Positions 1 to 64,000 of a DNA stretch of 64,000 bases are shown here, piece by piece (position 1 is the first letter of the stretch; each line of letters begins with the position of its first letter). The notes beneath the pieces are model-generated. The model saw only the letters and a list, made by a program, of their open reading frames with translations. It made no database searches and was not told the origin of the DNA. Origin of the DNA: Candidatus Mycalebacterium zealandia (GTDB lineage Bacteria; Desulfobacterota_D; UBA1144; Nemesobacterales; Mycalebacteriaceae); the NCBI GenBank assembly GCA_014075295.1, contig CP046180.1, positions 634,458-698,457 on the forward strand, written 5' to 3'. The translations under genes and the position numbers were made by a program.

Positions 1-1
1 A

Positions 2-628
2 ACAGGTTTTCTTGTAAATTTTGTCGATGGATTCAGGTCGCCCCCACATATTCATAATGTGTCGTACAAGGGGGTTGTAATTAGTGGGCTCGTGCATAAT
101 GACGATCCAGACGCTGAAAATATGTGGATGCCTGCCGGGTCTTTTTGGACACAACCGAAAGGCGAAGTTCATATAACGGCGGCTAAAGGGAAAACCAACA
201 TTGCGTTTATTGACATTGAAAGCGCTCCTTATTTGGTAATGCCTACGGAAAAAGCATTTGACAGCGGCGAGAGACCTGTAAATGTAGATGCTTCAAACAT
301 CGTATGGATAGACTCTGACGATTCCAGTCTGATAGATGGGAACGGTGTTGAAGTCGCATATTTATGGGGAAAGTTCGGCTCAAATCAAAAGAACGGCACG
401 CTTATTAAATTGGCATCAGGTACGCGGGCAAAACTCAGCAGTTCAGGAAAGAGTCTTAAATTGGTAGTGATTAGCGGTAAAGCCGGTTTGAATAGCAGTA
501 CGAAAACGCTCCCGTCCGGGAGTTACTTCGGTTTCAAAGGTCAATCAAAACATGGAATTAGTTGTGAATCCAAAGGTGATTGTCTTTTTTATATAAATTC
601 AGAGGGAACCTATAAGTTCAAGGAGTGA
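2..628 (+). CDS. DUF4437 (cupin-like) protein, 5' end outside window
   Basis: The reading frame is already open at base 2 and encodes the pattern [11 protein letters not shown] before the first possible start (GTG at 59), so the gene begins upstream of the window. The visible 208 residues match what I recall of the DUF4437 cupin-like family: PPHIHN near a barrel strand, then [12 protein letters not shown] and EVHITAA, with a second half (residues from about [12 protein letters not shown]) that repeats the fold. The substrate is unknown. No signal peptide can be judged because the N-terminus is missing. Base composition is more AT-rich than the core genes, so an accessory gene is possible. Confidence 0.75.
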
Positions 629-823
629 ATATTACTAATTAAGTTTCGGGGACACAATATTTAATTCATCCTAACTTTTAAGCATTGCGCCACTTTACTT
701 GCCGATTGCCATCTCGTTAGCGTTGTGTTCCCATAATTTCTTTTGTTTACTCTAACGCAGATCTTTTGTTTACTATTAAAAAAATTAAAACAGTTTGATT
801 TTGCAGGCTGAGAGGATTTGAAT
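629..823. other. AT-rich intergenic stretch with repeats
   Basis: No gene is visible. Near 642-662 it holds a tttcggggacacaata motif flanked by ttaatt-like sequence, which resembles (from memory, not searched) sequence seen at the edges of IS200-like or REP-associated transposase elements. Further down lies a 13-bp direct repeat upstream of the outer-membrane protein gene. Confidence 0.4.
739..774 (+). repeat. 13-bp direct repeat upstream of outer-membrane protein gene
   Basis: TCTTTTGTTTACT occurs at 739-751 and again at 762-774, a 23-bp offset (about two helical turns). The location 50-85 bases before the start of the next gene makes a regulator-binding site possible. This is inference only. 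Confidence 0.45.
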
Positions 824-1858
824 ATGAGAAAACTGCTTGTTCTTTTGCTGATTTTACTTGTTGCGCCTTTTGTTCAACCGGCGAGCGCGACGGAAGGTCC
901 TTACATTGGGCTGGATGCCGGTCTGTCCATTGCGCCGAGTGTTGAGTTTAACAATTTCAATAGAGGCATTCCGTCCCGATGCGACTTGCATTATAGCGGT
1001 CAGAATGGATTTCTTGCGGGTGTAAATTCCGATGCGCAAGAGACGGCTTTCCGTGATGATGCAGGAACTCCCAGTTGTACCGGTTTCACCGGTAGTCGGT
1101 GGGAAAATGAGTTTGACTCAAGTGTGGGCCATACTATCGGAGTAACGGCGGGATATTCACGCATTCTGGGGATTCCCATAAGGGCGGAGGTTGAGTATCT
1201 CTACCGCAGTAACGACTTTGATGAACGTTCTGAAACTACTTTTATGGGATCGAAGGCTGCTGAGTTTGACCCCGCTTTTGGCGGACAAGTATTCGGACGA
1301 CTCAGCGATATTCAGTCACATAATGTTTTCGCCAATCTGTATTACGATTTCCACACCGACTCAAAGTTCACGCCATATGTGGGAGGCGGAGTCGGGTGGT
1401 CAAAAACAAAAGCCAATTTGCTCAGTTTCTTTCAGAGGAATAACAACGGAGACACTCCTGACCCAACTGCAAATGATGGACACCCGACGGGTGGACCCTG
1501 CGCCGCAGGCGATGACCCGACAGCTAATAATGACTGTGTGCTTGAAGACCTTGAGGGAACCGTAAGTTCTTCAAGCAGAACCCACGAAGATGGCCTGCTT
1601 GGATTTCAGGTTGTTTTAGGGTTTGACTACGCTCTGTCAGAAAAGTTATCCGCCGGACTGAAACTCCGCTGGGCTTACTTCAGCGAACTTGAAGGCGACC
1701 CTGAAACATGGGACGTTATCAGAGACCACGCTTCAACCGTAAGTCCGCAGGCTAACCCGAATTTGGGCGGCAGAAGCAACACCGTAACATACACATCCGA
1801 AACGGATGACTTGCAGTTGTGGGGAGCGGCGCTGAGTTTGAAATACTACCTCAACTGA
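824..1858 (+). CDS. Outer-membrane beta-barrel protein
   Basis: The protein starts with a clear Sec signal peptide (MRKLLVLLLILLVAPFVQPASA, cut before TEGPYIGLDAG), followed by a repetitive beta-rich sequence with alternating hydrophobic residues typical of OmpA/porin-like barrels: HTIGVTAGYSRIL, FTPYVGGGVGWSKTKA, FQVVLGFDYALS, LSAGLKLRWAYF and a final strand LWGAALSLKYYLN. A long acidic, Cys-containing insert (residues about 205-250) is likely an external loop. I chose the ATG at 824 because AGAGGA sits 7 bases upstream; an in-frame TTG at 818 lies too close to that site. Ligand and function are unknown. Confidence 0.75.
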   Translation: MRKLLVLLLILLVAPFVQPASATEGPYIGLDAGLSIAPSVEFNNFNRGIPSRCDLHYSGQNGFLAGVNSDAQETAFRDDAGTPSCTGFTGSRWENEFDSSVGHTIGVTAGYSRILGIPIRAEVEYLYRSNDFDERSETTFMGSKAAEFDPAFGGQVFGRLSDIQSHNVFANLYYDFHTDSKFTPYVGGGVGWSKTKANLLSFFQRNNNGDTPDPTANDGHPTGGPCAAGDDPTANNDCVLEDLEGTVSSSSRTHEDGLLGFQVVLGFDYALSEKLSAGLKLRWAYFSELEGDPETWDVIRDHASTVSPQANPNLGGRSNTVTYTSETDDLQLWGAALSLKYYLN

Positions 1859-1874
1859 TACGGGCGTACGGGCT

Positions 1875-2414
1875 TTGAAAAAAGTCTTGTTGATTGTTCT
1901 TGTTGTGCTAATCGCGGCGGCGGCATATTTCATTGTCGCAAAGCCGCGGATTGAAATCCACATTACTGAAGAACAGATTCAAACCCGTCTGGAAAAGCAG
2001 TTTCCCTACGAAAGAAGGCATCTGCTTTTTTTCAAAACAGTTTTTTCCGAACCGCGCGTGCGGCTTGAAAAAGGAAGTGGTTTTATCGGAGTTGGTTGTT
2101 CAATTTCCATTTTTTTGACGGGCGTTGAGACTTTGAAGAGCAAAGTTTACGCGGAAACTGACATTCATTACGATCCCAAAACGGGCTCCGTCTATCTAAT
2201 CAATCTCAAATTGAAAAAGTTTGAACTTCAGGGGCTTCCGGCGGAAACTGAAAAGATTATCCGTGAGATTGTAGGCGAGGCGTTGCTGGAGATTTTCACA
2301 ATAAAACCGGTTTATCAATTGGATAAAGCCGGCAGGACAGGCAGAATAGCCCACGCGATTTTCAAGGATATAAAAATAACGGACGGTATGATGGCTCTTG
2401 TTTTTGGCTTGTAG
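1875..2414 (+). CDS. DUF1439-like envelope protein (YceB type)
   Basis: 179 residues beginning with a hydrophobic N-terminal segment (residues 4-22, signal anchor or signal peptide without a Cys lipobox). The remainder has the spacing of the DUF1439/YceB group: an early ITEEQIQTRLEKQFPY segment, a central stretch of beta strands, and a terminal amphipathic helix around IIREIVGEALLEIF before the last strand. YceB-type proteins face the periplasm and probably bind a lipid or similar ligand. It begins 16 bases after the outer-membrane protein gene and is probably in the same transcript. The start is TTG, which is the only early option in frame; family assignment is moderate. Confidence 0.6.
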   Translation: MKKVLLIVLVVLIAAAAYFIVAKPRIEIHITEEQIQTRLEKQFPYERRHLLFFKTVFSEPRVRLEKGSGFIGVGCSISIFLTGVETLKSKVYAETDIHYDPKTGSVYLINLKLKKFELQGLPAETEKIIREIVGEALLEIFTIKPVYQLDKAGRTGRIAHAIFKDIKITDGMMALVFGL

Positions 2415-2445
2415 AGATGTTTTCAGCGGCTCTTATTGTCTGTGT

Positions 2446-2661
2446 TTAAACCTTTGATTGATAAAGTCCTCCTTCGGTCTGCTCAATAAGTCCTTCTATT
2501 TCAAGTTCAAGTAGAAAAGTGGAAACTGAAGATACGGGGCTTCCGGTTTTTTCCGCTATTTTGTCAATGTGGAGCGGTTCCCGGCGTGTTAACTCAAGAA
2601 GTTTTTTTCTTCTCTTCAGACAGCGAGGCGAATTTTTTACTGTTCTGAGCGGATGTGTCAT
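2446..2661 (-). pseudogene. dprA: DprA C-terminal winged-helix domain, out of frame
   Basis: This frame encodes the typical end of DprA: LLELTRREPLHIDKIAEKTG followed by a second helix and the wing, ending LIEQTEGGLYQSKV. It overlaps the tail of the main dprA frame by 68 bases but is shifted by one base. The junction is a run of seven T on the plus strand at 2602-2608 (A7 in the coding strand). Removing one A joins EEKKK directly to LLELTRREP. The piece has no ribosome-binding site of its own, so it is best read as part of dprA separated by a single-base slip. Confidence 0.8.
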
Positions 2662-3559
2662 CCGTCCTGTTTTTCAGATGTTTTATAAGAGGAATCTCTT
2701 CTGTTATGTCGCTTATATTTTCAACCAGTTTCGCGCCTTTCTTGATAAGGGAGTTTGTTCCCCCGCTCATTTTTTCTCCGATTCTGCCCGGTACGGCAAA
2801 CACCTCTCTGCCATGTTCAAGTGCAAGATTTGCCGTTATCAAAGACCCGCTTTTGTTTGACGCCTGAATTACCACCGTGCCAAGTGAAAGCCCGCTTATG
2901 ACTGAGTTGCGTTGGGGAAAATTTGTTTTGTCGGGCTCGGTTCCAAGCGGGAAAGCAGAAATAACGGCGCCGTTTTTCGCGATGCTGTTGTAGAGTTCGT
3001 GATTTTCCGGCGGGTAGATGAAGTCAAGTCCGCTTCCGAGTACCGCGACCGTGCGCCCGCCCGCGTTTATAGCCGCTTTGTGAGCCGAGGAGTCTATGCC
3101 TCTTGCCATTCCGCTTACGACACAAACTCCAACCGCCGCAAGTTCCGAGGACAGGAATGTGGCTGAATCCGTTCCGTATTTTGACGGGGAACGCGAACCC
3201 ACTATCGCGACCGAGAGCAAGTCCCGCTTTTTTATCTCGCCGAAAACATAGAGAACCGCGGGCGCGGAATAAATTTGTTTAAGGTTTTCCGGGTAGCGGT
3301 CATCCGAAAGAGTAAGAATTTCAAAATCCCGCTTCCGGGCTTCAGAAATCTCTTTTTCCACCTTTTGCCAGTCGGAAAAGTTTTTGACAATTTTTTCAGT
3401 TTCCGGGCCGATTCCGCCAATTCGCGCAAGAGCGCCCGGCGTTCGCGCCTGTTTGAAAACGTTTTCCGCTGAGCCGCACCCCTCAACCAGACGGCTGATG
3501 AGAACATCGCCGAGCCCTTTGATAAAACTTAGAGCGATAAAACAAGATTTCTCGTCCAT
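2594..3559 (-). CDS. dprA: DNA processing protein DprA (main part)
   Basis: DprA loads RecA onto incoming single-stranded DNA during natural transformation. The 321-residue frame has the N-terminal helix-hairpin-helix region (IGGIGPETEKIVKNF) and the Rossmann-like core with VAIVGSRSPSKYG, VVSGMARGIDSSAHKAA, GSGLDFIYPPEN, FPQRNSVISGLS and GSLITANLALEHGREVFAVPG, all expected family landmarks. It then runs out of frame at an A7 tract and ends KKKTS, losing the winged-helix domain encoded in the next frame. The core alone may still bind DNA and RecA in related proteins. It is divergent from rmuC, with only about 30 bases between the two starts. Confidence 0.9.
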   Translation of the reverse strand: MDEKSCFIALSFIKGLGDVLISRLVEGCGSAENVFKQARTPGALARIGGIGPETEKIVKNFSDWQKVEKEISEARKRDFEILTLSDDRYPENLKQIYSAPAVLYVFGEIKKRDLLSVAIVGSRSPSKYGTDSATFLSSELAAVGVCVVSGMARGIDSSAHKAAINAGGRTVAVLGSGLDFIYPPENHELYNSIAKNGAVISAFPLGTEPDKTNFPQRNSVISGLSLGTVVIQASNKSGSLITANLALEHGREVFAVPGRIGEKMSGGTNSLIKKGAKLVENISDITEEIPLIKHLKNRTDDTSAQNSKKFASLSEEKKKTS

Positions 3560-3573
3560 TGTTCAGAAGCCGA

Positions 3574-3579
3574 TATAAT
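3574..3579 (+). promoter_or_regulatory. -10 box close to rmuC start
   Basis: A perfect TATAAT ends 10 bases before the rmuC ATG. Transcription would start about 3-5 bases before the ATG, giving an almost leaderless message. No Shine-Dalgarno sequence lies in the gap. No good -35 box is visible. Confidence 0.45.
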
Positions 3580-3589
3580 AACCAATAAG

Positions 3590-4753
3590 ATGGAATTGGT
3601 AATAATCATTGCCCTGATATTGGTTCTTGCCGGTGTTGGCTTTCTACTATATGGCAAGTTCGGGGAGAACTCTGAGCTTAGAGTCGGAATTGCCCAACTG
3701 GAAACCAAAATTGCCAGCGAACGCGAGGCGCACAAGAGGGAGATTAGCACTCTGAAAGACGGTGGACAGAATCTCAGTACGCTCAGTAATATTTTAACTC
3801 CTTTGCAGAATCAGATAGGAACTTTTAAAGATACCTTTACCACTACGAACGATAATTTTTCCGGCAAATTCGGAGAATTGAAAAACCAGATTACAGATCT
3901 CAAAACAATGAACACGACTCTTGGTGAAGAGGCGCAAAACCTTACAAATGCGCTCAAGGGCGATACCAAACAGCAGGGGAACTGGGGTGAGTTTGTGCTT
4001 GAAAAGACGCTTGAAATATCGGGTTTGCGCGAAGGCAGGGAATACGAAGCGCAAAAGTCTGTTCCTGACGCGAAGGGCGGAAGGCGGGTTCTTGATGTGA
4101 TTGTTCACCTACCTGATAAAAAGGACATTGTAATTGATTCAAAGGTGTCTCTTAGTGACTATACGCAATACTGCTCGGCGGAAACCGAAGAGCAAAGGGC
4201 GGATTTTCTAAAAAAACACATCGCCTCAGTTGAGAGGCACATAAGTGAGTTGAGTGCGAAAAACTATCAGGGGTCGCCCGGTGTTCGCACTCTCAATTTT
4301 GTGATGATGTTTATTCCCGTTGAGCCCGCTTACATTCTCACGGTCAACGAAGAGAGGAACATTTTCCAAAAGGCGTTTGATAAAAATATTGTGCTTGTCT
4401 GTCCGTCAACACTACTTGCCGTCTTGCGCACCATTCACAGTTTGTGGCAAATGGAAGACCGCAACGCGAATGCACAGGAAATCGCCGAGGAAGCCGGAAA
4501 ACTTTATGACAAATTCGCCGGTTTTGTATCGTATATGGACAACCTTAGAAATCAGTTGGGTACTGCGACTAAAACCTTTGAAAACGCTTATAACTCACTT
4601 TCAACGGGAAGGGGCAATATCGTGGGCAGAGCCGAAAAGATGAAACAACTCGGCGCGAAAACGACAAAGTCTCTGCCTACGCAGATTGTTGAAGATTCTG
4701 CCGATGAAGAAGATTTGGATGTGGAAAAGGTTGAGGAGAAACGCCCGGTATGA
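3590..4753 (+). CDS. rmuC: DNA recombination protein RmuC
   Basis: 387 residues with an N-terminal transmembrane helix (MELVIIIALILVLAGVGFLL), a coiled-coil region (about residues 28-60 and 85-120), then the RmuC nuclease-like domain: KQQGNWGEFVLEKTLE, GRRVLDVIVHLPDKKDIVIDSKV, NFVMMFIPVEPAYILTV and VCPSTLLAVLRTIHSLWQME. RmuC is thought to limit rearrangements at inverted repeats; the mechanism is not firmly known. The last codons (acidic EDSADEEDLDVEKVEEK) overlap the next gene by four bases, so both are translated together. Confidence 0.92.
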   Translation: MELVIIIALILVLAGVGFLLYGKFGENSELRVGIAQLETKIASEREAHKREISTLKDGGQNLSTLSNILTPLQNQIGTFKDTFTTTNDNFSGKFGELKNQITDLKTMNTTLGEEAQNLTNALKGDTKQQGNWGEFVLEKTLEISGLREGREYEAQKSVPDAKGGRRVLDVIVHLPDKKDIVIDSKVSLSDYTQYCSAETEEQRADFLKKHIASVERHISELSAKNYQGSPGVRTLNFVMMFIPVEPAYILTVNEERNIFQKAFDKNIVLVCPSTLLAVLRTIHSLWQMEDRNANAQEIAEEAGKLYDKFAGFVSYMDNLRNQLGTATKTFENAYNSLSTGRGNIVGRAEKMKQLGAKTTKSLPTQIVEDSADEEDLDVEKVEEKRPV

Positions 4754-4938
4754 GCCACAAAAACGAAAAGTTTTCATTTCTGTATTATCTTGCAGACCGT
4801 CTCAGCGGCCCGCTTGTCGCCGCCACGCTTGTCGGCTGTCTGCTGTCGGGCAAATTAGAGATGAGCCACATTGTGCTATTTTCCATCGGGCTCATCTTGT
4901 TTTTTATTTCATACATTCACGACATACGGCATCACTAG
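4750..4938 (+). CDS. Small two-helix membrane protein
   Basis: 62 residues. It begins in an ATGA overlap with the rmuC stop. Two hydrophobic segments are visible, a short one around residues 19-34 (GPLVAATLVGCLLSG) and a strong one at 40-56 (IVLFSIGLILFFISYIH), with a charged N-terminus and a His-rich end (HDIRHH). It is convergent with the lytic transglycosylase gene and overlaps its stop by four bases. I do not recognise a family; translational coupling to rmuC is the main reason to accept it as real. Confidence 0.6.
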   Translation: MSHKNEKFSFLYYLADRLSGPLVAATLVGCLLSGKLEMSHIVLFSIGLILFFISYIHDIRHH

Positions 4939-5540
4939 AATATGCCAAGCCATTTTGTTCTGAGGTTGTGACAGCGCGCGAGTTGCGCCGCATAGGATTT
5001 TTTGTTCTTCTCCACCTTTCGCGCGGTTTTAATCAGCCATTCCTTTTTTTTGTAAGTTCCTTTACGGTATCCCGTCCATCCCTCGTGGTAGGCGAGATAA
5101 AGATTATAGGCGTCATTCTTTTTTATTCCGAGCGTCCGCACGCTTTTGTTGTTATACCATCCGATAAAATCCACGGCGTCTTTGAAATCCGACCGGCGCG
5201 TCATCAATCCGCTTTTCCCCGTCTCTTTCAAATACTGCTCCCACGTCTTGTTGACCGCTTGCGAGTATCCGGAAGCGGATGAAACCCTTTTCCATGGAAT
5301 AATCCGGAGGATTTTTTTCCTCGGCTGTTTTGCTCTTTTTCTGAAACTTGATTCCTGACGAATGAACGCCATGCTTACCGGTATGGGCACGCCCCATTTT
5401 TTCTCCGTTCTTAAAACGTCTCCATACCATCCCCGTTTCTCTTTGAGAATTGAGCACGCATTGTTGAGGTCCGGCGGAACGTAGGAGCCGATGCAGCCGG
5501 TGAGAGGCAAAAGCACAATCAGTACAAGAAACCGCCGCAT
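4935..5540 (-). CDS. Lipoprotein lytic transglycosylase (SLT domain)
   Basis: 201 residues. A lipoprotein signal with lipobox LTGC at Cys16 anchors it in the envelope. The SLT domain follows: the catalytic glutamate is in FIRQESSFRKRAKQP (Glu63), then SASGYSQAVNKTWEQY (the G-x-x-Q region), DFIGWYN and YLAYHEGWTGY, which match soluble lytic transglycosylases that cleave peptidoglycan to 1,6-anhydro products. I prefer the ATG at 5540; a GTG 18 bases upstream would add a charged leader (MGKIKP) and overlap hyuB. It lies immediately downstream of hyuB and may be read from the same transcript. Confidence 0.82.
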   Translation of the reverse strand: MRRFLVLIVLLPLTGCIGSYVPPDLNNACSILKEKRGWYGDVLRTEKKWGVPIPVSMAFIRQESSFRKRAKQPRKKILRIIPWKRVSSASGYSQAVNKTWEQYLKETGKSGLMTRRSDFKDAVDFIGWYNNKSVRTLGIKKNDAYNLYLAYHEGWTGYRKGTYKKKEWLIKTARKVEKNKKSYAAQLARCHNLRTKWLGIF

Positions 5541-5545
5541 GGGTT

Positions 5546-7105
5546 TTATTTTCCCCACGCTCCGCCGCCCGGAGTTTCCACTCTTAGGATGTCTCCTTTA
5601 CGCGCCTTAAAACTTTGTTTGGGTTTGAGTTCGGTTTTCTTTCCGCCGCGAATCAGAAAATTCTTTCCGCTTTTGCCTTTTTCACCGTCCCCTATCGCCC
5701 ACGGGCGGTATTTTCTCCTTTCGGTGATGATTGAGACCGCGGCCTGCTCAAGAAATCTGTATTCCCTCACAATGCCGTTACCGCCGCAAAACTTTCCCTT
5801 TCCACCTGAGTTTTTCCGGATGGAATAAGACTCAATGCGCACGGGCAATTCTCTTTCAATCGCTTCTATCGGGGTGTTGAGCGTGTTTGTCATATGAGTC
5901 TGCACGGCGGACACACCATCCGCTCCCTGTCTTCCGCCCATGCCGCCCCCGATTGTTTCGTAATAAACAAATTCCCGCTCGTTGCGTCCACCACCGGAAC
6001 CGAAGGTTATGTTGTTCATCGTTCCGGCGCTCGCCGCCTGTATTTTCTCAGGAACCGCTTTGGCGAGCGCGCCGAAAATCGTGTCCGCGACCCTTTGCGA
6101 GGTCTCCACATTGCCCGCCGCTATGGCGCTCGGATAACGGGCTTTGAGCAAAGAGTTTTCACCTGTAACAATTTTGATTGCTCTCAATGGGCCCGAATTA
6201 AGCGGAATATCGTCCGGCGCGAGGCACTGAAAGGCGTATAGAACCGCCGAAGTGGTAACGCTGAAAGGCGCATTCACGCACCCTTTGACCGGCGGTGAAC
6301 TTCGCGACAAATCAACAACGGCTTCATTTCCGCTGATGTTCACCGTAGCCTTCACGGGGATGCTTTTTGTTCCCATGCCGTCATCGTCCAGAAAATCCGT
6401 GAATTTGTATTCACCGTCCGGAATCTTCATTATGGCTTCACGCATCATTTTTTCGGCATAATCAACAAGCCGCTCCGCCGAATTGCAAATGGTTTTGACC
6501 GAGTATTTTCGCGCCGTTTCACGCAACCGCTTCGCGCCCGTTTCAAGCGCCGCTATTTGAGCGTTCAGGTCTCCAAACCGCTCTTGGGGATTTCTCATTC
6601 CGGCAACGAGTTTTTTCAGGAGGCGTTTGTCCGGCTTCCCCTTTTTTTCTATACGGGTTGGCGCGATTATTATTCCCTCTTCGTCTATTGAGGTGGAAAG
6701 CGGCATTGAACCGGGTGTTTTGCCCCCGACATCTGTATGGTGGGCGCGCGCCGCTATATAAAAATACGGCTTGCCGCCGATAAAAACCGGAATAACGCAA
6801 GTGATGTCCGGAAGGTGTGTGCCGCCTTTGAACGGGTCATTCAGTATGAAAATGTCTCCATTTGATATTTCGCGCTCTTCAAGAACGGCGGCGACCGAAA
6901 AGGACATTGAGCCGAGATGAACCGGAATGTGCGCCGCCTGCGCTATCATTTCCCCTTTTGAGTTGAATATGGCGCATGAGTAGTCGCGCCGCTCTTTTAT
7001 GTTTGGTGAGAAAGACGAACGCATCAGGCGCGTGCCCATCTCTTCGGCTATTCCCGAAAGTATGTTGTTGAAAATGTCCAGTTCAAAGCGGTCAGGTGAC
7101 GGCAT
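5546..7105 (-). CDS. Hydantoinase B/oxoprolinase family protein (HyuB)
   Basis: 519 residues, the usual length of a lone HyuB subunit. Landmarks include SFSPNIKERRDYSCAIF, IPVHLGSMSFSV, ILNDPFKGGTHLPDIT, RAHHTDVGGKTPGSM and, near the end, RIESYSIRKNSGGKGKFCGG followed by VSIITERRKYRPWA. HyuB works with HyuA in ATP-dependent opening of hydantoins or 5-oxoproline, and related pairs form acetone carboxylase. No hyuA lies next to it here, so the substrate is open and its partner must be encoded elsewhere. The start is the ATG before SPDRFELDIF. A hairpin terminator separates it from glnA upstream. Confidence 0.85.
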   Translation of the reverse strand: MPSPDRFELDIFNNILSGIAEEMGTRLMRSSFSPNIKERRDYSCAIFNSKGEMIAQAAHIPVHLGSMSFSVAAVLEEREISNGDIFILNDPFKGGTHLPDITCVIPVFIGGKPYFYIAARAHHTDVGGKTPGSMPLSTSIDEEGIIIAPTRIEKKGKPDKRLLKKLVAGMRNPQERFGDLNAQIAALETGAKRLRETARKYSVKTICNSAERLVDYAEKMMREAIMKIPDGEYKFTDFLDDDGMGTKSIPVKATVNISGNEAVVDLSRSSPPVKGCVNAPFSVTTSAVLYAFQCLAPDDIPLNSGPLRAIKIVTGENSLLKARYPSAIAAGNVETSQRVADTIFGALAKAVPEKIQAASAGTMNNITFGSGGGRNEREFVYYETIGGGMGGRQGADGVSAVQTHMTNTLNTPIEAIERELPVRIESYSIRKNSGGKGKFCGGNGIVREYRFLEQAAVSIITERRKYRPWAIGDGEKGKSGKNFLIRGGKKTELKPKQSFKARKGDILRVETPGGGAWGK

Positions 7106-7120
7106 TTGCTTTATCCTACA

Positions 7121-7154
7121 AAAAAAAGCGCCGCTTTTACACGGCGCTTTTTTA
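7121..7154 (-). terminator. Intrinsic terminator after glnA
   Basis: A 7-bp GC-rich stem (agcgccg at 7127-7133 with cggcgct at 7142-7148) is flanked by A-run and T-run, so it can act in either direction. Its position just after the glnA stop makes it the glnA terminator. Confidence 0.8.
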
Positions 7155-7173
7155 TTCCCGTTTCATTTTTCAA

Positions 7174-8640
7174 TCAAACGTCAAAGTAGAGAATAAACTC
7201 CTGTGGAACGGGTCTCAGCCGAATGGGGTTGACCTCATTTTCCATCTTGTAGTCTATCCATGTTTTTATCAGGTCTTCATCAAACACTCCGCCCTTGAGA
7301 AGGAAGTCATGGTCTTTTTCAAGTGATTTCAACGCCTCTTCAAGAGATGCGGGAACCGAAGGAATGTTTTCCAACTCTTCGGGTCCGAGCGCGTAGATGT
7401 CTCTGTCCATCGGGTCGCCGGGTTTGATTTTGTTCTCAATTCCGTCAAGACCTGCCATCAGCATTGCTGAAAAAGTCAGATACCCGTTGCATGAAGGGTC
7501 GGGGAATCTGCACTCAATCCGCTTTGCCTTGGGGCTCGGAGAATACATCGGTATTCTCACCGCCGCGCTTCTGTTCCTTGCCGAGTAGGCGAGGTTGACC
7601 GGCGCCTCAAAGCCCGGAACAAGCCGTCTGTATGAATTCGTGGTTGAGTTGCTGAAAGCGCAAATCGCACGCGCGTGTTTGAGTATGCCGCCTATGTAAT
7701 GCATTGCGGTTTCACTCATTCCCGCATATCCGTTGCCCGCAAACAGAGGTTTGCCTTTCTTCCACAGCGACTGGTGAATGTGCATCCCGGAGCCGTTGTC
7801 ATCAAACAGCGGTTTGGGCATAAAGGTCACCGCTTTGCCGTGTCTGCGAGCGACATTGCGACAGATGTATTTATACCACATCATCTGGTCGCCCATTGTC
7901 ATAAGCGGTGCGAACTTCATGTCAATCTCCGCCTGTCCGCCTGTCGCGACCTCATGGTGGTGAGCCTCAACAACAATTCCCATTTCCTGCATAACGGAAA
8001 CCATTTCAGATCGGAGGTCGTGGTGGCTGTCAGCCGGAGGAGTGGGGAAGTACCCTTCTTTGTGCCTCAGTTTGTATCCGAGGTTGGGGAAATCATCACT
8101 TCCGGAATTCCAGATTCCCTCATCGGAATCTACAAAGTAGTAGCCGGAATTGGCTGTTTGGTCGTAACGGATGTCTTCAAGAATGAAAAACTCAAGTTCC
8201 GGACCGAAATGAGCCGTGTCCGCCATACCCGTGCTTTTCATATACGCTTCGGCTTTTCCCGCGATGTTTCTGGGGTCGCGTGAATAGGGCTCTTTTGTAA
8301 TTGGGTCAACTATGTTGCACAGAATAACAACTGTGGGTTTTTCCATAAAAGGGTCAAGCCGGACGGTCGCGGGGTCGGGCACGGTGAGCATGTCGCTCGC
8401 GTTGATTGTTTTCCAGCCCCTTATGCTTGAGCCGTCAAACCCCATTCCCTCTTCAAAAGCGGATGCGTCAAATTCGGACGCCGGAACGGTGAAATGCTGC
8501 CACATTCCGACAAAATCAAGAAATCGCAGATCTATGTATTCCGCCTTGCTGCTTTTGATGAACTTGACCGCTTTCGCTATCTCAGCCTTGTTGGTGTCAA
8601 TACGGCTCGGAGCCGCCTTTCTCGGTGCTTTTTTCGCCAC
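7174..8640 (-). CDS. glnA: Glutamine synthetase type I
   Basis: 488 residues. It makes glutamine from glutamate, ammonia and ATP. Visible landmarks: the D50-loop region [22 protein letters not shown] (metal/glutamate binding), [17 protein letters not shown], the nucleotide-binding [19 protein letters not shown], and the C-terminal loop [13 protein letters not shown], whose tyrosine is in the place adenylylated in GSI-beta enzymes. The N-terminus carries an extra basic Ala/Lys/Pro tail ([13 protein letters not shown]). It starts with GTG behind a strong AAAGGAGA site 7 bases upstream. A sigma70-like promoter is visible upstream and a terminator follows. Confidence 0.96.
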
Positions 8641-8706
8641 TTTTATTCTCCTTTTAGCGGGGCTGGATGCGGTAACCGCCTTTGTTTAGACCAACCCTTT
8701 AATGAA

Positions 8707-8735
8707 AAATTACATAACGCCGTCTTGGCTGTCAA
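8707..8735 (-). promoter_or_regulatory. Sigma70-like promoter of glnA
   Basis: On the minus strand TTGACA (8735-8730) is followed after exactly 17 bases by TAATTT (8712-8707). The predicted start of transcription lies about 60 bases before the glnA GTG. Confidence 0.55.
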
Positions 8736-8761
8736 ACAGTCCGTCTCCCGCCTCGCGGGTG

Positions 8762-8767
8762 TATAAT
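8762..8767 (+). promoter_or_regulatory. -10 box at the rnc start
   Basis: TATAAT ends 7 bases before the ATG at 8775 and overlaps an earlier in-frame ATG at 8766. If used, transcription would begin at or next to the 8775 ATG, giving a leaderless message and favouring the later start. Confidence 0.45.
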
Positions 8768-8774
8768 GTGCTTT

Positions 8775-9422
8775 ATGAAGAACATAAAACTTGGCTACGA
8801 TTTCCGAGATTCACAACTTCTTGAAGCCGCTTTCACTCACCGCTCATACAGAAACGAAAAAGGCGGCAATGTTGACAACCAGCGGCTTGAATTTCTTGGC
8901 GATTCCGTTGTCGGGTGTGTTGCCGCCGAAGATTTATGGAAGATCTTTCCCGAAGCGGACGAGGGTGAACTCTCGGTCAAGAGAAGCAGCATTGTGAGCG
9001 GTGAAAACCTTGCGGGCTACGCGAGAGCTCTGGGTTTGGGCGAATGCATGCTGTTGGGCAAAGGAGAGGAAAAGAGCGGAAGGGAAAGGGAGTCAAACCT
9101 TGCTGATGTGTTTGAAGCGGTTGTAGGCGCCATTTTTCTTGACGGCGGTTACGAAACGGCGCGCAAGTTTGTATCCGATTTAATTCTGAGCAACAGAGAG
9201 AAATGGAGCCTTGTTACCGATTACAAATCCGAACTGCAAAAGGCGTTTCACAAACGCAACGGTTCTCTTCCCGTCTATGAAACCGAGGAAGCCGGGTCCG
9301 CGTATGAAAAGTATTTTTTCAGCGCCGTGGGAGACGGCTCGGATATTTTCGGCAGAGGGCAGGGCAGAAGCAAAAAAGAGGCGGAACAGCGTGCGGCGAA
9401 AGAGGCGCTTGAGTCGCTCTAA
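8775..9422 (+). CDS. rnc: Ribonuclease III
   Basis: 215 residues from the preferred ATG (an ATG three codons upstream at 8766 would add MCF). RNase III cuts double-stranded RNA in rRNA and mRNA maturation. The endonuclease domain shows THRSYRNEKGG, the signature NQRLEFLGDSVVG, and the second metal-binding cluster SNLADVFEAVVGAIFLDGG. The double-stranded-RNA-binding domain occupies the last 70 residues, ending GRSKKEAEQRAAKEALESL. It stands alone between divergent glnA and convergent hom; its start codon is only 2 codons behind a -10 box. Confidence 0.95.
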   Translation: MKNIKLGYDFRDSQLLEAAFTHRSYRNEKGGNVDNQRLEFLGDSVVGCVAAEDLWKIFPEADEGELSVKRSSIVSGENLAGYARALGLGECMLLGKGEEKSGRERESNLADVFEAVVGAIFLDGGYETARKFVSDLILSNREKWSLVTDYKSELQKAFHKRNGSLPVYETEEAGSAYEKYFFSAVGDGSDIFGRGQGRSKKEAEQRAAKEALESL

Positions 9423-9423
9423 T

Positions 9424-10722
9424 TCAGATATCGCTCACTCTCAAAACCACGGCGGGTGTTTTTGTTATGCGTTTTTCAATTCCCGCTACTGCGGCGCGCA
9501 TATTTTTCCCGGTTGTCCGCCGCGTCATTATCACAACGGGCACTTTCTTTGCCGAACCGCCCGGTTTTTGAATTACAGACTGTATGCTGATGCCCGATTT
9601 TCCGAGCGCGGCGGAGATTTTTCCGAGCACTCCGGGCTCGTCTTTGGCTTGAAATTTCGCATAAAACCTGCTTTTTACGCTTTGCGGCGGCGCGAGACGG
9701 CGCGCTCTGTTTTGTGAGAAACTTTCCGCCACCGGCGCACTTCCGCCGCCGCGCGCTATTCTGACAACGTCGCTCACAACCGCGCTCGCAGTCGGCATCA
9801 TTCCCGCGCCCATTCCGTAAAACATCGCCGGGCCAACATGGTCTCCCTCCACGCGTACGGCGTTGAAAGCTCCGTTGACCGAGGCGAGTTGCGTGTCATT
9901 GCCCACAAGCGCGGGATACACTCCGGCCTCTATCGCGCCGCCTGAGATTTTTGCGGTCGCAAGCGGCTTGATTTTGTATCCGAACTCCCGCGCGTAAGAG
10001 ATGTCCGCCGAGTCTATGCCCGCTATTCCCTCAACCATGATGTCTTTCAGTTTGAAAAGGTTTCCCCACGCGAGCGCAATAAGTATCAGCAGTTTGTGAG
10101 CCGAATCCGTGCCGTTAACATCAAAAGACGGGTCGGCTTCCGCGTATCCCTCGCGTTGCGCGTCCGCGAGCGCCTGTTTGAATGTTTGCCCTCCGGCGGA
10201 CATTTTGTGCAGTATGTAGTTTGAAGTTCCGTTCATGATGCCGTGAATGGAAACTATTTTGTTCGCGCAAAATCCTTCACGAAGGCCCTGAATAAGAGGA
10301 ATTCCTCCACCGACGCTGGCTTCAAACCCGACCTCCACCCCTTTTTTTGCGGCGGCGGAAAAAATCTCTTTTCCTTTGAGCGCGAGCAACGCCTTATTCG
10401 CCGTAACAAGATTTTTGCCGTTTTTAATCGCCGCAAGCGCGAACTTGCGCGCGACTGTTGTGCCTCCGACAAGCTCAATAACAGTGTTAATTTCCGGGTC
10501 GTTAATCAGTTCATAAGCGTCTTTGGTGAAAAGAGTTTTAGGGATTTTGACCGGTCTTTTTCTGTTCGGCTCGATGTCCGCAATGCTTTTAATAATAAGT
10601 TCAACGCCGGTTTTTTGCTTGATTGTTTTACGGCTGCTCCGAACAACTTCATAAACCCCGCACCCGACCGTGCCCGCGCCTATGAGTCCGATATTCACCT
10701 TTTTTTTCGAACTGTTTAACAT
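9424..10722 (-). CDS. hom: Homoserine dehydrogenase with ACT domain
   Basis: 432 residues, the standard monofunctional form. It reduces aspartate semialdehyde to homoserine, towards threonine and methionine. The NAD(P)-binding motif GLIGAGTVGCGVYE is at residues 12-25; the catalytic domain has NLVTANKALLA, GFEASVGGGIPLI, IMNGTSNYIL and EADPSFDVNGTDSAHKL. The last 80 residues form an ACT domain (FQAKDEPGVLGKISAALGKS), the usual site of threonine feedback. The ATG at 10722 lies 13 bases after a TATAAT box on the minus strand. It ends one base away from the rnc stop on the opposite strand. Confidence 0.95.
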   Translation of the reverse strand: MLNSSKKKVNIGLIGAGTVGCGVYEVVRSSRKTIKQKTGVELIIKSIADIEPNRKRPVKIPKTLFTKDAYELINDPEINTVIELVGGTTVARKFALAAIKNGKNLVTANKALLALKGKEIFSAAAKKGVEVGFEASVGGGIPLIQGLREGFCANKIVSIHGIMNGTSNYILHKMSAGGQTFKQALADAQREGYAEADPSFDVNGTDSAHKLLILIALAWGNLFKLKDIMVEGIAGIDSADISYAREFGYKIKPLATAKISGGAIEAGVYPALVGNDTQLASVNGAFNAVRVEGDHVGPAMFYGMGAGMMPTASAVVSDVVRIARGGGSAPVAESFSQNRARRLAPPQSVKSRFYAKFQAKDEPGVLGKISAALGKSGISIQSVIQKPGGSAKKVPVVIMTRRTTGKNMRAAVAGIEKRITKTPAVVLRVSDI

Positions 10723-10735
10723 TTTTGAAGTGTAA

Positions 10736-10743
10736 ATTATAAT
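10736..10743. promoter_or_regulatory. Bidirectional -10 sequence between hom and a small lipoprotein
   Basis: ATTATAAT reads as TATAAT on both strands (minus 10741-10736 towards hom; plus 10738-10743 towards the small lipoprotein frame). Both start codons are 13 bases from the respective box, so one palindromic -10 may serve two divergent genes. Confidence 0.45.
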
Positions 10744-10756
10744 CTATAGCTGTCGG

Positions 10757-10904
10757 ATGTATAAAAAAACTTTTTATCTCATTGTGTCTGCCGTTGGCGG
10801 TCGCCGGATGTTTTGGTGGAGTCGGCTCGGCGGGTTCGGGAATCGCGACTGTCAGACCTGTTAGGGACAGCGTGAACAATTTTGGATTTAAGGGAAACGC
10901 ATGA
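10757..10904 (+). pseudogene. Small lipoprotein gene broken at an A7 tract
   Basis: From ATG 10757 the frame reads MYKK and then loses register at seven A (10763-10769). Dropping one A gives a 48-residue product whose signal peptide continues LFISLCLPLAVAGC, a textbook lipobox with the lipidated Cys about residue 18, then a short Gly/Ser/Val-rich mature part (FGGVGSAGSG...) ending at the TGA at 10902-10904. The intact downstream frame has no ATG, GTG or TTG before the hydrophobic core. I do not recognise the family. It is either a real frameshift, a slippage-controlled gene, or a homopolymer error in the assembly. Confidence 0.6.
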
Positions 10905-11080
10905 GCCGTCTTTTTCACTGTTTGCCGGATATGTTGCCCGATTTTAAATTGACCGCGCGGTGTTGGCTTTTTCTTCAACGGCGGTTTGATTTAGCATAGT
11001 TTCAATGGTTAAATTGCCCCCATGTTTTCTCTGCAACGCTTCTCTTTACTGTTTCTATTTTTTTTCTTGCATTTTCAGTT

Positions 11081-11899
11081 GTGTTCGCGAGCCGGGCGCA
11101 AGAGGTTTCGTCTTTTGACGGTGGCAAGTTTGACGGTTTCTACGGTGGAATTGACTCGGCTTTTGTTTCAAACAAGGCGGAAGGAATGCTTGGGCCCCTT
11201 ACGGCTACCGTTCCGGTTCCCTCGCCGGCTCCTCCGGGAACAACAGTAGATGTTTCTCAGGGTCCTTTTCCCTTTGGCGGCACTGACAACCTTGCGGGAG
11301 GTTCTCTTTTCGCGGGCTATGGAATAACTTTGAACAGAGTTTTCGCCGCACTTGAATTCAGTGGGAGTTACGGAAGTTACGACGACACAAAAGCGTTCAA
11401 CAGCCCGAATTTCACTTCCGACATAGACATCACTCAGGGGTTTTTCGGCATAACGACCCGCGTGGGATTTCTGCTCAAAGAGAACACTATGGTCTATTCA
11501 AATATCGGTTGGGGAAGAAGCTGGGTTGAAGCCACGGGCACTGTGAAAACCATTTCTCTCCCGCCTAACCCGTCTGTTCCGGATGAAATTGCCATCGCAG
11601 TTCTCGACCGGCCCGTTCATACCGATGTAACTTTTGACGGGATTTCATTCGGAGCGGGTTTTGAATACGCGCTCGGGGAAATTATAGGGGTGGAAGGAAT
11701 ACGCGCGCGTCTGAGTTACACGAGGATTGAGCAGGGCAAAGAAACATTTACTTATGAAGCAACCGGGCTTTCTTCGGAACAGATAACGGCTGAATTTCGA
11801 GGGTCACCTTTTCCCATTACCATTCAGGACGAACAGATACCCGCGCAGGCGGACGCTTCGGCAAATGTGTTCTCCTTCGGTCTTTTATACAGTCTTTAA
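11081..11899 (+). CDS. Outer-membrane beta-barrel protein, signal peptide out of frame
   Basis: The frame from GTG 11081 encodes a 272-residue barrel: FDGFYGGIDSAFVSN, NLAGGSLFAGYGITLNRVFA, FFGITTRVGFLL, VYSNIGWGRSWVEATG, SFGAGFEYALGE, ARLSYTRIEQG and a last strand FSFGLLYSL ending in an outer-membrane-type C-terminus. The GTG is inside what should be a signal peptide. An ATG at 11022 starts a proper signal (MFSLQRFSLLFLFF) in another frame, and one extra T in the T8 run at 11058-11065 would join it to LAFSVVFASRA and the barrel. So export depends on resolving this one-base slip. Confidence 0.75.
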   Translation: MFASRAQEVSSFDGGKFDGFYGGIDSAFVSNKAEGMLGPLTATVPVPSPAPPGTTVDVSQGPFPFGGTDNLAGGSLFAGYGITLNRVFAALEFSGSYGSYDDTKAFNSPNFTSDIDITQGFFGITTRVGFLLKENTMVYSNIGWGRSWVEATGTVKTISLPPNPSVPDEIAIAVLDRPVHTDVTFDGISFGAGFEYALGEIIGVEGIRARLSYTRIEQGKETFTYEATGLSSEQITAEFRGSPFPITIQDEQIPAQADASANVFSFGLLYSL

Positions 11900-11922
11900 T
11901 TTCAGGCAGGTAATTTACCGCT

Positions 11923-12774
11923 TTGTATTTTTCAAAAAGAACACTGTTTCTCGCGGCGGTTTTCATTCTCACGGCGTTTGCCGCCGTTCCTCCTGTTTTT
12001 GCGGTTCCGCATGATTTCGCGCTCGCGAATCCATACGGAAAAAATGTTGATGTCAGCAAATATCTTGTGAGCGAAAAACTTGACGGGGTTCGCGCCTATT
12101 GGGACGGAAAGCGGCTGATTTCCAGAGGCGGGAATGTGTTTGCGGCTCCGTTCTGGTTCACGCAAGGATTTCCATCCGAGCCGATGGACGGGGAATTGTG
12201 GGGCGGCAGGAACAGTTTTGAGAAAACCTCTTCAATTGTTATGCGCGACAAGCCGCATCCGCGTTGGAAAAAAATCAAATACATGGTTTTTGACCTTCCG
12301 GCGCATAAGGGCGAGTTCAGAAAACGCGACAAAGCCCTGAAAAAACTTGTTCGCAGCGCGGACTCTCCGTATCTGGAAAAAGTGCGCCAGTTCAATGTCC
12401 GGGACAAACGGGAGTTGCGCAGAAAACTGAAAGAGATAACGAAAAACGGCGGGGAAGGGCTGATACTGCGCAGAAAAGATTCTCCACACAGAAGCGGCAG
12501 AAGCGATGATTTGCTGAAATTCAAACTGTTCTACGATGCCGAAGCGGTTGTTATCGCTCACAATCCCGGGCGGGGCAGGTTTAAGGGAATGCTCGGAAGC
12601 GTAACGGTGAAAACACCCGAAGGCGTTACTTTCAAAATCGGCACGGGATTTTCCAATAAGGAACGTGTAAATCCGCCTCCAATCGGCAGCACAATTACCT
12701 ACAAATACACTGGATTTACAAAGAACGGAATACCGAAGTTTGCTTCATTCCAGCGTGTTAGAGAAGAGAAATAG
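11923..12774 (+). CDS. Periplasmic ATP-dependent DNA ligase (Lig E type)
   Basis: 283 residues. A signal peptide (about residues 1-27, ending VPPVFA) directs it to the periplasm, the hallmark of Lig E enzymes found in naturally competent Gram-negatives. The nucleotidyltransferase core follows with motif I SEKLDGVRAYW (Lys52 would carry AMP), motif III region PMDGELWGG, KKIKYMVFDLP, motif IV GGEGLILRRK and motif V LLKFKLFYDAEAVV, then a minimal OB fold ending KYTGFTKNGIPKFASF. No other domain is present. It starts with TTG 23 bases after the barrel gene and could be co-transcribed with it. Role in uptake of nicked DNA is inference from family. Confidence 0.88.
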   Translation: MYFSKRTLFLAAVFILTAFAAVPPVFAVPHDFALANPYGKNVDVSKYLVSEKLDGVRAYWDGKRLISRGGNVFAAPFWFTQGFPSEPMDGELWGGRNSFEKTSSIVMRDKPHPRWKKIKYMVFDLPAHKGEFRKRDKALKKLVRSADSPYLEKVRQFNVRDKRELRRKLKEITKNGGEGLILRRKDSPHRSGRSDDLLKFKLFYDAEAVVIAHNPGRGRFKGMLGSVTVKTPEGVTFKIGTGFSNKERVNPPPIGSTITYKYTGFTKNGIPKFASFQRVREEK

Positions 12775-12781
12775 ATTTTTT

Positions 12782-13939
12782 CTATTTTCCCAGAATACTC
12801 ACAACGCAGGTAATTCCGTCCATTGCCGGTTGGGCGCCGCCCATTGTTTCAATGAGTCCGATTTTGGCGTCTTTGACCTGCCGTTTACCCACTTCACCTC
12901 TGAGCTGGCGGACAATTTCCGCGGTCTGAAGCAGTCCGGTCGCTCCAACGGGGTGACCTCTTGAAAGAAGACCGCCGCCGGGGTTGATGGCAACCTTGTC
13001 GCCTCCGACCCATGTGCTTTTTTCGTCAATCAGCCGCGCGCCTTCGCCTTCTTTGCAGAAGCCGAGAGCTTCGGCAACCATCATTTCAGCAATTGAAAAC
13101 GCATCGTGAATTTCGCACACGTCAATGTCTTCGGGACCAATTCCCGCCTGCTCGTAAGCCATTTTCGCGCTTCTTGAAACATTCTCCGAAGGAGCGCAGG
13201 TAAGTCCCGTGGGGCTTGAGTATTTGCCCGACTGTGAAATGCAGCCGAGAACCTTAACAGGTGTTTTCTTCGCGAGTTTTTTCACCTGGTCCTCGCTCAC
13301 AAGCACCGCCGCCGCCGCCGCGTCTCCAACGGGGCAACACTGGTTGCGCGTAAGGGGGTCGGCAATCATCGGGGCGTCCAGAACGCTTTCAACGGTTTCA
13401 GGTTTTCTGAACTGAGCGTCCGGGTTCATTGCCGCGTGATGTCTGCTTTTTACGACCACTTCGGCGAGTTGCTCTTTTGTAACGCCGTATTCGTGCATAT
13501 ATCTGCTCGCGCGCATTGCGTAAAGCGCGGGCATTCCCATTCCCATGGCAACTTCAATGTCGTCTTCTTCAAGCGGCAGAGGTCCGCCCGAAAGAACCTT
13601 GCTTAAGTTTTCAACGCCGAGAGCGAGAGAAATTTCCGCCTGTCCGTAGGCAATGGTTCTCCATGCTTCCCAGAATGAGAGCGTTCCGCTTCCGCACGCG
13701 CCTTCAACATTTATGGTTGGTTGTCCGACAAGTCCGATTTCTTTCATCGTTCTTTGCCCAACTCCCATGCCCTGATAGACGTGGCCGCAGAAAACTATTT
13801 CAATTGAGCGCGGATGTATTTCGGCGTCTTGAATCGCCGCCCATGCTGCTTCGCGCCCCAGAATGTGCGCGGCTTTATCCGGAAACCTTCCACAGGGGGT
13901 GTTGCCCACTCCTATGACATAAACATTTCTTAAAGACAT
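12782..13939 (-). CDS. Thiolase-family acetyl-CoA acyltransferase (SCP-x type)
   Basis: 385 residues from ATG 13939, which has AGGAG 7 bases upstream; longer in-frame readings run across the promoter. The SCP-x-like thiolases cleave or form acyl-CoA C-C bonds. The catalytic Cys is in VEGACGSGTLSFWEAW (about residue 82), the general-base His in CEIHDAFSIAEM and the GHP motif in NPGGGLLSRGHPVGATG; the C-terminal segment ends MDGITCVVSILG. A divergent promoter pair controls it together with the nitroreductase gene opposite. Probable role is in fatty acid or sterol-like side chain metabolism, by neighbours only. Confidence 0.88.
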   Translation of the reverse strand: MSLRNVYVIGVGNTPCGRFPDKAAHILGREAAWAAIQDAEIHPRSIEIVFCGHVYQGMGVGQRTMKEIGLVGQPTINVEGACGSGTLSFWEAWRTIAYGQAEISLALGVENLSKVLSGGPLPLEEDDIEVAMGMGMPALYAMRASRYMHEYGVTKEQLAEVVVKSRHHAAMNPDAQFRKPETVESVLDAPMIADPLTRNQCCPVGDAAAAAVLVSEDQVKKLAKKTPVKVLGCISQSGKYSSPTGLTCAPSENVSRSAKMAYEQAGIGPEDIDVCEIHDAFSIAEMMVAEALGFCKEGEGARLIDEKSTWVGGDKVAINPGGGLLSRGHPVGATGLLQTAEIVRQLRGEVGKRQVKDAKIGLIETMGGAQPAMDGITCVVSILGK

Positions 13940-13987
13940 AACGAACTCCTTTTTGCTGTCGGATTTGTCGACTTCAACAGCGTATTT

Positions 13988-14016
13988 AATATAAGGAAAG
14001 CTCTGTGGGGTGTCAA
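13988..14016 (-). promoter_or_regulatory. Promoter of the SCP-x-type thiolase
   Basis: Minus-strand TTGACA (14016-14011) and TATATT (13993-13988) are separated by exactly 17 bases. The -35 box lies only 3 bases from the -35 box of the opposite promoter. Confidence 0.75.
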
Positions 14017-14019
14017 TTC

Positions 14020-14048
14020 TTGACAACACCACCGCTTGCCAATAATAT
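14020..14048 (+). promoter_or_regulatory. Promoter of the nitroreductase operon
   Basis: TTGACA at 14020-14025 and TAATAT at 14043-14048 with exactly 17 bases between, near the sigma70 consensus. It is back-to-back with the thiolase promoter. Transcription would start near 14055, leaving a leader of about 58 bases with an AGGGGGG ribosome-binding site. Confidence 0.8.
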
Positions 14049-14112
14049 GCTTTGAAAATCGGTTGTCTTTTGGACTTCCGGGTGAGAAATTTCCAATAGG
14101 GGGGAAATAAAT

Positions 14113-15144
14113 ATGGCCAGCAAACTAATACTGGACGATGTTCCCGAGGCAAGCTCGGTGAAACCTATGGACGCTTTTGACGCTATGGGCACGCGGCGTT
14201 CCATAAGATGGTATGAGCCCGATGAGCCTGTTGAGAGATGGAAGATACAGGCTATGCTTGAAGCCGCGAGGGTTGCTCCTTCGGCGGGTAACTTCAACGG
14301 ACAGCGAGCAATTGTTGTTTACAGAGATGAAGATCCTGAGATTTGGGAATTCATTTCAGACTGGAGTCAGATAACGACCCAGATGGCTCCTGTTCTTGTC
14401 TTCTGGTGCTATGACCTTGCGAACTACGATGTTCAGGGTCAGGCAATCCATGACCTTCTGAGAACCGGTGCTCTGGACAAGGCGCACGGATGGGAATACG
14501 ACAGGGTTTCCGGTCTTTTCCCGCTTCCGGCTTTGCTTCCCGATGCCGTTCTTCACCGCCTTGCGGCGATTGACCTCGGAAACGCGATTCAGAACGCTAT
14601 GATAGCGGCAACCTCTCTCGGTCTCGGCACATGCCTCAACGGGGCAAGCGGCGGAGCGAGAAGAAACACCAAAGAGAAATTCAACCTGCCTGACACTTAC
14701 GTGTTCAGTTGGCTGATGACGGTCGGCGTTCCGGCTGAAAGCATGGACGGCGGCGGAACGCGTTCGCGTCCTCCGTTTGAGAACATGTTTTTTGAGAAGA
14801 AAGTTGGCAACGGTTTCAAAAGAGACCCCAAAGCCGTGAAACTGCTTGAAGAACTCAAACTTCTGCAAGCGCCGGGACCTCTTCCCGGACGTCTTGAGGA
14901 AATCAACCGCCTTACCAAACGTTTCGGACTTGGAGACGAGTCCCTTACGGACTGGAAATTTGAGGACTCCACAATGGACGACCCCAAAACGGCGATTGAC
15001 AAACGTTTGGAGCCGCTCAGCGCCGAAGAGGTGCAAGCGTCCGCGCCGGACGATGTCAACGTTGACTTTGAGTTGAAACCCACGGTCAAAAGAGAGGTGC
15101 TTGACAAGTACCGCGAGGAGAAAGGCATCGGCGCCGCCGACTGA
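14113..15144 (+). CDS. Nitroreductase-family flavoprotein with C-terminal extension
   Basis: 343 residues. The FMN-binding fold is visible: TRRSIRWYEPDEPV and AARVAPSAGNFNGQRAIVVY near the N-terminus (residues 27-75), a helix LGNAIQNAMIAATSLGLGTC that packs on the flavin, and FSWLMTVGVPAES. About 110 residues after the domain (from roughly 235) form a charged, helical extension not typical of plain nitroreductases, with ELKLLQAPGPLPGRLEEINR. It is preceded by a strong promoter and a G-rich ribosome-binding site, and followed by a 65-residue protein gene. The electron acceptor is unknown; its divergence from a thiolase suggests a role with acyl or enoyl substrates. Confidence 0.8.
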   Translation: MASKLILDDVPEASSVKPMDAFDAMGTRRSIRWYEPDEPVERWKIQAMLEAARVAPSAGNFNGQRAIVVYRDEDPEIWEFISDWSQITTQMAPVLVFWCYDLANYDVQGQAIHDLLRTGALDKAHGWEYDRVSGLFPLPALLPDAVLHRLAAIDLGNAIQNAMIAATSLGLGTCLNGASGGARRNTKEKFNLPDTYVFSWLMTVGVPAESMDGGGTRSRPPFENMFFEKKVGNGFKRDPKAVKLLEELKLLQAPGPLPGRLEEINRLTKRFGLGDESLTDWKFEDSTMDDPKTAIDKRLEPLSAEEVQASAPDDVNVDFELKPTVKREVLDKYREEKGIGAAD

Positions 15145-15182
15145 CTTTTTCTTTAACAACAAAGTTTATGGAGGAATAAACA

Positions 15183-15380
15183 ATGGCTGAAGTAACACTT
15201 AACATTCCTGACCCTATCTACAAAACTATTGAGAAAAGGGCGAAGGACACAAACAATCCTAACGGTCCGCAGGGCGTGATTATTGCCAATCTCGCTTTGA
15301 TTTTCGGCGCCGCTCAGTACACACCTGAGAAGTGGCTGAAAAACCAGACCAGCAAAGACGACATGTCTCAGCCCTGGTAA
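15183..15380 (+). CDS. Small conserved-looking protein, partner of nitroreductase gene
   Basis: 65 residues with a good GGAGG site 9 bases upstream and only 38 bases from the nitroreductase stop, so both probably share one message ending at the terminator near 15.46 kb. The sequence MAEVTLNIPDPIYKTIEKRA looks like a beta strand followed by a helix, as in short ribbon-helix proteins, then VIIANLALIFGAAQYTPEKW. I do not recognise the family; a DNA-binding role is only a guess from the strand-helix start. Confidence 0.65.
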   Translation: MAEVTLNIPDPIYKTIEKRAKDTNNPNGPQGVIIANLALIFGAAQYTPEKWLKNQTSKDDMSQPW

Positions 15381-15420
15381 CGGATTGGGACTGAAAAGCG
15401 TGCGGGCCGGTTCCGTGCGT

Positions 15421-15494
15421 TTAGTCACAAAACTTAAAAAGAGGGAAGTTTTTGCTTCCCTCTTTTTTTTGCCCTTTGGTGTTTTTGTGACTAA
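15421..15494. repeat. Long inverted repeat enclosing a terminator
   Basis: TTAGTCACAAAAC at 15421-15433 is mirrored by GTTTTTGTGACTAA at 15481-15494 (12-13 pairs with one bulged T). The 47-base interior contains the terminator hairpin of the nitroreductase unit. The outer stem ends 14 bases before the ATG of the next gene. Confidence 0.7.
15437..15470 (+). terminator. Intrinsic terminator of the nitroreductase operon
   Basis: Stem gagggaag (15441-15448) pairs with cttccctc (15455-15462), loop of six, then a run of eight T. A flanking A-run lets it work on the other strand too. Confidence 0.88.
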
Positions 15495-15508
15495 CCTTAA
15501 CTCCGGTT

Positions 15509-16366
15509 ATGGAACTAAACAGAGATTTTATCAGCAAAGGGTTTGAGCGACGCTCTCATATCATAACTCAGGATGAGATAGCAAAATATGCGGCTGTTAT
15601 TGGCGGCGCGGGAAATACCGCCTACGCTAGCGGCGTTGCTCCGCCTTCTTTTCCGGTTATTTACGAACTTCCGTTTCTTGAAACAATCTGGAGTGATCCC
15701 GAACTGAACGGCGGCAAAGAGCAAGCGAAAAAGAATGTGCTGATGCTTGTTCACGGCGACCAGAAAATGACGTTTGTTAAACCGCTTATGGCGGGAATGG
15801 AAGTTGCGTTTTCCGCCGAAGTTTCGGACATTCAGGACAAGGGGTCGGGCGAGGTTCTCGCTCTCCGCACACAGAGCATGGTGGACGGCGAAATTGTCTG
15901 CGAATCAAACTGGGGGCTTTTTGTGCGCGGAATTGGGAGCGGTAAAAAACCTGAGAGAAGCGCTAAAAAACCGTCCGCGCCGAAACCGGCGGGTTCAGCC
16001 GCTCCGCAAACCGTTTTTACAAGCGGGATTGATGTTCCGGCGGACATAACCCCGCGCTATGCGGACGCTTCAAATGACCACAACCCGATTCACCTGAACG
16101 AAGATGTCGCGAAAGAGGCGGGGCTCAAAGGCGTTGTCGTCCACGGACTTTGCACAATGTCTATGGCGATGCAGAAAATCATAGACGGATACCTCGGCGG
16201 CGCGCCCGAAAACTTAAAAAGTTTAGCCGTGCGTTTTTCCGCTCCCGTTTACCCGGGCGACACGCTCAATCTTGAATGTTTTGAAGCCGGACAGAACGCG
16301 ATAAAGTTTGAAGCTTCAGTTGGCGGAATGAAGGTAATCAAAGGCGGCTTTGCCGAGATTATGTGA
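15509..16366 (+). CDS. MaoC-like double hot-dog dehydratase
   Basis: 285 residues with two hot-dog folds. The N-terminal half (residues 1-150) is the FAS1-type dehydratase half, with APPSFPVIYELPF and KKNVLMLVHGDQKMTFVKPL. A Lys/Pro/Ala linker (about 153-172) joins it to the C-terminal MaoC domain, which has the hydratase motif DASNDHNPIHLNEDVA and VVVHGLCTMSMAM, then FSAPVYPGDTLNLEC. Such proteins hydrate enoyl-CoA or dehydrate hydroxyacyl-CoA. The catalytic Asp and His of the D-x-x-x-x-H motif are present. It follows the terminator but precedes no other gene on its strand except a small membrane protein, and fits the lipid block. Confidence 0.85.
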   Translation: MELNRDFISKGFERRSHIITQDEIAKYAAVIGGAGNTAYASGVAPPSFPVIYELPFLETIWSDPELNGGKEQAKKNVLMLVHGDQKMTFVKPLMAGMEVAFSAEVSDIQDKGSGEVLALRTQSMVDGEIVCESNWGLFVRGIGSGKKPERSAKKPSAPKPAGSAAPQTVFTSGIDVPADITPRYADASNDHNPIHLNEDVAKEAGLKGVVVHGLCTMSMAMQKIIDGYLGGAPENLKSLAVRFSAPVYPGDTLNLECFEAGQNAIKFEASVGGMKVIKGGFAEIM

Positions 16367-16392
16367 TACAAATTTTTTAAGAGAGTTACTGT

Positions 16393-16782
16393 ATGGAGAA
16401 AATCTTATCATTTGTTCAACGACTAAAATCAGAGAAGAGGGTATTTCTGATTGTAGTTTTTTTGTTAATTCTTGGTGTCATACTGGCATATAGCGATTTT
16501 TTTACAAGAGATTTGAATAAAAATGAATTGAGATTAATTAATGGAAGGGGATCTTGTTTTCAACTCCTTCAAGAGGGGGAATACACTATTCATAATGGAA
16601 ACAAAAATCTAACGTTAAAAGAACTTACAATAAGTATTGAAGATAAATCTTCTGGTAAAGTAGCCTATTATAAGGTTGCTACTGATATCAATCCTTTGTC
16701 TTCAGAAAAGATTTCGTTTGCAGCAGTTTGTCCTAGTTCGGGAGACCATTCTTGGTATATTCAAAGTGCCAGAGGTTATTAG
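16393..16782 (+). CDS. AT-rich single-helix membrane protein, unknown
   Basis: 129 residues. Residues 18-36 (VFLIVVFLLILGVILAYSD) form one membrane helix near the N-terminus, followed by an about 90-residue exterior domain rich in beta strands with two Cys (GSCFQLL and AAVCPSS) that could form a disulfide in the periplasm. It uses AT-rich codons (ttatta, aataaa, aattaat) clearly different from the genes on both sides, which points to recent transfer. No family recognised. Confidence 0.6.
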   Translation: MEKILSFVQRLKSEKRVFLIVVFLLILGVILAYSDFFTRDLNKNELRLINGRGSCFQLLQEGEYTIHNGNKNLTLKELTISIEDKSSGKVAYYKVATDINPLSSEKISFAAVCPSSGDHSWYIQSARGY

Positions 16783-16807
16783 TAAATTTACTTATTTCTG
16801 TACTTTT

Positions 16808-17812
16808 CTATACCACCGCTCCTTTATAATTCTCAATATACATTTCCGCTTTTTTGCGGATTTCCCTGACTCTTTCGGAACGCAAGTCCCGTCTGTTTTC
16901 AGCATCCTTCCACAATCTTTTTTCATAAGGCGTTTCCGCCGTAATCTGCGGAACGGCGCACGGTTTTCCGTTTTTATCCACGTGGACGAAAGACAAAAAT
17001 GCCGTGCAGGTGTGGTTACTCATCCCCGTTCGCGGGTTTTCGGAACTGATTTTTACCGCCGTTTCAAGCGAAGTTTTTCCCGTATGCGTAATTCCGGCTT
17101 TGAGTGTTATGTATTCGCCCTGCCGTATTGGCGAGAAAAAGAAAAGGTTGTCCAGCGAGCCGGTTACGAGTGTTCCCTTCGCGTGCCTCATTCCTATAAG
17201 AGCCGAGGTTTCATCGGTGTATTTCAGTAGTTTTCCGGCTGACATCAGATTGGCAAAAAATATGTCTTCGGGCATCACGGCGCGAGAGGTTTCAAGCGTA
17301 ACGCGTGTAACTTCGGTTTCATCGGCAACATTGGAAAGGTTCTGCTTTCTCACCTTCAATTCTCCGAGCCGCGTATCTTTGCGCGCGGCGGCTTTTTCAA
17401 AAACCGTTTTTTCACTCAAATCCGCCGGAACAACCTCATTGCCAACCGCTCTGGGATTTCCTTCCTTGTCAATTGCCACAAAAGCAAGCCGTGACAGAGT
17501 TATGAATTTTTTCTCGCCCGCTTCGGGATCTTCCGAATAAACCCGCACAGCCACCTCAAGTGATGACTTGCCCACAAACTCAATCCAGCTGTCCAGAACA
17601 ACAATGTGCCCGACCTTGACGGGATTCATAAAATCTATGTTGTCCGCCGCGCCGAGAACCGTCAGCCCTTTGGCAAACCGCGCCGAAGTTATATTTGCAA
17701 CGGACATAATCCAGTCCATCAGCCGTCCTCCGTGAAGGGTTTTCTGCGAGTTCGCGTGCTCCTGCGAAACGTAGTATATGACGGTGTTCAGAGTGTCTTT
17801 TATGGCAGGCAT
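16808..17812 (-). CDS. Acyl-CoA thioesterase with two hot-dog domains
   Basis: 334 residues, two fused hot-dog thioesterase domains of the acyl-CoA hydrolase (BACH-like) group. The first (residues 10-125) carries HANSQKTLHGGRLMDWIMSVA and SWIEFVGKSSLEVAVRVYS; the second (about 165-300) carries MPEDIFFANLMSAGKLLKYTDE and ITHTGKTSLETAVKISSE. The Asn-x(n)-Gly-Gly pattern and Asp of one domain plus Glu/Asp of the other are typical for hydrolysis of acyl-CoA to free acid and CoA. It is divergent from cstA with about 70 bases between starts. It closes the lipid-metabolism block. Confidence 0.85.
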   Translation of the reverse strand: MPAIKDTLNTVIYYVSQEHANSQKTLHGGRLMDWIMSVANITSARFAKGLTVLGAADNIDFMNPVKVGHIVVLDSWIEFVGKSSLEVAVRVYSEDPEAGEKKFITLSRLAFVAIDKEGNPRAVGNEVVPADLSEKTVFEKAAARKDTRLGELKVRKQNLSNVADETEVTRVTLETSRAVMPEDIFFANLMSAGKLLKYTDETSALIGMRHAKGTLVTGSLDNLFFFSPIRQGEYITLKAGITHTGKTSLETAVKISSENPRTGMSNHTCTAFLSFVHVDKNGKPCAVPQITAETPYEKRLWKDAENRRDLRSERVREIRKKAEMYIENYKGAVV

Positions 17813-17883
17813 GGGTTTTCCCTTTGTCTTTTCAGCAATGTATCATAACTTGTGCTTCCGCGTTCCGGCGGAGGAGGAATTCA

Positions 17884-19542
17884 ATGAGCGCCGCCTTTGT
17901 TGCCGTTTCAGCCATATCGCTTTTTCTTCTCGGATACCGTTTTTACTCGCGATTTCTTGCGCGGAGAGTCTTTGCCATTTCGGACTCCGAACTCACGCCT
18001 GCGCATGAACTCAATGATGGCGTTGACTATGTGCCCGCGCCCAAAGTGGTGCTTTTCGGGCATCATTTTGCCTCAATCGCCGGCGCGGCTCCGATTATCG
18101 GTCCGGCAATCGCGGTGTTCTGGGGTTGGGTTCCTGCGGTTCTGTGGGTGGTTTTCGGAACGGTTTTTATGGGCGCCGTTCATGATTTCAGCGCCCTTGT
18201 GATTTCAGCGAGAAACAGGGGTAGAACCGTGGGTGACATAGCCGGAGATTTGGTTACGCCGCGTGTGCGGACACTTTTTCTTGTTATCGTCTATTTCCTG
18301 ATTTTCTTCGTTATGGCGGTTTTCGCCTATGCAATAGCGGTTCTGTTTGTGGGGTTTCCGTCAAGTGTTCTGCCCGTGAATTTCCAAATTCTGGTTGCGC
18401 TTGCGCTCGGTTTTCTTTTTTACCGCAGAAAAGCAAACATCACGGTTCCCACAATTGTTGCTCTGTTTCTTCTCGCGGGCGCAATATGGGCGGGAATGAA
18501 CTACAACATCACAGTGCCGCCGCTTCTGGGTTCGGAGGTTGCGACATGGGTTGTAATTCTTCTTGTATATTCGTTTGTCGCTTCGGTTCTGCCCGTTTGG
18601 ACTTTGCTTCAGCCCAGAGACTACATCAACAGTTATATGCTTATTTTCGGGCTCGGATTGATGATTATCGGACTTTTTGTCTCCAATCCCGAAATTTCCG
18701 CGCCCGCTTTCAATTTGAAGTCCGCCACGGACGGCGTGCCGCTGATTCCGTTTCTTTTTGTAACAATTGCCTGTGGCGCGATAAGTGGTTTTCACGGACT
18801 TGTCTCAAGCGGGACAACCTCAAAACAGATTGATAAAATGACCCATTGCCGCCCGATTGGCTACGGTTGTATGCTTGGCGAGGGAACGCTTGCCATCATC
18901 GCGGTTCTCGCCGTAACCGCGGGAATAGGGCAGACCGAATGGTTTGAAAAATACGCGACCTGGGGCGGCGCAAAAAGCGGAGGGATTTCAAACTTTGTTC
19001 TCGGCGCGTCCGCTTTTCTCGGCGGAATACGCATGCCGCATGAACTCGCGGCAACAATCGTCAGCGTTATGGTCATCAGTTTCGCTTCCACTTCTCTTGA
19101 CACAAGCACGCGAATTCAGCGCCTCATAATCGGCGAACTTGCCACGGAATACAAAGTTAGTTTTCTCAAAAACAGGTATGTCGCCACCGTTTTCGCCGTT
19201 GTTCCCGCGCTTATGCTGGCTTTACTTGCGCAAGCGCCGGGCAAGGGACCGGGTTCGGGCGGCTTTATTCTGTGGCCCCTTTTCGGAGCGACAAACCAGT
19301 TGATTGCGGGCTTCACGCTTCTTGTTGCGACAATCTACCTCTGGAAAACAAAAAGACCTTTTATTTACACGCTTGTTCCGATGGCACTTGTCATCATCAC
19401 TTCAATCGCGTCCGTCATTCTCAACATCTTCAACCTCAGCGGCAATTTTCTGTTGCAGTTTCTTTCCTTCTGCATACTGGCACTTGCCGTGTGGCTGATT
19501 TTTGAAGCGGTGGCGTATTTGAGGGCGATGCGAAAAACTTGA
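17884..19542 (+). CDS. cstA: Carbon starvation protein CstA family transporter
   Basis: 552 residues from ATG 17884, chosen because GGAGGAGGAA lies 7 bases upstream; an earlier in-frame ATG would add a poorly hydrophobic, basic leader. The protein has many membrane helices and the CstA landmarks: LNDGVDYVPAPKVVLFGHHFASIAGAAPIIGPAI split over the first 90 residues, WVVFGTVFMGAVHDFSAL, CGAISGFHGLVSSGTTSKQ, and DTSTRIQR with a terminal DUF4161-like helical region. CstA takes up peptides and, in some bacteria, pyruvate during starvation. Only one copy is seen here and no adjacent regulator. Confidence 0.92.
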   Translation: MSAAFVAVSAISLFLLGYRFYSRFLARRVFAISDSELTPAHELNDGVDYVPAPKVVLFGHHFASIAGAAPIIGPAIAVFWGWVPAVLWVVFGTVFMGAVHDFSALVISARNRGRTVGDIAGDLVTPRVRTLFLVIVYFLIFFVMAVFAYAIAVLFVGFPSSVLPVNFQILVALALGFLFYRRKANITVPTIVALFLLAGAIWAGMNYNITVPPLLGSEVATWVVILLVYSFVASVLPVWTLLQPRDYINSYMLIFGLGLMIIGLFVSNPEISAPAFNLKSATDGVPLIPFLFVTIACGAISGFHGLVSSGTTSKQIDKMTHCRPIGYGCMLGEGTLAIIAVLAVTAGIGQTEWFEKYATWGGAKSGGISNFVLGASAFLGGIRMPHELAATIVSVMVISFASTSLDTSTRIQRLIIGELATEYKVSFLKNRYVATVFAVVPALMLALLAQAPGKGPGSGGFILWPLFGATNQLIAGFTLLVATIYLWKTKRPFIYTLVPMALVIITSIASVILNIFNLSGNFLLQFLSFCILALAVWLIFEAVAYLRAMRKT

Positions 19543-19550
19543 GGCCGCGT

Positions 19551-20174
19551 TCAAATCTCTTTTCTGTCCGCAATCGCGTTGCGCAGGGTGGTCTGGTCAA
19601 GATGCTCAATGTCGCTTCCCGCCGGAATGCCCTGAGAGATACGGTAGATTTTTATCCCGAACTTGTCCGCACGTTTTTTCAGAATTTCCGCTATGAAGTT
19701 GCTCGTTGCCACGCTTTCAATACGTGAACTTGTTGCCAGAATTACCTCTTTTATTCTGCTGTCGCTCTGCAACCGTTTTATGAATTCGCGCAGTTTCAGG
19801 TCTTCGGGACCTATGCCGTCAATCGGCGATATAAACCCGTGCAAAACATGGTAAACGCCCTTGTAGCCGCCGCTTTGTTCTATGGCAATGAGGTCAAGCG
19901 GTTGCTCAATTACGCACACGGTTGAAAAATCCCTTCCCGCGGAGTCGCAGATTGAGCATTTTCCGCCCGATGAAAAATGAAAACAGGTTTCGCAAACGCA
20001 AATTTCATCGCGCGCGAGCCGGACGGCTTGCGAAAGCCGCAACGCTTTGTCTTTTGATGTTTTGAAAATGATATGAAAAGCGAGCCGGATGGCGTTTTTT
20101 TCGCCTATTCCCGGCAGGGAGGCGAGTTCGCTCACAAGCCGCCTCATTGCGGCGGGCAGTCCGGAGCCATCCAT
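19551..20174 (-). CDS. recR: Recombination protein RecR
   Basis: 207 residues. RecR clamps DNA with RecO/RecF and helps RecA replace SSB at gaps. The helix-hairpin-helix LASLPGIGEKNAIRLAFHI is at the N-terminus, the four-Cys zinc site is CETCFHFSSGGKCSIC, and the Toprim domain includes VCVIEQPLDLIAIEQSG, YHVLHGFISPIDGIGPEDL and the last motif VILATSSRIESVATSN. Position directly after ybaB and dnaX is the conserved bacterial arrangement. Confidence 0.96.
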   Translation of the reverse strand: MDGSGLPAAMRRLVSELASLPGIGEKNAIRLAFHIIFKTSKDKALRLSQAVRLARDEICVCETCFHFSSGGKCSICDSAGRDFSTVCVIEQPLDLIAIEQSGGYKGVYHVLHGFISPIDGIGPEDLKLREFIKRLQSDSRIKEVILATSSRIESVATSNFIAEILKKRADKFGIKIYRISQGIPAGSDIEHLDQTTLRNAIADRKEI

Positions 20175-20176
20175 TT

Positions 20177-20500
20177 TTACAAAAGTCCGGGCGGCAGTCC
20201 CAGTCCGCTGGTAACTTCGGAAATTTTTTCCTTCATCATTTTTTTGCCCCGCAAAAGAGCTTCATTCACCGCCGCGCCGAGCAAATCCTCAAGCATCTCC
20301 GTGTCTTTATCCCCTGCGATTTCGGGGTCTATCCGTATTGACATTATCTCCCCTTTGGCTTTTGCCGTTACGGTTACCATTCCGCCGCCCGAAGACGCTT
20401 CCACAATCTCTTCGCCGGCCTCATTTTGAACCTTTTCCATGTCCTCTTTCAGTTTTTCAGCCTGTTTCATCAGGTCTTTCAATCCGCCGCCCAGTTTCAT
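20177..20500 (-). CDS. ybaB: Nucleoid-associated protein YbaB/EbfC
   Basis: 107 residues, normal length. The N-terminal helix (GGLKDLMKQAEKLKEDMEKV) and the strand pattern VEASSGGGMVTVTAKAKGE followed by MSIRIDPEI are characteristic. YbaB binds DNA as a dimer with a tweezer shape and coats the nucleoid. It overlaps the dnaX stop by four bases and precedes recR by two bases, so the three are one translation-coupled unit. Confidence 0.95.
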   Translation of the reverse strand: MKLGGGLKDLMKQAEKLKEDMEKVQNEAGEEIVEASSGGGMVTVTAKAKGEIMSIRIDPEIAGDKDTEMLEDLLGAAVNEALLRGKKMMKEKISEVTSGLGLPPGLL

Positions 20501-22161
20501 TTTGCTCTCCTTTCGTCAAGATTTTTTATTTTTCCGTCAAACATATCAAGCGCCTGTTTCACAAGCGGTTGTTCTTGGATTTTCTCAATGCCGTTTGTTT
20601 TTTGCGCCGGAGCGGGCTGAACAAACGCGATTTTAGATTCACGTTTGAAAAAATCGCGCGCGGCTTGCAAAAGGTTTTCGCGTTCGCTGTTTTCACCCGT
20701 GAGTTTTTGCTCCAGAATACTATGCTTTGGAACGTTGATTATCGCGAGGGAATTTTCAACCTTGATTTCACAGCCGGAAACCAGATTTGCCATAAACCCT
20801 GTGTTGTCGCCGGTTTTCAGAAACTTCGCGAAGGTTTTGGCGCTTTTCTTTTCTTCGTCAAACGCGTCCGTGTCCGCGCTTCCATTTATCCGCACCTGCG
20901 GTTCCGCCTCCGGTTGTTCTTCCCTTGCCTCAACCTTTTTAGCCTCCGATTCGCGGTGCTGGTTGTAAGAGGCGCGGGGTTTCGCTTCGCTTGTTTGTCC
21001 GCTCGGGGGTTTGCCGTCCGTGAGTTTCTCAAGCCGCCGCATAATGTCGTCAAGCGGAACGGCTTTTTCCACCGAGCACAGTTTCATAGCCATCGCTTCA
21101 ACCGCGAGCTCAGGATAGAAAGACCGGCTTACCCGGTCGCACTCATCAAGCGCGATGTCAAAAAGTGTTTCAAGGTCTTGCACGGAACGGTCTTGCGCTG
21201 AGGAGATAAGCATCTGCGCTCTTTGCTCCTCCATCTCCGGAACTGATTTGGCTCCGCTCACTTTAAGCACAACGGCGGCTCTGAGCAGCGAGGCGAGTTC
21301 CTGCGCGAATTTTGCGGGACCGATGCCTTTGTCAAGAGCGTTTCCAAGCGTTTCAAACCCCTTGGCGGGGTCGCGCTTCATTATCGCGCCAAACATTTCA
21401 TTCATCAGACTCGTGTCCACAAAACCCAGCAGGGCAAGTGCTTCGGCGTGGTCTATGTCTGTTCCGAAAGTTGCTATTATGCGGTCAAGAAGGCTCAAGC
21501 CGTCTCTCAAGCTTCCGTCCGCTTCAAGGGCGATTGACGACACCGTTTCGGACGCGATGTTGATGTTTTCGCTCCGCGCCGCGGATTCAAGCGTAGACGC
21601 TATTTCTGAGACCGCCACTTTTTTGAAATCGTAACGTTGGCAACGTGAAAGGATTGTCGCCGGTATTTTGTGCGGTTCGGTTGTGGCGAGAATAAAAAGC
21701 ACATGCGCGGGCGGCTCTTCAAGCGTTTTTAGCAACGCGTTGAATGCGGCTTGCGAAAGCATGTGTGTTTCGTCAATTATATATATGCGCGTTTTGCCCG
21801 AAGCGGGAACATAGCGCGACTGTTCAATAATTTCCCGCACATCGTTCACGCTTGTGTGGGATGCGGCATCCATTTCCTGAACTTCCACCGCACGCCCCTC
21901 GGAGATAAGCGAGCATGATTCGCAAGGATCTTGAGAGCAGGGGCGTTCTTCAGTTGAGGGTTTGTCGCAATTGACCGCTTTTGCCACGATTCTTGCAGTA
22001 GAGGTTTTCCCCACCCCACGGGGTCCCGTGAACAGCAGGGCATGAGCGAGTTTGCCTGATCTGGCGGCGTTGCAAAGCGCTTTGACTATGTAGTTCTGTC
22101 CCACAATCTCATCAAAGTTTCGGGGTCTCAGTTTTCTTGCAAGAACTACGTATGACGACAT
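20497..22161 (-). CDS. dnaX: DNA polymerase III subunit gamma/tau
   Basis: 554 residues from the ATG at 22161 (MSSYVVLARKLRPRNF). Longer readings would run into the SRP RNA gene. The clamp loader ATPase has Walker A GPRGVGKTSTARI, the Cys zinc module (CDKP...CSQDPCESC), Walker B-like IIDETHMLS, and sensor 1/arginine finger region SRCQRYDF. The following 250 residues cover domain III and a charged linker (KPPSGQTSEAK...) and a short end region, shorter than tau of E. coli (643). No A-rich slippery site typical of gamma production stands out. Confidence 0.94.
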   Translation of the reverse strand: MSSYVVLARKLRPRNFDEIVGQNYIVKALCNAARSGKLAHALLFTGPRGVGKTSTARIVAKAVNCDKPSTEERPCSQDPCESCSLISEGRAVEVQEMDAASHTSVNDVREIIEQSRYVPASGKTRIYIIDETHMLSQAAFNALLKTLEEPPAHVLFILATTEPHKIPATILSRCQRYDFKKVAVSEIASTLESAARSENINIASETVSSIALEADGSLRDGLSLLDRIIATFGTDIDHAEALALLGFVDTSLMNEMFGAIMKRDPAKGFETLGNALDKGIGPAKFAQELASLLRAAVVLKVSGAKSVPEMEEQRAQMLISSAQDRSVQDLETLFDIALDECDRVSRSFYPELAVEAMAMKLCSVEKAVPLDDIMRRLEKLTDGKPPSGQTSEAKPRASYNQHRESEAKKVEAREEQPEAEPQVRINGSADTDAFDEEKKSAKTFAKFLKTGDNTGFMANLVSGCEIKVENSLAIINVPKHSILEQKLTGENSERENLLQAARDFFKRESKIAFVQPAPAQKTNGIEKIQEQPLVKQALDMFDGKIKNLDERRAK

Positions 22162-22177
22162 TTTCTGAATCTGTAAA

Positions 22178-22284
22178 CCCGGCTCGCCGGATATCCGCAA
22201 CGCCTGAGGATTTCCGCTGCCGTTGCTTCCTTCCGGACCTGGCGGAGTTCACGGATTCCACACCGCACGGACCGGCTCACCGGG
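22178..22284 (-). ncRNA. ffs: Small bacterial SRP RNA (4.5S type)
   Basis: On the minus strand the sequence has the invariant SRP domain IV core: GGTCCGGAAGGAAGCA within ccaggtccgg...gcaacggc, with 5' and 3' ends pairing (ccggtgagccggt... with ...ccggcgagccggg). Length about 107 bases, the short Gram-negative form without an Alu domain. It lies directly before dnaX, as in Bacillus and others, and fixes the dnaX start. Ends are estimated from the terminal helix. Confidence 0.88.
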
Positions 22285-22397
22285 GTTTTATTCTCCGAAA
22301 GTGATTGTATCGGTTAGGGGAAAAGTGGGCAAGGGCGGAGCACTTGCGCCCGGGAGTGTTTGCGTGGAAACAGTTCCGGTTTTTTCGTTTTTTTTGG

Positions 22398-22486
22398 CGG
22401 AGAGGAAGGGATTCGAACCCTTGAAGGAGCGTAAACCCCTTACACGCTTTCCAGGCGTGCACCTTCGGCCGCTCGGTCACCTCTCC
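22398..22486 (-). tRNA. tRNA-Ser(GGA)
   Basis: 89-base cloverleaf with a long variable arm (class II). Acceptor GGAGAGG pairs with CCTCTCC, the T loop is GGTTCGAATCC, and the anticodon arm gcacgc-ctGGAaa-gcgtgt gives GGA. Discriminator base is G, as expected for serine. No CCA is encoded. Confidence 0.93.
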
Positions 22487-22501
22487 ATTTTTTCACTAAT
22501 C

Positions 22502-22882
22502 TTATTCGGCATGTACGCATTTGCATATTTCTTTTCTTATGTAGGCGATAACGTTCCACGCGCCGTCTTCTCCGAGCACTCCGCCCCATGCGGGCATTGT
22601 CGGTGCTTTACCGACCACGGTGCCGCCTTCGGTAATCACTTTGAACAGGTATTCATCGGTCAGCGTTGAAAGATATTTCGCATCGCTCAAATCCCTCGGC
22701 TTGGGCTCCAGCGCGGCGGCGGCAACTCCGTCTCCTTTGCCCGTGGGACCATGGCACGATGCGCAGATTGTCGCAAAAGACTCTCCGCCCGCCGTGCTGT
22801 CGCCTTTTTGAGCATGAGCGTCCGCCACGCACAGAAAGGCGAAAACGGTTACGGCAAGCAAGATATGGGTTTTTCGTTTCAT
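22502..22882 (-). CDS. Class I c-type cytochrome
   Basis: 126 residues with a signal peptide ending DAHAQ (about residue 25), so it acts in the periplasm. Heme is attached at CASCHG (Cys40, Cys43, His44), and the distal methionine ligand is likely in APTMPAWGGVLGE, followed by the C-terminal helix WNVIAYIRKE. The sequence GPTGKGDGVAAAALEPKPRDL is typical of small electron carriers feeding an oxidase or reductase. It sits alone between two tRNA genes; no oxidase is nearby, so the partner is unknown. Cysteines near the end (ICKC) are unusual for the family. Confidence 0.86.
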   Translation of the reverse strand: MKRKTHILLAVTVFAFLCVADAHAQKGDSTAGGESFATICASCHGPTGKGDGVAAAALEPKPRDLSDAKYLSTLTDEYLFKVITEGGTVVGKAPTMPAWGGVLGEDGAWNVIAYIRKEICKCVHAE

Positions 22883-22922
22883 TGATAAAATTCCTTATAA
22901 CAGGATAATTAACGCTCCTACG

Positions 22923-23005
22923 GGGCGGGTGGCGAAATGGCAGACGCGGCGGCCTCAAAAGCCGTTGGGCTAACACCCGTGAGGGTTCAAATCCCTCCCC
23001 GCCCA
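22923..23005 (+). tRNA. tRNA-Leu(CAA)
   Basis: 83-base class II tRNA. Acceptor gggcggg pairs with cccgccc, discriminator A. The anticodon stem gcggc/gccgt encloses loop CTCAAAA, giving CAA. T arm is gaggg-ttcaaat-ccctc. No CCA is encoded. Its end is only three bases from the stop of the convergent moeB gene. Confidence 0.94.
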
Positions 23006-23008
23006 TTC

Positions 23009-24160
23009 TCAATATCTGGGAATTGAGGGGTCAAATTTTTCCGCCCATTCGTCTATTCCGCCTTTGAGGCTTTTCACTCTTGAAAACCCGTTTTGAAGCA
23101 GAATGTCGGTGGCTTTGAGACTTCTTCCACCGTGATGACAGTGAATAACTATCTCGCTTTCCGTGTTCAACTCGCCCAGTCTTTTCTCTATCTCGCCCAG
23201 CGGAATGAGGGACGACCCTTCTATCCGGCAAATTTCATATTCGTGAGGCTCTCTCACGTCCACAAGCGTGGGGCTGTTTTCGCTGTTCCATACCTTTCTG
23301 AAATCTTCGGCGCTTATTTCATTCTCGCCCACGGAGTTTTGCCCGAGCGATTCGTTGCCGACCGGAATTCCGCAAAACTGTTCGTAATCAATCAACTCCG
23401 TGATGGTCGGCGAGTCACCGCAAATGGGGCATGACTTGTCTTTACGCAGTTTTAATTCCTTGGGTTGCATTTCAAGAACGTCAATAAAAAGTAGCCGTCC
23501 AACAAGCGCGTCACCCGCGCCGAGAATGAGTTTGACGGTTTCAGCGGCCTGTATCGTGCCGACAATTCCGGGCAGAATTCCAAGAACTCCCCCCTCCGCG
23601 CAACTGGGAACAAGCCCCGGCGGCGGCGGTTCTGGATACAGACACCTGTAGCAAGGTCCGCGCTTGGAGTCAAAAACGCTCACCTGACCCTCAAAACGGA
23701 AAATACTCCCGTAAACATTGGGTTTGCCGAGCAGAACACAAGTGTCGTTCACAAGGTAGCGGGTTGGGAAATTATCCGTTCCGTCCACCACAATGTCGTA
23801 GTTTTTGACAATTTCCATCGCGTTTTCAGATGAAAAACGCTCGTTATGGATTGTAACTTTCACATCTGAATTCAAATCGGCGATTCTTTTTTTCGCGCTT
23901 TCAGCTTTGAGGTCTCCGAGCGTGCTTTCGCCGTGAATTATCTGTCGTTGCAGATTGCTGAAATCAACTACATCAAAGTCAACAATGCCTATGTTGCCGA
24001 CTCCGGCGGCTGCGAGATACAGGGCGAGCGGCGAGCCGAGCCCTCCCGCGCCGATGCACAAAACCTTTGCGTCAAGCAGTTTTTGCTGACCCTCAACGCC
24101 CACTTCGGGCAGTATAAGATGCCGGCTGTAACGGCTTGCCTGTTCCTTTGTAAGACCCAT
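23009..24160 (-). CDS. moeB: MoeB/ThiF adenylyltransferase fused to rhodanese
   Basis: 383 residues from ATG 24160 with AGAGG seven bases upstream. The E1-like domain (residues 1-245) adenylates the C-terminus of a ubiquitin-like sulfur carrier: ATP motif GAGGLGSPLALYLAAAG, DFSNLQRQIIH, DGTDNFPTRYLVND, and two CxxC zinc pairs (CYRCLYPEPPPP...; CPICGDSP). The C-terminal rhodanese (about 270-383) has the active Cys in IVIHCHHGGRS and DVREPHEYE. Such fusions (MoeZ/MoeBR) supply sulfur for molybdopterin, thiamine or other carriers. No carrier protein gene is adjacent. Confidence 0.93.
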   Translation of the reverse strand: MGLTKEQASRYSRHLILPEVGVEGQQKLLDAKVLCIGAGGLGSPLALYLAAAGVGNIGIVDFDVVDFSNLQRQIIHGESTLGDLKAESAKKRIADLNSDVKVTIHNERFSSENAMEIVKNYDIVVDGTDNFPTRYLVNDTCVLLGKPNVYGSIFRFEGQVSVFDSKRGPCYRCLYPEPPPPGLVPSCAEGGVLGILPGIVGTIQAAETVKLILGAGDALVGRLLFIDVLEMQPKELKLRKDKSCPICGDSPTITELIDYEQFCGIPVGNESLGQNSVGENEISAEDFRKVWNSENSPTLVDVREPHEYEICRIEGSSLIPLGEIEKRLGELNTESEIVIHCHHGGRSLKATDILLQNGFSRVKSLKGGIDEWAEKFDPSIPRY

Positions 24161-24265
24161 TTTCAACCTCTTTTGAGCCCTTCAATATCTCACGGAGCGC
24201 GGATTTTGTCAACGCTAGTGCGGGTTTGCAAGCACGCGCGATAACGGGAACTCTATCGGTGTTTT

Positions 24266-25105
24266 ATGGCTTCCCGTCTTTACATAGTCGCCACTCCGGT
24301 CGGAAATCTTGAAGACACCACTCTCAGGGCTCTGCGGATTCTGAAAGAGGCGGCCGCGGTCGCGTGCGAGGACACGAGAGTAACCCGCAAACTGTTTTCC
24401 CGTTACGAAATTAAAAACCGTCTTATATCGTGCCATGAGCATAATGAGGAGAAGCAAACCGAAACCATCATTGGTATTCTCAAAGACGGCGGCGATGTTG
24501 CACTTGTTACGGACGCGGGAACGCCTTTGGTTTCAGACCCCGGGTACAGGGTTGCGGCGCGGGTTGCCGAAGAGGGTTTTGATGTTGTGCCGATTCCGGG
24601 CGCGTCCGCTCTGCTTTGCGCTCTCTGCGCGTCCGCGATTCCGTTTTCCGGTTTTGTGTTTCTGGGTTTTTTTCCCCGGCAGAAGGGGAAGGCGGCGAAG
24701 GTTTTGTCGGAATTTGTTTTGTCTCCGCATCCGGTTGTGATTTACGAATCGCCGAAAAGGACCGCAAAAACCCTCGCTTTGCTCCGCGAGACGCTTGGAG
24801 ACCGCGCCGCCGCTGTCTGCCGCGAAATGACAAAACTTCACGAAGAGGTTTCGCGTGCTTCGCTTTCGTCTCTCGCGGAAGATTTTAAAAAGAGAGAAAA
24901 TGTGAAAGGCGAAATTGTCATTGTTGTCGCGGGAGCGGAGGAGGGCGCGTCCGATGAACCTGATGAAAAAGAGTTGGAAAAACGCCTGCTTGAATTGAAA
25001 AAACAGGGCGCGACTTTCACTGATGCGCTTAAAACCATGTCGTCAGAATCCGGAATGGGAAAAAACGCACTTTACGATTTCGCGCTTAAAGTTTGGGGCA
25101 ACTAA
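24266..25105 (+). CDS. rsmI: 16S rRNA 2'-O-ribose methyltransferase RsmI
   Basis: 279 residues. RsmI methylates C1402 of 16S rRNA using S-adenosylmethionine. Landmarks in order: MASRLYIVATPVGNLEDTTLRAL, ACEDTRVTRKLF, EHNEEKQTETII, ALVTDAGTPLVSDPGYR, IPGASALLCALCAS, ESPKRTAKTL, CREMTKLHEEV and KGEIVIVVAG. The C-terminal extension (EKELEKRLLELKKQGATFTDA...) is the usual helical end. It converges on gatA and their stops overlap by four bases. Confidence 0.95.
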   Translation: MASRLYIVATPVGNLEDTTLRALRILKEAAAVACEDTRVTRKLFSRYEIKNRLISCHEHNEEKQTETIIGILKDGGDVALVTDAGTPLVSDPGYRVAARVAEEGFDVVPIPGASALLCALCASAIPFSGFVFLGFFPRQKGKAAKVLSEFVLSPHPVVIYESPKRTAKTLALLRETLGDRAAAVCREMTKLHEEVSRASLSSLAEDFKKRENVKGEIVIVVAGAEEGASDEPDEKELEKRLLELKKQGATFTDALKTMSSESGMGKNALYDFALKVWGN

Positions 25106-26577
25106 CCGGAAGGACACCGCGCTTCAAACCGTCCAAGCGATTCAAGCGCGCGCGCCGCTCTCAGAACTTTCGCTTCCTCAAAATGTTTGCCGATAATCTG
25201 CGCCCCGATGGGCAGTCCTGATTTTGTGAGTCCGCACGGAACGGAAATTGCCGGAACGCCCGCTATGTTTGCTGGTATGGTCAGCGCGTCCGACAGATAC
25301 ATTCTTATCGGGTCGTCTGTTTTTTCGCCGATTTTGAAAGCCGCTTCAGGCGCGGTGGGCGTCATAATTACATCGGCTTTTTCAAACGCGGAGTTAAACT
25401 CCTTGGTTATAAGGGTGCGAACTTTCTGCGCTTTCAAATAGTAGGCGTCGTAATAGCCGGATGAAAGCGCGTGCGCGCCAAGCATTATGCGCCGTTTTAC
25501 TTCCTCTCCGAACCCCTCACTGCGGCTTTTCACTATCATCTCTCCGAGCGTTTTGGCATTTTCAGCGCGCCGCCCGTAACGCACGCCATCATATCGTGCG
25601 AGGTTTGAACTGGCTTCACACGGGGCGATTATGTAGTAAACCGAAACGGCGTATTCGGTGTTGGGCATGGAGATTTCCACTGTTTCCGCTCCGAGAGATT
25701 CCATCTCTTTTATTGTCGCGCGGACGCTTTGCTCAACCTCGCCGTCCATTCCTCCGACGTTAAAGTATTCAGCCGGAATGCCTATTTTCATTCCCTTTAC
25801 GCCGCTTTCAATGTCCGTGCCGCATTCCGCCGCCGGGGCGTCAATTGAAGTGGAGTCTTTCTCATCAAAGCCCGCTATCGCGCCCAGCAAAATCGCGGCA
25901 TCTTCAACTGACCGCGCCAAAGGTCCCGCCTGATCAAGCGAAGACGCGAACGCGACCATTCCAAACCTGCTGACCCTGCCGTAAGTCGGTTTCATTCCGA
26001 CCACTCCGCAAAAAGCCGCCGGCTGCCGGATTGAGCCGCCAGTGTCGGTTCCCACCGCTCCGCTACACAGCCCCGCCGCGACCGCCGCAGCGCATCCACC
26101 GCTTGAGCCGCCCGGAACCCTGCTTGTGTCCCACGGGTTTTTCACAACTCCGAAATGCGAAGTTTCATTTGACGACCCCATCGCGAACTCGTCCATGTTG
26201 TTCTTGCCGATAATCACCGCGCCCGCTTCAATCAGTTTTCGCGCCACGCCGGAATCGTAGGAGGGAGAGAAGTTTTCAAGGATTTTTGAGCCGCAAGTAA
26301 CGCCCATTCCCGCGACCGCAAAAAGGTCTTTCAGCGCGACTGGAACTCCGTGAAGCGGGCTTTTCGCGCCGCCGGAGTTTATCTCTTTTTCCGCTTTCTC
26401 CGCGCGGGCGAGAGCGGACTCTGAGTCAAATTTAATGAATGAATTTATGTCGCCGTCAAGACGCGAAATTCTGTCAATCGCCTTCTGAGTAAGCTCAACC
26501 GGTGAGGTTTCGCCGGATTTTATAAGCCGCGCCGCGTCCGCTATGCCCGGTAGTCCGCTGTTTTCTTCCGCGCTCAT
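25102..26577 (-). CDS. gatA: Asp-tRNA/Glu-tRNA amidotransferase subunit A
   Basis: 491 residues of the amidase signature family. The Ser-cisSer-Lys triad is visible: VALKDLFAVAGM (Lys), GSSGGCAAAVAAG within the glycine-serine signature, and GTDTGGSIRQPAAFCG (cis-Ser and Ser nucleophile). GatA releases ammonia from glutamine for GatB. It is the last gene of the operon gatB-carA-gshB-gatC-gatA and starts two bases after gatC ends. Confidence 0.96.
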   Translation of the reverse strand: MSAEENSGLPGIADAARLIKSGETSPVELTQKAIDRISRLDGDINSFIKFDSESALARAEKAEKEINSGGAKSPLHGVPVALKDLFAVAGMGVTCGSKILENFSPSYDSGVARKLIEAGAVIIGKNNMDEFAMGSSNETSHFGVVKNPWDTSRVPGGSSGGCAAAVAAGLCSGAVGTDTGGSIRQPAAFCGVVGMKPTYGRVSRFGMVAFASSLDQAGPLARSVEDAAILLGAIAGFDEKDSTSIDAPAAECGTDIESGVKGMKIGIPAEYFNVGGMDGEVEQSVRATIKEMESLGAETVEISMPNTEYAVSVYYIIAPCEASSNLARYDGVRYGRRAENAKTLGEMIVKSRSEGFGEEVKRRIMLGAHALSSGYYDAYYLKAQKVRTLITKEFNSAFEKADVIMTPTAPEAAFKIGEKTDDPIRMYLSDALTIPANIAGVPAISVPCGLTKSGLPIGAQIIGKHFEEAKVLRAARALESLGRFEARCPSG

Positions 26578-26578
26578 T

Positions 26579-26875
26579 TCAGTCCTCTATCACCTTTGGA
26601 ACGGAGAAAAATCCGTCTGCCGCTTCGGGCGCGCCTTCAAGCGCTTTTTTGCCCGAATCTCCCGTGTTCGCGATGTCTTCTCTCATTCGGGCTTTTATAT
26701 CAAGCGCGTGAGATGTCGGCGGGACGTTTGCGGTGTCAAGTTCATTCAGGTTTTCCATATAAACCAGAATCTTCGCGAGGTATGAGCCGAACTGCTCAAT
26801 CTCCTTTTCATCAAACTCCAGACCCGCGAGTTTAGCCGCGTTTTCCACCTGTTTTTTTGAGATTTTCTCCGTCAT
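26579..26875 (-). CDS. gatC: Asp-tRNA/Glu-tRNA amidotransferase subunit C
   Basis: 98 residues, normal size. The start MTEKISKKQVENAAKLAGLEFDEKEIEQFGSYLAKIL, in two stretches (residues 1-20 and 21-36), and the later LDTANVPPTSHALD and the C-terminal LEGAPEAADGFFSVPKVIE are all typical. GatC wraps around GatA and stabilises the GatCAB complex. Its ATG overlaps the gshB stop by four bases. Confidence 0.94.
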   Translation of the reverse strand: MTEKISKKQVENAAKLAGLEFDEKEIEQFGSYLAKILVYMENLNELDTANVPPTSHALDIKARMREDIANTGDSGKKALEGAPEAADGFFSVPKVIED

Positions 26876-27843
26876 TTTCCGTTCCCCGCGAGAGCTTCGG
26901 CAAAATCAACTATTTCGCGCTCCAGTTTGACTCCTTCAAAACGGTTGATTTCGCGAACGCATGTCGGGCTTGTGCAGTTTATTTCGGTCAGCATTCCGCC
27001 CACGATGTCTATTCCCGCGAAATAGATGCCCGTTTCGGTCAGATGGTCTTTCAGCGCGCCGCAGATTTCACGGTCTTTGTCGTTCAGTTCGGTTTTTTCA
27101 GGGCTTCCGCCGGAATGAAAATTGCATATAAACCCGTCTTTGGGCGGCATTCTCAGAACCGCACCAACGGGCTCGCCGCCGAGCATAATAATTCTTTTGT
27201 CTCCGCTCACAACATCGCTTATGAACTCCTGCGCCATAACAAAAACCCGCCCGCCCGAAGTCAGGCGGTCAATCTCACACGCCGCGTTTTTGCTTCCCTT
27301 TTCCAGCATAGCAATTCCCTCTCCGCCGAACCCGTCAAGCGGTTTGACCACAATCTTTGTTTTCTCCGAAAGAAAACCGGTGATTTCCTCCGTGTTTTTT
27401 GACACAAGCGTGTCAGCCATAAACTTTGAAAATCCGAGCGCGCTCAATTTTTCATTCGATTTTCTTATCCCTTCGGGGCGGTTTATTACAGTCGCGCCCG
27501 CGCTTTCGGCGAGGCTCAAAATATGGGTCAAATATATGTAGTCCATATTGAACGGCGGGTCTTTGCGCATCCACACAACGTCCATGCCGGAGAGCGAGGT
27601 GGGTTTTGTTTCGCCGGTTTCATAAAAACCCTCCATGTCCCGCGCGTTTTCATCGGGTTCGGTGAGTTGTATTTCAGTCGCTTTGCACATTGCTTTGCCG
27701 CCGCTTGCGGAAAGAGTTTCGGGCGCCACATAAAAAACCTTGTGCCCTCGCGACTGGGCTTCAAGCATCAGCACAAGCGTTGTGTCTCGAGCGGGATTTA
27801 ATGACTCAACCGGATCCATTATGAAAGCCATTCGCATGGTCAT
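26872..27843 (-). CDS. gshB: Glutathione synthetase (ATP-grasp)
   Basis: 323 residues. It joins gamma-glutamylcysteine and glycine. Visible ATP-grasp and family features: MAFIMDPVESLNPARDTTLVLM at the start (split at residue 20), VWMRKDPPFNMDYIY, INRPEGIRKSNEKL, KIVVKPLDGFGGEGIAML, FVMAQEFISDVVSGDKRII and the C-terminal GIDIVGGMLTEINCTSPTC. The gene for gamma-glutamylcysteine synthetase is not in the window. The ATG overlaps the carA stop by one base (TAATG). Glutathione use fits the aerobic profile. Confidence 0.94.
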   Translation of the reverse strand: MTMRMAFIMDPVESLNPARDTTLVLMLEAQSRGHKVFYVAPETLSASGGKAMCKATEIQLTEPDENARDMEGFYETGETKPTSLSGMDVVWMRKDPPFNMDYIYLTHILSLAESAGATVINRPEGIRKSNEKLSALGFSKFMADTLVSKNTEEITGFLSEKTKIVVKPLDGFGGEGIAMLEKGSKNAACEIDRLTSGGRVFVMAQEFISDVVSGDKRIIMLGGEPVGAVLRMPPKDGFICNFHSGGSPEKTELNDKDREICGALKDHLTETGIYFAGIDIVGGMLTEINCTSPTCVREINRFEGVKLEREIVDFAEALAGNGK

Positions 27844-28976
27844 TATTTTTTGCCGGATTTCATTACGGAGATGAATTTTTCAAACAGGTAGGACGAGTCG
27901 TGCGGACCCGGTGAGGATTCGGGGTGATACTGGACGGCGAAGACCGATTTTTCGCGGTTTTCCAGTCCCTCAACCGTGCCGTCATTCAGATTGACGTGAG
28001 TTATTTCCGTTCCGTTGCCGAGTGAGTCGGGGTCAACGGCGAAGCCGTGATTTTGCGAAGTGATTTCCACTTTGCCGCTGCTGAGTTCTTTTACGGGCTG
28101 GTTTCCGCCACGGTGTCCGAACTTCATTTTGAAGGTTTTTCCGCCCAGCGCGAGGCTGATAATTTGGTGTCCGAGGCAGATCCCAAAAACCGGAATTTTT
28201 CCGAGCAACCCGTTTATGTTTTTCGCCGCGTATTCAACCGCTTCGGGGTCGCCGGGACCGTTTGAGAGAAAAACCCCGTCCGGCTCAAAAGTCATAACCT
28301 CTGCGGGCGATGTTTGCGCCGGAACAACCGTTACCCGGCATCCCATATCGGTGAGGTTGCGCAAAATCGCGCTTTTTATTCCGAAATCATAAGCCACAAC
28401 CGCGGGCTTCCAGTCCGCCACCGGAGCTTTTCCTGCGGCGGAAATTCTCCATCCGCCGTTTCCCCCGGTCCATTCATACGGCTTTTCGCAACTAACTTCG
28501 GTTACAAGGTCGCGTCCGACAATTCCGGGCGATTTTTTAACTTTTTCAACCAGAGTTTCAGGGTCGCCGCCGTTGCTTGAAATCACGCATTTCTGCGCGC
28601 CGCCCGTTCTGATTTTTCTCGTTATCTCTCTCGTGTCCACGCCGTGTATGCCGACTATGCCGTGTTTTTCCATATATTCGCCAAGCGGCATTACCGAACG
28701 CCAGTTGCTAGGGGTTTCCCAGTATTCCCTCACAACAAGCCCTTTGGCGAACGGTTTTTCCGACTCGCTGTCTTCGGTGTTCACGCCGTAGTTGCCGATT
28801 TCGGGGTAGGTCATTGTGATTATCTGCCCGTTGTATGATGGGTCTGTCAGGATTTCCTGATAGCCTGTCATTGAGGTGTTGAAAACCGCCTCGCCGAAAC
28901 TCTCGCCGCTCGCGCCGAAATGCCCGCCTTCAAAAATGGTTCCGTCTTCAAACACAAGGAAACATTTTCCGCTCAT
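27843..28976 (-). CDS. carA: Carbamoyl phosphate synthase small subunit
   Basis: 377 residues. CarA releases ammonia from glutamine for carbamoyl phosphate made by CarB. The N-terminal domain has [17 protein letters not shown] and [15 protein letters not shown]; the glutamine amidotransferase domain has the nucleophile elbow [17 protein letters not shown] and the His-Glu pair [12 protein letters not shown]. The ATGA overlap with the gatB stop makes the pair translationally coupled. carB is not in the window, which is a separation from its usual partner. Confidence 0.95.
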
Positions 28977-30409
28977 TGCGAACTGCCTTCGGAAAGGATT
29001 TTTTTCAGAATTTCATTCACCATTTGAGGGTTTGCTTTTCCTTTTGTAATTTTCATCACTCCGCCCACGAAAAATCCCGTCAGTTTTTCGTCTCCTTCGC
29101 GCAGTCGCCTGGTTTCGGACGGGTGCGCTTCCACAAATTCACGCACAATTTTTTCTATCTCCCCGCTGTCGGACAACTGAGAAACTCCCGCCGCCTCAAC
29201 AACTTCCGGTGCGGTTTTTCCGGTTTCCACCATTTGAGGAAAAACGGTTTCCTTCGCGATTTTGCCGTTGATTTTACCGTTTTTTATCATTTCTATCATC
29301 TCGCCGAGGTTTTCCGCGCTCACCGCGAAATCACTTTCTTCGCCTCCTTCGCCGCGCCCGACAACATTGGTGAGAATCCAGTTTGCCGTTTCTTTTGCCG
29401 CGCCGCTGTGCTTTGCCGCGCTCTCAAAATAGTCCGCGAGGGCGCGTTCGGATGTAAGCCGCCGTGCGTCATCGGTTTTTATTCCGTAATCATTTTCAAA
29501 TCTGCGCGTTTTTTCAACGTGCAGTTCGGGGATGGATTTTTTCAAATCGTCCGCCCATTTTTTCTCAACAACAAGCGGGGGCAGGTCGGGGTCGGGGAAA
29601 TAGCGGTAGTCCTCCGCTTCCTCTTTTGAGCGCATCGGAAAGGTTTTTCCGCTCGCATCGTCAAACAGGCGCGTCTCCTGAATGAGTTCTTCGCCGTTTT
29701 GCAAGGCCGCGATTTGCCTTTTTATTTCATATTCAAGCGCTTTTTTGATGAATTTGAACGAGTTGAGATTTTTAATCTCCACTTTTGTGCCGAGTTTTCC
29801 GCATCCGGCGGGGCGCACGGAAACATTGGCGTCGCACCGTAAATTTCCCTTTTCCATATTGCCGTCGCACGCGCCGATGTAGCGCAGGATTTGCCTCAGC
29901 GTCCGCACGTATTCCGCCGCTTCTTCCGGTTCGCGCATATCCGGCTCGCTTACAATCTCAATCAGCGCGACCCCGGCGCGGTTCAAATCCACCAGACTCA
30001 CGGATTCGGAATGCACAAGTTTTCCGGCGTCTTCTTCCATGTGTATGCGGGTTATGCGGATTTTTTTCGCCTCTCCGCCTGATTCAATTTCAATCCATCC
30101 GCCCGTGGCGAGCGGCTCTTCATACTGTGAGATTTGATACCCTTTCGGCAAATCGGGGTAGAAGTAGTTTTTGCGCTCAAAGCGCGAAACGCGGGCGATT
30201 TCGCAGTTTGTTGCCGCCGCCGCTTTTACGGCGAGTTCAACGGCTTTTTTGTTCAAAACCGGCAGAACGCCCGGCATTCCAAGGCACACGGGAGAAACAT
30301 TGGTGTTCGGCTCCGCGTCCGAACCAACGGGAGCGTCTGAAAAGATTTTTGATTTCGTAAGAAGTTGAGCGTGAACTTCAAGTCCGATTACGGTTTCGTA
30401 ATCAGCCAT
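28973..30409 (-). CDS. gatB: Asp-tRNA/Glu-tRNA amidotransferase subunit B
   Basis: 478 residues. GatB binds misacylated tRNA and performs the amidation. Key features: [69 protein letters not shown] and the C-terminal YqeY/GatB domain with [19 protein letters not shown]. It opens a five-gene operon with carA, gshB, gatC, gatA, where subunits A and C lie at the far end. Downstream of it on the plus side lies the accessory island; the leader contains one copy of a 19-bp direct repeat. Confidence 0.95.
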
Positions 30410-30440
30410 AGTGCGTTTTCTCCAATCAAAACTCGGTAAA

Positions 30441-30669
30441 GGGTGAAGGATAGGGCGGGATTGTCAAGTTGGCTAATGAGTGTCGCCTTTTTTAAGGTCT
30501 TTTACGACATCTTCAAACGGAATGTCGGGTTCTTTCTCAATTTCTTCAATTCCTTCAAGGTCTTCAGCATCTTCGGCAAGAGAGACAGTTGTTCGTTTTG
30601 CTTCTGTTGTTTTGTCCATAACAAGACCCAACATAACAGTTCTCTGGCACGGGTGAAGGATAGGGCGGG
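30441..30669. repeat. 19-bp direct repeat flanking a small gene
   Basis: gggtgaaggatagggcggg is identical at 30441-30459 and 30651-30669, 210 bases apart. The copies lie upstream of gatB and upstream of the small acidic protein gene on the minus strand, so they may be flanks of an insertion or a shared leader site. Confidence 0.7.
30473..30634 (-). CDS. Small acidic protein, antitoxin-like
   Basis: 53 residues from ATG 30634 (a second ATG at 30619 would give 48). It starts MLGLVMDKTTEAKRTTVSLA, continues with an acidic repeat-like stretch (EDAEDLEGIEEIEKEP) and ends DIPFEDVVKDLKKGDTH. The terminal IPFEDVVKDLKK is like the tail of RelB-type antitoxins, but no toxin frame is found in the bases that follow, so the pairing is missing and the assignment is weak. 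It is AT-rich compared with gatB and lies inside a pair of 19-bp direct repeats. A longer reading to 30715 is possible but adds a poorly coding leader. Confidence 0.4.
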   Translation of the reverse strand: MLGLVMDKTTEAKRTTVSLAEDAEDLEGIEEIEKEPDIPFEDVVKDLKKGDTH

Positions 30670-30766
30670 GGTGTCTTTTGTCCCTGTGTTTTGAAAGGTA
30701 TGGCACATAACTCATGAAGTATACTAGAGAGGTATTGCTGAAAATCCAGCAAATGATTCTAGTATT

Positions 30767-32491
30767 ATGACTAAAATGGAAAATCTACAAGTAGAGACTG
30801 CGAATGCAGTTGAACCGGAAATGTTCTGTTTAGGTTTAAAAGCATTGGGTGAATGTTTGTACAATCCTTTAGACCCACCAATTTACTTCTCATTAGGTGC
30901 TTTGATTTCTTCAGGTGCGTTGTTTTTTGTATTAATACAGATTGTTGGACCCATTCACCGTTTTAGATTTGCAGTCAACATTTCTGCTTCACAGAAGATT
31001 CTGGGCGTGTTCCTTATAGTTGTTGCAATTCTGGGTGTTTTTCTTGCGACAATTGTACCTTTGCTTTCAGGAGCAGGTGCATATCCCGTTTTGGGTTATC
31101 CAGTATTTTGGGAAACTTTGTCAGCATTTCTCTTTGTTTTTCTTATTTGTTATACGGTAAGAATCGTTTTCAAGCCCGTTAAATTTACGAGTGGAAATGC
31201 AGTAAAGTACTTAAATGCCACTATTTCATTTTTAGCAAAAGCAGACGGTAAAGCATTGGAAAAACTTGCGGAAGAAATCTATCCAAGTATTAAAAATGTT
31301 GTAAATGAAGCAACAAACTATGATTACTTCAAGGCGCTCCAAGCAAAAGAAGATGGTAAAACTTATGAAGTGTCAAAGGCGACTAAGGCTGCAATTACGG
31401 TTCTAGATGTTTGGTCAGACAAGATGTTTTGTAAATCTATTGTCTGTCAGTTTCCCCAGTCTGCAGTAGAAATTCTTGGTTGTCTATCCAAAAAACTACA
31501 CCATAGAGCAGGTTATTCTCTTTGTTCTGAAATAATTCAACAATCTTTTGAGAATCAAAATTCAATCTTGAACAGGGAAGACAGTTATTCAGGGCTAGGT
31601 TTTTTTAAACAATTTAAAATTCAATGCTTTGGGGACTGGGAGTTCGTAAACAGTTCTTATCGTCCTCTTGACCAGTTGAGTTTTTACGATAGTGACTTGA
31701 AGGAATGGCAAATTCGACAATACTGTGAATGTTTTGAAATCGCCTTTAAATCCTATGTTGAGAGTAAAGGCTGGTCTTATTTTCCGTATTCATTGAAGCA
31801 AGCATCGGATAACATTTTCAGGATGGCAATGACGCAAATAACAAAAATCGAACATATTCCAAAAGATGAACTCTATGGCTCACAAAATCAAAAAATCCTA
31901 ACTGTTATTTGCGAAGGGGTTGGAAAGTCAATAAATCACGTAGTTGAGGGACCCGATTATCCTGTTGATGCATATGATGAAGATTCCTATGATTTCTTGA
32001 AAGATTATTCTGTTTTTGGTACTGTTGCGCATGGTTTATATGAACTGTGCGAGGCTTTCTCATTTTCAAAAGGGCATAATCATTTTATCAGGTCGCAATT
32101 TTTACGTGTATGGCATGTTGTATTTGGTGTGCAGTCATCTCAAATGTCGAAAAATCAGAATGAGATTGGAAAAAGGTTGTTGTTTCATATCAACAAAAAT
32201 GTGGATGAAAATTTAGATCGTAAGGCAAAGTGGGGCTCTCCCATAACAAAACTTTTGCTCTCTCTAGATGGTCTCAGTAACCCCCCAGAGAGTGATAAGC
32301 GTGTGTATGCCGAGTTTTACAGGAGTTTTCTTGAAATACTTAGAGAGAAGTTTCCCATTCTTTACAGAGAGGACCCAAAGTTCGCCATGAGTCTGTTGCC
32401 AGAATCTATTGAGTACGATGGGCATGCTAACAAGCTGGTTCAGAAAAAATTTCGCGGGCGTTCTATCGAATTAATCCTGAATAACAACTAA
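30767..32491 (+). CDS. Large membrane-anchored protein of unknown function
   Basis: 574 residues. Three membrane helices are predicted by eye at about 40-60 (YFSLGALISSGALFFVLIQI), 78-100 (ILGVFLIVVAILGVFLATIV) and 113-132 (LSAFLFVFLICYTVRIVF); the remaining 440 residues form a large cytoplasmic or soluble domain that looks mostly helical and has many Cys (CKSIVCQF, CECFEIAF). No recognisable catalytic motif, such as a P-loop, is seen. Codon use is strongly AT-rich (tttttt, aaaaat) compared with the flanking operons. It stands alone with no partner gene. I do not recognise the family; a phage-defence or stress role cannot be shown. Confidence 0.7.
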   Translation: MTKMENLQVETANAVEPEMFCLGLKALGECLYNPLDPPIYFSLGALISSGALFFVLIQIVGPIHRFRFAVNISASQKILGVFLIVVAILGVFLATIVPLLSGAGAYPVLGYPVFWETLSAFLFVFLICYTVRIVFKPVKFTSGNAVKYLNATISFLAKADGKALEKLAEEIYPSIKNVVNEATNYDYFKALQAKEDGKTYEVSKATKAAITVLDVWSDKMFCKSIVCQFPQSAVEILGCLSKKLHHRAGYSLCSEIIQQSFENQNSILNREDSYSGLGFFKQFKIQCFGDWEFVNSSYRPLDQLSFYDSDLKEWQIRQYCECFEIAFKSYVESKGWSYFPYSLKQASDNIFRMAMTQITKIEHIPKDELYGSQNQKILTVICEGVGKSINHVVEGPDYPVDAYDEDSYDFLKDYSVFGTVAHGLYELCEAFSFSKGHNHFIRSQFLRVWHVVFGVQSSQMSKNQNEIGKRLLFHINKNVDENLDRKAKWGSPITKLLLSLDGLSNPPESDKRVYAEFYRSFLEILREKFPILYREDPKFAMSLLPESIEYDGHANKLVQKKFRGRSIELILNNN

Positions 32492-32820
32492 AACTGTTTT
32501 GTCTTCCTGTTTTTCTGTTCATTCCAAACTTCCATTCAGTTTTGACAATCTTACCTTCTTTGCTTCCTATCCATCCTCGGTAACCGTTTGATTGGACCCG
32601 CATATCGGGTCTCTGTGAATACAAGACCCTTTATGCAGAGAGGGCTTCCCCGTAGTCTGGGAAATAAGCAGGCTTTATCTGGTATTTACGCTTGGTTGTC
32701 TTGAACTGATGCTCTTGGGGATATTTCTTTTACCATTTTCTGCAGTAGTTGGCTTCTATTCATTGCTTTTTGGAGTGCCTCAGTGGGTTTTGGGTATCTG
32801 TAGTTGAAGGTAATTTGTTA
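32492..32820. other. AT-rich gap with possible coding remnants on the minus strand
   Basis: No gene is convincing. Two short minus-strand frames look coding-like. The first is 32463-32603 (MRVQSNGYRGWIGSKEG..., 46 residues). The second is 32686-32814 (42 residues, ITFNYRYPKPTEALQKAMN..., without ATG at its upstream end, MNRSQLLQ internal). They may be remnants of one or two genes lost when the island formed. Composition is AT-rich like the neighbouring membrane protein. Confidence 0.3.
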
Positions 32821-33474
32821 TCACTTCAAAACCACACCCGTTTTCTCACTCCACAGGAGAAGATCAATCTCATCAATATCAAAGCCATTGCGTTTTGCGT
32901 AGTGTTGCAGTTTCTTTTCAATTTCAAGGTAGCGGTTGCCGTTAGTGGGCGGTTTCGGGTCGCTGACCACCTTTAATTCAAAAAGGCAGTTCATTATGTG
33001 CTTGTCCAGAATGGCGTAGCCGGAAAAGCCGATGTTTCGCAGGAAGTGGCTCGCCTCTTTGAAACCGATGCCTTTTATGTCTTTTTTTGTCGCGAAAAAG
33101 TCGCGTCTTTTGTCCGCGTTTTTGAATGAAAGAATCAAACGCTTCATCTTCAAGCCGTGATTTTCGGCAAGGTAGTTTCGCGTGTGCAGAAGATAACGCG
33201 CCCGTTCATTCGGGAACCTGTGCGCTCCGTTTTTTATGAGCAGTTTTGAAAACTGTTTCTCTGTTTTCGCCGTAAAAAGCGCGGGGCGGACGGCGTTGAT
33301 GGATTTAATTCCCATCTTCGCGCTTGCCCCTGCGGTGAATATGCAGAACGCGAGTTCCTCAAACAGTTCGGCGTCATCGGCGTTTTTGATTACTTTTTGA
33401 AAACCTGAGAGTTTCGTGCGAATTTCCCGCCGTTTTTCGCGGAGCGATTTTTTCAAGTTTTGTGTCGTTAGCAC
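32821..33474 (-). CDS. 8-oxoguanine DNA glycosylase/AP lyase, Ogg2 type
   Basis: 217 residues of the archaeal-type Ogg2 N-glycosylase/DNA lyase group. It removes 8-oxoguanine and nicks the abasic site. The helix-hairpin-helix region GIGFKEASHFLRNIGFSGYAILDKHI carries the catalytic Lys (in KEASHF) and a later Asp (in ILDKH); other matches are FEELAFCIFTAGASAKMG and RARYLLHTRNYL. It begins with GTG at 33474 and ends next to the AT-rich gap. Its closest relatives are usually archaeal or thermophile proteins, so horizontal gain in this lineage is possible. Single gene, no operon. Confidence 0.85.
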   Translation of the reverse strand: MLTTQNLKKSLREKRREIRTKLSGFQKVIKNADDAELFEELAFCIFTAGASAKMGIKSINAVRPALFTAKTEKQFSKLLIKNGAHRFPNERARYLLHTRNYLAENHGLKMKRLILSFKNADKRRDFFATKKDIKGIGFKEASHFLRNIGFSGYAILDKHIMNCLFELKVVSDPKPPTNGNRYLEIEKKLQHYAKRNGFDIDEIDLLLWSEKTGVVLK

Positions 33475-33502
33475 GGCGGTTGTTAGTTACTGCAAGAGGT
33501 CA

Positions 33503-33540
33503 TAAAAAAACCGGCGACCTATAAAGCCGCCGGTTTTTTA
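33503..33540 (-). terminator. Intrinsic terminator after the AT-hook thiolase
   Basis: Stem aaaaaaccggcg (33505-33516) pairs with cgccggtttttt (33528-33539), giving an AT-bounded GC hairpin functional in both directions. Its place just after the stop at 33552 makes it the terminator of the thiolase gene. Confidence 0.85.
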
Positions 33541-33551
33541 ACTTGAAAGCG

Positions 33552-34886
33552 TTATGACTTTCTGGGTCTTCCACGTCCGCGTTTCTTCGGTCTTCCCGGT
33601 CCGCGTTTTTTCGCTCCCGGCTTGGGTCCCGGTTTGGCTTTTACGCCTGAACCTTTGGGTCTTCCGCGCCTTCCGGTTGAGGCGGCGGATGTTCCGCCTA
33701 TCTTCTCAACTATCATCGCGATTCCCATTCCGCCACCGATGCACAGAGCGGCAAGCCCGCGCTTGACGGAAGGTCTTCTTCTCATCTCGTGAAGCAGTTT
33801 TACAAGAATGACCGTTCCGGACGCGCCGATGGGATGACCCAGCGCAATCGCGCCGCCATTCACGTTTATTTTCTCTTCGGGGATTGGCAGGTCGCTCAAA
33901 ACCGCGAGCGACTGAGCCGCGAACGCCTCGTTCAATTCAAAAAGGTCAATGTCGTTGAGCGACAAGTTTGCTTTGTGAAGCGCCTTGGTGATTGCCGGCA
34001 CGGGACCGATTCCCATTATTGAGGGGTCAACCGCTCCGACCGCGTATGACACGATTGAAGCAAACGGCTGTAATCCCAACTCTTTTGCTTTGCTTTCGGA
34101 AGAAACAAGCACCGCCGCCGCGCCGTCGTTAATTCCCGAAGCGTTGCCGGCCGTAACCGTTCCGCCCATTTTGAAAACGGGACGCATTCCCGCGAGTGAC
34201 TGCGGAGTAACATCGCCGCGCGGATGCTCATCAACGTTGAAATCAAGAGGGTCTTTCCTGCGCTGCGGAACCGAAACCGTAACAATTTCATCGTTGAATT
34301 TTCCGGCTTCCTGCGCCGCTTTTGTTTTCATCTGGCTTTTGTAGGCGAATTCGTCCTGCACCTCTTTTGACAGATTGTAGGCTTCGGCGAGATTTTCCGC
34401 CGTAACACCCATGTGATAGTCATTGAAAATGTCCCACAGTCCATCGTGAACCATTCCGTCCACAATTTCGTCCTTGGGCATCGCCATTCTGTATCCGTAT
34501 CTGGCTTTTGTCAGATAGAAGGGCGTTTGGCTCATGTTTTCTATTCCGCCCGCGAGCACGGCGTTTGAATCGCCCGCTTTAATTGCCTGAGCCGCAAACG
34601 CGATGCTTTGAAGTCCTGACCCGCAAACTCTGTTGAGCGTTATGCCGGGCGTTTCCGTTCCGAGCCCCGACTTGACGGCGACCTGTCTTGAAGGGTTCTG
34701 CCCCAGACCCGCGCCAAGCACGTTTCCCAGTATGCAGTCGTCAACCTCTTTGGGGTCAATTCCGGTTCTGCTCAAAATTTCATTGACAACCCTGACGCCG
34801 AGATCAACGGCGGGGATGTCCTGCAAGATTCCCCCGAAGCCTCCGATAGCGGTTCTGACGGGGTTGGAAATTACAACTTTTTCCAT
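33552..34886 (-). CDS. Acetyl-CoA acetyltransferase with C-terminal AT-hook tail
   Basis: 444 residues. The thiolase (about residues 1-396) is complete: nucleophile Cys88 in NRVCGSGLQSIAFA, FELNEAFAAQ, the GHP motif in GGAIALGHPIGASG and the second Cys in ALCIGGGMGIAMI. It condenses two acetyl-CoA or cleaves acetoacetyl-CoA. The last 48 residues (397-444) are a Gly/Lys/Arg/Pro tail with three GRP cores at about 408-410, 431-433 and 439-441 (RRGRPKG, GPGRPKK, RGRPRKS), which are AT-hook-like minor-groove-binding motifs. Plain thiolases end near residue 395. Start is ATG with AGGAGG just upstream, and a palindrome follows a promoter. Confidence 0.9.
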   Translation of the reverse strand: MEKVVISNPVRTAIGGFGGILQDIPAVDLGVRVVNEILSRTGIDPKEVDDCILGNVLGAGLGQNPSRQVAVKSGLGTETPGITLNRVCGSGLQSIAFAAQAIKAGDSNAVLAGGIENMSQTPFYLTKARYGYRMAMPKDEIVDGMVHDGLWDIFNDYHMGVTAENLAEAYNLSKEVQDEFAYKSQMKTKAAQEAGKFNDEIVTVSVPQRRKDPLDFNVDEHPRGDVTPQSLAGMRPVFKMGGTVTAGNASGINDGAAAVLVSSESKAKELGLQPFASIVSYAVGAVDPSIMGIGPVPAITKALHKANLSLNDIDLFELNEAFAAQSLAVLSDLPIPEEKINVNGGAIALGHPIGASGTVILVKLLHEMRRRPSVKRGLAALCIGGGMGIAMIVEKIGGTSAASTGRRGRPKGSGVKAKPGPKPGAKKRGPGRPKKRGRGRPRKS

Positions 34887-34902
34887 TGAATAATCCTCCT
34901 GT

Positions 34903-34933
34903 GAAGTGCAATTTATTTATTAAATTGCGCTTC
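34903..34933. promoter_or_regulatory. Palindromic operator or leader hairpin before the AT-hook thiolase
   Basis: gaagtgcaattta (34903-34915) and taaattgcgcttc (34921-34933) form a 13-bp inverted repeat with one mismatch around tttat. It lies at the predicted transcription start and covers the leader up to the ribosome-binding site, so it could bind a TetR-like repressor or fold as RNA. Confidence 0.6.
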
Positions 34934-34935
34934 CA

Positions 34936-34964
34936 AATCTACATAAATTAATTAAATAACGCAA
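34936..34964 (-). promoter_or_regulatory. Promoter of the AT-hook thiolase
   Basis: Minus-strand TTGCGT (34964-34959) and TAGATT (34941-34936) are 17 bases apart. The predicted start falls inside the palindrome. Confidence 0.45.
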
Positions 34965-35018
34965 AACCCGATTAAAAAGAGACGAGTTTGCTGTTAGTTT
35001 AGGGACGAATTTTCCGTT

Positions 35019-36134
35019 ATGAATTCAAAAGCGAAAAGTGCAAAGCCCGGACGCGGGCGGCGTAAAACTGTTGCCGTTTTTTTCGGCGGACGCTCCGCCG
35101 AGCATGAAATATCAATTGTTTCCGCGCGTTCGGTTCTCAAAAATATTGATCGTTCGCGCTTTTCGCCGCTTCCGGTTTTTATTGACAGGAAGGGGTTATG
35201 GAGAAAAACAAGCCCTGAGAATCCGCAAGAGCACGGAGGGGTTTCTTTCGTTCCCGCTCCGGGCGGCGCGCTTTACGGGATAAAAGACCGGAAGATTTCC
35301 GTCCGTCATAAAGTGGATGCGGCTTTTCCCGTTCTTCACGGAACGGACGGCGAGGATGGCGCGGCGCAGGGTCTTTTTGAGATTTGGGGCATTCCATATG
35401 TCGGTGCGCGGGTTCTGGGCGCCGCTCTGTCGGCGGACAAACTCACGGCAAAACGGCTTTTGAAGAGCGCGGGACTTCCGGTTACGCGGTTTTGCGGGCT
35501 TGATAAAAAAGACTGGAAGAAAAACCGCAAAAACGCGGTTTCCTCCGCTCTGCGCGAGGTTGGAGTTCCGTGTTTTGTGAAACCCGTCAATCTTGGTTCA
35601 AGCATAGGGATAGAGAGAATTGACAGCCCGAAAGCCGCCGGGGACGCGGTCGCGCGGAGTTTCGAATTTTGCGACACGGTTATTTTCGAAAACGCGGTTG
35701 AGAACGCCCGTGAAATTGAAGTGAGTGTTATGGGGACGGACAGCCCGCGGGCATCTGTTGCGGGTGAGGTTGTTCCCGTCGGGGATTTTTACGATTACAA
35801 GGCGAAATACGGCGACGCGGGAAGCAAGTTGATTATCCCCGCCTCTTTGCCCGTGCGTCTTGAAAAAAAGATCCGCTCCGCCGCTTTAAAAACGTTTTCG
35901 GTTCTGCGTTGCTCGGCGATGGCGAGGATTGACTTTCTTCTGAACCCCGACACCGGCGAGTTTTTTGTGAGTGAACTGAACGCCATTCCGGGCTTTACAC
36001 AGATAAGCATGTATCCGAAACTGTGGGAGGCGAGCGGAGTTCCTTATCGCGATTTGATAAGCCGCCTGATCGACCTTGCGTTCGAGTCGGCGGAGCGCAA
36101 AAAATCGCTCAAAACAGATTGTTCGGAAAAGTAA
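35019..36134 (+). CDS. ddl: D-alanine--D-alanine ligase
   Basis: 371 residues of the ATP-grasp Ddl family; joins two D-alanines for peptidoglycan. Landmarks: TVAVFFGGRSAEHEISIVSA, AAFPVLHGTDGEDGAAQG, GIPYVGARVLGAALSADKL, PCFVKPVNLGSSIGIERI, DFYDYKAKYGDAGSK (the omega loop with Tyr expected for D-Ala-D-Ala rather than D-Ala-D-Lac), and FLLNPDTGEFFVSELNAIPGFT. The N-terminus has a short basic extension (MNSKAKSAKPGRGRRK). It is not in an mur cluster here; its neighbours are unrelated. Confidence 0.93.
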   Translation: MNSKAKSAKPGRGRRKTVAVFFGGRSAEHEISIVSARSVLKNIDRSRFSPLPVFIDRKGLWRKTSPENPQEHGGVSFVPAPGGALYGIKDRKISVRHKVDAAFPVLHGTDGEDGAAQGLFEIWGIPYVGARVLGAALSADKLTAKRLLKSAGLPVTRFCGLDKKDWKKNRKNAVSSALREVGVPCFVKPVNLGSSIGIERIDSPKAAGDAVARSFEFCDTVIFENAVENAREIEVSVMGTDSPRASVAGEVVPVGDFYDYKAKYGDAGSKLIIPASLPVRLEKKIRSAALKTFSVLRCSAMARIDFLLNPDTGEFFVSELNAIPGFTQISMYPKLWEASGVPYRDLISRLIDLAFESAERKKSLKTDCSEK

Positions 36135-36137
36135 AAA

Positions 36138-37121
36138 CTATTTTCCCATAATAGTTTCCGCCCCTCTTTTTTGCTCCCTGAAAATTACAAGGAAAACAAC
36201 GCCCGCGAGAACACAGGCTCCGCCAATCAGTTTTGCCGTAGGCGGCACGCTGTCAAAAAACACGAGGGACAAAAGCACAACAAACAGCGATTCAAGAGGC
36301 ATAACCGCCGTGCTTCGCGAAAGGTCGAGAAGTTTGAGTGAATAGAACTGACAGCCCTTTGCGATATACGCGCCGAATGTTCCGCCCGCCGCCATTAGTA
36401 GAATCTCGCGTGTTCCGGGGATTTCAATTGTTCCGGACGCGATGAGATATGTGAGCAGAATAAGCGAAACGCCGAAGGTTCTGAGCGTTGCCACGGTGAA
36501 CATGTTCAGGCGCGTGCCGGCGGCGAATTTTCTGACCCAGAAGGTAACCATTGAATAGCACAAAGCCGCGAGCAGAACAATCGCCACTCCGAACAGGAGG
36601 TAACTGTCTTTATGATAGGCGACCACGGTTCCGCCCGCTACCGTTAGCGCTATTCCGATCGCTTCGCCCCGGTTTATTTTCTCGCGCAAAAAAAAGATTC
36701 CCAGAACAAGGGAGAAAAGCGTTTGTGATTTCATAAGGAAAGACGTCAGCGCGGGACCGATTATCCAAAGCGATTTGACCCACAGCACGGCTCCGACTGA
36801 AGTGAAAGCCGAAATCAACAACAGAATTTTCGCGTATTTGCGAAAATTCATTATTTCTTTTCTCTGTGACGGAATCAGCGCGGACACGAAAAACGCCGTT
36901 ACAAATGCTCCGGCGAACCAGAAAAAAGTTGTTGATACGGGGTCAAGGTTCAGTCCTCCCGTGTTCAGATATTTTCCCGTTGCGTATGAAAGCGCGGTGA
37001 AGAAAGCCGTGCCAACCATAAGCAAATACCCTTTAAGCGGAAACCTGCTTTCGTATTCAGCCGGATTTCTTGTTAGATTTGTCAAGTTTTCAGGGTTCAA
37101 TACTGCGCGCCGCGAGCGCAA
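36138..37121 (-). CDS. EamA/DMT-family transporter
   Basis: About ten membrane helices in two EamA repeats are visible, for example GYLLMVGTAFFTALSYATG, TSFLMKSQTLFSLVLGIFFLREKI and STAVMPLESLFVVLLSLVFF. Such proteins export or import amino acids, nucleosides or other small metabolites; the substrate is unknown. The start is uncertain: from TTG at 37121 the protein is 327 residues but overlaps exbD by 32 bases; an ATG at 37019 (LLMVGTAFF) would give a slightly short first helix. It follows exbB-exbD and is likely the last gene of that unit. Confidence 0.85.
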   Translation of the reverse strand: MRSRRAVLNPENLTNLTRNPAEYESRFPLKGYLLMVGTAFFTALSYATGKYLNTGGLNLDPVSTTFFWFAGAFVTAFFVSALIPSQRKEIMNFRKYAKILLLISAFTSVGAVLWVKSLWIIGPALTSFLMKSQTLFSLVLGIFFLREKINRGEAIGIALTVAGGTVVAYHKDSYLLFGVAIVLLAALCYSMVTFWVRKFAAGTRLNMFTVATLRTFGVSLILLTYLIASGTIEIPGTREILLMAAGGTFGAYIAKGCQFYSLKLLDLSRSTAVMPLESLFVVLLSLVFFDSVPPTAKLIGGACVLAGVVFLVIFREQKRGAETIMGK

Positions 37122-37509
37122 GTTTTGTGTAACCGGACGCCTTTATTACCGACATTATGTCAACAATGGTTCCGTGCGCGACATTTTCTTCGGCTTTGAT
37201 AACGGCGATGGCGGATTTGTCGGGCGATTTTTCAAGCATTTCGCGCAAAGATTTGCGGGAGACCTGTTTGTTGTCCAGATAAATCCTTCCGTCCGCATAA
37301 ACCGAGACGGAAATTTTTTCCGTTTTGATTTCCCCAACCGGCGAGCCCACTTCGGGAATCTTGATGTTTATTCCCTTGATTGCGGGTGTGAAATTGAGGG
37401 AAAGCGCGAAAAATATCAGCAGGTTGAAAACCACGTCCACAACGGGCGTAAGGTCAAGGGTGTTTGCAAGACGGCTTTTCCGCGAAAATATCGCACCGGC
37501 TTTCTTCAC
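37090..37509 (-). CDS. ExbD/TolR-family biopolymer transport protein
   Basis: 139 residues. The single N-terminal membrane helix (TLDLTPVVDVVFNLLIFFAL) contains the Asp that is essential for proton flow in ExbD/TolR (in DLTPVVDVVF). The periplasmic part has the typical dimer domain ending VIKAEENVAHGTIVDIMSVIKASG. With ExbB it drives TonB- or TolA-linked outer-membrane processes with proton-motive force. It overlaps the exbB stop by four bases. No TonB or TolA is nearby. Confidence 0.92.
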   Translation of the reverse strand: MKKAGAIFSRKSRLANTLDLTPVVDVVFNLLIFFALSLNFTPAIKGINIKIPEVGSPVGEIKTEKISVSVYADGRIYLDNKQVSRKSLREMLEKSPDKSAIAVIKAEENVAHGTIVDIMSVIKASGYTKLALAARSIEP

Positions 37510-38129
37510 TGTGCCGGGTCTCCGGGCGATTTTTCAAGCGGTCTCAATATGTCTTTGAGCGACTGTTCAAGATGAAGGATTACCGATTCGTATTTTCCCA
37601 GCAGATATTTGTGGGCGATGAAAACCGGTATTGCCACGCCGAGCCCGAGCGCGGTCGTGTAAAGCGCTTCGGATATGCCGCCCGCGAGCGCCGCGGGATT
37701 AACGTCCGTGTTGAGTGAAATAACTCCGAATATTTTTATCATTCCCGAAATTGTCCCAAGCAGACCCAGCAAAGTGCTGACACTGCTGATTGCTCCGAGC
37801 ATTTCAATGTGCGAATAGAGGTCGAGCGATTCGTTTTCCATAGACCGCTTCGCGAACTCTTCGGGGTCGTTGTTATCCGCCGCCGCTTCAATCGCTACAA
37901 GCGTTACCCGCGCCGCAGGCGAGTTTTTTGATTCGCAAAGCGCGCGAGCGCCGTTGAACTCTTTTTTTTCAAGCAGGTGCAGAATTTGCCCCGTTTCGCG
38001 CGGAACAACTTTTGATTCCCGCAAAAAATAAAACTTTTCAATAAAAAGCGTTGTTCCAACTATTGAACACAGCGCTATGGGGTAGAAAAAAAACCCCGTT
38101 TTGCTCATTATTTCAAAAATCGTTTCCAT
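37506..38129 (-). CDS. ExbB/TolQ-family proton channel protein
   Basis: 207 residues. Membrane helices at about residues 11-28, 106-125 and 150-172, with the motif VSTLLGLLGTISGMIKIFG and ALYTTALGLGVAIPVFIAHKYL typical of MotA/TolQ/ExbB. It pairs with ExbD just downstream. The gene begins two bases after lysA ends, so a shared transcript lysA-exbB-exbD-eamA is likely even though the functions differ. Confidence 0.92.
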   Translation of the reverse strand: METIFEIMSKTGFFFYPIALCSIVGTTLFIEKFYFLRESKVVPRETGQILHLLEKKEFNGARALCESKNSPAARVTLVAIEAAADNNDPEEFAKRSMENESLDLYSHIEMLGAISSVSTLLGLLGTISGMIKIFGVISLNTDVNPAALAGGISEALYTTALGLGVAIPVFIAHKYLLGKYESVILHLEQSLKDILRPLEKSPGDPAQ

Positions 38130-38131
38130 TT

Positions 38132-39427
38132 TTATTCTCTTCCGTCCGTGCCGAAATCGGCAACTGTTTCACCTTTGAGCATGTTTTCAAAACTCTCTCT
38201 CTCTCTTATTACGCGAAATTCGCCGCCTTTTACGAGAACTTCCGCCGCGCGCGCGCGTGTGTTGTAATTTGATGACATCGTAAAGCAGTAGGCGCCCGCG
38301 CTCATGACCGCAAGCAGCTCGCCCGCGTCCACAAGCGGAAAATCCCTGTCGGTGGCGAAAAAATCGCCCGATTCGCACACGGGTCCCACGATGTCCGTTT
38401 TTTCCGTTTTATTTCCGGCGGTCATTTTTGCGGGAACAATTTCATGGTGAGAGCCGTAAAATGCCGGGCGCACAAGGTCGTTCATTGCCGCGTCAACCAC
38501 AATGAATTTTTTCTCGCTTCCGCGCTTCACATACATCGCGCGAGTCAGAAGCAGTCCCGCGTTCGCCGCAAGCGACCTTCCGGGCTCAATGACGAGTTCC
38601 AGTTTTGAGCCGGCCATCAGTTTCTCAACCGCGCCCGCGAATTTCTCAAATGGGGGAGGGGAGTCGCCCGCGTCGTAGCGGACTCCCAGCCCTCCGCCCA
38701 TGTCAACCCGGCCGATTTTTATTTTCTTTTTCTCAAGTTTGCCGACCAGAGCGAGCAGTTTTTCAAGAGAGTCCGTGAATGAGGAAATTTCAAAAATCTG
38801 AGACCCGATGTGAGCGTCAATTCCCCTTATTTCAATTCCCTTCATTGACGCCGCGCGCTCGTAAGTTTTTTCCGCTTCGTCCGCATTCATTCCGAATTTG
38901 CTTTTTTTGAACCCCGTTGAGATATACGGATGTGTTTTAGGGTCTATGTTGGGATTAACGCGCAGTGAAATGGGCGCTTTTGCACCGAGCCCGGTCGCGA
39001 TTTCGTTGATGACTTCAAGTTCCTGCGGAGACTCAACGTTGAAAAAAAGTATTCCTTTTTCAATCGCGAGTTTTATTTCGTCCGCGCTTTTCCCCACGCC
39101 TGAGAAAACGGTTTTTTTTATATCTCCGCCCGCTTTTTCGACCCTTTTGAGTTCCCCGCCCGAAACCACGTCAAAACCGGCTCCGAGTTTCGCGAAAAGA
39201 GAAAGAACAGACAGGTTTGAATTCGCTTTGACCGAATAGCAGATTAGCGGCGAAATCTTTGAAAACGCGTTTTCATAGGCGCGGTACGCGCTTTCAAAAG
39301 CGCCCGCGCTGTACACATAGCACGGCGTACCGACCGCATCCGCAATTTCGGTGAGGCGCACCTGTTCAAAAAACAACTCGCCGTCGCGGTATGAAGTTTT
39401 TGTTGTGGGCAAAAAGGGTTTGCTCAT
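38132..39427 (-). CDS. lysA: Diaminopimelate decarboxylase
   Basis: 431 residues. A PLP enzyme that makes lysine from meso-diaminopimelate. The PLP lysine is in CYSVKANSNLSVLS, the glycine-rich phosphate loop in RVDMGGGLGVRYDAG, the EPGRSL element in ELVIEPGRSLAANAG, and the second-subunit Cys in GPVCESGDFFA, followed by MSAGAYCFTMSSNYN. It is upstream of exbB on the same strand, with about 122 bases to the divergent hemE. Confidence 0.95.
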   Translation of the reverse strand: MSKPFLPTTKTSYRDGELFFEQVRLTEIADAVGTPCYVYSAGAFESAYRAYENAFSKISPLICYSVKANSNLSVLSLFAKLGAGFDVVSGGELKRVEKAGGDIKKTVFSGVGKSADEIKLAIEKGILFFNVESPQELEVINEIATGLGAKAPISLRVNPNIDPKTHPYISTGFKKSKFGMNADEAEKTYERAASMKGIEIRGIDAHIGSQIFEISSFTDSLEKLLALVGKLEKKKIKIGRVDMGGGLGVRYDAGDSPPPFEKFAGAVEKLMAGSKLELVIEPGRSLAANAGLLLTRAMYVKRGSEKKFIVVDAAMNDLVRPAFYGSHHEIVPAKMTAGNKTEKTDIVGPVCESGDFFATDRDFPLVDAGELLAVMSAGAYCFTMSSNYNTRARAAEVLVKGGEFRVIRERESFENMLKGETVADFGTDGRE

Positions 39428-39533
39428 GGGGATTTTCCGGCGTGTGAGAAGTTCGTATTCTATATTAAGAACGGTGAAGGGGAAAGCCCCGCGCTTTTTC
39501 CGCCACCCGCTTCACAATCGGCTTTCCGTAATT

Positions 39534-39539
39534 CATAAT
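39534..39539 (+). promoter_or_regulatory. -10-like box before hemE
   Basis: CATAAT ends 10 bases before the hemE ATG, with no ribosome-binding site in the gap. It fits the same near-leaderless pattern as rmuC, rnc and obg. Confidence 0.35.
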
Positions 39540-39549
39540 AAGCCCTTGT

Positions 39550-40602
39550 ATGCCTAAATCTTCCGCGCAAAATTCGCTTTTTATGAAAACCTGCCGCCTT
39601 GAAAAAACCGGGCGGACACCCATCTGGATTATGAGACAGGCGGGCAGATACCTGAAGGAATACAGAAAAATCAGGGCGAAGGTTCCGTTTCTTGAACTCT
39701 GCAAAAACCCCGAACTCGCGGCTGAAGTTACGCTTCTGCCGATTGAAAAATTCGATTTTGACGCGGCGATAATTTTCGCCGACATACTGCTGATTCTGGA
39801 GCCGCTGGGAATCAGGGTTGAATTTACAAAGGGCGACGGTCCGAAAATCAAAAACACAGTCCGCTCCGCCCCTTCGGTTGACGCGATGAGGGAGTTTGAC
39901 CCTGAAAAAATGGACTATGTGAGCAAGGCGGTTGCGATGGCAAGGAGGTCTCTTAGTCCCGAAGTCGCGCTTTTGGGATTTGCCGGAGCGCCTTTCACGG
40001 TGGCTTCATATTTAATTGAAGGTGGTGGGTCCTCAACATATTTGAACACAAAAAACCTTATGCGCTCGGACGAGGGTTTGTGGAACGCGCTCATGGAAAA
40101 ACTTTCCACCGCGACCGCTTCATATCTGAACGCCCAGATAAACGCCGGCGCGGACGCGGTTCAGATTTTTGACAGTTGGGCGGGCTGTCTCTCGCCCGAT
40201 GATTACCGCCGCTTTGTTATGCCGCACACAAAAGCCGTTTTTGACGCTTTGCCGAGGCGTGTTCCGGCAATCCATTTTGGAGTCGGCGCGGGCGCACTGC
40301 TTTCCGACATGAAATCCGCAATGAAATCCGGGGGCGTCAGCGTAGTGGGAATTGACTGGACGGTTGATCTCTCCGAGGCGTGGAAAACCCTCGGATACAA
40401 AACCGCCATTCAGGGCAATCTTGATCCTTCCATTCTGCTTGGCGACCGCAAGAGCATGGAAAACAGCGCGGTTTCAATCCTCAAAAAAGCCGCCGGGCGT
40501 CCCGGGCATATCTTCAATCTGGGGCACGGTGTTATGCCCTCCACCCGGCCTGATAATGTTGCCGCGCTTGTTGAGAAAGTCAGGGAGTTTTCAGCGCGAT
40601 GA
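39550..40602 (+). CDS. hemE: Uroporphyrinogen decarboxylase
   Basis: 350 residues. Removes four acetate carboxyls from uroporphyrinogen III. The N-terminal signature TPIWIMRQAGRYLKEYRKI contains the conserved Arg/Gln, and IEKFDFDAAIIFADILLIL contains the catalytic Asp region; later GFAGAPFTVASYLIEGG and NLGHGVMPSTRPDNVAALV are also family marks. It begins the heme operon hemE-hemH-hemY, arranged with four-base overlaps, the same order as hemEHY of Bacillus. Confidence 0.96.
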   Translation: MPKSSAQNSLFMKTCRLEKTGRTPIWIMRQAGRYLKEYRKIRAKVPFLELCKNPELAAEVTLLPIEKFDFDAAIIFADILLILEPLGIRVEFTKGDGPKIKNTVRSAPSVDAMREFDPEKMDYVSKAVAMARRSLSPEVALLGFAGAPFTVASYLIEGGGSSTYLNTKNLMRSDEGLWNALMEKLSTATASYLNAQINAGADAVQIFDSWAGCLSPDDYRRFVMPHTKAVFDALPRRVPAIHFGVGAGALLSDMKSAMKSGGVSVVGIDWTVDLSEAWKTLGYKTAIQGNLDPSILLGDRKSMENSAVSILKKAAGRPGHIFNLGHGVMPSTRPDNVAALVEKVREFSAR

Positions 40603-41522
40603 ACGGTTTTGATTCCATTGTTCTTATCGGCTACGGCGCACCGGACAAAGCCGAAGACGTGCCGGAATTTTTGCGGATGGTCTCAAAGGGGTTTTCCATT
40701 CCCGAAACGCGAATAAAAGAGGTTGAAAGCCATTACGCAGAAGTCGGCGGCGGTTCGCCTCTTAACGCGCTCACACAGCGGCAGGGAGAGGCTATGCGGA
40801 AATTTCTCAAAGAACAGGGAGTGGATTTGCCGGTTTATATGGCGATGAGAAACTGGCATCCGTTCACCGATGACACGATCGCGGAAATGTCACGGCGCGG
40901 ACACGGGAAATGCGCCGCGCTCATAATGGCTCTTCACCAGTGCGACACAAGTTGGGAGCGTTATCAGAGGGAGGTTGAAGAGGCGAAAGCGAATGCGGGA
41001 ACGGATATTGAGTTTCTCTATTGCCCGCCGCTTTTTGACAATCCGCTTTTTATAGAAAACTGCGCGGACAGGGTTTCAGAACAGATAGCCGGACTTCCGG
41101 GCGGGCGTTTGTCGGATTCGGCGAAACTGATTTTCACCGCCCACAGCATACCGCTTGAAATGCCCGGCTCGGACACTTACGAAAAGCAGTTCCGCAAAAC
41201 CTGCGAACTCACCGCGCGGAAACTCGGCGCGGACGATTTTCTGGTCGCGTGGCAGAGCAGAAGCGGCAGTCCCGCTCAAAAGTGGTTTGAGCCCGATATT
41301 TGCGATGTCATTGAGGGGTTTGACAAAGAGGTGAGCCACATTGTGGTTCAGCCCATCGGGTTTGTGTGCGACCATGTTGAGGTTCTTTACGACATTGGTG
41401 TTGAAGCCGCGCACGCGGCGCGAAAAGCCGGAATAGAAATGCTAGTCGCGAAAACCGTGAATGATGACGCGAAGTTTGCCCGCGCCATGGGCGAAGCGGT
41501 TCTGGCTCTTATCGGGAAGTGA
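40599..41522 (+). CDS. hemH: Ferrochelatase
   Basis: 307 residues. It inserts Fe2+ into porphyrin. The metal-binding/catalytic His is in KLIFTAHSIPLEM, the second acidic patch in CDHVEVLYDIGVEA, and substrate-site motifs IGYGAPDKAEDVPEFL, YAEVGGGSPLNALTQRQ and AWQSRSGSPAQKWFEPD are all present. The short form lacks a C-terminal Fe-S cluster extension. In HemEHY organisms the substrate could be coproporphyrin III if a HemQ follows; no HemQ is here, so protoporphyrin is assumed. Confidence 0.94.
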   Translation: MNGFDSIVLIGYGAPDKAEDVPEFLRMVSKGFSIPETRIKEVESHYAEVGGGSPLNALTQRQGEAMRKFLKEQGVDLPVYMAMRNWHPFTDDTIAEMSRRGHGKCAALIMALHQCDTSWERYQREVEEAKANAGTDIEFLYCPPLFDNPLFIENCADRVSEQIAGLPGGRLSDSAKLIFTAHSIPLEMPGSDTYEKQFRKTCELTARKLGADDFLVAWQSRSGSPAQKWFEPDICDVIEGFDKEVSHIVVQPIGFVCDHVEVLYDIGVEAAHAARKAGIEMLVAKTVNDDAKFARAMGEAVLALIGK

Positions 41523-42916
41523 CCTCTTCAAAAAAAATTGTTGTTGTCGGTGGCGGAATAGCGGGGCTGAGTGCCGCGCTTGAGATTTCAGACTTCGGGA
41601 GGCGAACGGCGCCGCCGGTTGAAATTCTGGAAGCGTCCGACTCTTTCGGCGGAACAATCTCAACCGTCCGGCGGGGAGATTTCATGCTTGAACGCGGTCC
41701 CGATTCATTTTTTGCGGACGGGAACACGCTTGAATTCTGCTCAAAAATCGGAATTGCCGCGCGACTTACCGGAACTTCCGAGCGCGGGCGCAGGGTTTTT
41801 ATTATGCGCGGCGGGCGGGCTCTTGCTTTGCCGGACGGGTTTTTTATGATGGCTCCGCGCAGAATTGTTCCTTTTTTAGCAAGTCCTTTTTTTTCGCTCT
41901 CGTGCAAAATCAGAACGCTCGGTGAATTTTTTGTTCCCGTGCGTCCGGTTTCGGGTTCAGAGGAGAGCGTCGCGGATTTTATCCGCAGACGGTTCGGCGA
42001 TGAGATTTACGATAAAGCCGCCGCACCCCTTATTGGCGGAATCTATTGCGCGGAGCCGGAAACTTTGAGTGCGGAATCGGTTTTGCCCGAATTTGTCAAA
42101 ATGGAAAGAGAAAGCGGTGGAGTGCTTCGCGCTCTTGTGCGAGATGGCGGAGACAAAGGCGGCGGCGGGGCGAGGTTCGGCGGTTTTGTCGCGCCTGAGG
42201 GTGGAATGTCTGAAATGGTTGCCGCCGCGCTCCGAACCCTTCCGGGCGGTTGCGCCCGCACGGGTTTCAGAGTGTCAAAACTTGTCCGGACGCCGGGCGG
42301 ATGGGAGATTTTTTCAAGTTCGGGTGAAAAAATTTTAGCGGACGGGGTTGTTATGGCGGCTCCGTGCGGCGGAGCGGCGGATATGCTTGAACAGGCCGAT
42401 TCCGAACTTGCGCGGCTTTTGCGTTCGGTTTCGTTTTCTTCATGCGCGGTTGTGAACCTTGCTTATGAAAACGGCGCCATTGCCTCCGCGCCGGACGGTT
42501 TTGGCGTTCTTTTCCCCGAAGCGGACGCGGGCGGGGTTTTCGCGTGCTCATTTTTGAGCCGGAAGTTTCCGGCCAGAGCGCCGGACGGTTTCAGCGTTAT
42601 GCGGTTTTTTATCGAAGGAAGCGAAACCTGCGCTCTCGCAGACAGTGATGTTACGGCGCGGGCGCGCGCGGCGGCGGAGAAGTTTTTCAGCGCGCGTGGA
42701 GAGCCACTGGCCGTTACCGTGGGAAAATACGGCGGACAGATGCCCGTTTACCGCATTGGTCATCGCGATCTTGTGAGCCGGATAATGAGCGCTGCGGAAA
42801 GGGTGGGGCGGATAACGTTTGCGGGCGCGGCATACGAAGGAGTTGGAATTCCACGTTGCATAGCCAGCGGGGTGAAAGCGGGTGCGAAGGCCGTGAGATT
42901 GTCCGCGCAGGTTTGA
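41519..42916 (+). CDS. hemY: Protoporphyrinogen/coproporphyrinogen oxidase, HemY type
   Basis: 465 residues. A flavoprotein with the Rossmann motif IVVVGGGIAGLSAALEI at the N-terminus, then ILEASDSFGGTISTVRRGDFMLERGPDSFF, in two pieces that are family-typical, and a C-terminal FAD contact ERVGRITFAGAAYEGVGIPRC. The enzyme uses O2 to oxidise (proto)porphyrinogen, indicating aerobic heme synthesis. It starts with GTG in a GTGA overlap with hemH. It has no membrane anchor. The final segment is followed directly by the SDR gene with its own ribosome-binding site. Confidence 0.93.
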   Translation: MTSSKKIVVVGGGIAGLSAALEISDFGRRTAPPVEILEASDSFGGTISTVRRGDFMLERGPDSFFADGNTLEFCSKIGIAARLTGTSERGRRVFIMRGGRALALPDGFFMMAPRRIVPFLASPFFSLSCKIRTLGEFFVPVRPVSGSEESVADFIRRRFGDEIYDKAAAPLIGGIYCAEPETLSAESVLPEFVKMERESGGVLRALVRDGGDKGGGGARFGGFVAPEGGMSEMVAAALRTLPGGCARTGFRVSKLVRTPGGWEIFSSSGEKILADGVVMAAPCGGAADMLEQADSELARLLRSVSFSSCAVVNLAYENGAIASAPDGFGVLFPEADAGGVFACSFLSRKFPARAPDGFSVMRFFIEGSETCALADSDVTARARAAAEKFFSARGEPLAVTVGKYGGQMPVYRIGHRDLVSRIMSAAERVGRITFAGAAYEGVGIPRCIASGVKAGAKAVRLSAQV

Positions 42917-42974
42917 GAAAATTGCTCCGCTGCGTGTAAAATAAGCAAAATTTAATTTCAAGGAGCACGGATTT

Positions 42975-43736
42975 ATGAAACTTAAAGGTAAAGTGGCTTT
43001 AATAACGGGCGGAAGTCTCGGGCTTGGAAAGGCGACCGCGATTCTTTTCGCGCAGGAAGGCGCGACTGTTGTCATTACGGGAAGAACCGAAAAAACTCTC
43101 AAAGAGACAGTTGCGGAGGCGGAGAAAAAGGGCGTGAAAATTGAGTTTGTGGTGAGCGATGTTGCCAAGGAAGAGGATTGTCAAAGCGCGGTTGAAGAGA
43201 CCGTGAAAAAGCACGGCGCGATAGATATTCTTTTTAACAACGCGGGTGTTCTTTCGGCGGCTCCAACCCATGAAACCGCAATTGAGGAATGGGACAGAAT
43301 TTTCTCCATCAATGTGCGCGGGCTTTTTATGATGTCAAAATTTGCGGTTCCGCACATGTTAAAAAAAGGCGGCGGATGCATAGTAAACAACTCTTCAATT
43401 CTCGGGCTTAAAGCACTTCCCGGAATTGCCGCCTACACCGCCTCAAAGGGTGCCGTTACACAGTTTACAAGGGCAATGGCGCTTGATTATGCAGACAAGG
43501 GAATCAAGGTGAACGCCATATGTCCCGGCACCATAGTAACTCCGATGGTAACCAACATGATGGACGGCATGGAAGATGCGCGCGCGGCGGAGGAACTTTT
43601 TACTTCATTCCATCCGATAGGGCGTCTTGGCAATTCCGATGAAGTTGCAAGAGCGGTGCTTTTCCTGTGCCAAGACGGCGTTGATTTTATGACCGGCACC
43701 ATGCTTTCGGTGGACGGTGGCTGGATAGCCAGATAG
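42975..43736 (+). CDS. SDR-family oxidoreductase (FabG-like)
   Basis: 253 residues of classical SDR form. NAD(P) motif TGGSLGLGKA at residues 11-20, NNAGVLSAAP, the catalytic Ser in NNSSILGLK and the Tyr-x-x-x-Lys in AAYTASKGAVTQF, then the proline turn CPGTIVTP. The C-terminal FLCQDGVDFMTGTMLSVDGGW is typical. Substrate is open; ketoacyl-like reduction is likely from the family. AAGGAGCAC precedes the ATG at a good distance, and it is not overlapped with hemY. Confidence 0.88.
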   Translation: MKLKGKVALITGGSLGLGKATAILFAQEGATVVITGRTEKTLKETVAEAEKKGVKIEFVVSDVAKEEDCQSAVEETVKKHGAIDILFNNAGVLSAAPTHETAIEEWDRIFSINVRGLFMMSKFAVPHMLKKGGGCIVNNSSILGLKALPGIAAYTASKGAVTQFTRAMALDYADKGIKVNAICPGTIVTPMVTNMMDGMEDARAAEELFTSFHPIGRLGNSDEVARAVLFLCQDGVDFMTGTMLSVDGGWIAR

Positions 43737-43756
43737 TTTGCCTCTCCACTTTTGTT

Positions 43757-43828
43757 GCCGACGTAGCTCAGTGGTAGAGCAGCTCACTCGTAATGAGCAG
43801 GTCAGGAGTTCGACTCTCCTCGTCGGCT
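43757..43828 (+). tRNA. tRNA-Thr(CGT)
   Basis: 72-base cloverleaf. Acceptor GCCGACG pairs with CGTCGGC, discriminator T. The anticodon stem gctca/tgagc encloses CTCGTAA, giving anticodon CGT. T arm aggagttcgactctcct. No CCA encoded. It sits 20 bases after the SDR stop. Confidence 0.95.
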
Positions 43829-43838
43829 TTTCGGAAAA

Positions 43839-44189
43839 ATGAGCGATTTAAGCGTCCTGAGACGAGACATAAAACGCGCTTTTTCAAAGGCGCGGGTTTT
43901 TGCCGTGAACAAAAAAGTCGCGTCCGCTTCGGATGTTGTCGAAAAACTTTTGAGCGCGGGTGTAAAAACCGTTTTTTTTGACAGAGCGGACGAGGTTGAG
44001 CCGCAAGACGCGGTGTTTATGGCTTTTGAGCCCGAAGACGTTTGCGTTGCGCGGGAAGCTGCGTTCTTTGCCGCTCCCGCTTCGGCTCCGCTTGAGGTGA
44101 AAATGGGTTGCGCCTATGTTTCAGGTTTTGACGGCGAAAGCGCGGTGCTTGAAATGGCGGATTTGATAATAGCGGCAAAAAGGTCATAA
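43839..44189 (+). CDS. Small protein of unknown function after tRNA-Thr
   Basis: 116 residues. A basic N-terminal helix (SDLSVLRRDIKRAFSKAR) is followed by alternating strands and helices (VFAVNKKVASASDVVEKLL, VKTVFFDRADEVEPQDAV) and ends VLEMADLIIAAKRS. No transmembrane segment, signal or known motif is seen; it may be a compact alpha/beta fold. It lies in the run tRNA-Thr to DUF6868 with close spacing (10 bases to the next gene), so the three genes are probably co-transcribed. Confidence 0.6.
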   Translation: MSDLSVLRRDIKRAFSKARVFAVNKKVASASDVVEKLLSAGVKTVFFDRADEVEPQDAVFMAFEPEDVCVAREAAFFAAPASAPLEVKMGCAYVSGFDGESAVLEMADLIIAAKRS

Positions 44190-44199
44190 TTTTTGCGAG

Positions 44200-44676
44200 A
44201 TGGCACAGAAAAAGACAAAAGAAACCCCCGAAACAGTTTCCCGCGTCCGTAAAACGGCGGGCGGAGGCATGAAAAAAGAGGTGGAGCGGATTCAGGACAG
44301 TTTTTACGACGCGCTCAACAACGCTGACATTGCCCTGATGGAAAAGGTCTGGGTTCCGGGGAGCAAGGCGAAATGCATACATCCCGGCTGGCCCGCGATA
44401 GAGGGCTGGGACGCGATAAAGGCGAGTTGGATCAGTATTTTTGAATCTGGCGAACTCGCGAGCGTGGAAACCTCCGACATTATGATTGATGTTGGCGAAA
44501 AGGCGGCGTGGGTGAACTGTATTGAAAGACTCAACCATTTTGTTGACGGCAGAATAGTGGTAACGCTCGCGCAGGCGACCAACATTTTTGAAAACACGGA
44601 AAAGGGCTGGAGAATGACTCTTCACCATGCCTCTCCGGTTCCCATAAGCACACTTTCCGAAGGAGAATTACAGTAA
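44200..44676 (+). CDS. NTF2/SnoaL-like protein
   Basis: 158 residues. After a basic, Thr/Lys-rich tail of about 25 residues, an NTF2-like cone fold is visible: VERIQDSFYDALNNADIALMEKVW, CIHPGWPAIEGWDAIKASW, DVGEKAAWVNCIERLNHF and WRMTLHHASPVP (pieces of the SnoaL_3/DUF4440 pattern). Such proteins are small enzymes or ligand-binding adapters; catalytic residues are not certain. It overlaps none, and stops directly before the next ATG. Confidence 0.8.
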   Translation: MAQKKTKETPETVSRVRKTAGGGMKKEVERIQDSFYDALNNADIALMEKVWVPGSKAKCIHPGWPAIEGWDAIKASWISIFESGELASVETSDIMIDVGEKAAWVNCIERLNHFVDGRIVVTLAQATNIFENTEKGWRMTLHHASPVPISTLSEGELQ

Positions 44677-44922
44677 ATGACGGTTGAGGAATTGCGCGCC
44701 GCTCTGGGCTGGTGCGCGGTCATCAACTACGCGCTTCTGCTTTACTGGTTTCTTCTTTTCGTTTTCGCGCGCGAGTTTGTTTATAAAGTCCACACAAAGT
44801 GGTTCAGACTTTCGCCGGAAAAGTTTCACTCCTCTCAGTACAAAATGATGGGTTTTATGAAAATCTGTCTGTTCGTGTTCAATATCGCGCCGTATCTGGC
44901 GTTGCGGATTGTGTTTGAGTAA
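44677..44922 (+). CDS. DUF6868-like two-helix membrane protein
   Basis: 81 residues with membrane helices at about 9-32 (LGWCAVINYALLLYWFLLFV) and 60-78 (MKICLFVFNIAPYLALRIVF) and a conserved-looking KWFRLSPEKFHSSQYKMMGF loop. This matches the DUF6868 pattern as I recall it; function unknown. It begins immediately at the stop of the SnoaL-like gene (TAA then ATG). Confidence 0.7.
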   Translation: MTVEELRAALGWCAVINYALLLYWFLLFVFAREFVYKVHTKWFRLSPEKFHSSQYKMMGFMKICLFVFNIAPYLALRIVFE

Positions 44923-45585
44923 TCAAACGCTGTTCACAAAAACCGCCTGTTTTTTGAACCTCCCGTCTATTGCAAGATCAACAAGCGCTTTGGCAAGTTC
45001 GGTAACACGTACTTTGCTTCCCGCAAGTTTGAACGGCGTTATGTTCGCGTCGCGTTCGTAGTCGCCGGGCACAATCCACGGAGGGCGCACGATTGTCCAA
45101 TCAAGCGGGCCGCGCGTCAGAATTTCATATTCTCCGCGCTTGTCGTCAAGCAGACGTCGGAGATGAGTGCTTGTTTTTGTGAACAGATGCGCCACGCCGC
45201 TGAAAAATTTTCCCCTGACGCTGAACTTGTCGGTTGGCACGGACAAACTCGCGCCCGAAACCGCGACATAGCGCGAAATTTTTTCTTCCGGCATCAAGAG
45301 GGAAAGATGAAGCGCGGCTTGCGAGTGGACTTTGTATCCGGTGCGTAAATCGCTCGGGCCCAGAGCGCTTATGACCGCGTCTGAGTTTTTTATCAACTCC
45401 GCAATCGCACGCGGGTCGGTGGCGTCTCCCGTTATGATTTCAAGTCCGCCGTTTCGCGCTTCGGCAAGCGCGGGCATTCTATTCGGGTCTCTCACAAGAA
45501 TGCGGGCATTGTGTCCGCAACGCAGGCAGTAGCGGGTAGCCATTATTCCCGTGTGTCCGCTTGCTCCGAGAATGGCGAAAGTCAT
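44923..45585 (-). CDS. NAD(P)-binding NmrA/SDR-like protein
   Basis: 220 residues. The atypical SDR Rossmann motif FAILGASGHTGIMATRYCL is at the N-terminus, followed by LVRDPNRMPAL, DAVISALGPSDLRTG and VAVSGASLSVPTDKFS, and a helix WTIVRPPWIVPGDYERD. These NmrA-like proteins bind NAD(P)H as oxidoreductases or redox sensors. It overlaps obg by four bases, sharing its message, so a link with ribosome assembly is possible but unproven. Confidence 0.8.
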   Translation of the reverse strand: MTFAILGASGHTGIMATRYCLRCGHNARILVRDPNRMPALAEARNGGLEIITGDATDPRAIAELIKNSDAVISALGPSDLRTGYKVHSQAALHLSLLMPEEKISRYVAVSGASLSVPTDKFSVRGKFFSGVAHLFTKTSTHLRRLLDDKRGEYEILTRGPLDWTIVRPPWIVPGDYERDANITPFKLAGSKVRVTELAKALVDLAIDGRFKKQAVFVNSV

Positions 45586-46604
45586 TCGGCTTTACCTTCG
45601 CCAATTTCTTCAAGCAGGATTCCGATTTTGTTCACAAGCGTTTGGGTTCCCTCACCCGTAACGGCGGAAATTGTTACCGCTTCAATTCCTTTTTCCGCTA
45701 AAATTCTGGTGATTTGCTCCGCTCTTTCGCACGCTTCAGGAATGTCTGTTTTATTGAGCGCGACTATCTGCGGTTTTGCCGCGAGTTCCTCATTGTAAAG
45801 GCGCAGTTCGGAGTTGATTTTTTCATAATCTTCAAGCGGTTCCCTTTTTTCCACCGGCGACATATCAATCATGTGAACAAGAATTTTCGTCCGTTCAACG
45901 TGTTTGAGAAACCGGATTCCGAGCCCCGTGCCTTTGTGTGCGCCCTCAATAATTCCGGGGATGTCCGCCATTGTGAAGGTTTTGTGATCGCCCCATCTGA
46001 CCACGCCCAGGCTTGGAACAAGCGTTGTGAAAGGGTAGTCCGCTATCTTGGGTCTCGCGGCGGAAACCTTTGATATCAGGGTTGATTTGCCCGCGTTTGG
46101 AAAACCCGTTATTCCGACATCGGCGAGCAGTTTCAGTTCAAGAAAAATCTCGAAGTTTTCCCCCGGTTGTCCGTCGTCCGCTCTGCGCGGCGCCTGATTT
46201 GTTGAAGTAGTGAACCTTAAGTTTCCTCTGCCGCCCCTGCCGCCCCGCGCGGCGATAACGCTTTCTCCGTCATGGCGCAAGTCCGCGAGAATTTCCCGCG
46301 TTTCCGAATTGCGGACAACCGTTCCCACGGGCACGGATATGACGAGACTGTCTCCGCTCGCGCCGTGTTTGCCCGACCCCTCGCCGTGAGCTCCGCGCTT
46401 CGCGCGGTAGTGCCGCTGGTATCGGCAGTCAAGCAGTGAAGAAACCTGCCCGCTTGCCGAAACCGTCACATCTCCGCCATCTCCGCCGTCTCCGCCGCTG
46501 GGACCGCCCCTCGGCACATGCTTTTCCCTCCGGAAACTCATGCACCCGTTCCCGCCCGCGCCGGACTGGATATATATTTTTGCTTCGTCTATGAACTTGA
46601 CCAT
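45582..46604 (-). CDS. obg: GTPase Obg
   Basis: 340 residues. Essential GTPase in ribosome large-subunit maturation. The glycine-rich OBG fold (GGNGCMSFRREKHVPRGGP, GGDGGDVTVSASG) spans residues 1-160, then the G domain: P-loop GFPNAGKSTLISKVS, switch II ADIPGIIEGAHKGTGLG, NKTD and SAVTGEG. No C-terminal TGS-like domain. ATG at 46604 is 8 bases after TATAAT on the minus strand, so its message may be leaderless. Confidence 0.96.
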   Translation of the reverse strand: MVKFIDEAKIYIQSGAGGNGCMSFRREKHVPRGGPSGGDGGDGGDVTVSASGQVSSLLDCRYQRHYRAKRGAHGEGSGKHGASGDSLVISVPVGTVVRNSETREILADLRHDGESVIAARGGRGGRGNLRFTTSTNQAPRRADDGQPGENFEIFLELKLLADVGITGFPNAGKSTLISKVSAARPKIADYPFTTLVPSLGVVRWGDHKTFTMADIPGIIEGAHKGTGLGIRFLKHVERTKILVHMIDMSPVEKREPLEDYEKINSELRLYNEELAAKPQIVALNKTDIPEACERAEQITRILAEKGIEAVTISAVTGEGTQTLVNKIGILLEEIGEGKAE

Positions 46605-46612
46605 CGGGGGGA

Positions 46613-46618
46613 ATTATA
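46613..46618 (-). promoter_or_regulatory. -10 box just before obg start
   Basis: ATTATA on the plus strand (TATAAT on minus) lies 8 bases before the obg ATG. A start 6-7 bases further would be at or next to the ATG. No Shine-Dalgarno sequence in that gap. Confidence 0.45.
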
Positions 46619-46662
46619 CTTGAATCGCGTTCGCGGGATTTGAATGTGGAAACGCGTTTCGC

Positions 46663-47106
46663 TTAATCGCGTTTTCCGACTTTTTCGGGCTTGATGCCGG
46701 TTTTTTCAATCACGGCTTGCGTAATGCCGTTCCAGTAGAGCCACCAGTGTGAGTTTTCCTTGTGGTTGCCGAGTTGCTGCTGGGCGTAAAGCAGGGCGTG
46801 TTCGGGTTTGTTCTGGTAAAGCAGAAGTTTCTCGGCCGCTTTCCTCACCTCTTTCTCGTCAACGGGAATTTTATCCAGCTGAGTTTGCAGAATCTCTTTT
46901 ATAGCCGCGATTTCACCCGACACAACCTCCATTCCGTCCGCGATGCGTTTGCATTGCTTCTTTACATCGCCTTCAAGGGTGGCGTTCTGTTTTTTCATCA
47001 AGTCGGCAAAATCGCGCAGTTTGTCCGCCGTGTCGCGCGCTTTGTCTGTTTCTATGATGATTTTTGTTATCGCTTTTGCGCTAAGAGCCACCGTCTTTTT
47101 CTCCAC
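46663..47106 (-). CDS. Coiled-coil protein of unknown function
   Basis: 147 residues, mainly helical: IIIETDKARDTADKLRDFAD and KKQCKRIADGMEVVSGEIAA are heptad-like, with a last third (QNKPEHALLYAQQQLGNHKE, then HWWLYWNGITQAVIEKTG) that looks globular. No signal or membrane helix. Start GTG 47106 overlaps the end of the DUF1460 remnant by 26 bases; a second GTG at 47091 has a GGAG upstream and may be the true start. No family recognised. Confidence 0.55.
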   Translation of the reverse strand: MEKKTVALSAKAITKIIIETDKARDTADKLRDFADLMKKQNATLEGDVKKQCKRIADGMEVVSGEIAAIKEILQTQLDKIPVDEKEVRKAAEKLLLYQNKPEHALLYAQQQLGNHKENSHWWLYWNGITQAVIEKTGIKPEKVGKRD

Positions 47107-47612
47107 GCCCGATGGGTCTGAAAATTGTCAATCCGGGCTTGCCTTTAATATATGCCGTAATTTCCTCGTCCGCCACTTTTCCAAGTTCTTTTCTTGACGA
47201 AGCGTGTCTCAGGTATGTCGTGTTTCCCTTTTTAATGATTATTCCCGTGTGGGTAACGCCAAGCCCTCCGGCTGTCGCGTAAATTCCCGCATAGTCTCCG
47301 GTTTGCAGGCGGTCTATTACATCCGGGGACAGGTTTTCGGGTTTTATAAACCATATGCGGACGGTTCTTTCAGGGATTTTATCAAGGAAGTTTGTTCCGT
47401 CCGGTTTTTTGTTAAGCGTCTTTTTGGTGCTTTCCGCCGAGACTTTGCCGACAAGCCGGGTCATGTTTTCAACAAAAACATGTTTGCCCGCGAGCCAATC
47501 CAGAAAAAATGCCTGCGAGACTCATATGATACGGCGCCGTCCTTATAGCGCACTTTTTTGAGGTTGTCCGTAAATTCGTTAAAACCGCCGCCGCTTTCGC
47601 CGGAATTTTCAT
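47081..47612 (-). pseudogene. Decayed DUF1460 amidase-like gene
   Basis: The downstream frame (47081-47464, 127 residues, MTRLVGKVSAEST... then TGDYAGIYATAGGLGVTHTG and TYLRHASSRKELGKV) is the C-terminal half of DUF1460, an N-acetylmuramyl-L-alanine amidase-like family. The preceding segment is in another frame (FNEFTDNLKKVRYKDG, YESRRHFF) and joins at a run of six A on the plus strand at 47504-47509; adding one base restores FFLDWLAGKHVFVENMTR. The part with the catalytic Cys is missing because the frame runs into the prepilin peptidase stop. So the gene is truncated at its 5' end and frameshifted, and is likely inactive. Confidence 0.7.
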
Positions 47613-47619
47613 TCTCCCA

Positions 47620-48399
47620 TTATCCCATAAAGAAAAACAAAAACGAGGAAACCGCTATAAACGGGGCGAAGGGGAAAATTTGAGACACGGCCCGCCCGTA
47701 CAGTTTCAGATACGCGACTCCGCCTATTGCGCCGGTTATGGAAGCCACGAGAATCACGGACGGAACGTCCGCCGCGCCTACAAACGTTCCCACGCCCGCC
47801 ATGAGTTTCACATCACCCATTCCAAGCCCTTCCTTTTTTTTCAATGCTTTGTAAATAAGCGCCGCGACCAGCAGAATGCCTCCTCCGAGCGCGCCTCCGA
47901 CCGCCGCATCCGCGAAAAGTCCGAGCGGGACGGAGAACAGGATTCCCGCCGCCGCAAAGGGAAGGGTAATGAAATCCGGCACGGTCATGGTGGAGAGGTC
48001 AAAGGCGCTCGCCGCGATAAGCGCGTAGAGAAAAATAAAATACCGCAACGCCTCAAAAGAGAGTCCGAAAACATAAACCGCCGCGACCGCGCTTGCCGCG
48101 CACAATGTTTCAACGGCGGGATAAAACAGCGAAAACCGGGCTCCGCACCGCAGGCAAGCGCCACGACAGATGAAAAACCCCGCGACCGGAATATTGGCGT
48201 AAAACTTGACGGGTTTTAAACAGGTTTCGCATGCCGAAGGCGGGCTTATAACGGACAACCCTTTTGGCACGCGCCGGACGCACAAGCAGAGAAAACTTCC
48301 AAGCGCGCCGCCGATGAAAAACAGCGCCACCCAAAGCAAAAAAGAATAGGGCGGGGGGATTTTAACCGCCTCGCCGCGCGGGAGCCGCGCTCTTTTCAC
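47620..48399 (-). CDS. Prepilin leader peptidase / N-methyltransferase
   Basis: 259 residues. The zinc-binding CxxC pairs CETCLKPVKF and CLRCGARFSLF are near the N-terminus. The membrane aspartyl protease residues are in AFDLSTMTVPDFI and the GxGD motif in GLGMGDVKLMAGVGTF. Eight helices alternate. It processes and N-methylates type IV pilin or type II secretion pseudopilins. GTG at 48399 overlaps the end of the AAA ATPase gene by 38 bases; that start is uncertain. No pilin gene is in the window. With dprA and ligE it points to DNA uptake ability. Confidence 0.88.
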   Translation of the reverse strand: MKRARLPRGEAVKIPPPYSFLLWVALFFIGGALGSFLCLCVRRVPKGLSVISPPSACETCLKPVKFYANIPVAGFFICRGACLRCGARFSLFYPAVETLCAASAVAAVYVFGLSFEALRYFIFLYALIAASAFDLSTMTVPDFITLPFAAAGILFSVPLGLFADAAVGGALGGGILLVAALIYKALKKKEGLGMGDVKLMAGVGTFVGAADVPSVILVASITGAIGGVAYLKLYGRAVSQIFPFAPFIAVSSFLFFFMG

Positions 48400-50533
48400 T
48401 GACTTCCTTCAAACTTTTCAGGAAGTGTGAATTGGTTATACGGAAGGTTTTTCCGTCGCGTTTTTTAATCTGTTCATTTAGCGCGAAGATAGAAGATTTG
48501 TCGCACACAAGTTTTACATCCGCCCCGGACATTCCCTTCATTTTTGCCGCGAGTGTTTTGAAGTTCACATTTTTTGCGAGCGGTTTGCCGCCGATGTGAA
48601 TTTTCAGAATTTCCTCAATGCTTTCGCGGTCTGGAAGCGGTATGTTGAGAATGAGGTCAAACCTGCCCGAGCGCATAAGCGCGGGGTCAACTATGTCTCT
48701 GCGGTTTGTCGCCGCGAGCACCTGCACATCCGAAAGCTCTTCTATGCCGTCCATCTCGGCAAGCATCTGGCTCACTACCTGCTCGGAAACCCTGTTTCCT
48801 TCGGATTCTCTTCTGACCGGAGCCAGCGCGTCAATTTCGTCAAAAAAGATTATTGACGGAGCAACCTGACGGGCTTTTGAGAAAACATTGCGTATCGCAC
48901 GCTCGGATTCGCCGACATATTTTGAAAGCATCTCCGCGCCTTTAATCGAGATGAAATTGACTCCGCATTCGTTCGCGAGCGCTCTTGCAATAAGAGTTTT
49001 TCCCGTTCCAGGAGCGCCGCACAGCATTATGCCTCTGGGCGGGGTTACCTCGGCGGTTTTATAGAGTTCCCTGTGGCGCAACGGCATAATCACGGATTCA
49101 AAAAGTGTGTTTTTTATCTCTTTTAGTCCGCCTATGCTTTCAAGTCCGGTTTCAGGAATATCCACCGAGATTTCCCGTATGGCGGACGGCTCAACCTCTT
49201 TGAGCGCGTCTGTGAAGTTTTCCATTGAGACAGAAATTTCGCCGTTTTTCTTTTTGTTTTTTTTCGCGGTTTTTGTTTCGTATCCGTTGCCGTCAAACTC
49301 TTCAAGAAACCCGCCAAGCGCTTTGAGCCCCGCCTCTTTGCACAGCATTTCAATGTCCGCGCCGGTGAAGCCGTTGGTCAATTCCGCGATGCGTTGAAAA
49401 TCAACATCCTTTGAAAGCGGCATCGCTTCGCAGTGGATTTTCAGGATTTCAATTCTTGACAGACTGTCGGGAACATCAAGCAGTATTTCCCTGTCAAACC
49501 TGCCGGCGCGCCGCAGCGCGGGGTCAATCAAGTCCGGAAGGTTAGTGGCTCCGATAACTATGACATTGCCTTTTTTCTCCAGCCCGTCCATCATGGTAAG
49601 CAACTGGGCGACCACTCTTTTTTCCACCTCTCCGGCAACTTTGTCCCTGTGCGGAGCGATGGCGTCCAACTCATCAAGAAAAACAATGGACGGCTGTTTT
49701 TTCTGCGCGGTTTCAAATATCTCCCTTATTCGCGCTTCGCTTTCACCGTAGTGTTTGCTGATGATTTCGGGCCCGTTCACAATCTGAAAATTCATTCCTG
49801 TTTCGTGAATTGCCGATTTCGCGAGCATCGTTTTCCCGCTTCCCGGCGGACCGATGAGCAGAATTCCCCTCGGCGGCTCTATTCCAAGGCGGGCGAAAAC
49901 TTCGGGAAACCGGACGGGTATTTCAACAATTTCGCGGATTTTGTTTATCTGTTTTTTCAGCCCTCCGATCCGTGCGTATCTGGTTTTGTCGCGGTTCTCC
50001 TCCATGTTAGCGGGAAGTTTCGCGATTGTGATTTCGGTTGTTTCATCTATAACAATTGGATTGGGCGAGGAGGGCACGGCGCTGATGACATAGATTTCCC
50101 CGGCTGTTTTGGACGAGTTCCCGGCTTTGCCGTTTGACGACATTCCAACCCTGTCACCCTTTGTCAGCGCGAGACCAAGGAGGCTTGAAAGAATCGCATC
50201 CATGCCTTTTTTTCTTTCGTAGAGAACGGTTTTGTCCGAAACCGCCACCGTAACGCGTTTCGCGGTTTCAAAGGACGATTTTCTTACTATCACAAAATCG
50301 TTGATTTCCGACCGGGCGTTGCGGCGGGTGAATGAATCAATCTCAATTATGTTTTCGTTTGTTCCGTCTTCGGTTTCAAGGGGCACGGCTCTGGCAACCG
50401 TCTTTCTTTTTCCGCCGATTTCAATGGTGTCAAACGGCTCAAGTCCCAGCTCATGCATGTTGTTGCGGCTGAGTTTGGCAACTCCTTTGCCCATGTCGCT
50501 ACAGTCTATTTCTGATATTTTCAGCGAGATCAT
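48362..50533 (-). CDS. CDC48/VCP-like AAA ATPase
   Basis: 723 residues from ATG 50533 (MISLKISEIDCSD), chosen because a longer ATG lies inside a likely -10 box. The order is an N-domain of VAT/CDC48 style (residues 1-190), D1 with Walker A GPPGSGKTMLAKSA and SRH-region GATNLPDLIDPALRRAGRFD, and D2 with GAPGTGKTLIARALANECG and AATNRRDIVDPALMRSGRFD. A Lys-rich linker separates the two. Such ATPases unfold protein substrates. The family is common in archaea and eukaryotes and present in scattered bacteria. It overlaps the prepilin peptidase gene and is divergent from recF. Confidence 0.9.
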   Translation of the reverse strand: MISLKISEIDCSDMGKGVAKLSRNNMHELGLEPFDTIEIGGKRKTVARAVPLETEDGTNENIIEIDSFTRRNARSEINDFVIVRKSSFETAKRVTVAVSDKTVLYERKKGMDAILSSLLGLALTKGDRVGMSSNGKAGNSSKTAGEIYVISAVPSSPNPIVIDETTEITIAKLPANMEENRDKTRYARIGGLKKQINKIREIVEIPVRFPEVFARLGIEPPRGILLIGPPGSGKTMLAKSAIHETGMNFQIVNGPEIISKHYGESEARIREIFETAQKKQPSIVFLDELDAIAPHRDKVAGEVEKRVVAQLLTMMDGLEKKGNVIVIGATNLPDLIDPALRRAGRFDREILLDVPDSLSRIEILKIHCEAMPLSKDVDFQRIAELTNGFTGADIEMLCKEAGLKALGGFLEEFDGNGYETKTAKKNKKKNGEISVSMENFTDALKEVEPSAIREISVDIPETGLESIGGLKEIKNTLFESVIMPLRHRELYKTAEVTPPRGIMLCGAPGTGKTLIARALANECGVNFISIKGAEMLSKYVGESERAIRNVFSKARQVAPSIIFFDEIDALAPVRRESEGNRVSEQVVSQMLAEMDGIEELSDVQVLAATNRRDIVDPALMRSGRFDLILNIPLPDRESIEEILKIHIGGKPLAKNVNFKTLAAKMKGMSGADVKLVCDKSSIFALNEQIKKRDGKTFRITNSHFLKSLKEVSEKSAAPARRGG

Positions 50534-50634
50534 CTTTGTGAAAAATAAATAATACATCAGAAAAACAATGATTTTGTAATAGCGGAAAACGCGGGGAGTT
50601 GATTTTTCCGGTTTCTCAATTCACAATTCCGGTC

Positions 50635-51741
50635 TTGATAGTCAAATCCTTATCTCTGCGCGACATCAGGTGTTACGCATCTGAAACCCTGAGCTTTCAT
50701 CCCCGTTTCAATCTTGTCTACGGAGAAAACGGGCAGGGCAAAACCAATCTTCTTGAAGCGGTTTACATGCTGTGCAGGTTCAAGCCGCTAAGGGGTGTTT
50801 CATCTTCGGAGATTGTGCGCTTCGGCGGGCGGTCGTCCGCTTTGCTCAAAGGTGTTATTGAAAAAGATTCCCCCGCGCTTGTAACCGATGTCAGCGTTTC
50901 GTTTTCGGATAAGGGCGGAAAGAAGGTTGAGGTGAACGGCAAGAGGCCAGCCAATCTGGCGAAGAAGGCGCTTGATTTTGAAGTGGTTCATTTCACGCCG
51001 TCCGAAGTGGAACTGGCAAAGGGAAGTCCTTCATTGCGGCGGCGTTATTTTGACTCAATTATCTGCGGGCTGGTCCCGTCTCATTTTCAGGACATTCTGG
51101 ACTTTCAGCGCGTTTTACGGCAACGCAATTCGTTTCTCGCTTCCGGACGCGCGACCTCATCGGGCATCGCGCTCTGGGACGGGCAGATGGCGGAAATAGG
51201 CGCCAGAATAGTTGAAAAGCGTCTGCGTCTTGTAAAAAGGATAAACCGCGAAATAGACACGCTGTATCGCGGCATTGGAGGGGCGGATATGGGCGCGAAA
51301 GCCCAATACGAGACGTCTTTTGAGATTTCAGGCGGAAAACGGGGCGAACTATCCAATTCCATCAAAAAAGCGCTTGAAAACGGCTTTTCGCGCGATACAA
51401 AGGCAAGGCATACATCAACCGGTCCCCACAGAGACCGCATATCCCTACAAATAGGCGGTAAAGACTGCGCTTTGTTTGCTTCTCAAGGAGAGGCGCGAAG
51501 CGTGGTTCTGGCGCTCAAAATGGCCGAAATCCGTCTTTATCAGGAGATTAAGAAGGAAAATCCCATATTCCTGCTTGATGACATATCAAGCGAACTTGAC
51601 GGAAAACGGCGGAAATTCCTGTTTGATATGCTTCTTGACTATCCCGGACAGGTTTTTGTTACCTCAACTTCGGCTTCCGATATTCTCTATCGCGGAAAAC
51701 ATAAAAAATTCCGGATTCAAGCCGGAAAAGTGGCGGAGTAG
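50635..51741 (+). CDS. recF: DNA replication and repair protein RecF
   Basis: RecF binds gapped DNA with RecR and RecO. Walker A YGENGQGKTNLLEAVY, conserved ASQGEARSVVLALKMAE and the D-box IFLLDDISSELDGKRR are present, with an N-terminal LSLRDIRCYASETLSF. I prefer TTG at 50635 (IVKSLSLRD) because it matches the family start; TTG 50599 with a GGGGAG right against it would add a leader. 369-380 residues. It is not next to dnaA or gyrB here. Divergent from the AAA ATPase. Confidence 0.93.
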   Translation: MIVKSLSLRDIRCYASETLSFHPRFNLVYGENGQGKTNLLEAVYMLCRFKPLRGVSSSEIVRFGGRSSALLKGVIEKDSPALVTDVSVSFSDKGGKKVEVNGKRPANLAKKALDFEVVHFTPSEVELAKGSPSLRRRYFDSIICGLVPSHFQDILDFQRVLRQRNSFLASGRATSSGIALWDGQMAEIGARIVEKRLRLVKRINREIDTLYRGIGGADMGAKAQYETSFEISGGKRGELSNSIKKALENGFSRDTKARHTSTGPHRDRISLQIGGKDCALFASQGEARSVVLALKMAEIRLYQEIKKENPIFLLDDISSELDGKRRKFLFDMLLDYPGQVFVTSTSASDILYRGKHKKFRIQAGKVAE

Positions 51742-52014
51742 GGTTGAGCATCCATTTTCGGTATTTCTTCAAGTTTTCAGACATTTTCAGCTGCACAAAG
51801 AGATAAGTTAACATAATATACCTTATCGGACATTGTAGGTTATCGCGCAAACTCCGAACTCAAATAATCAATGATATGAATGGGATATACTGTATATATC
51901 GTATGAACTTAAAGTTAAAAAATCTCGCCCTTTGGGGATGAATATTCAATTATTTGCGTTCCGGCGCGTCTTGCAGTTATCCTGAAATTCAATTGACCGG
52001 GAGGGAATTGTGCC
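51742..52014. other. Intergenic region without a visible gene
   Basis: An AT-rich stretch (about 51.8-51.96 kb) carries an imperfect palindrome-like run (gggatatactgtatatatcg) but no open frame or hairpin terminator of convincing strength. A GGGAGG site at its end serves the HIT gene. Confidence 0.4.
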
Positions 52015-52356
52015 ATGCCAACCATTTTTTCACAAATAATCAACCGCGAAATCCCGGCGGAGATTGTTTATGAGGACGATCTGTGCCTCGCTTTCAAAGA
52101 TGTAAGCCCTCAGGCGCCGGTTCACATACTTTTGATACCTAAAAAGGAAATAGCGTCTCTCAATGACCTTAAATCCGGAGATGAGGGTCTTATGGGGCAT
52201 TTGATGCTTAAAGTGCCGGAAATCGCCTCAAAAGAGGGCATTTCCGAAGACGGATACCGAATTGTCGCCAACACGGGAGAAAACAGCGGACAGTCGGTCT
52301 TTCATATCCATATTCACATACTTGGCGGCAGAAAACTGGAATGGCCGCCCGGCTGA
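52015..52356 (+). CDS. HIT-family nucleotide hydrolase (HinT-like)
   Basis: 113 residues, the usual size. The histidine-triad motif SVFHIHIHILGG is at residues about 96-107, preceded by AFKDVSPQAPVHILLIPKKE and VANTGENSGQ. It hydrolyses adenosine 5'-phosphoramidates and related nucleotides. A GGGAGG site is 10 bases upstream of the ATG. It converges on ileS. Confidence 0.95.
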   Translation: MPTIFSQIINREIPAEIVYEDDLCLAFKDVSPQAPVHILLIPKKEIASLNDLKSGDEGLMGHLMLKVPEIASKEGISEDGYRIVANTGENSGQSVFHIHIHILGGRKLEWPPG

Positions 52357-52366
52357 TATTTTTTCC

Positions 52367-55219
52367 TTATTTAACCTCAACCGCGTCCGCGCAACGGTCA
52401 CACAGTGTTCCGCCATCCGCTCTTTGAGACGCGGTTTTTTCCCTTTTCCAGCAGCGGTCGCATTTGGACTCGTCCGTGAGGTTTTTTACTGAGAGCGTTC
52501 CGCCGTTTTCAAAACGGCTTGCTCCGAGCAGGTCCGCGATTTCACCGCAGTCAAAATTGCCGATGTCCGTTCCGGATTCCATACCGGCATCCAGAGGGTT
52601 TGACGGATTGTCTTCTTTTTTCGCTTTTTCAAGCATGAGCAGACATTGGTCTTTCAAAGGAATGATTGAGGTTTCCCATTCATCCAACACGGAGTTTTCT
52701 TTTTCAGACAATTCCGTTCTTCGCGGAAAATCGGTTAAGTGAACGCTTGCCTCTTTTACGTCTCCTGACAGACAGTGATACGCTTCCTCCGCCGTATGGA
52801 CAAGGATTGGCGCGCAAAGCCGTATCAGAGCGTCCGCGATTTCAAATATGACCGTTTGTGTTTTTCTCCTTCTTTCAGAGTCCGCTTTGTCGCAGTAAAG
52901 ACGGTCTCTCACCGCGCCTATGTAGTGCTTGCTCAGGAACAGGTCGCAGAAAGCGAGTATCGCGCCGCTCGCCGCTTTGTATTCAAACGCGGAATAAAAA
53001 CTCACCGTTTCGTTGACGGTTTTTTTGAGAATTATCCGCGCCACATTATCAACCAAGTATTCATCATTTTGGTTGAGCGCGATCGAATCAGTTTCGGGAT
53101 TGAAATCGTCCAGATTGCTCAAAAGAAAGCGGATTGTGTTTCGTATCGTTCTGTATTCGTCAGCCGCGCCTTCTATAATCCTTATGTCCGCCTTAACATC
53201 ATTTGAGTAGTTGAGAGAACTCACCCACCATCTGCAGACATCCGCGCCGTATTGTTTCAAAACCTGCTCAACATCAAGAGCGTTGCCGGCGGACTTGCTC
53301 ATTTTCCGCCCCTGCGCGTCAACAATAAAACCGTGCGTCAAGATATGCTCAAAAGGCGGTTTTCCGTTCACACCGAGCGAGTTTAGAAACGATGACTGAA
53401 ACCAGCCCCTGTGCTGGTCGGAGCCCTCAAGATACATATCCGCCCCCGCTTTCTTTCCACCCTTGCGCTGTTCGCCCTTTTCAATAACCGAATGCCACGA
53501 CGAGCCGGACTCGAACCACACATCAAAAATATCCGCCCCCTTTTTCAGTTCGGACGGATTCCAGTTCTCCTTTGCCCACGCGGGCGCGTCCGCGTCTTCA
53601 GAGGGGTCGTAGTTGCCGATTAAATCTTCGGAGTCCGATTCAAACCAGGCATTGCTTCCTTTTTCGCGGATTTTCTCCGCAACCGCAAGCACGGTTTTTT
53701 CCGTCATTAATATGTCTCCCGCGGCATTTGTAAAAGCCGGAATAGGAAGCCCCCACGCGCGCTGGCGCGATATGCACCAGTCGGGTCTTGACTCAACCAT
53801 TCCGCCGAGCCGTTTGCTTCCCCATTCGGGGTGAAACCTGATTTCATCAGCGATGCTCGCGAGCGCGAGTTCTCGCAAGGTTTTTCCACCGTTGCCGACC
53901 GGTTCATCCATTCTTATAAACCACTGCGCGGTCGCGCGGAAAATTGTCGGGGTTTTCCCGCGCCAGTCGTGCGGGTAGCTGTGAACAATTTCTTTTGAAT
54001 GAAAAAGAAGTTCCGCCTCGCGCAGTTTTTCAATCACAATTCCGTTTCCTTTCCAAACATTTTTTCCGTGCAGCCAGCCGGGCACGGACTCATCAAATGT
54101 TCCATCTTCCCGAACCGGACAGTAAATCTCAATTCCTTCCTTCAACGCCGCGGAGTAGTCTTCGGCTCCGTGTCCGGGCGCGGTGTGAACAAGCCCCGTT
54201 CCCTCATCCGTTCCCACATGAGGCGCGCAAATCACCCTGCCCTGATATTCAACAAACGGATGGTTATATGCGGTTTGAGCGTCCGCCAAGTCTTCGCCTG
54301 AACACGAACCGAGTTTTCGGGCGTCCGCGCCGGTTTGCTCAAAAATGCTCTCCGCGAGGTTTTCTGAAACAACGCAAAAACGTCTGTCTCCCTTCTCCGT
54401 TTTATTTATGGCGTAAAGCCCGTATTTGGCGTCCCGCGCCGCCGCTATGGCGCGGTTTGCCGGAAGCGTCCATGGGGTTGTTGTCCATATCATCAGGAAA
54501 ACGTTGCTTTTCGCGGGCGCGTTCAAACTTTGAGGAAGAGCGCTTGTGTTCGCAACCGGAAAAAGAACGTAAACGCTGGGGTCTGTTTTTTCATGGTATT
54601 CAAGCTCCGCTTCGGCGAGCGCGGTTTTATTTTCAATTGACCAGTGAACGGGTTTGAGGTCGTGCCGCACGATATTTTTCGCGACAAGTTTTGAGAAAAC
54701 TTCAAGCACGCCCGCCTCGTATTCAGGTGTCATCGTCAAATAAGGGTTTTCATAATCCGCCACTGTTCCCAGCCGTTTCATTTCTTTTGTCTGTTTACGG
54801 ACGAACTTGTCGGCGTAATTGCGGCATTTTTTTCTTATCTGAATCGGATCCGCCTCCGCCGTGAGGTCTTCGGATTCTTTGAGCACCTTATGCTCAATCG
54901 GAAGCCCGTGGCAGTCCCAGCCGGGTGTCAGGAAAGAATCAAACCCCTCCATTGTTTTTGAGCGCACCACTATGTCTTTGAGGATTTTATTGAGCAGATG
55001 CCCGATGTGGATTGAGCCGTTGGCGTATGGAGGACCGTCGTGAAGGACGAACTTTTCCCGCTCTTTGGATTTCTCTTTTATCGCTGAAAAAAGGCCGGTT
55101 TTGTCCCACTCTTTTTGAATTTCCGGCTCCTTTTGCAGAAGCCCGGCTTTCATTGGAAAGTCCTTTGCTTGGGGCAGGTTCAGTGAGTTTTTATATTCCT
55201 TTTTCGTTTTTTCGGACAT
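52367..55219 (-). CDS. ileS: Isoleucyl-tRNA synthetase
   Basis: 950 residues from ATG 55219 (MSEKTKKEYKNSLNLP); a more upstream ATG adds 23 unconserved residues. Class I landmarks: PYANGSIHIGHLLNK (HIGH), FDVWFESGSSWHSV, WFQSSFLNSLG and GRKMSKSAGNAL. The editing domain includes MIWTTTPWTLPANRAI and HTAPGHGAEDY. The C-terminal zinc finger CDRCWKREK...CDRCADAV ends the protein, as in the bacterial (E. coli-type) form that is sensitive to mupirocin. Confidence 0.97.
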   Translation of the reverse strand: MSEKTKKEYKNSLNLPQAKDFPMKAGLLQKEPEIQKEWDKTGLFSAIKEKSKEREKFVLHDGPPYANGSIHIGHLLNKILKDIVVRSKTMEGFDSFLTPGWDCHGLPIEHKVLKESEDLTAEADPIQIRKKCRNYADKFVRKQTKEMKRLGTVADYENPYLTMTPEYEAGVLEVFSKLVAKNIVRHDLKPVHWSIENKTALAEAELEYHEKTDPSVYVLFPVANTSALPQSLNAPAKSNVFLMIWTTTPWTLPANRAIAAARDAKYGLYAINKTEKGDRRFCVVSENLAESIFEQTGADARKLGSCSGEDLADAQTAYNHPFVEYQGRVICAPHVGTDEGTGLVHTAPGHGAEDYSAALKEGIEIYCPVREDGTFDESVPGWLHGKNVWKGNGIVIEKLREAELLFHSKEIVHSYPHDWRGKTPTIFRATAQWFIRMDEPVGNGGKTLRELALASIADEIRFHPEWGSKRLGGMVESRPDWCISRQRAWGLPIPAFTNAAGDILMTEKTVLAVAEKIREKGSNAWFESDSEDLIGNYDPSEDADAPAWAKENWNPSELKKGADIFDVWFESGSSWHSVIEKGEQRKGGKKAGADMYLEGSDQHRGWFQSSFLNSLGVNGKPPFEHILTHGFIVDAQGRKMSKSAGNALDVEQVLKQYGADVCRWWVSSLNYSNDVKADIRIIEGAADEYRTIRNTIRFLLSNLDDFNPETDSIALNQNDEYLVDNVARIILKKTVNETVSFYSAFEYKAASGAILAFCDLFLSKHYIGAVRDRLYCDKADSERRRKTQTVIFEIADALIRLCAPILVHTAEEAYHCLSGDVKEASVHLTDFPRRTELSEKENSVLDEWETSIIPLKDQCLLMLEKAKKEDNPSNPLDAGMESGTDIGNFDCGEIADLLGASRFENGGTLSVKNLTDESKCDRCWKREKTASQRADGGTLCDRCADAVEVK

Positions 55220-55244
55220 AACGGGGTTTTGTCGCCGGTGTTTT

Positions 55245-55601
55245 TCAGTCTTTGGGGCGGATGATTTCCCAATAGACGTATTTTTCAAGTTTGTCGTGCA
55301 TTCTTTTGGCGAAATCCGCCCATTTGTCCCACTCTTTTTTATAAGGTTTTGTCTCGTCCACTTTGTTTTTGATTTTCATTCCGGTTTCGGAAGTTTCAAT
55401 TATGTATTCCTCCGACTCCTCAAAAACTTCCTGCAATTTTTCCGCGTATTCGTGCAGTATGCGCACCTTTTCGGGATTCATATCCCTGATTTCCATTATG
55501 AAGTAGCCGTTTTCCTGATCGGACGGCATATCCATCATAGTGCCCTGCTTGAAAACTGTTGTATTGATGTCTTCAGCTTTCATTGATATGAGGAGTTCCA
55601 T
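55245..55601 (-). CDS. Acidic helical protein of unknown function
   Basis: 118 residues with no membrane segment or signal. It is rich in Glu/Lys/Met: MELLISMKAEDINTTVFKQG, then VRILHEYAEKLQEVFEESEE and EWDKWADFAKRMHDKLEKYV. Strands and long helices are expected, somewhat like a dimeric ligand-binding domain. It lies just upstream of ileS (about 25 bases) on the same strand and may be co-transcribed. I do not recognise it. Confidence 0.6.
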   Translation of the reverse strand: MELLISMKAEDINTTVFKQGTMMDMPSDQENGYFIMEIRDMNPEKVRILHEYAEKLQEVFEESEEYIIETSETGMKIKNKVDETKPYKKEWDKWADFAKRMHDKLEKYVYWEIIRPKD

Positions 55602-55652
55602 CGCGCTTTATTCTATCCTGATTGATGGGTTTATGCGGTCATATCACCGCAA

Positions 55653-56921
55653 TTAACCTTCAAAAACGAGCTTGAACGGTTCTTCCATCGCTTCGGCAAT
55701 CCAGCGGACAAACCTCGCCGCTTCGGCGCCGTCTATCATTCTGTGGTCGTATGAAAGCGACAGCGGCAAAATCATTCGTGGTTTGAATTGCCCCGATTTC
55801 TCATCGTAAACAGGGCTTATTTTTGAGCGTGAAAGCCCTAAAATCGCCACTTCGGGGAAATTCACAATTGGCGTAAAACTGTCGCCTCCAATGCCGCCGA
55901 GGTTGCTTACGCTGAAACTTCCCCCTTGCAGTTCATCGGGTTTTATATTTTTTTCTCTCGCTCTTTTCGCGAGGTCTGCGAGTTCAATGGATATTTCAAT
56001 TATATTTTTCTCATCCGCGTTTTTAATAACCGGCAACACAAGCCCCCTTTCGGTGTCAACCGCGATGCCAATGTTTATGTAGTTTTTGAAAACCAACTCT
56101 CCGCGTTTGGAATCAAAACTGCCGTTGAATTTCGGAAACGTTCCCAGCGCGGAAGCCACAACCTTAACCATAATCGCCGTTACGGTGAGTTTGCCTCCGG
56201 CTTTTTCCGCTTTTGTGCTGAAATCTTTGCGCAGCTCTTCAAGGTCGGTAATGTCCGCGCTGTCGTTATGGGTAACATGAGGAACGGTTTCCCATGAGCG
56301 CTTGAGACGTTGCGCGGAGATTTTTCCGATTGTTGAGGCGGGGGTTCTGTCAGTTTCTCCCCACGGGCTGAAATCCGGAAGGTCTGACGAGCCGTCCATA
56401 GTCGCGTGGATTAAATCTTTTGCCTGCGCTCTCACATCCTCGGCGGACACCCTGCCCCGCGTCCCCGTGCCTTTGATATTTGAAATATCAATGCCGAGTT
56501 CTCGCGCAAGCGATTTCGCCGAAGGCGATGAAGGCGGAGATTGCGATTTTGATTTTGGCTCGCTTGTTTTTTTCGGCGCAGGTTCGGGCATTTCGAGTTC
56601 GGGGTCTTTTTCAGTCGCCGGTGCGGGTTCTGCCTCCGCCGGTTTTTCTTTCGGCGCGGGTTTTGTTGCCGCGTCCGCAGATTTTCCGCTTTCGCTGATA
56701 ACGGCGATAAGTCCGCCGACTTTTATTTTGTCGCCCACGGCGACCGCCATCTTTTCAACCGTTCCCGCGAACGGACACGGAAGTTCAAAAGCGGCTTTTT
56801 CCGTTTCAAGTTCAACAATTGGCTCGTCTTTGCCAACCGTCCCGCCCTCTTCAAAAAACACGGTGATTACAGTCGCCTCTTCAACACTCTCGCCAATTTC
56901 GGGCAAACGGAATTCAGCCAT
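55653..56921 (-). CDS. aceF: Dihydrolipoyl acetyltransferase (E2 of pyruvate dehydrogenase)
   Basis: 422 residues. A single lipoyl domain (residues 2-76) has the lipoylated Lys in ELETEKAAFELPCPF; a Pro/Ala/Lys linker follows; the E1/E3-binding domain SAKSLARELGIDISNIKGTG is at about 133-155; the catalytic domain ends with the active site SYDHRMIDGAEAARF. It transfers acetyl groups to CoA. One lipoyl domain contrasts with three in E. coli AceF. It is downstream of aceE on the same strand with a 163-base gap. Confidence 0.95.
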   Translation of the reverse strand: MAEFRLPEIGESVEEATVITVFFEEGGTVGKDEPIVELETEKAAFELPCPFAGTVEKMAVAVGDKIKVGGLIAVISESGKSADAATKPAPKEKPAEAEPAPATEKDPELEMPEPAPKKTSEPKSKSQSPPSSPSAKSLARELGIDISNIKGTGTRGRVSAEDVRAQAKDLIHATMDGSSDLPDFSPWGETDRTPASTIGKISAQRLKRSWETVPHVTHNDSADITDLEELRKDFSTKAEKAGGKLTVTAIMVKVVASALGTFPKFNGSFDSKRGELVFKNYINIGIAVDTERGLVLPVIKNADEKNIIEISIELADLAKRAREKNIKPDELQGGSFSVSNLGGIGGDSFTPIVNFPEVAILGLSRSKISPVYDEKSGQFKPRMILPLSLSYDHRMIDGAEAARFVRWIAEAMEEPFKLVFEG

Positions 56922-57084
56922 TTCTGTTTTTCTCCGTTGCCAATTCTTTTCTTTTTCGTGTTTTCATTTCCTTGTGCTCCGGAAGATGCTTTGCGTGCCG
57001 GTCAATCACCTCCAAGGATAGTAGGGCAAAGTGCTTCTTAAGCGGCCAGCCGTTTTTGCAGTTCTTTAATCAACCCGTTGTTCT

Positions 57085-59763
57085 TCATTTGACGCCCGCC
57101 CACATAAACATCGGGTCTTTTTTGCGCGGATTTATTTTAAGTTCCTTGACCGCCTTTTCAAGTGTTTTGTCGTTTATTCCGCCTTCCTCCCTGAGCCCCC
57201 AAAGCGCGGCGTAGGCGATGTTGTTCGCGTCAACCTCAAAGAATTCCCTGAGTTTCTCCCGCGTGTCGCTTCTGCCGAAGCCGTCCGTTCCGAGTTCAAC
57301 CGTCCGCCCGGGAAGTTTGCGCGAAATGGAGGACGGCAACGATTTCAAATAGTCCGAAGCCGCCACAAAAACACCGGTTTCTTTTTTCATGCAGTTCTCA
57401 ATATGCGATGTTTTCTTTTTTCCAAAAGGATGAATTCTGTTCCACCTTTCGGTTTCCTGAGCGTCTCTGTACAACTCCTTGTAACTTGTTACGCTCCACA
57501 CATCCGTGGAAACGCCGTAATTTTTCTCCAGAATTCCCGCCGCTTTTACCGCTTCGTTCATTATTGCCCCGCTACCGAGCAAATGCGCTTTCCGTGCGTT
57601 TTTTCCGTGCGTTTTTGATTTCGTGAACCTGTACATGCCCTTCATTATGCCTTCGGCAACGGCGGTTCCCTTTGGCATCGCGGGCTGTTCGTATTGCTCA
57701 TTCATAACCGTGATGTAGTAAAAAACATCTTCTCCGTCGCAATACATTCTTTTCATTCCCTCGCGGATAATCACGGCGAGTTCATACGCGAAAGCCGGGT
57801 CATACGCCTGCATTGTGGGAAAAGCGTAGGAAAAATGGTGACTGTTGCCGTCCTGATGCTGTAACCCCTCTCCGGCAAGTGTTGTGCGTCCCGAAGTGCC
57901 GCCGATAAGAAAACCTTTGCACCTCATATCGCCCGCGGCCCAGGCGAGGTCGCCAATTCTCTGCAACCCGAACATTGAATAAAAAATGAAAAACGGAATG
58001 GAGTTGATTCCGTGTGTTATGTGCGCGCTTCCCGCCGCGATGAATGACGACATTGCACCCGCTTCCGTTATTCCCTCTTCCAAAATCTGCCCGTCTTTCG
58101 CCTCCCGGTAGTAAAGAAGCGTGTCCGAGTCCACAGGATCGTATTTCTGTCCCTCGCTTGCGTATATGCCGACCTGACGGAAAAGCGGTTCCATTCCGAA
58201 AGTGCGCGCTTCGTCCGGCACAATAGGCACAATTAGCCGCCCGATGTTTTTATCTTTGAGGAGAGTGGAAAGCATTTTCACAAAAGCCGTTGTTGTGGCG
58301 GCTTTGCGCTCGCCCGAACCGCTTTTATATTCGGAAAATATATTTTCGGGGATTTTTTTCAACGGAGTCGCCCTGTTGATTCTTGAAGGCGTGTAGCCGC
58401 CGAGTTTTTTTCTTCTTTCAAGCAGATAGCGGATTTCTTCGCTGTTTTCGGGCGGTTTGTAGAAAGGCACATCCGTGAGCTGTTCGTCCGATATGGGAAT
58501 GCGCAAGCGGTTTCTGAAATTTTTCAATTCCTCTTCGTTCAGTTTTTTCTGCTGGTGTGTGATGTTGCGCCCCTCTCCGCTTTCTCCAAGCCCGTAGCCC
58601 TTTACGGTTTTCGCGAGAATTACCGACGGTTTGCCCTTTGTTTTAGCCGCTTTTTCATACGCGGCGTAAACCTTTGCGGGGTCGTGCCCGCCGCGCGCGA
58701 GTTTTTCCAGTTGCTCATCGGTATAATTTTTTACGATGTTCAGAAGCAAAGGATGTGCGCCGAAAAATTTTTCGCGTATGTAATCGCCGCTTTCCACAAC
58801 ATATTTCTGATATTCGCCGTCCACGGTTTCGCCCATGCGCTCAACAAGCAGTTCCCGTGTGTCTTTTTCAAGAAGCGGGTCCCAGTCCGTTCCCCATATC
58901 ACTTTGAAAACCTCCCAGCCCGCACCGCGAAAAACGGCTTCCAGTTCCTGAATTATTTTCCCGTTTCCTCTCACGGGCCCGTCAAGCCGCTGGAGGTTGC
59001 AGTTGATTACGAATATCAAGTTGTCCAGATTTTCGCGGGACGCGAGCGTTATCGCGCCGAGTGTTTCCGGTTCGTCCGCTTCGCCGTCTCCAAGAAAAAC
59101 CCACACATTGGAGTCTGATTTATCTATCAGCCCCCTGTTTTCCAGATACCTGTTGAAACGCGCCTGATAGATCCCCATAATCGGGGAAAGCCCCATGGAA
59201 ACGGTCGGAAATTCCCAGAAGTCCGGCATAAGCCACGGGTGCGGATACGATGACAGCCCTCTGCCGCTTCCGGCTTCGCGCCGGAAATTTTTCATCTGTT
59301 CAAGCGAAATTCTGCCCTCAAGAAAAGCGCGCGCGTATATTCCGGGCGAAGAATGACCTTGAAAATAAATCATGTCCCCGTGGTCTCCCGCTTTGAGAAA
59401 ATGGTTGAACGCAACTTCAAGCAGAGTCGCCGCCGAAGCGTATGTTGAGATATGCCCGCCGATCCCTTCTTCAAGGCGGTTCGCTCTCACGACCATCGCC
59501 ATCGCGTTCCAGCGGATGATGTTTTTAATTCGCCGCTCAATTTCACGGTCTCCCGGAAACTGCGGCTGGCGGTCCGGCGGAATGGTGTTTATGTAAGGCG
59601 TGTTCGCCGCGTAGGGAATGTTCACGCCGTTGCGCGCGGCATAGGTTTGAAGACGCCCCAGCAGGCGGGACGCTCTGTCTTTCCCCTCGCTCCGCACCAC
59701 TTCGTTGAAAGAATCCGTCCACTCGCGGTCTTCAATCTGTTCTTCGGCTTTTTTGTCGGGCAT
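57085..59763 (-). CDS. aceE: Pyruvate dehydrogenase E1, homodimeric
   Basis: 892 residues (E. coli 887) from ATG 59763; a longer reading would add 21 residues not seen in the family. Thiamine diphosphate binding is marked by GDGEADEPETLGAI and the following NCNLQRLDGPVRG. Other family features: GGHISTYASAATLLEVAFNHF, QGHSSPGIYARAFLEG, AEGLQHQDGNSH-like region GEGLQHQDGNSHHF and GTDGFGRSDTREKLREFFEV. It decarboxylates pyruvate and acetylates E2. It is divergent from lpd, a clear split pyruvate dehydrogenase locus. Confidence 0.97.
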   Translation of the reverse strand: MPDKKAEEQIEDREWTDSFNEVVRSEGKDRASRLLGRLQTYAARNGVNIPYAANTPYINTIPPDRQPQFPGDREIERRIKNIIRWNAMAMVVRANRLEEGIGGHISTYASAATLLEVAFNHFLKAGDHGDMIYFQGHSSPGIYARAFLEGRISLEQMKNFRREAGSGRGLSSYPHPWLMPDFWEFPTVSMGLSPIMGIYQARFNRYLENRGLIDKSDSNVWVFLGDGEADEPETLGAITLASRENLDNLIFVINCNLQRLDGPVRGNGKIIQELEAVFRGAGWEVFKVIWGTDWDPLLEKDTRELLVERMGETVDGEYQKYVVESGDYIREKFFGAHPLLLNIVKNYTDEQLEKLARGGHDPAKVYAAYEKAAKTKGKPSVILAKTVKGYGLGESGEGRNITHQQKKLNEEELKNFRNRLRIPISDEQLTDVPFYKPPENSEEIRYLLERRKKLGGYTPSRINRATPLKKIPENIFSEYKSGSGERKAATTTAFVKMLSTLLKDKNIGRLIVPIVPDEARTFGMEPLFRQVGIYASEGQKYDPVDSDTLLYYREAKDGQILEEGITEAGAMSSFIAAGSAHITHGINSIPFFIFYSMFGLQRIGDLAWAAGDMRCKGFLIGGTSGRTTLAGEGLQHQDGNSHHFSYAFPTMQAYDPAFAYELAVIIREGMKRMYCDGEDVFYYITVMNEQYEQPAMPKGTAVAEGIMKGMYRFTKSKTHGKNARKAHLLGSGAIMNEAVKAAGILEKNYGVSTDVWSVTSYKELYRDAQETERWNRIHPFGKKKTSHIENCMKKETGVFVAASDYLKSLPSSISRKLPGRTVELGTDGFGRSDTREKLREFFEVDANNIAYAALWGLREEGGINDKTLEKAVKELKINPRKKDPMFMWAGVK

Positions 59764-59858
59764 CCATACTATTATGAAGCGTGGAGCGTAAAGTGTGAAG
59801 CGCGAATACCGGGCGGGGTTGGTCAATTTGTTTCCTTAATGTAGAATAGCCCGCTGAT

Positions 59859-61295
59859 ATGAGTTCCACTAAATACGATCTTGTCATTATCGGTTCGGGT
59901 CCCGGTGGTTATGTTTCGGCAATCAGAGCCGCGCAGTTGGGAATGAAAACCGCCGTTATTGAGCGCGATAACCCCGGCGGCGTTTGTCTGAACTGGGGTT
60001 GTATTCCGTCAAAAGCCATAATTAAATGCGCCGAGGTTTACAACTATTTCCAAAACGCCGGAGACTACGGAATTTCCCACAAAGGGCTTTCATTTGACTA
60101 CTCAAAAGTCATAGACAAAAGCAGAGGCGCGTCATCGGCTCTAAACAAAGGCGTGGAGTTCCTTTTGAAGAAAAACAAGATTGATTTGATAAAGGGCTCG
60201 GCAAAACTGCTTCGTCCGGGTGCGGTCGGAATTGTCGGCGATGAGGACAGCGAAATCCGGAGCCAGAAAATCATGCTCGCGACGGGTTCGGTTCCGCGCA
60301 CAATTCCGGGAATGGAAATAGACGGCAAAATCGTTATGACAAGCGACGAAGCGATAATGAACCGCAGTGTTCCGAAGAACATCGTCATTATCGGCGGCGG
60401 ATACATCGGCGTTGAGTTTGCTTATGTCTATAACTCTTTCGGCAGCAAGGTTACGATTGTTGAAATGGCTCCGAACATCATTCCGGGAGCCGATGAGGAT
60501 GTTTCAAAGGAACTTGAAAAGAATTTCAAAAAAAGCGGAATGGAGGTTTTGACTTCCACCGCGTATAAGTCAATTAAAAAGACGAAATCGGGTGCGAAAG
60601 TAACGGTTGAGGACACCGCTTCAAAAGAGGAAAAAGTTTTGAGCGCGGAAATCGTGCTTGTCGCCATCGGCAGAAAAGCGGTCGCCAATTCAGCGCCGAC
60701 AAGTTTCAGTTTTTACGGTTCGGGAGACCCGCTCGGTCTTGATGAACTCGGAATAGAACTTGATGAGCAGGGATTTATAAAAACCGATGAAAACTACGCA
60801 ACAACCTGTTCGGGCGTTTACGCGATTGGCGATGTTAACGGGCCTCCCCTTCTCGCTCACAAGGCGTCTGATGAGGGAGTTGTTGCCGTTGAGCGCATGA
60901 ACGGGCTGGACACGCGCGTTCATTACAACAACATTCCGGGCTGTGTTTACTGCCAGCCGGAAGTGGCAACAGTCGGGCTTACCGAGAAACAGGCAAAAGA
61001 TGACGGCTACAACCTTTCCATTGGAACTTTCCCCTTCAAAGCGGTCGGCAAAGCGGTCGCGGTTGGCGAAACTGAGGGGTTTGTGAAAATTATTTCAAAC
61101 AAGGACAACGGCGAAATTCTCGGCGCGCACATAATCGGGCACGGGGCAACCGAACTCATTGCCGAACTCGGCACGGCGAAAACGCTTGAATCCACGCCTT
61201 ATGAAATCGCGACAACCTCGCACGCGCACCCCACCCTTTCCGAAGCCGTTATGGAAGCCGCTCTTTCGGCAATGGGCAGACAGAGAAACTTTTAA
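59859..61295 (+). CDS. lpdA: Dihydrolipoyl dehydrogenase (E3)
   Basis: 478 residues. FAD motif IIGSGPGGYVSAIRAAQLG, redox disulfide in GGVCLNWGCIPSKA (the two Cys five residues apart), NAD motif IIGGGYIGVEFAYVYNSFG and the C-terminal interface SHAHPTLSEAVMEAALSAM with the active-site His. It reoxidises the lipoyl group of E2. A TAGAAT box ends 11 bases before the ATG. The gene begins a lpd-lipB unit divergent from aceE, fitting a PDH supply cluster. Confidence 0.97.
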   Translation: MSSTKYDLVIIGSGPGGYVSAIRAAQLGMKTAVIERDNPGGVCLNWGCIPSKAIIKCAEVYNYFQNAGDYGISHKGLSFDYSKVIDKSRGASSALNKGVEFLLKKNKIDLIKGSAKLLRPGAVGIVGDEDSEIRSQKIMLATGSVPRTIPGMEIDGKIVMTSDEAIMNRSVPKNIVIIGGGYIGVEFAYVYNSFGSKVTIVEMAPNIIPGADEDVSKELEKNFKKSGMEVLTSTAYKSIKKTKSGAKVTVEDTASKEEKVLSAEIVLVAIGRKAVANSAPTSFSFYGSGDPLGLDELGIELDEQGFIKTDENYATTCSGVYAIGDVNGPPLLAHKASDEGVVAVERMNGLDTRVHYNNIPGCVYCQPEVATVGLTEKQAKDDGYNLSIGTFPFKAVGKAVAVGETEGFVKIISNKDNGEILGAHIIGHGATELIAELGTAKTLESTPYEIATTSHAHPTLSEAVMEAALSAMGRQRNF

Positions 61296-61300
61296 CGGTT

Positions 61301-61954
61301 TTGCAAAAACTAAAGCTTCAGAAACCCGGCATTGTTGACTACCCCGGCGCGGTTGAAATCCAGAAGCAAATTCTTGAAAAACGCATAGCCGACAAAACCG
61401 GCGACACTTTAATTCTTCTCCAGCATCCGCCGACAATCACAACGGGCAGGCGCGGAAATCTTTCAAACCTTATGGCAAGCCCGGAATTTCTTGAAAAAAA
61501 AGGCGTTTATGTTGATGCGAGCGCGGGCAGAGGCGGAGACATAACTTTTCACGGTCCGGGGCAGATTGTGGGCTATCCGATTATCGGTATCAAGGGGCGC
61601 AAAGGCGGCGTTCCGGGTTATGTGCGCTCGCTTGAAGAGGTGATTATCCGCGCTCTCGGTGATTTTGACATTTCCGCCCGCCGTGTTGAAAAACTCACGG
61701 GCGTGTGGGTCAAGCGCAGTAAAATTGCCTCAATCGGCGTTGGCGTGCGCAGGTGGGTAACATGGCACGGCTTCGCGCTTAATGTGAATACAGACCTTTC
61801 GTGGTTTGACACAATTGTTCCCTGCGGAATTCCGCAAGTGAAAATGACCTCAATAAAAGATTGGACGAAAACCCCCGATGATATTGACACGGAATTGGTC
61901 TGCGATTCGCTTGTGAAGCATTTCGCGGATGTGTTTGGTTATGAGGGGTTTTGA
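61301..61954 (+). CDS. lipB: Octanoyl-(acyl-carrier-protein):protein transferase LipB
   Basis: 217 residues, starting TTG 6 bases after lpd stops. It loads octanoate on E2 lipoyl domains, directly serving the neighbouring complex. Active-site Lys is in SKIASIGVGVRRW, and the Cys in TIVPCGIPQVKMTS; RGGDITFHGPGQIVGYPI is the family signature. The last 15 codons lie in a 46-bp sequence that is repeated 741 bases downstream. The end reads ...GF then stop because the repeat is followed by TTTGA; the second copy would give ...G then stop. Confidence 0.94.
   Translation: MQKLKLQKPGIVDYPGAVEIQKQILEKRIADKTGDTLILLQHPPTITTGRRGNLSNLMASPEFLEKKGVYVDASAGRGGDITFHGPGQIVGYPIIGIKGRKGGVPGYVRSLEEVIIRALGDFDISARRVEKLTGVWVKRSKIASIGVGVRRWVTWHGFALNVNTDLSWFDTIVPCGIPQVKMTSIKDWTKTPDDIDTELVCDSLVKHFADVFGYEGF
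61904..61949. repeat. 46-bp direct repeat, copy 1 (end of lipB)
   Basis: Identical over 46 bases to 62645-62690. It contains the last codons of lipB (from the ADVFGYEG region) and starts at the GAT of the LVCDSL coding sequence. The copies bracket the MNT-HEPN module. Confidence 0.9.
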
Positions 61955-61986
61955 CAAACAAGACGGTGAAGGAAAAGGCGTTTCTA

Positions 61987-61995
61987 TGCTATAAT
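61987..61995 (+). promoter_or_regulatory. Extended -10 promoter of the MNT-HEPN module
   Basis: TGCTATAAT (61987-61995) fits an extended -10 (TGnTATAAT), ending 8 bases before the ATG. Transcription would start at or next to the ATG, so the module carries its own promoter. Confidence 0.5.
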
Positions 61996-62003
61996 CAGGG
62001 GCG

Positions 62004-62285
62004 ATGGAAGAAACACTGCAAGAACTGAAGAACTGGAAAGCGGAAAACGCAAACAAATACGGCATTTTAGAAATGGGCGTTTTTGGTTCTGTTGCGAGAG
62101 GCGAAGCAACACCTGAAAGCGATGTTGATGTTGTAATTAAACTCAAACAGCCGAACCTTTATGTGATGATTCGCATAGAGAGAGAACTTGGGGAATATCT
62201 GAAGAAGCCGGTGGATGTCGTCAGCAGAAATGTGGACAATCTTTACCTGAAAAGACGAATAGAGAGGGATATGGTCGTTGTCTGA
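62004..62285 (+). CDS. MNT-family minimal nucleotidyltransferase (antitoxin)
   Basis: 93 residues. The nucleotidyltransferase signature GS-x10-D-x-D is present: GVFGSVARGEATPESDVDVV, Gly28-Ser29 with Asp40 and Asp42. MNT proteins act as antitoxins of HEPN RNases, in some cases by adding AMP to the HEPN tyrosine or active-site region. It overlaps the HEPN gene by 8 bases. Composition is more AT-rich than lipB, and the pair lies between direct repeats, which suggests transfer. Confidence 0.9.
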   Translation: MEETLQELKNWKAENANKYGILEMGVFGSVARGEATPESDVDVVIKLKQPNLYVMIRIERELGEYLKKPVDVVSRNVDNLYLKRRIERDMVVV

Positions 62286-62646
62286 CAAAGAGTTATTGAA
62301 AGAAATGCTGATACAGGTTTCCGGCTCTGCGGAAAAAATCATAGGCTGGTTTCAAGACATAAAAAGTGCTGAGGATTTTTCGTCCCCTGAAGGGCAAAAA
62401 ACTTTGGACGCAATCTGTATGAACCTTATTGCTATGGGTGAGTCAATCAAAAAAATTGACGAAAAAATGGATGGCAGCACCCTTTCCGACCACGGAGAAG
62501 TGCCTTGGACGGACATGATAAGAACAAGGGATTTCTTCGCCCATCACTATTTCAGAATAGAAAAAGAAGAAGTTTTTGACATCTGTGAGAATGATATTCC
62601 GAAACTACGCGAAACCTTGAAGAAGATGCTGAAAGATCTTGGGTGA
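62278..62646 (+). CDS. HEPN-domain toxin (DUF86/HepT-like)
   Basis: 122 residues. The HEPN helical domain has the RNase motif R-x4-H in IRTRDFFAHHYFRIE (Arg84 and His89). HepT-like proteins cut RNA and are neutralised by the MNT partner encoded just upstream. Starts TTG, overlapping the MNT gene, so translation is coupled. The C-terminal part (IENDIPKLRETLKKML-like segment NDIPKLRETLKKMLKDLG) is the usual last helix. A GTG-less but coupled start, plus the flanking repeats, support a recently inserted toxin-antitoxin unit. Confidence 0.9.
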   Translation: MSDKELLKEMLIQVSGSAEKIIGWFQDIKSAEDFSSPEGQKTLDAICMNLIAMGESIKKIDEKMDGSTLSDHGEVPWTDMIRTRDFFAHHYFRIEKEEVFDICENDIPKLRETLKKMLKDLG

Positions 62647-62690
62647 TTCGCTTGTGAAGCATTTCGCGGATGTGTTTGGTTATGAGGGGT
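62645..62690. repeat. 46-bp direct repeat, copy 2 (after HEPN gene)
   Basis: Identical to 61904-61949 over 46 bases, including the end-of-lipB coding sequence, here ending in GGGTGA so it would read as a shorter end of LipB. It lies one base before the end of the HEPN gene and 10 bases from the ankyrin gene stop. Confidence 0.9.
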
Positions 62691-62700
62691 GAAAACCGAA

Positions 62701-63615
62701 CTAAAATAATTCTCTGATTTTGTCAAAGAAACCTTTGGGCTTAGTGGGATTACCGTATCGCAATTCATTCAGTCTCCAATACGCTTCGGTATTCTTTAAC
62801 GCTTCATTTTCTTTAGCATAATCAAATGCTGTTTTTCCTTCATCGTTCACAAGTCGCGGACTTGCCCCGTTTTCAAGTAATGCATTAATAATTTCCGAAT
62901 TGGTATTTCCGTATGCTGCTGCCATCAGAGCCGTAGTCCCGTCTTCACCTCTGGCGTGAACATCCGCTCCGTCTCTGACAAGAGTGGTAATAATTTCCGG
63001 ATTGGTGTTGAACATTGCCGCAAACATCAGAGCCGTAGTCCCGCCTTCACCTCTTGCGTTAACATCCGCTCCATTTCTGACGAGAGAGGTAATGATTTTC
63101 GGATTGGTGGTGGAACGGGCCGCAAACATCAGAGCCGTAGTCCCGCCTTCAATTCTTGCGTTAACATCCGCTCCATTTCTGACGAGAGAGGTAATGATTT
63201 TCGGATTGGTATTGTTCTCTGCTGCTGCCATCAGAGCCGTATAGCCATCTTTAATTCTTGCGTTAACATCCGCTCCTTTTTTAACAAGAGTGGTAATGAT
63301 TTCCGGGTTGGTGTTGTTATATGCCGCACACATCAGAGCCGTAACGCCGTTTTCATCTCTTGCGTGAACATCCGCTCCATTTCTGACGAGAGAGATAATG
63401 ATTTTCGGATTTGTGCTGAACTGTGCCGCAAACATCAGAGCCGTCCAGCCGTGTTCATTTCTTGCATTAACATCCGCTCCGTTTCTGATTTCTCTCTCAA
63501 CATCTTCAACTGTTGCAGTTGCCATAAACTTCTGATTAAGCAAATTATTTGCGTGCGACAACGCCGGAAATATCAGGCAGAGAACCAAAGCGAGAAATGT
63601 AATTTTTCTTTTCAT
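62701..63615 (-). CDS. Secreted ankyrin-repeat protein
   Basis: 304 residues from ATG 63615, chosen because it begins a signal peptide (KRKITFLALVLCLIFPALSHA, cut near Ala22-Asn23); an upstream in-frame start would extend into the next gene. Six full 34-residue ankyrin repeats occupy about residues 46-249, each of form GADVNARxExGxTALMxAAxx followed by NPxIIxxLVRx, then a degenerate cap and a tail (YWRLNELRYGNPTKP...). Such exported ankyrin proteins bind other proteins, sometimes of a host. The partner here is unknown. Confidence 0.85.
   Translation of the reverse strand: MKRKITFLALVLCLIFPALSHANNLLNQKFMATATVEDVEREIRNGADVNARNEHGWTALMFAAQFSTNPKIIISLVRNGADVHARDENGVTALMCAAYNNTNPEIITTLVKKGADVNARIKDGYTALMAAAENNTNPKIITSLVRNGADVNARIEGGTTALMFAARSTTNPKIITSLVRNGADVNARGEGGTTALMFAAMFNTNPEIITTLVRDGADVHARGEDGTTALMAAAYGNTNSEIINALLENGASPRLVNDEGKTAFDYAKENEALKNTEAYWRLNELRYGNPTKPKGFFDKIRELF
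62869..63480 (-). repeat. Tandem 102-bp ankyrin repeats
   Basis: The string atcagagccgta recurs with an exact 102-base period around 62.92, 63.02, 63.12, 63.22, 63.33 and 63.43 kb, equal to 34 codons. Neighbouring copies share long identical blocks, such as the gcgttaacatccgctcc part. The strict period and high identity suggest recent duplication. Confidence 0.85.
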
Positions 63616-63622
63616 ATAGAAC

Positions 63623-64000
63623 CTACTTCTTCGTCCAATAAACAAGAGCGGCGCCGACAACAATGAGGAAAATTCCCGCGAGGCGCATTGATGTAACTCT
63701 TTCGCCGAGAATTGCCCAGGCGTAAAGCGCGGAGAAAAGCGGAGCGGTTGCCGCGAGCGGAATAACATAAGACGCTTCTCCGTCTCTCAGCGCGGAGAAG
63801 AAAAGGAAAAGCCCGACAATGCCTCCCAGAAGCCCGGCGGTGATAATAAGCAACAGCGTTTTTCCGCTGATTTGAAAAATCTCCGCTCCTTTGCCGGTCG
63901 CGATTGTAAAAACCGTTATCACGGCGGATATGAACAGCAGCCGTATCGTCATAACAACGGTTGTGGATGTGTCTCTGAGGCTCAATTTCTCAAAAATCGG
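63623..64000 (-). CDS. EamA-family transporter, 5' end outside window
   Basis: The frame is open to the window edge: codons before the first TTG start (63985) read PIFEK, so the N-terminus lies beyond base 64000. The visible 126 residues cover one EamA half: LRDTSTTVVMTIRLLFISAV, GLLGGIVGLFLFFSALRDGE and YVIPLAATAPLFSALYAWAILGE. Such small transporters move metabolites; substrate unknown. The stop lies 8 bases upstream of the ankyrin gene start. Confidence 0.85.
   Translation of the reverse strand, partial: PIFEKLSLRDTSTTVVMTIRLLFISAVITVFTIATGKGAEIFQISGKTLLLIITAGLLGGIVGLFLFFSALRDGEASYVIPLAATAPLFSALYAWAILGERVTSMRLAGIFLIVVGAALVYWTKK

Follow-up and report, generated by a model that had tools for sequence, protein, structure and literature searches.

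An MNT-HEPN toxin-antitoxin module at the 3' end of lipB, inserted between 46-bp copies of its target, and a similar footprint around other toxin-antitoxin modules

The window, i.e. the whole stretch of 64,000 nucleotides analysed from Candidatus Mycalebacterium zealandia, carries the octanoyltransferase gene lipB, preceded by lpd and followed by a two-gene MNT-HEPN operon placed between two direct repeats. The features of this locus are as follows.

61301-61954, forward strand: lipB, octanoyltransferase (TIGR00214, E 9e-52; open reading frame)
61904-61949, forward strand: repeat copy 1, joined to lipB and coding for the lipB C-terminus ...SLVKHFADVFGYEG (46/46 identity to copy 2)
61950-62644, forward strand: insert of 695 bp, nearly all MNT-HEPN operon, sitting between the repeats and absent in the congener G001
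61987-61995, forward strand: putative extended -10 promoter element TGCTATAAT, from a reading of the sequence alone
62004-62285, forward strand: MNT nucleotidyltransferase, predicted antitoxin, with an intact GSX10DXD motif (PF01909, E 2.5e-12)
62278-62646, forward strand: HEPN (HepT-like) protein, predicted RNase toxin, with an intact RX4HXY motif (PF01934, E 1.6e-18)
62645-62690, forward strand: repeat copy 2, which together with 62691-62692 (GA) preserves the ancestral lipB end (identity to copy 1; stop codon position as in G001)
62701-63768, reverse strand: convergent ankyrin-repeat gene (longest open reading frame), its stop 8 bp past the ancestral lipB stop

The repeat copies are identical at all 46 positions and 741 bp apart from start to start; in this, as in the open reading frames, the initial annotation was accurate. 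Outside the ankyrin-repeat gene, no other direct repeat longer than 22 nt is found in the 64 kb, and the chance expectation of a repeated 46-mer in such a length is about 1e-19 by a hand estimate. Both copies belong to one contig of 1,162,547 bp, and that genome holds no further copy. The repeat had been described as the last 46 bases of the lipB coding sequence. It does lie at the lipB end but, because the coding sequence ends at 61954, the repeat, ending at 61949, falls 5 bases short of the last base of the current stop codon. This stop (TGA, 61952-61954) is located in the insert, and the last codon with the stop (TTT TGA) is mostly insert-derived. At the other junction, the HEPN stop (TGA, 62644-62646) is completed by GA, the first two bases of copy 2.

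The insert contains only the MNT and HEPN genes, which overlap, and thus no integrase gene, as already noticed. Its G+C content is 0.42 versus 0.50 for the window, the 37th lowest among 634 windows of equal size, and Rfam gives no match around the insertion site. The pair displays the type VII layout, namely two overlapping genes in one operon, MNT carrying GSX10DXD and HEPN carrying RX4HXY (motifs as defined in PMC11586414), and passes the Pfam cut-offs. Its NCBIfam scores, 46.7 bits for MntA (NF047752) and 23.9 bits for HepT (NF047751), are both under the cut-off of 60, so it is named only type VII-like. The module is an MNT-HEPN toxin-antitoxin pair of this type, in which the toxin and antitoxin roles are predicted. 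PADLOC matches the MNT protein to the candidate PDC-S09; no close relative of the HEPN protein was found among viral contigs, and no solved structure matches it by sequence. The convergent neighbour is built of near-identical 102-bp units sharing up to 57 identical bases, which suggests a recent unit expansion.

The empty lipB end that the initial annotation proposed seeking among relatives is found in G001, the only congener compared, whose LipB is 78% identical at the protein level. There, lipB ends with ...FGYGG* and is directly followed by convergent genes, with no module, and the 20 kb around lipB contain a single copy of the repeat sequence (82% identical). The position of the ankyrin-repeat gene is occupied in G001 by a different gene, DUF805-like by eye. 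In the window, the two copies complete lipB slightly differently, as had been proposed: the distal copy reads ...FGYEG* and stops at the codon used in G001, whereas the gene-attached copy reads ...FGYEGF* with a stop provided by the insert. The distal copy is therefore the ancestral end and remains linked to native DNA; the copy attached to lipB received a new end from the insert. The ancestral site had almost no free space, as the stop of the convergent ankyrin-repeat gene lies only 8 bp beyond. In other Dadabacteria, 29 lipB loci were fetched, 28 of them with downstream sequence long enough to test, and a duplicated lipB end occurs in 0/28. Neither G001 nor these Dadabacteria loci include a relative with the module after lipB. 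MNT-HEPN pairs are found elsewhere in the genus (two HEPN matches in G001), none of them at lipB, and the situation that would have spoken against an insertion, a relative with the module at lipB and other flanks, did not arise. The earlier reading, in which an insertion duplicated the end of its target gene and restored it, is thus borne out: a bare module was inserted with duplication of the target end, the repeat being single-copy at the empty site and the insert being devoid of transposase and integrase, as in an 'insertion with long target duplication'.

The same footprint was surveyed at loci from 59 genomes of different families. The score was that of the best local alignment (+2/-3) found, within 1.2 kb, between the sequences on either side of each gene, with a cut-off of 50, corresponding to about 25 perfect bases. 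Flanking direct repeats were detected at 20/58 HEPN loci, including the three (L199, L218, and L237) that supplied the lead, as well as at 17/64 HicA loci (10/29 and 7/35) and 14/61 PIN/VapC loci (4/26 and 10/35), several of which may share one genome, making the counts partly dependent. About a quarter of the sampled toxin-antitoxin modules thus carry the footprint. The lead itself came from MNT-HEPN modules beyond which the 3' end of a neighbour recurs (lon, an hsdR-like gene, and a small gene), together with the repeated glycosyltransferase start of G060 described below. Control loci of the same genomes gave 0/30 for UspA and 0/30 for GNAT, with best scores of 35 and 31, and the first 113 toxin loci differ from the 60 control loci with a Fisher p of 6.5e-8. 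Random midpoints in the same regions were positive in 22/452 cases, several of them reading as internal protein repeats or low-complexity DNA and one being L224, described below.

Tandem paralogous modules, as at L266, and repeats that recur more than twice in the DNA sampled (for example L203, L209, L229, L244, L251, and L461) are part of the raw counts but are not relied on as target duplications. Most flanking repeats occur just twice in that DNA, and some are dispersed repeats that were set aside. At L266 (G060:C15), a single contig has four HicA matches in about 1.8 kb, and the modules, which are either tandem paralogs or serial insertions, are separated by imperfect repeats. Among Dadabacteria, the footprint is present at only 2/24 testable HEPN loci (the window and L144), so that the general claim rests on the broad sample. 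Plasmid-borne MNT-HEPN pairs of Sulfurimonas, Parabacteroides, Enterobacter, and Picosynechococcus have flanking repeats in 0/4 cases. In another Dadabacteria relative (L123, G038:C97, 59-900), a CRISPR-like array with a 36-bp repeat and a period of about 73 bp is located beside an MNT-HEPN pair. The footprint is not exclusive to toxin-antitoxin modules, since at L224 (G058:C28, 8823-10370) a non-toxin gene, a mannosylglycerate synthase, stands beside a Memo/AMMECR1 gene whose 118-bp 3' end is repeated on the far side.

The flanking repeats mostly measure 45-230 bp and often correspond to the 3' end of a neighbouring gene, which they overlap in at least 16 cases. According to Pfam, the target genes include gyrB, ffh, lon, hsdR, and a helicase with a NO VEIN domain. 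In 7/16 cases, the gene-attached edge of the repeat is within 5 nt of the stop codon, a bias that selection to keep the gene intact may have produced. The gyrB repeat reaches as far as the first T of the stop, and a new stop is provided by the insert, as in lipB. The HEPN inserts extend little beyond the operon in 11/20 cases (697-832 bp), the others reaching up to 1.7 kb. The lipB insert is one clean and apparently recent example of this wider pattern.

An empty site within a genus is also observed in the cyanobacterium-like genus of G104. In this genome, the last 115 bp of a 904-aa gene are repeated (97%) beyond a convergent MNT-HEPN pair, and at the end of that gene the congeners G118 and G120 lack the module and have a single copy. 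Here too, the distal copy (...RERGL) matches the end found in the relatives, and the attached copy is altered (...RERGM*). In a further congener, G121 (L385 and L395), the 904-aa gene is split close to its 3' end by a stretch of about 1.5 kb containing a 454-aa ORF, transposase-like and of the TnpB/OrfB type by eye; the same gene end was thus struck more than once in the genus.

Some loci display other arrangements. At L218 (G060:C27:5700-17700, about 5621-7430), the start of a glycosyltransferase gene (MFQNKKIAVVIPA...) occurs in four copies, between which lie three different toxin-antitoxin modules, namely MNT-HEPN, HicBA, and RelBE-like, the latter two named from their sequences. The arrangement looks as if the modules had been inserted successively, the target being duplicated anew each time. 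At L454 (G058:C36), a PIN-toxin module lies in the 3' part of ffh (SRP54) within a 116-bp duplication (2046-2161 and 3192-3307, 98%), the attached ffh copy having a replaced C-terminus and the other copy lying beyond the module. At L279 (G063:C200), a HicBA-like module is placed between 46-bp repeats (1137-1182 and 1769-1814) that resemble a tRNA 3' end by eye, and ARAGORN calls no tRNA in the locus.

The lipB locus is probably explained by the integrase-independent insertion of a free-standing MNT-HEPN module of about 0.7 kb at the 3' end of the gene, which left a 46-bp target duplication, the joining and addiction steps being inferred. Homologous or illegitimate recombination with the incoming DNA, for which no donor sequence was found, would join one end at the stop codon or right next to it. 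The other end would join illegitimately a few tens of bp upstream, thereby duplicating the gene end. The duplication could be made during the insertion, by a staggered break or a template switch, or the incoming DNA could have brought a homologous gene end. The insertion would be tolerated because it leaves lipB and its convergent neighbour whole at a place devoid of free intergenic DNA. Direct repeats of this kind are prone to precise deletion, for which an addiction module would make the cell pay. The module may persist because recombination between the repeats would delete it and expose the cell to the toxin, a point on which the UspA and GNAT controls do not separate addiction from recent arrival.

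The second of these routes, when taken as the general one, is a rival explanation that overlaps the preferred one and differs from it in the origin of the second copy. According to it, a circle or a linear fragment holding a gene 3' end and the toxin-antitoxin genes would arrive from a relative and recombine by homology in the resident gene end, through a single crossover or homology-facilitated illegitimate recombination, a process described experimentally (PMC3240628). The two copies would then be donor and recipient alleles. At L232 and L246, most differences between the copies fall at synonymous sites (p 0.0005 and 0.004). A plain duplication would not lead one to expect this, and the carried gene end is favoured in at least these two cases. 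When 13 cases are pooled, 36 synonymous codons are found versus 19 expected, although purifying selection on the copy joined to the gene may account for part of this excess. The edges close to stop codons in 7/16 cases also agree with a carried end. By contrast, the lipB copies are identical and hence devoid of a donor signal, the search for relatives carrying the module after lipB was negative in G001 and the Dadabacteria loci, and the distal copy at lon appears decayed, with an in-frame stop. As the general account, a carried gene end is thus rather unlikely.

Integrative elements located at the 3' ends of tRNA, tmRNA, or protein genes duplicate and restore the end of their target. The initial annotation alluded to this strategy, and the insert could be the remnant of such an element or a cassette that a site-specific integrase moved in trans, and the repeats would then be attL and attR. 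The size and position of the repeats and the restored gene end do resemble att cores, and the tRNA-like 46-bp repeat of L279 would fit, even though ARAGORN found no tRNA there. However, the lipB insert has no recombinase gene, and a search of the genome (G000) for tyrosine recombinases returned just two, both Xer-sized. Unlike an att core, the repeats vary freely in length (about 45-230 bp) and in target, the targets being many and unrelated, and no core is common to the loci. Besides, the inserts are repeatedly trimmed nearly to the operon, which the decay of larger elements would not do. The comparison with tRNA- and tmRNA-targeted elements is thus not upheld, and an integrase origin is highly improbable. 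As the insert carries no recombinase, the genome has only the two Xer-sized enzymes, and the repeats share neither length nor sequence, no dedicated recombinase would be involved. Finally, an assembly artefact is extremely unlikely, since each copy has unique flanks on both sides in a single-contig genome of 1.16 Mb, the two copies have different stop contexts, and the same architecture is seen in many other genome assemblies.

The preferred reading, an insertion of the bare module with duplication of the target, seems to have a closer precedent in restriction-modification systems than in the tRNA/tmRNA integrase elements. Restriction-modification systems can leave long, variable target duplications (Nobusato et al. 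2000, Gene 259:99; Furuta et al. 2010, NAR 38:2428; as related in PMC3874152 and PMC3031569). In those accounts, the insertion would likewise concern a bare two-gene module of the addiction type, linked to no known mobile element and surrounded by long variable direct repeats, whereas here the toxin is a predicted RNase that would not cut DNA, the repeats are mostly of 45-230 bp, and many families are concerned. In a published restriction-modification experiment, the enrichment of integrations was due mainly to counter-selection of the cells that lacked them (PMC3031569).

Two other cases involve toxin-antitoxin pairs. In Microcystis aeruginosa PCC 7806, a ParE/ParD-like pair (1065-1067) follows MaOC1 and lies, as at lipB, past the stop codon of a gene and between direct repeats, identical over 152 bp (PMC7935541). 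According to the accessible part of that paper, its repeats differ in starting 14 bp after the stop and in containing 16-bp inverted repeats, and they include no duplicated gene end and are not interpreted as a target duplication. Recent MNT-HEPN insertions were reported by Makarova et al. in Thermus thermophilus and Deinococcus (PMC2701414). These modules are of the same type and vary in presence between close relatives at syntenic sites, but no direct repeats are mentioned in PMC2701414. One of them lies in the lysine operon of Thermus thermophilus HB8 and is missing from HB27. In the partly covered literature, a search for toxin-antitoxin modules with target duplication led only to the restriction-modification work and this one ParE/ParD case, and an earlier description is possible.

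Solitary chromosomal toxin-antitoxin modules are called mobile, and most of them have no transposase or integrase. Their mode of movement is a long-standing gap, for which the footprint hints at a transposase-free movement. It may tentatively be proposed that chromosomal toxin-antitoxin modules are generally minimal mobile units, spreading without a recombinase into gene ends with long target duplication, and that the footprint is kept because addiction blocks the precise deletion that erases it for ordinary genes. This leads to the prediction that precise excision between the repeats would be recoverable with a dead toxin and counter-selected with an active one. The footprint, a duplicated gene end around a toxin-antitoxin operon, can be scanned for and makes insertion sites, empty sites, and age measurable. 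Being enriched at HEPN, HicA, and VapC, it links toxin-antitoxin modules to the target-duplicating insertion of restriction-modification systems, which form the second major group of addiction modules, and this wider pattern merits a genome-scale study.
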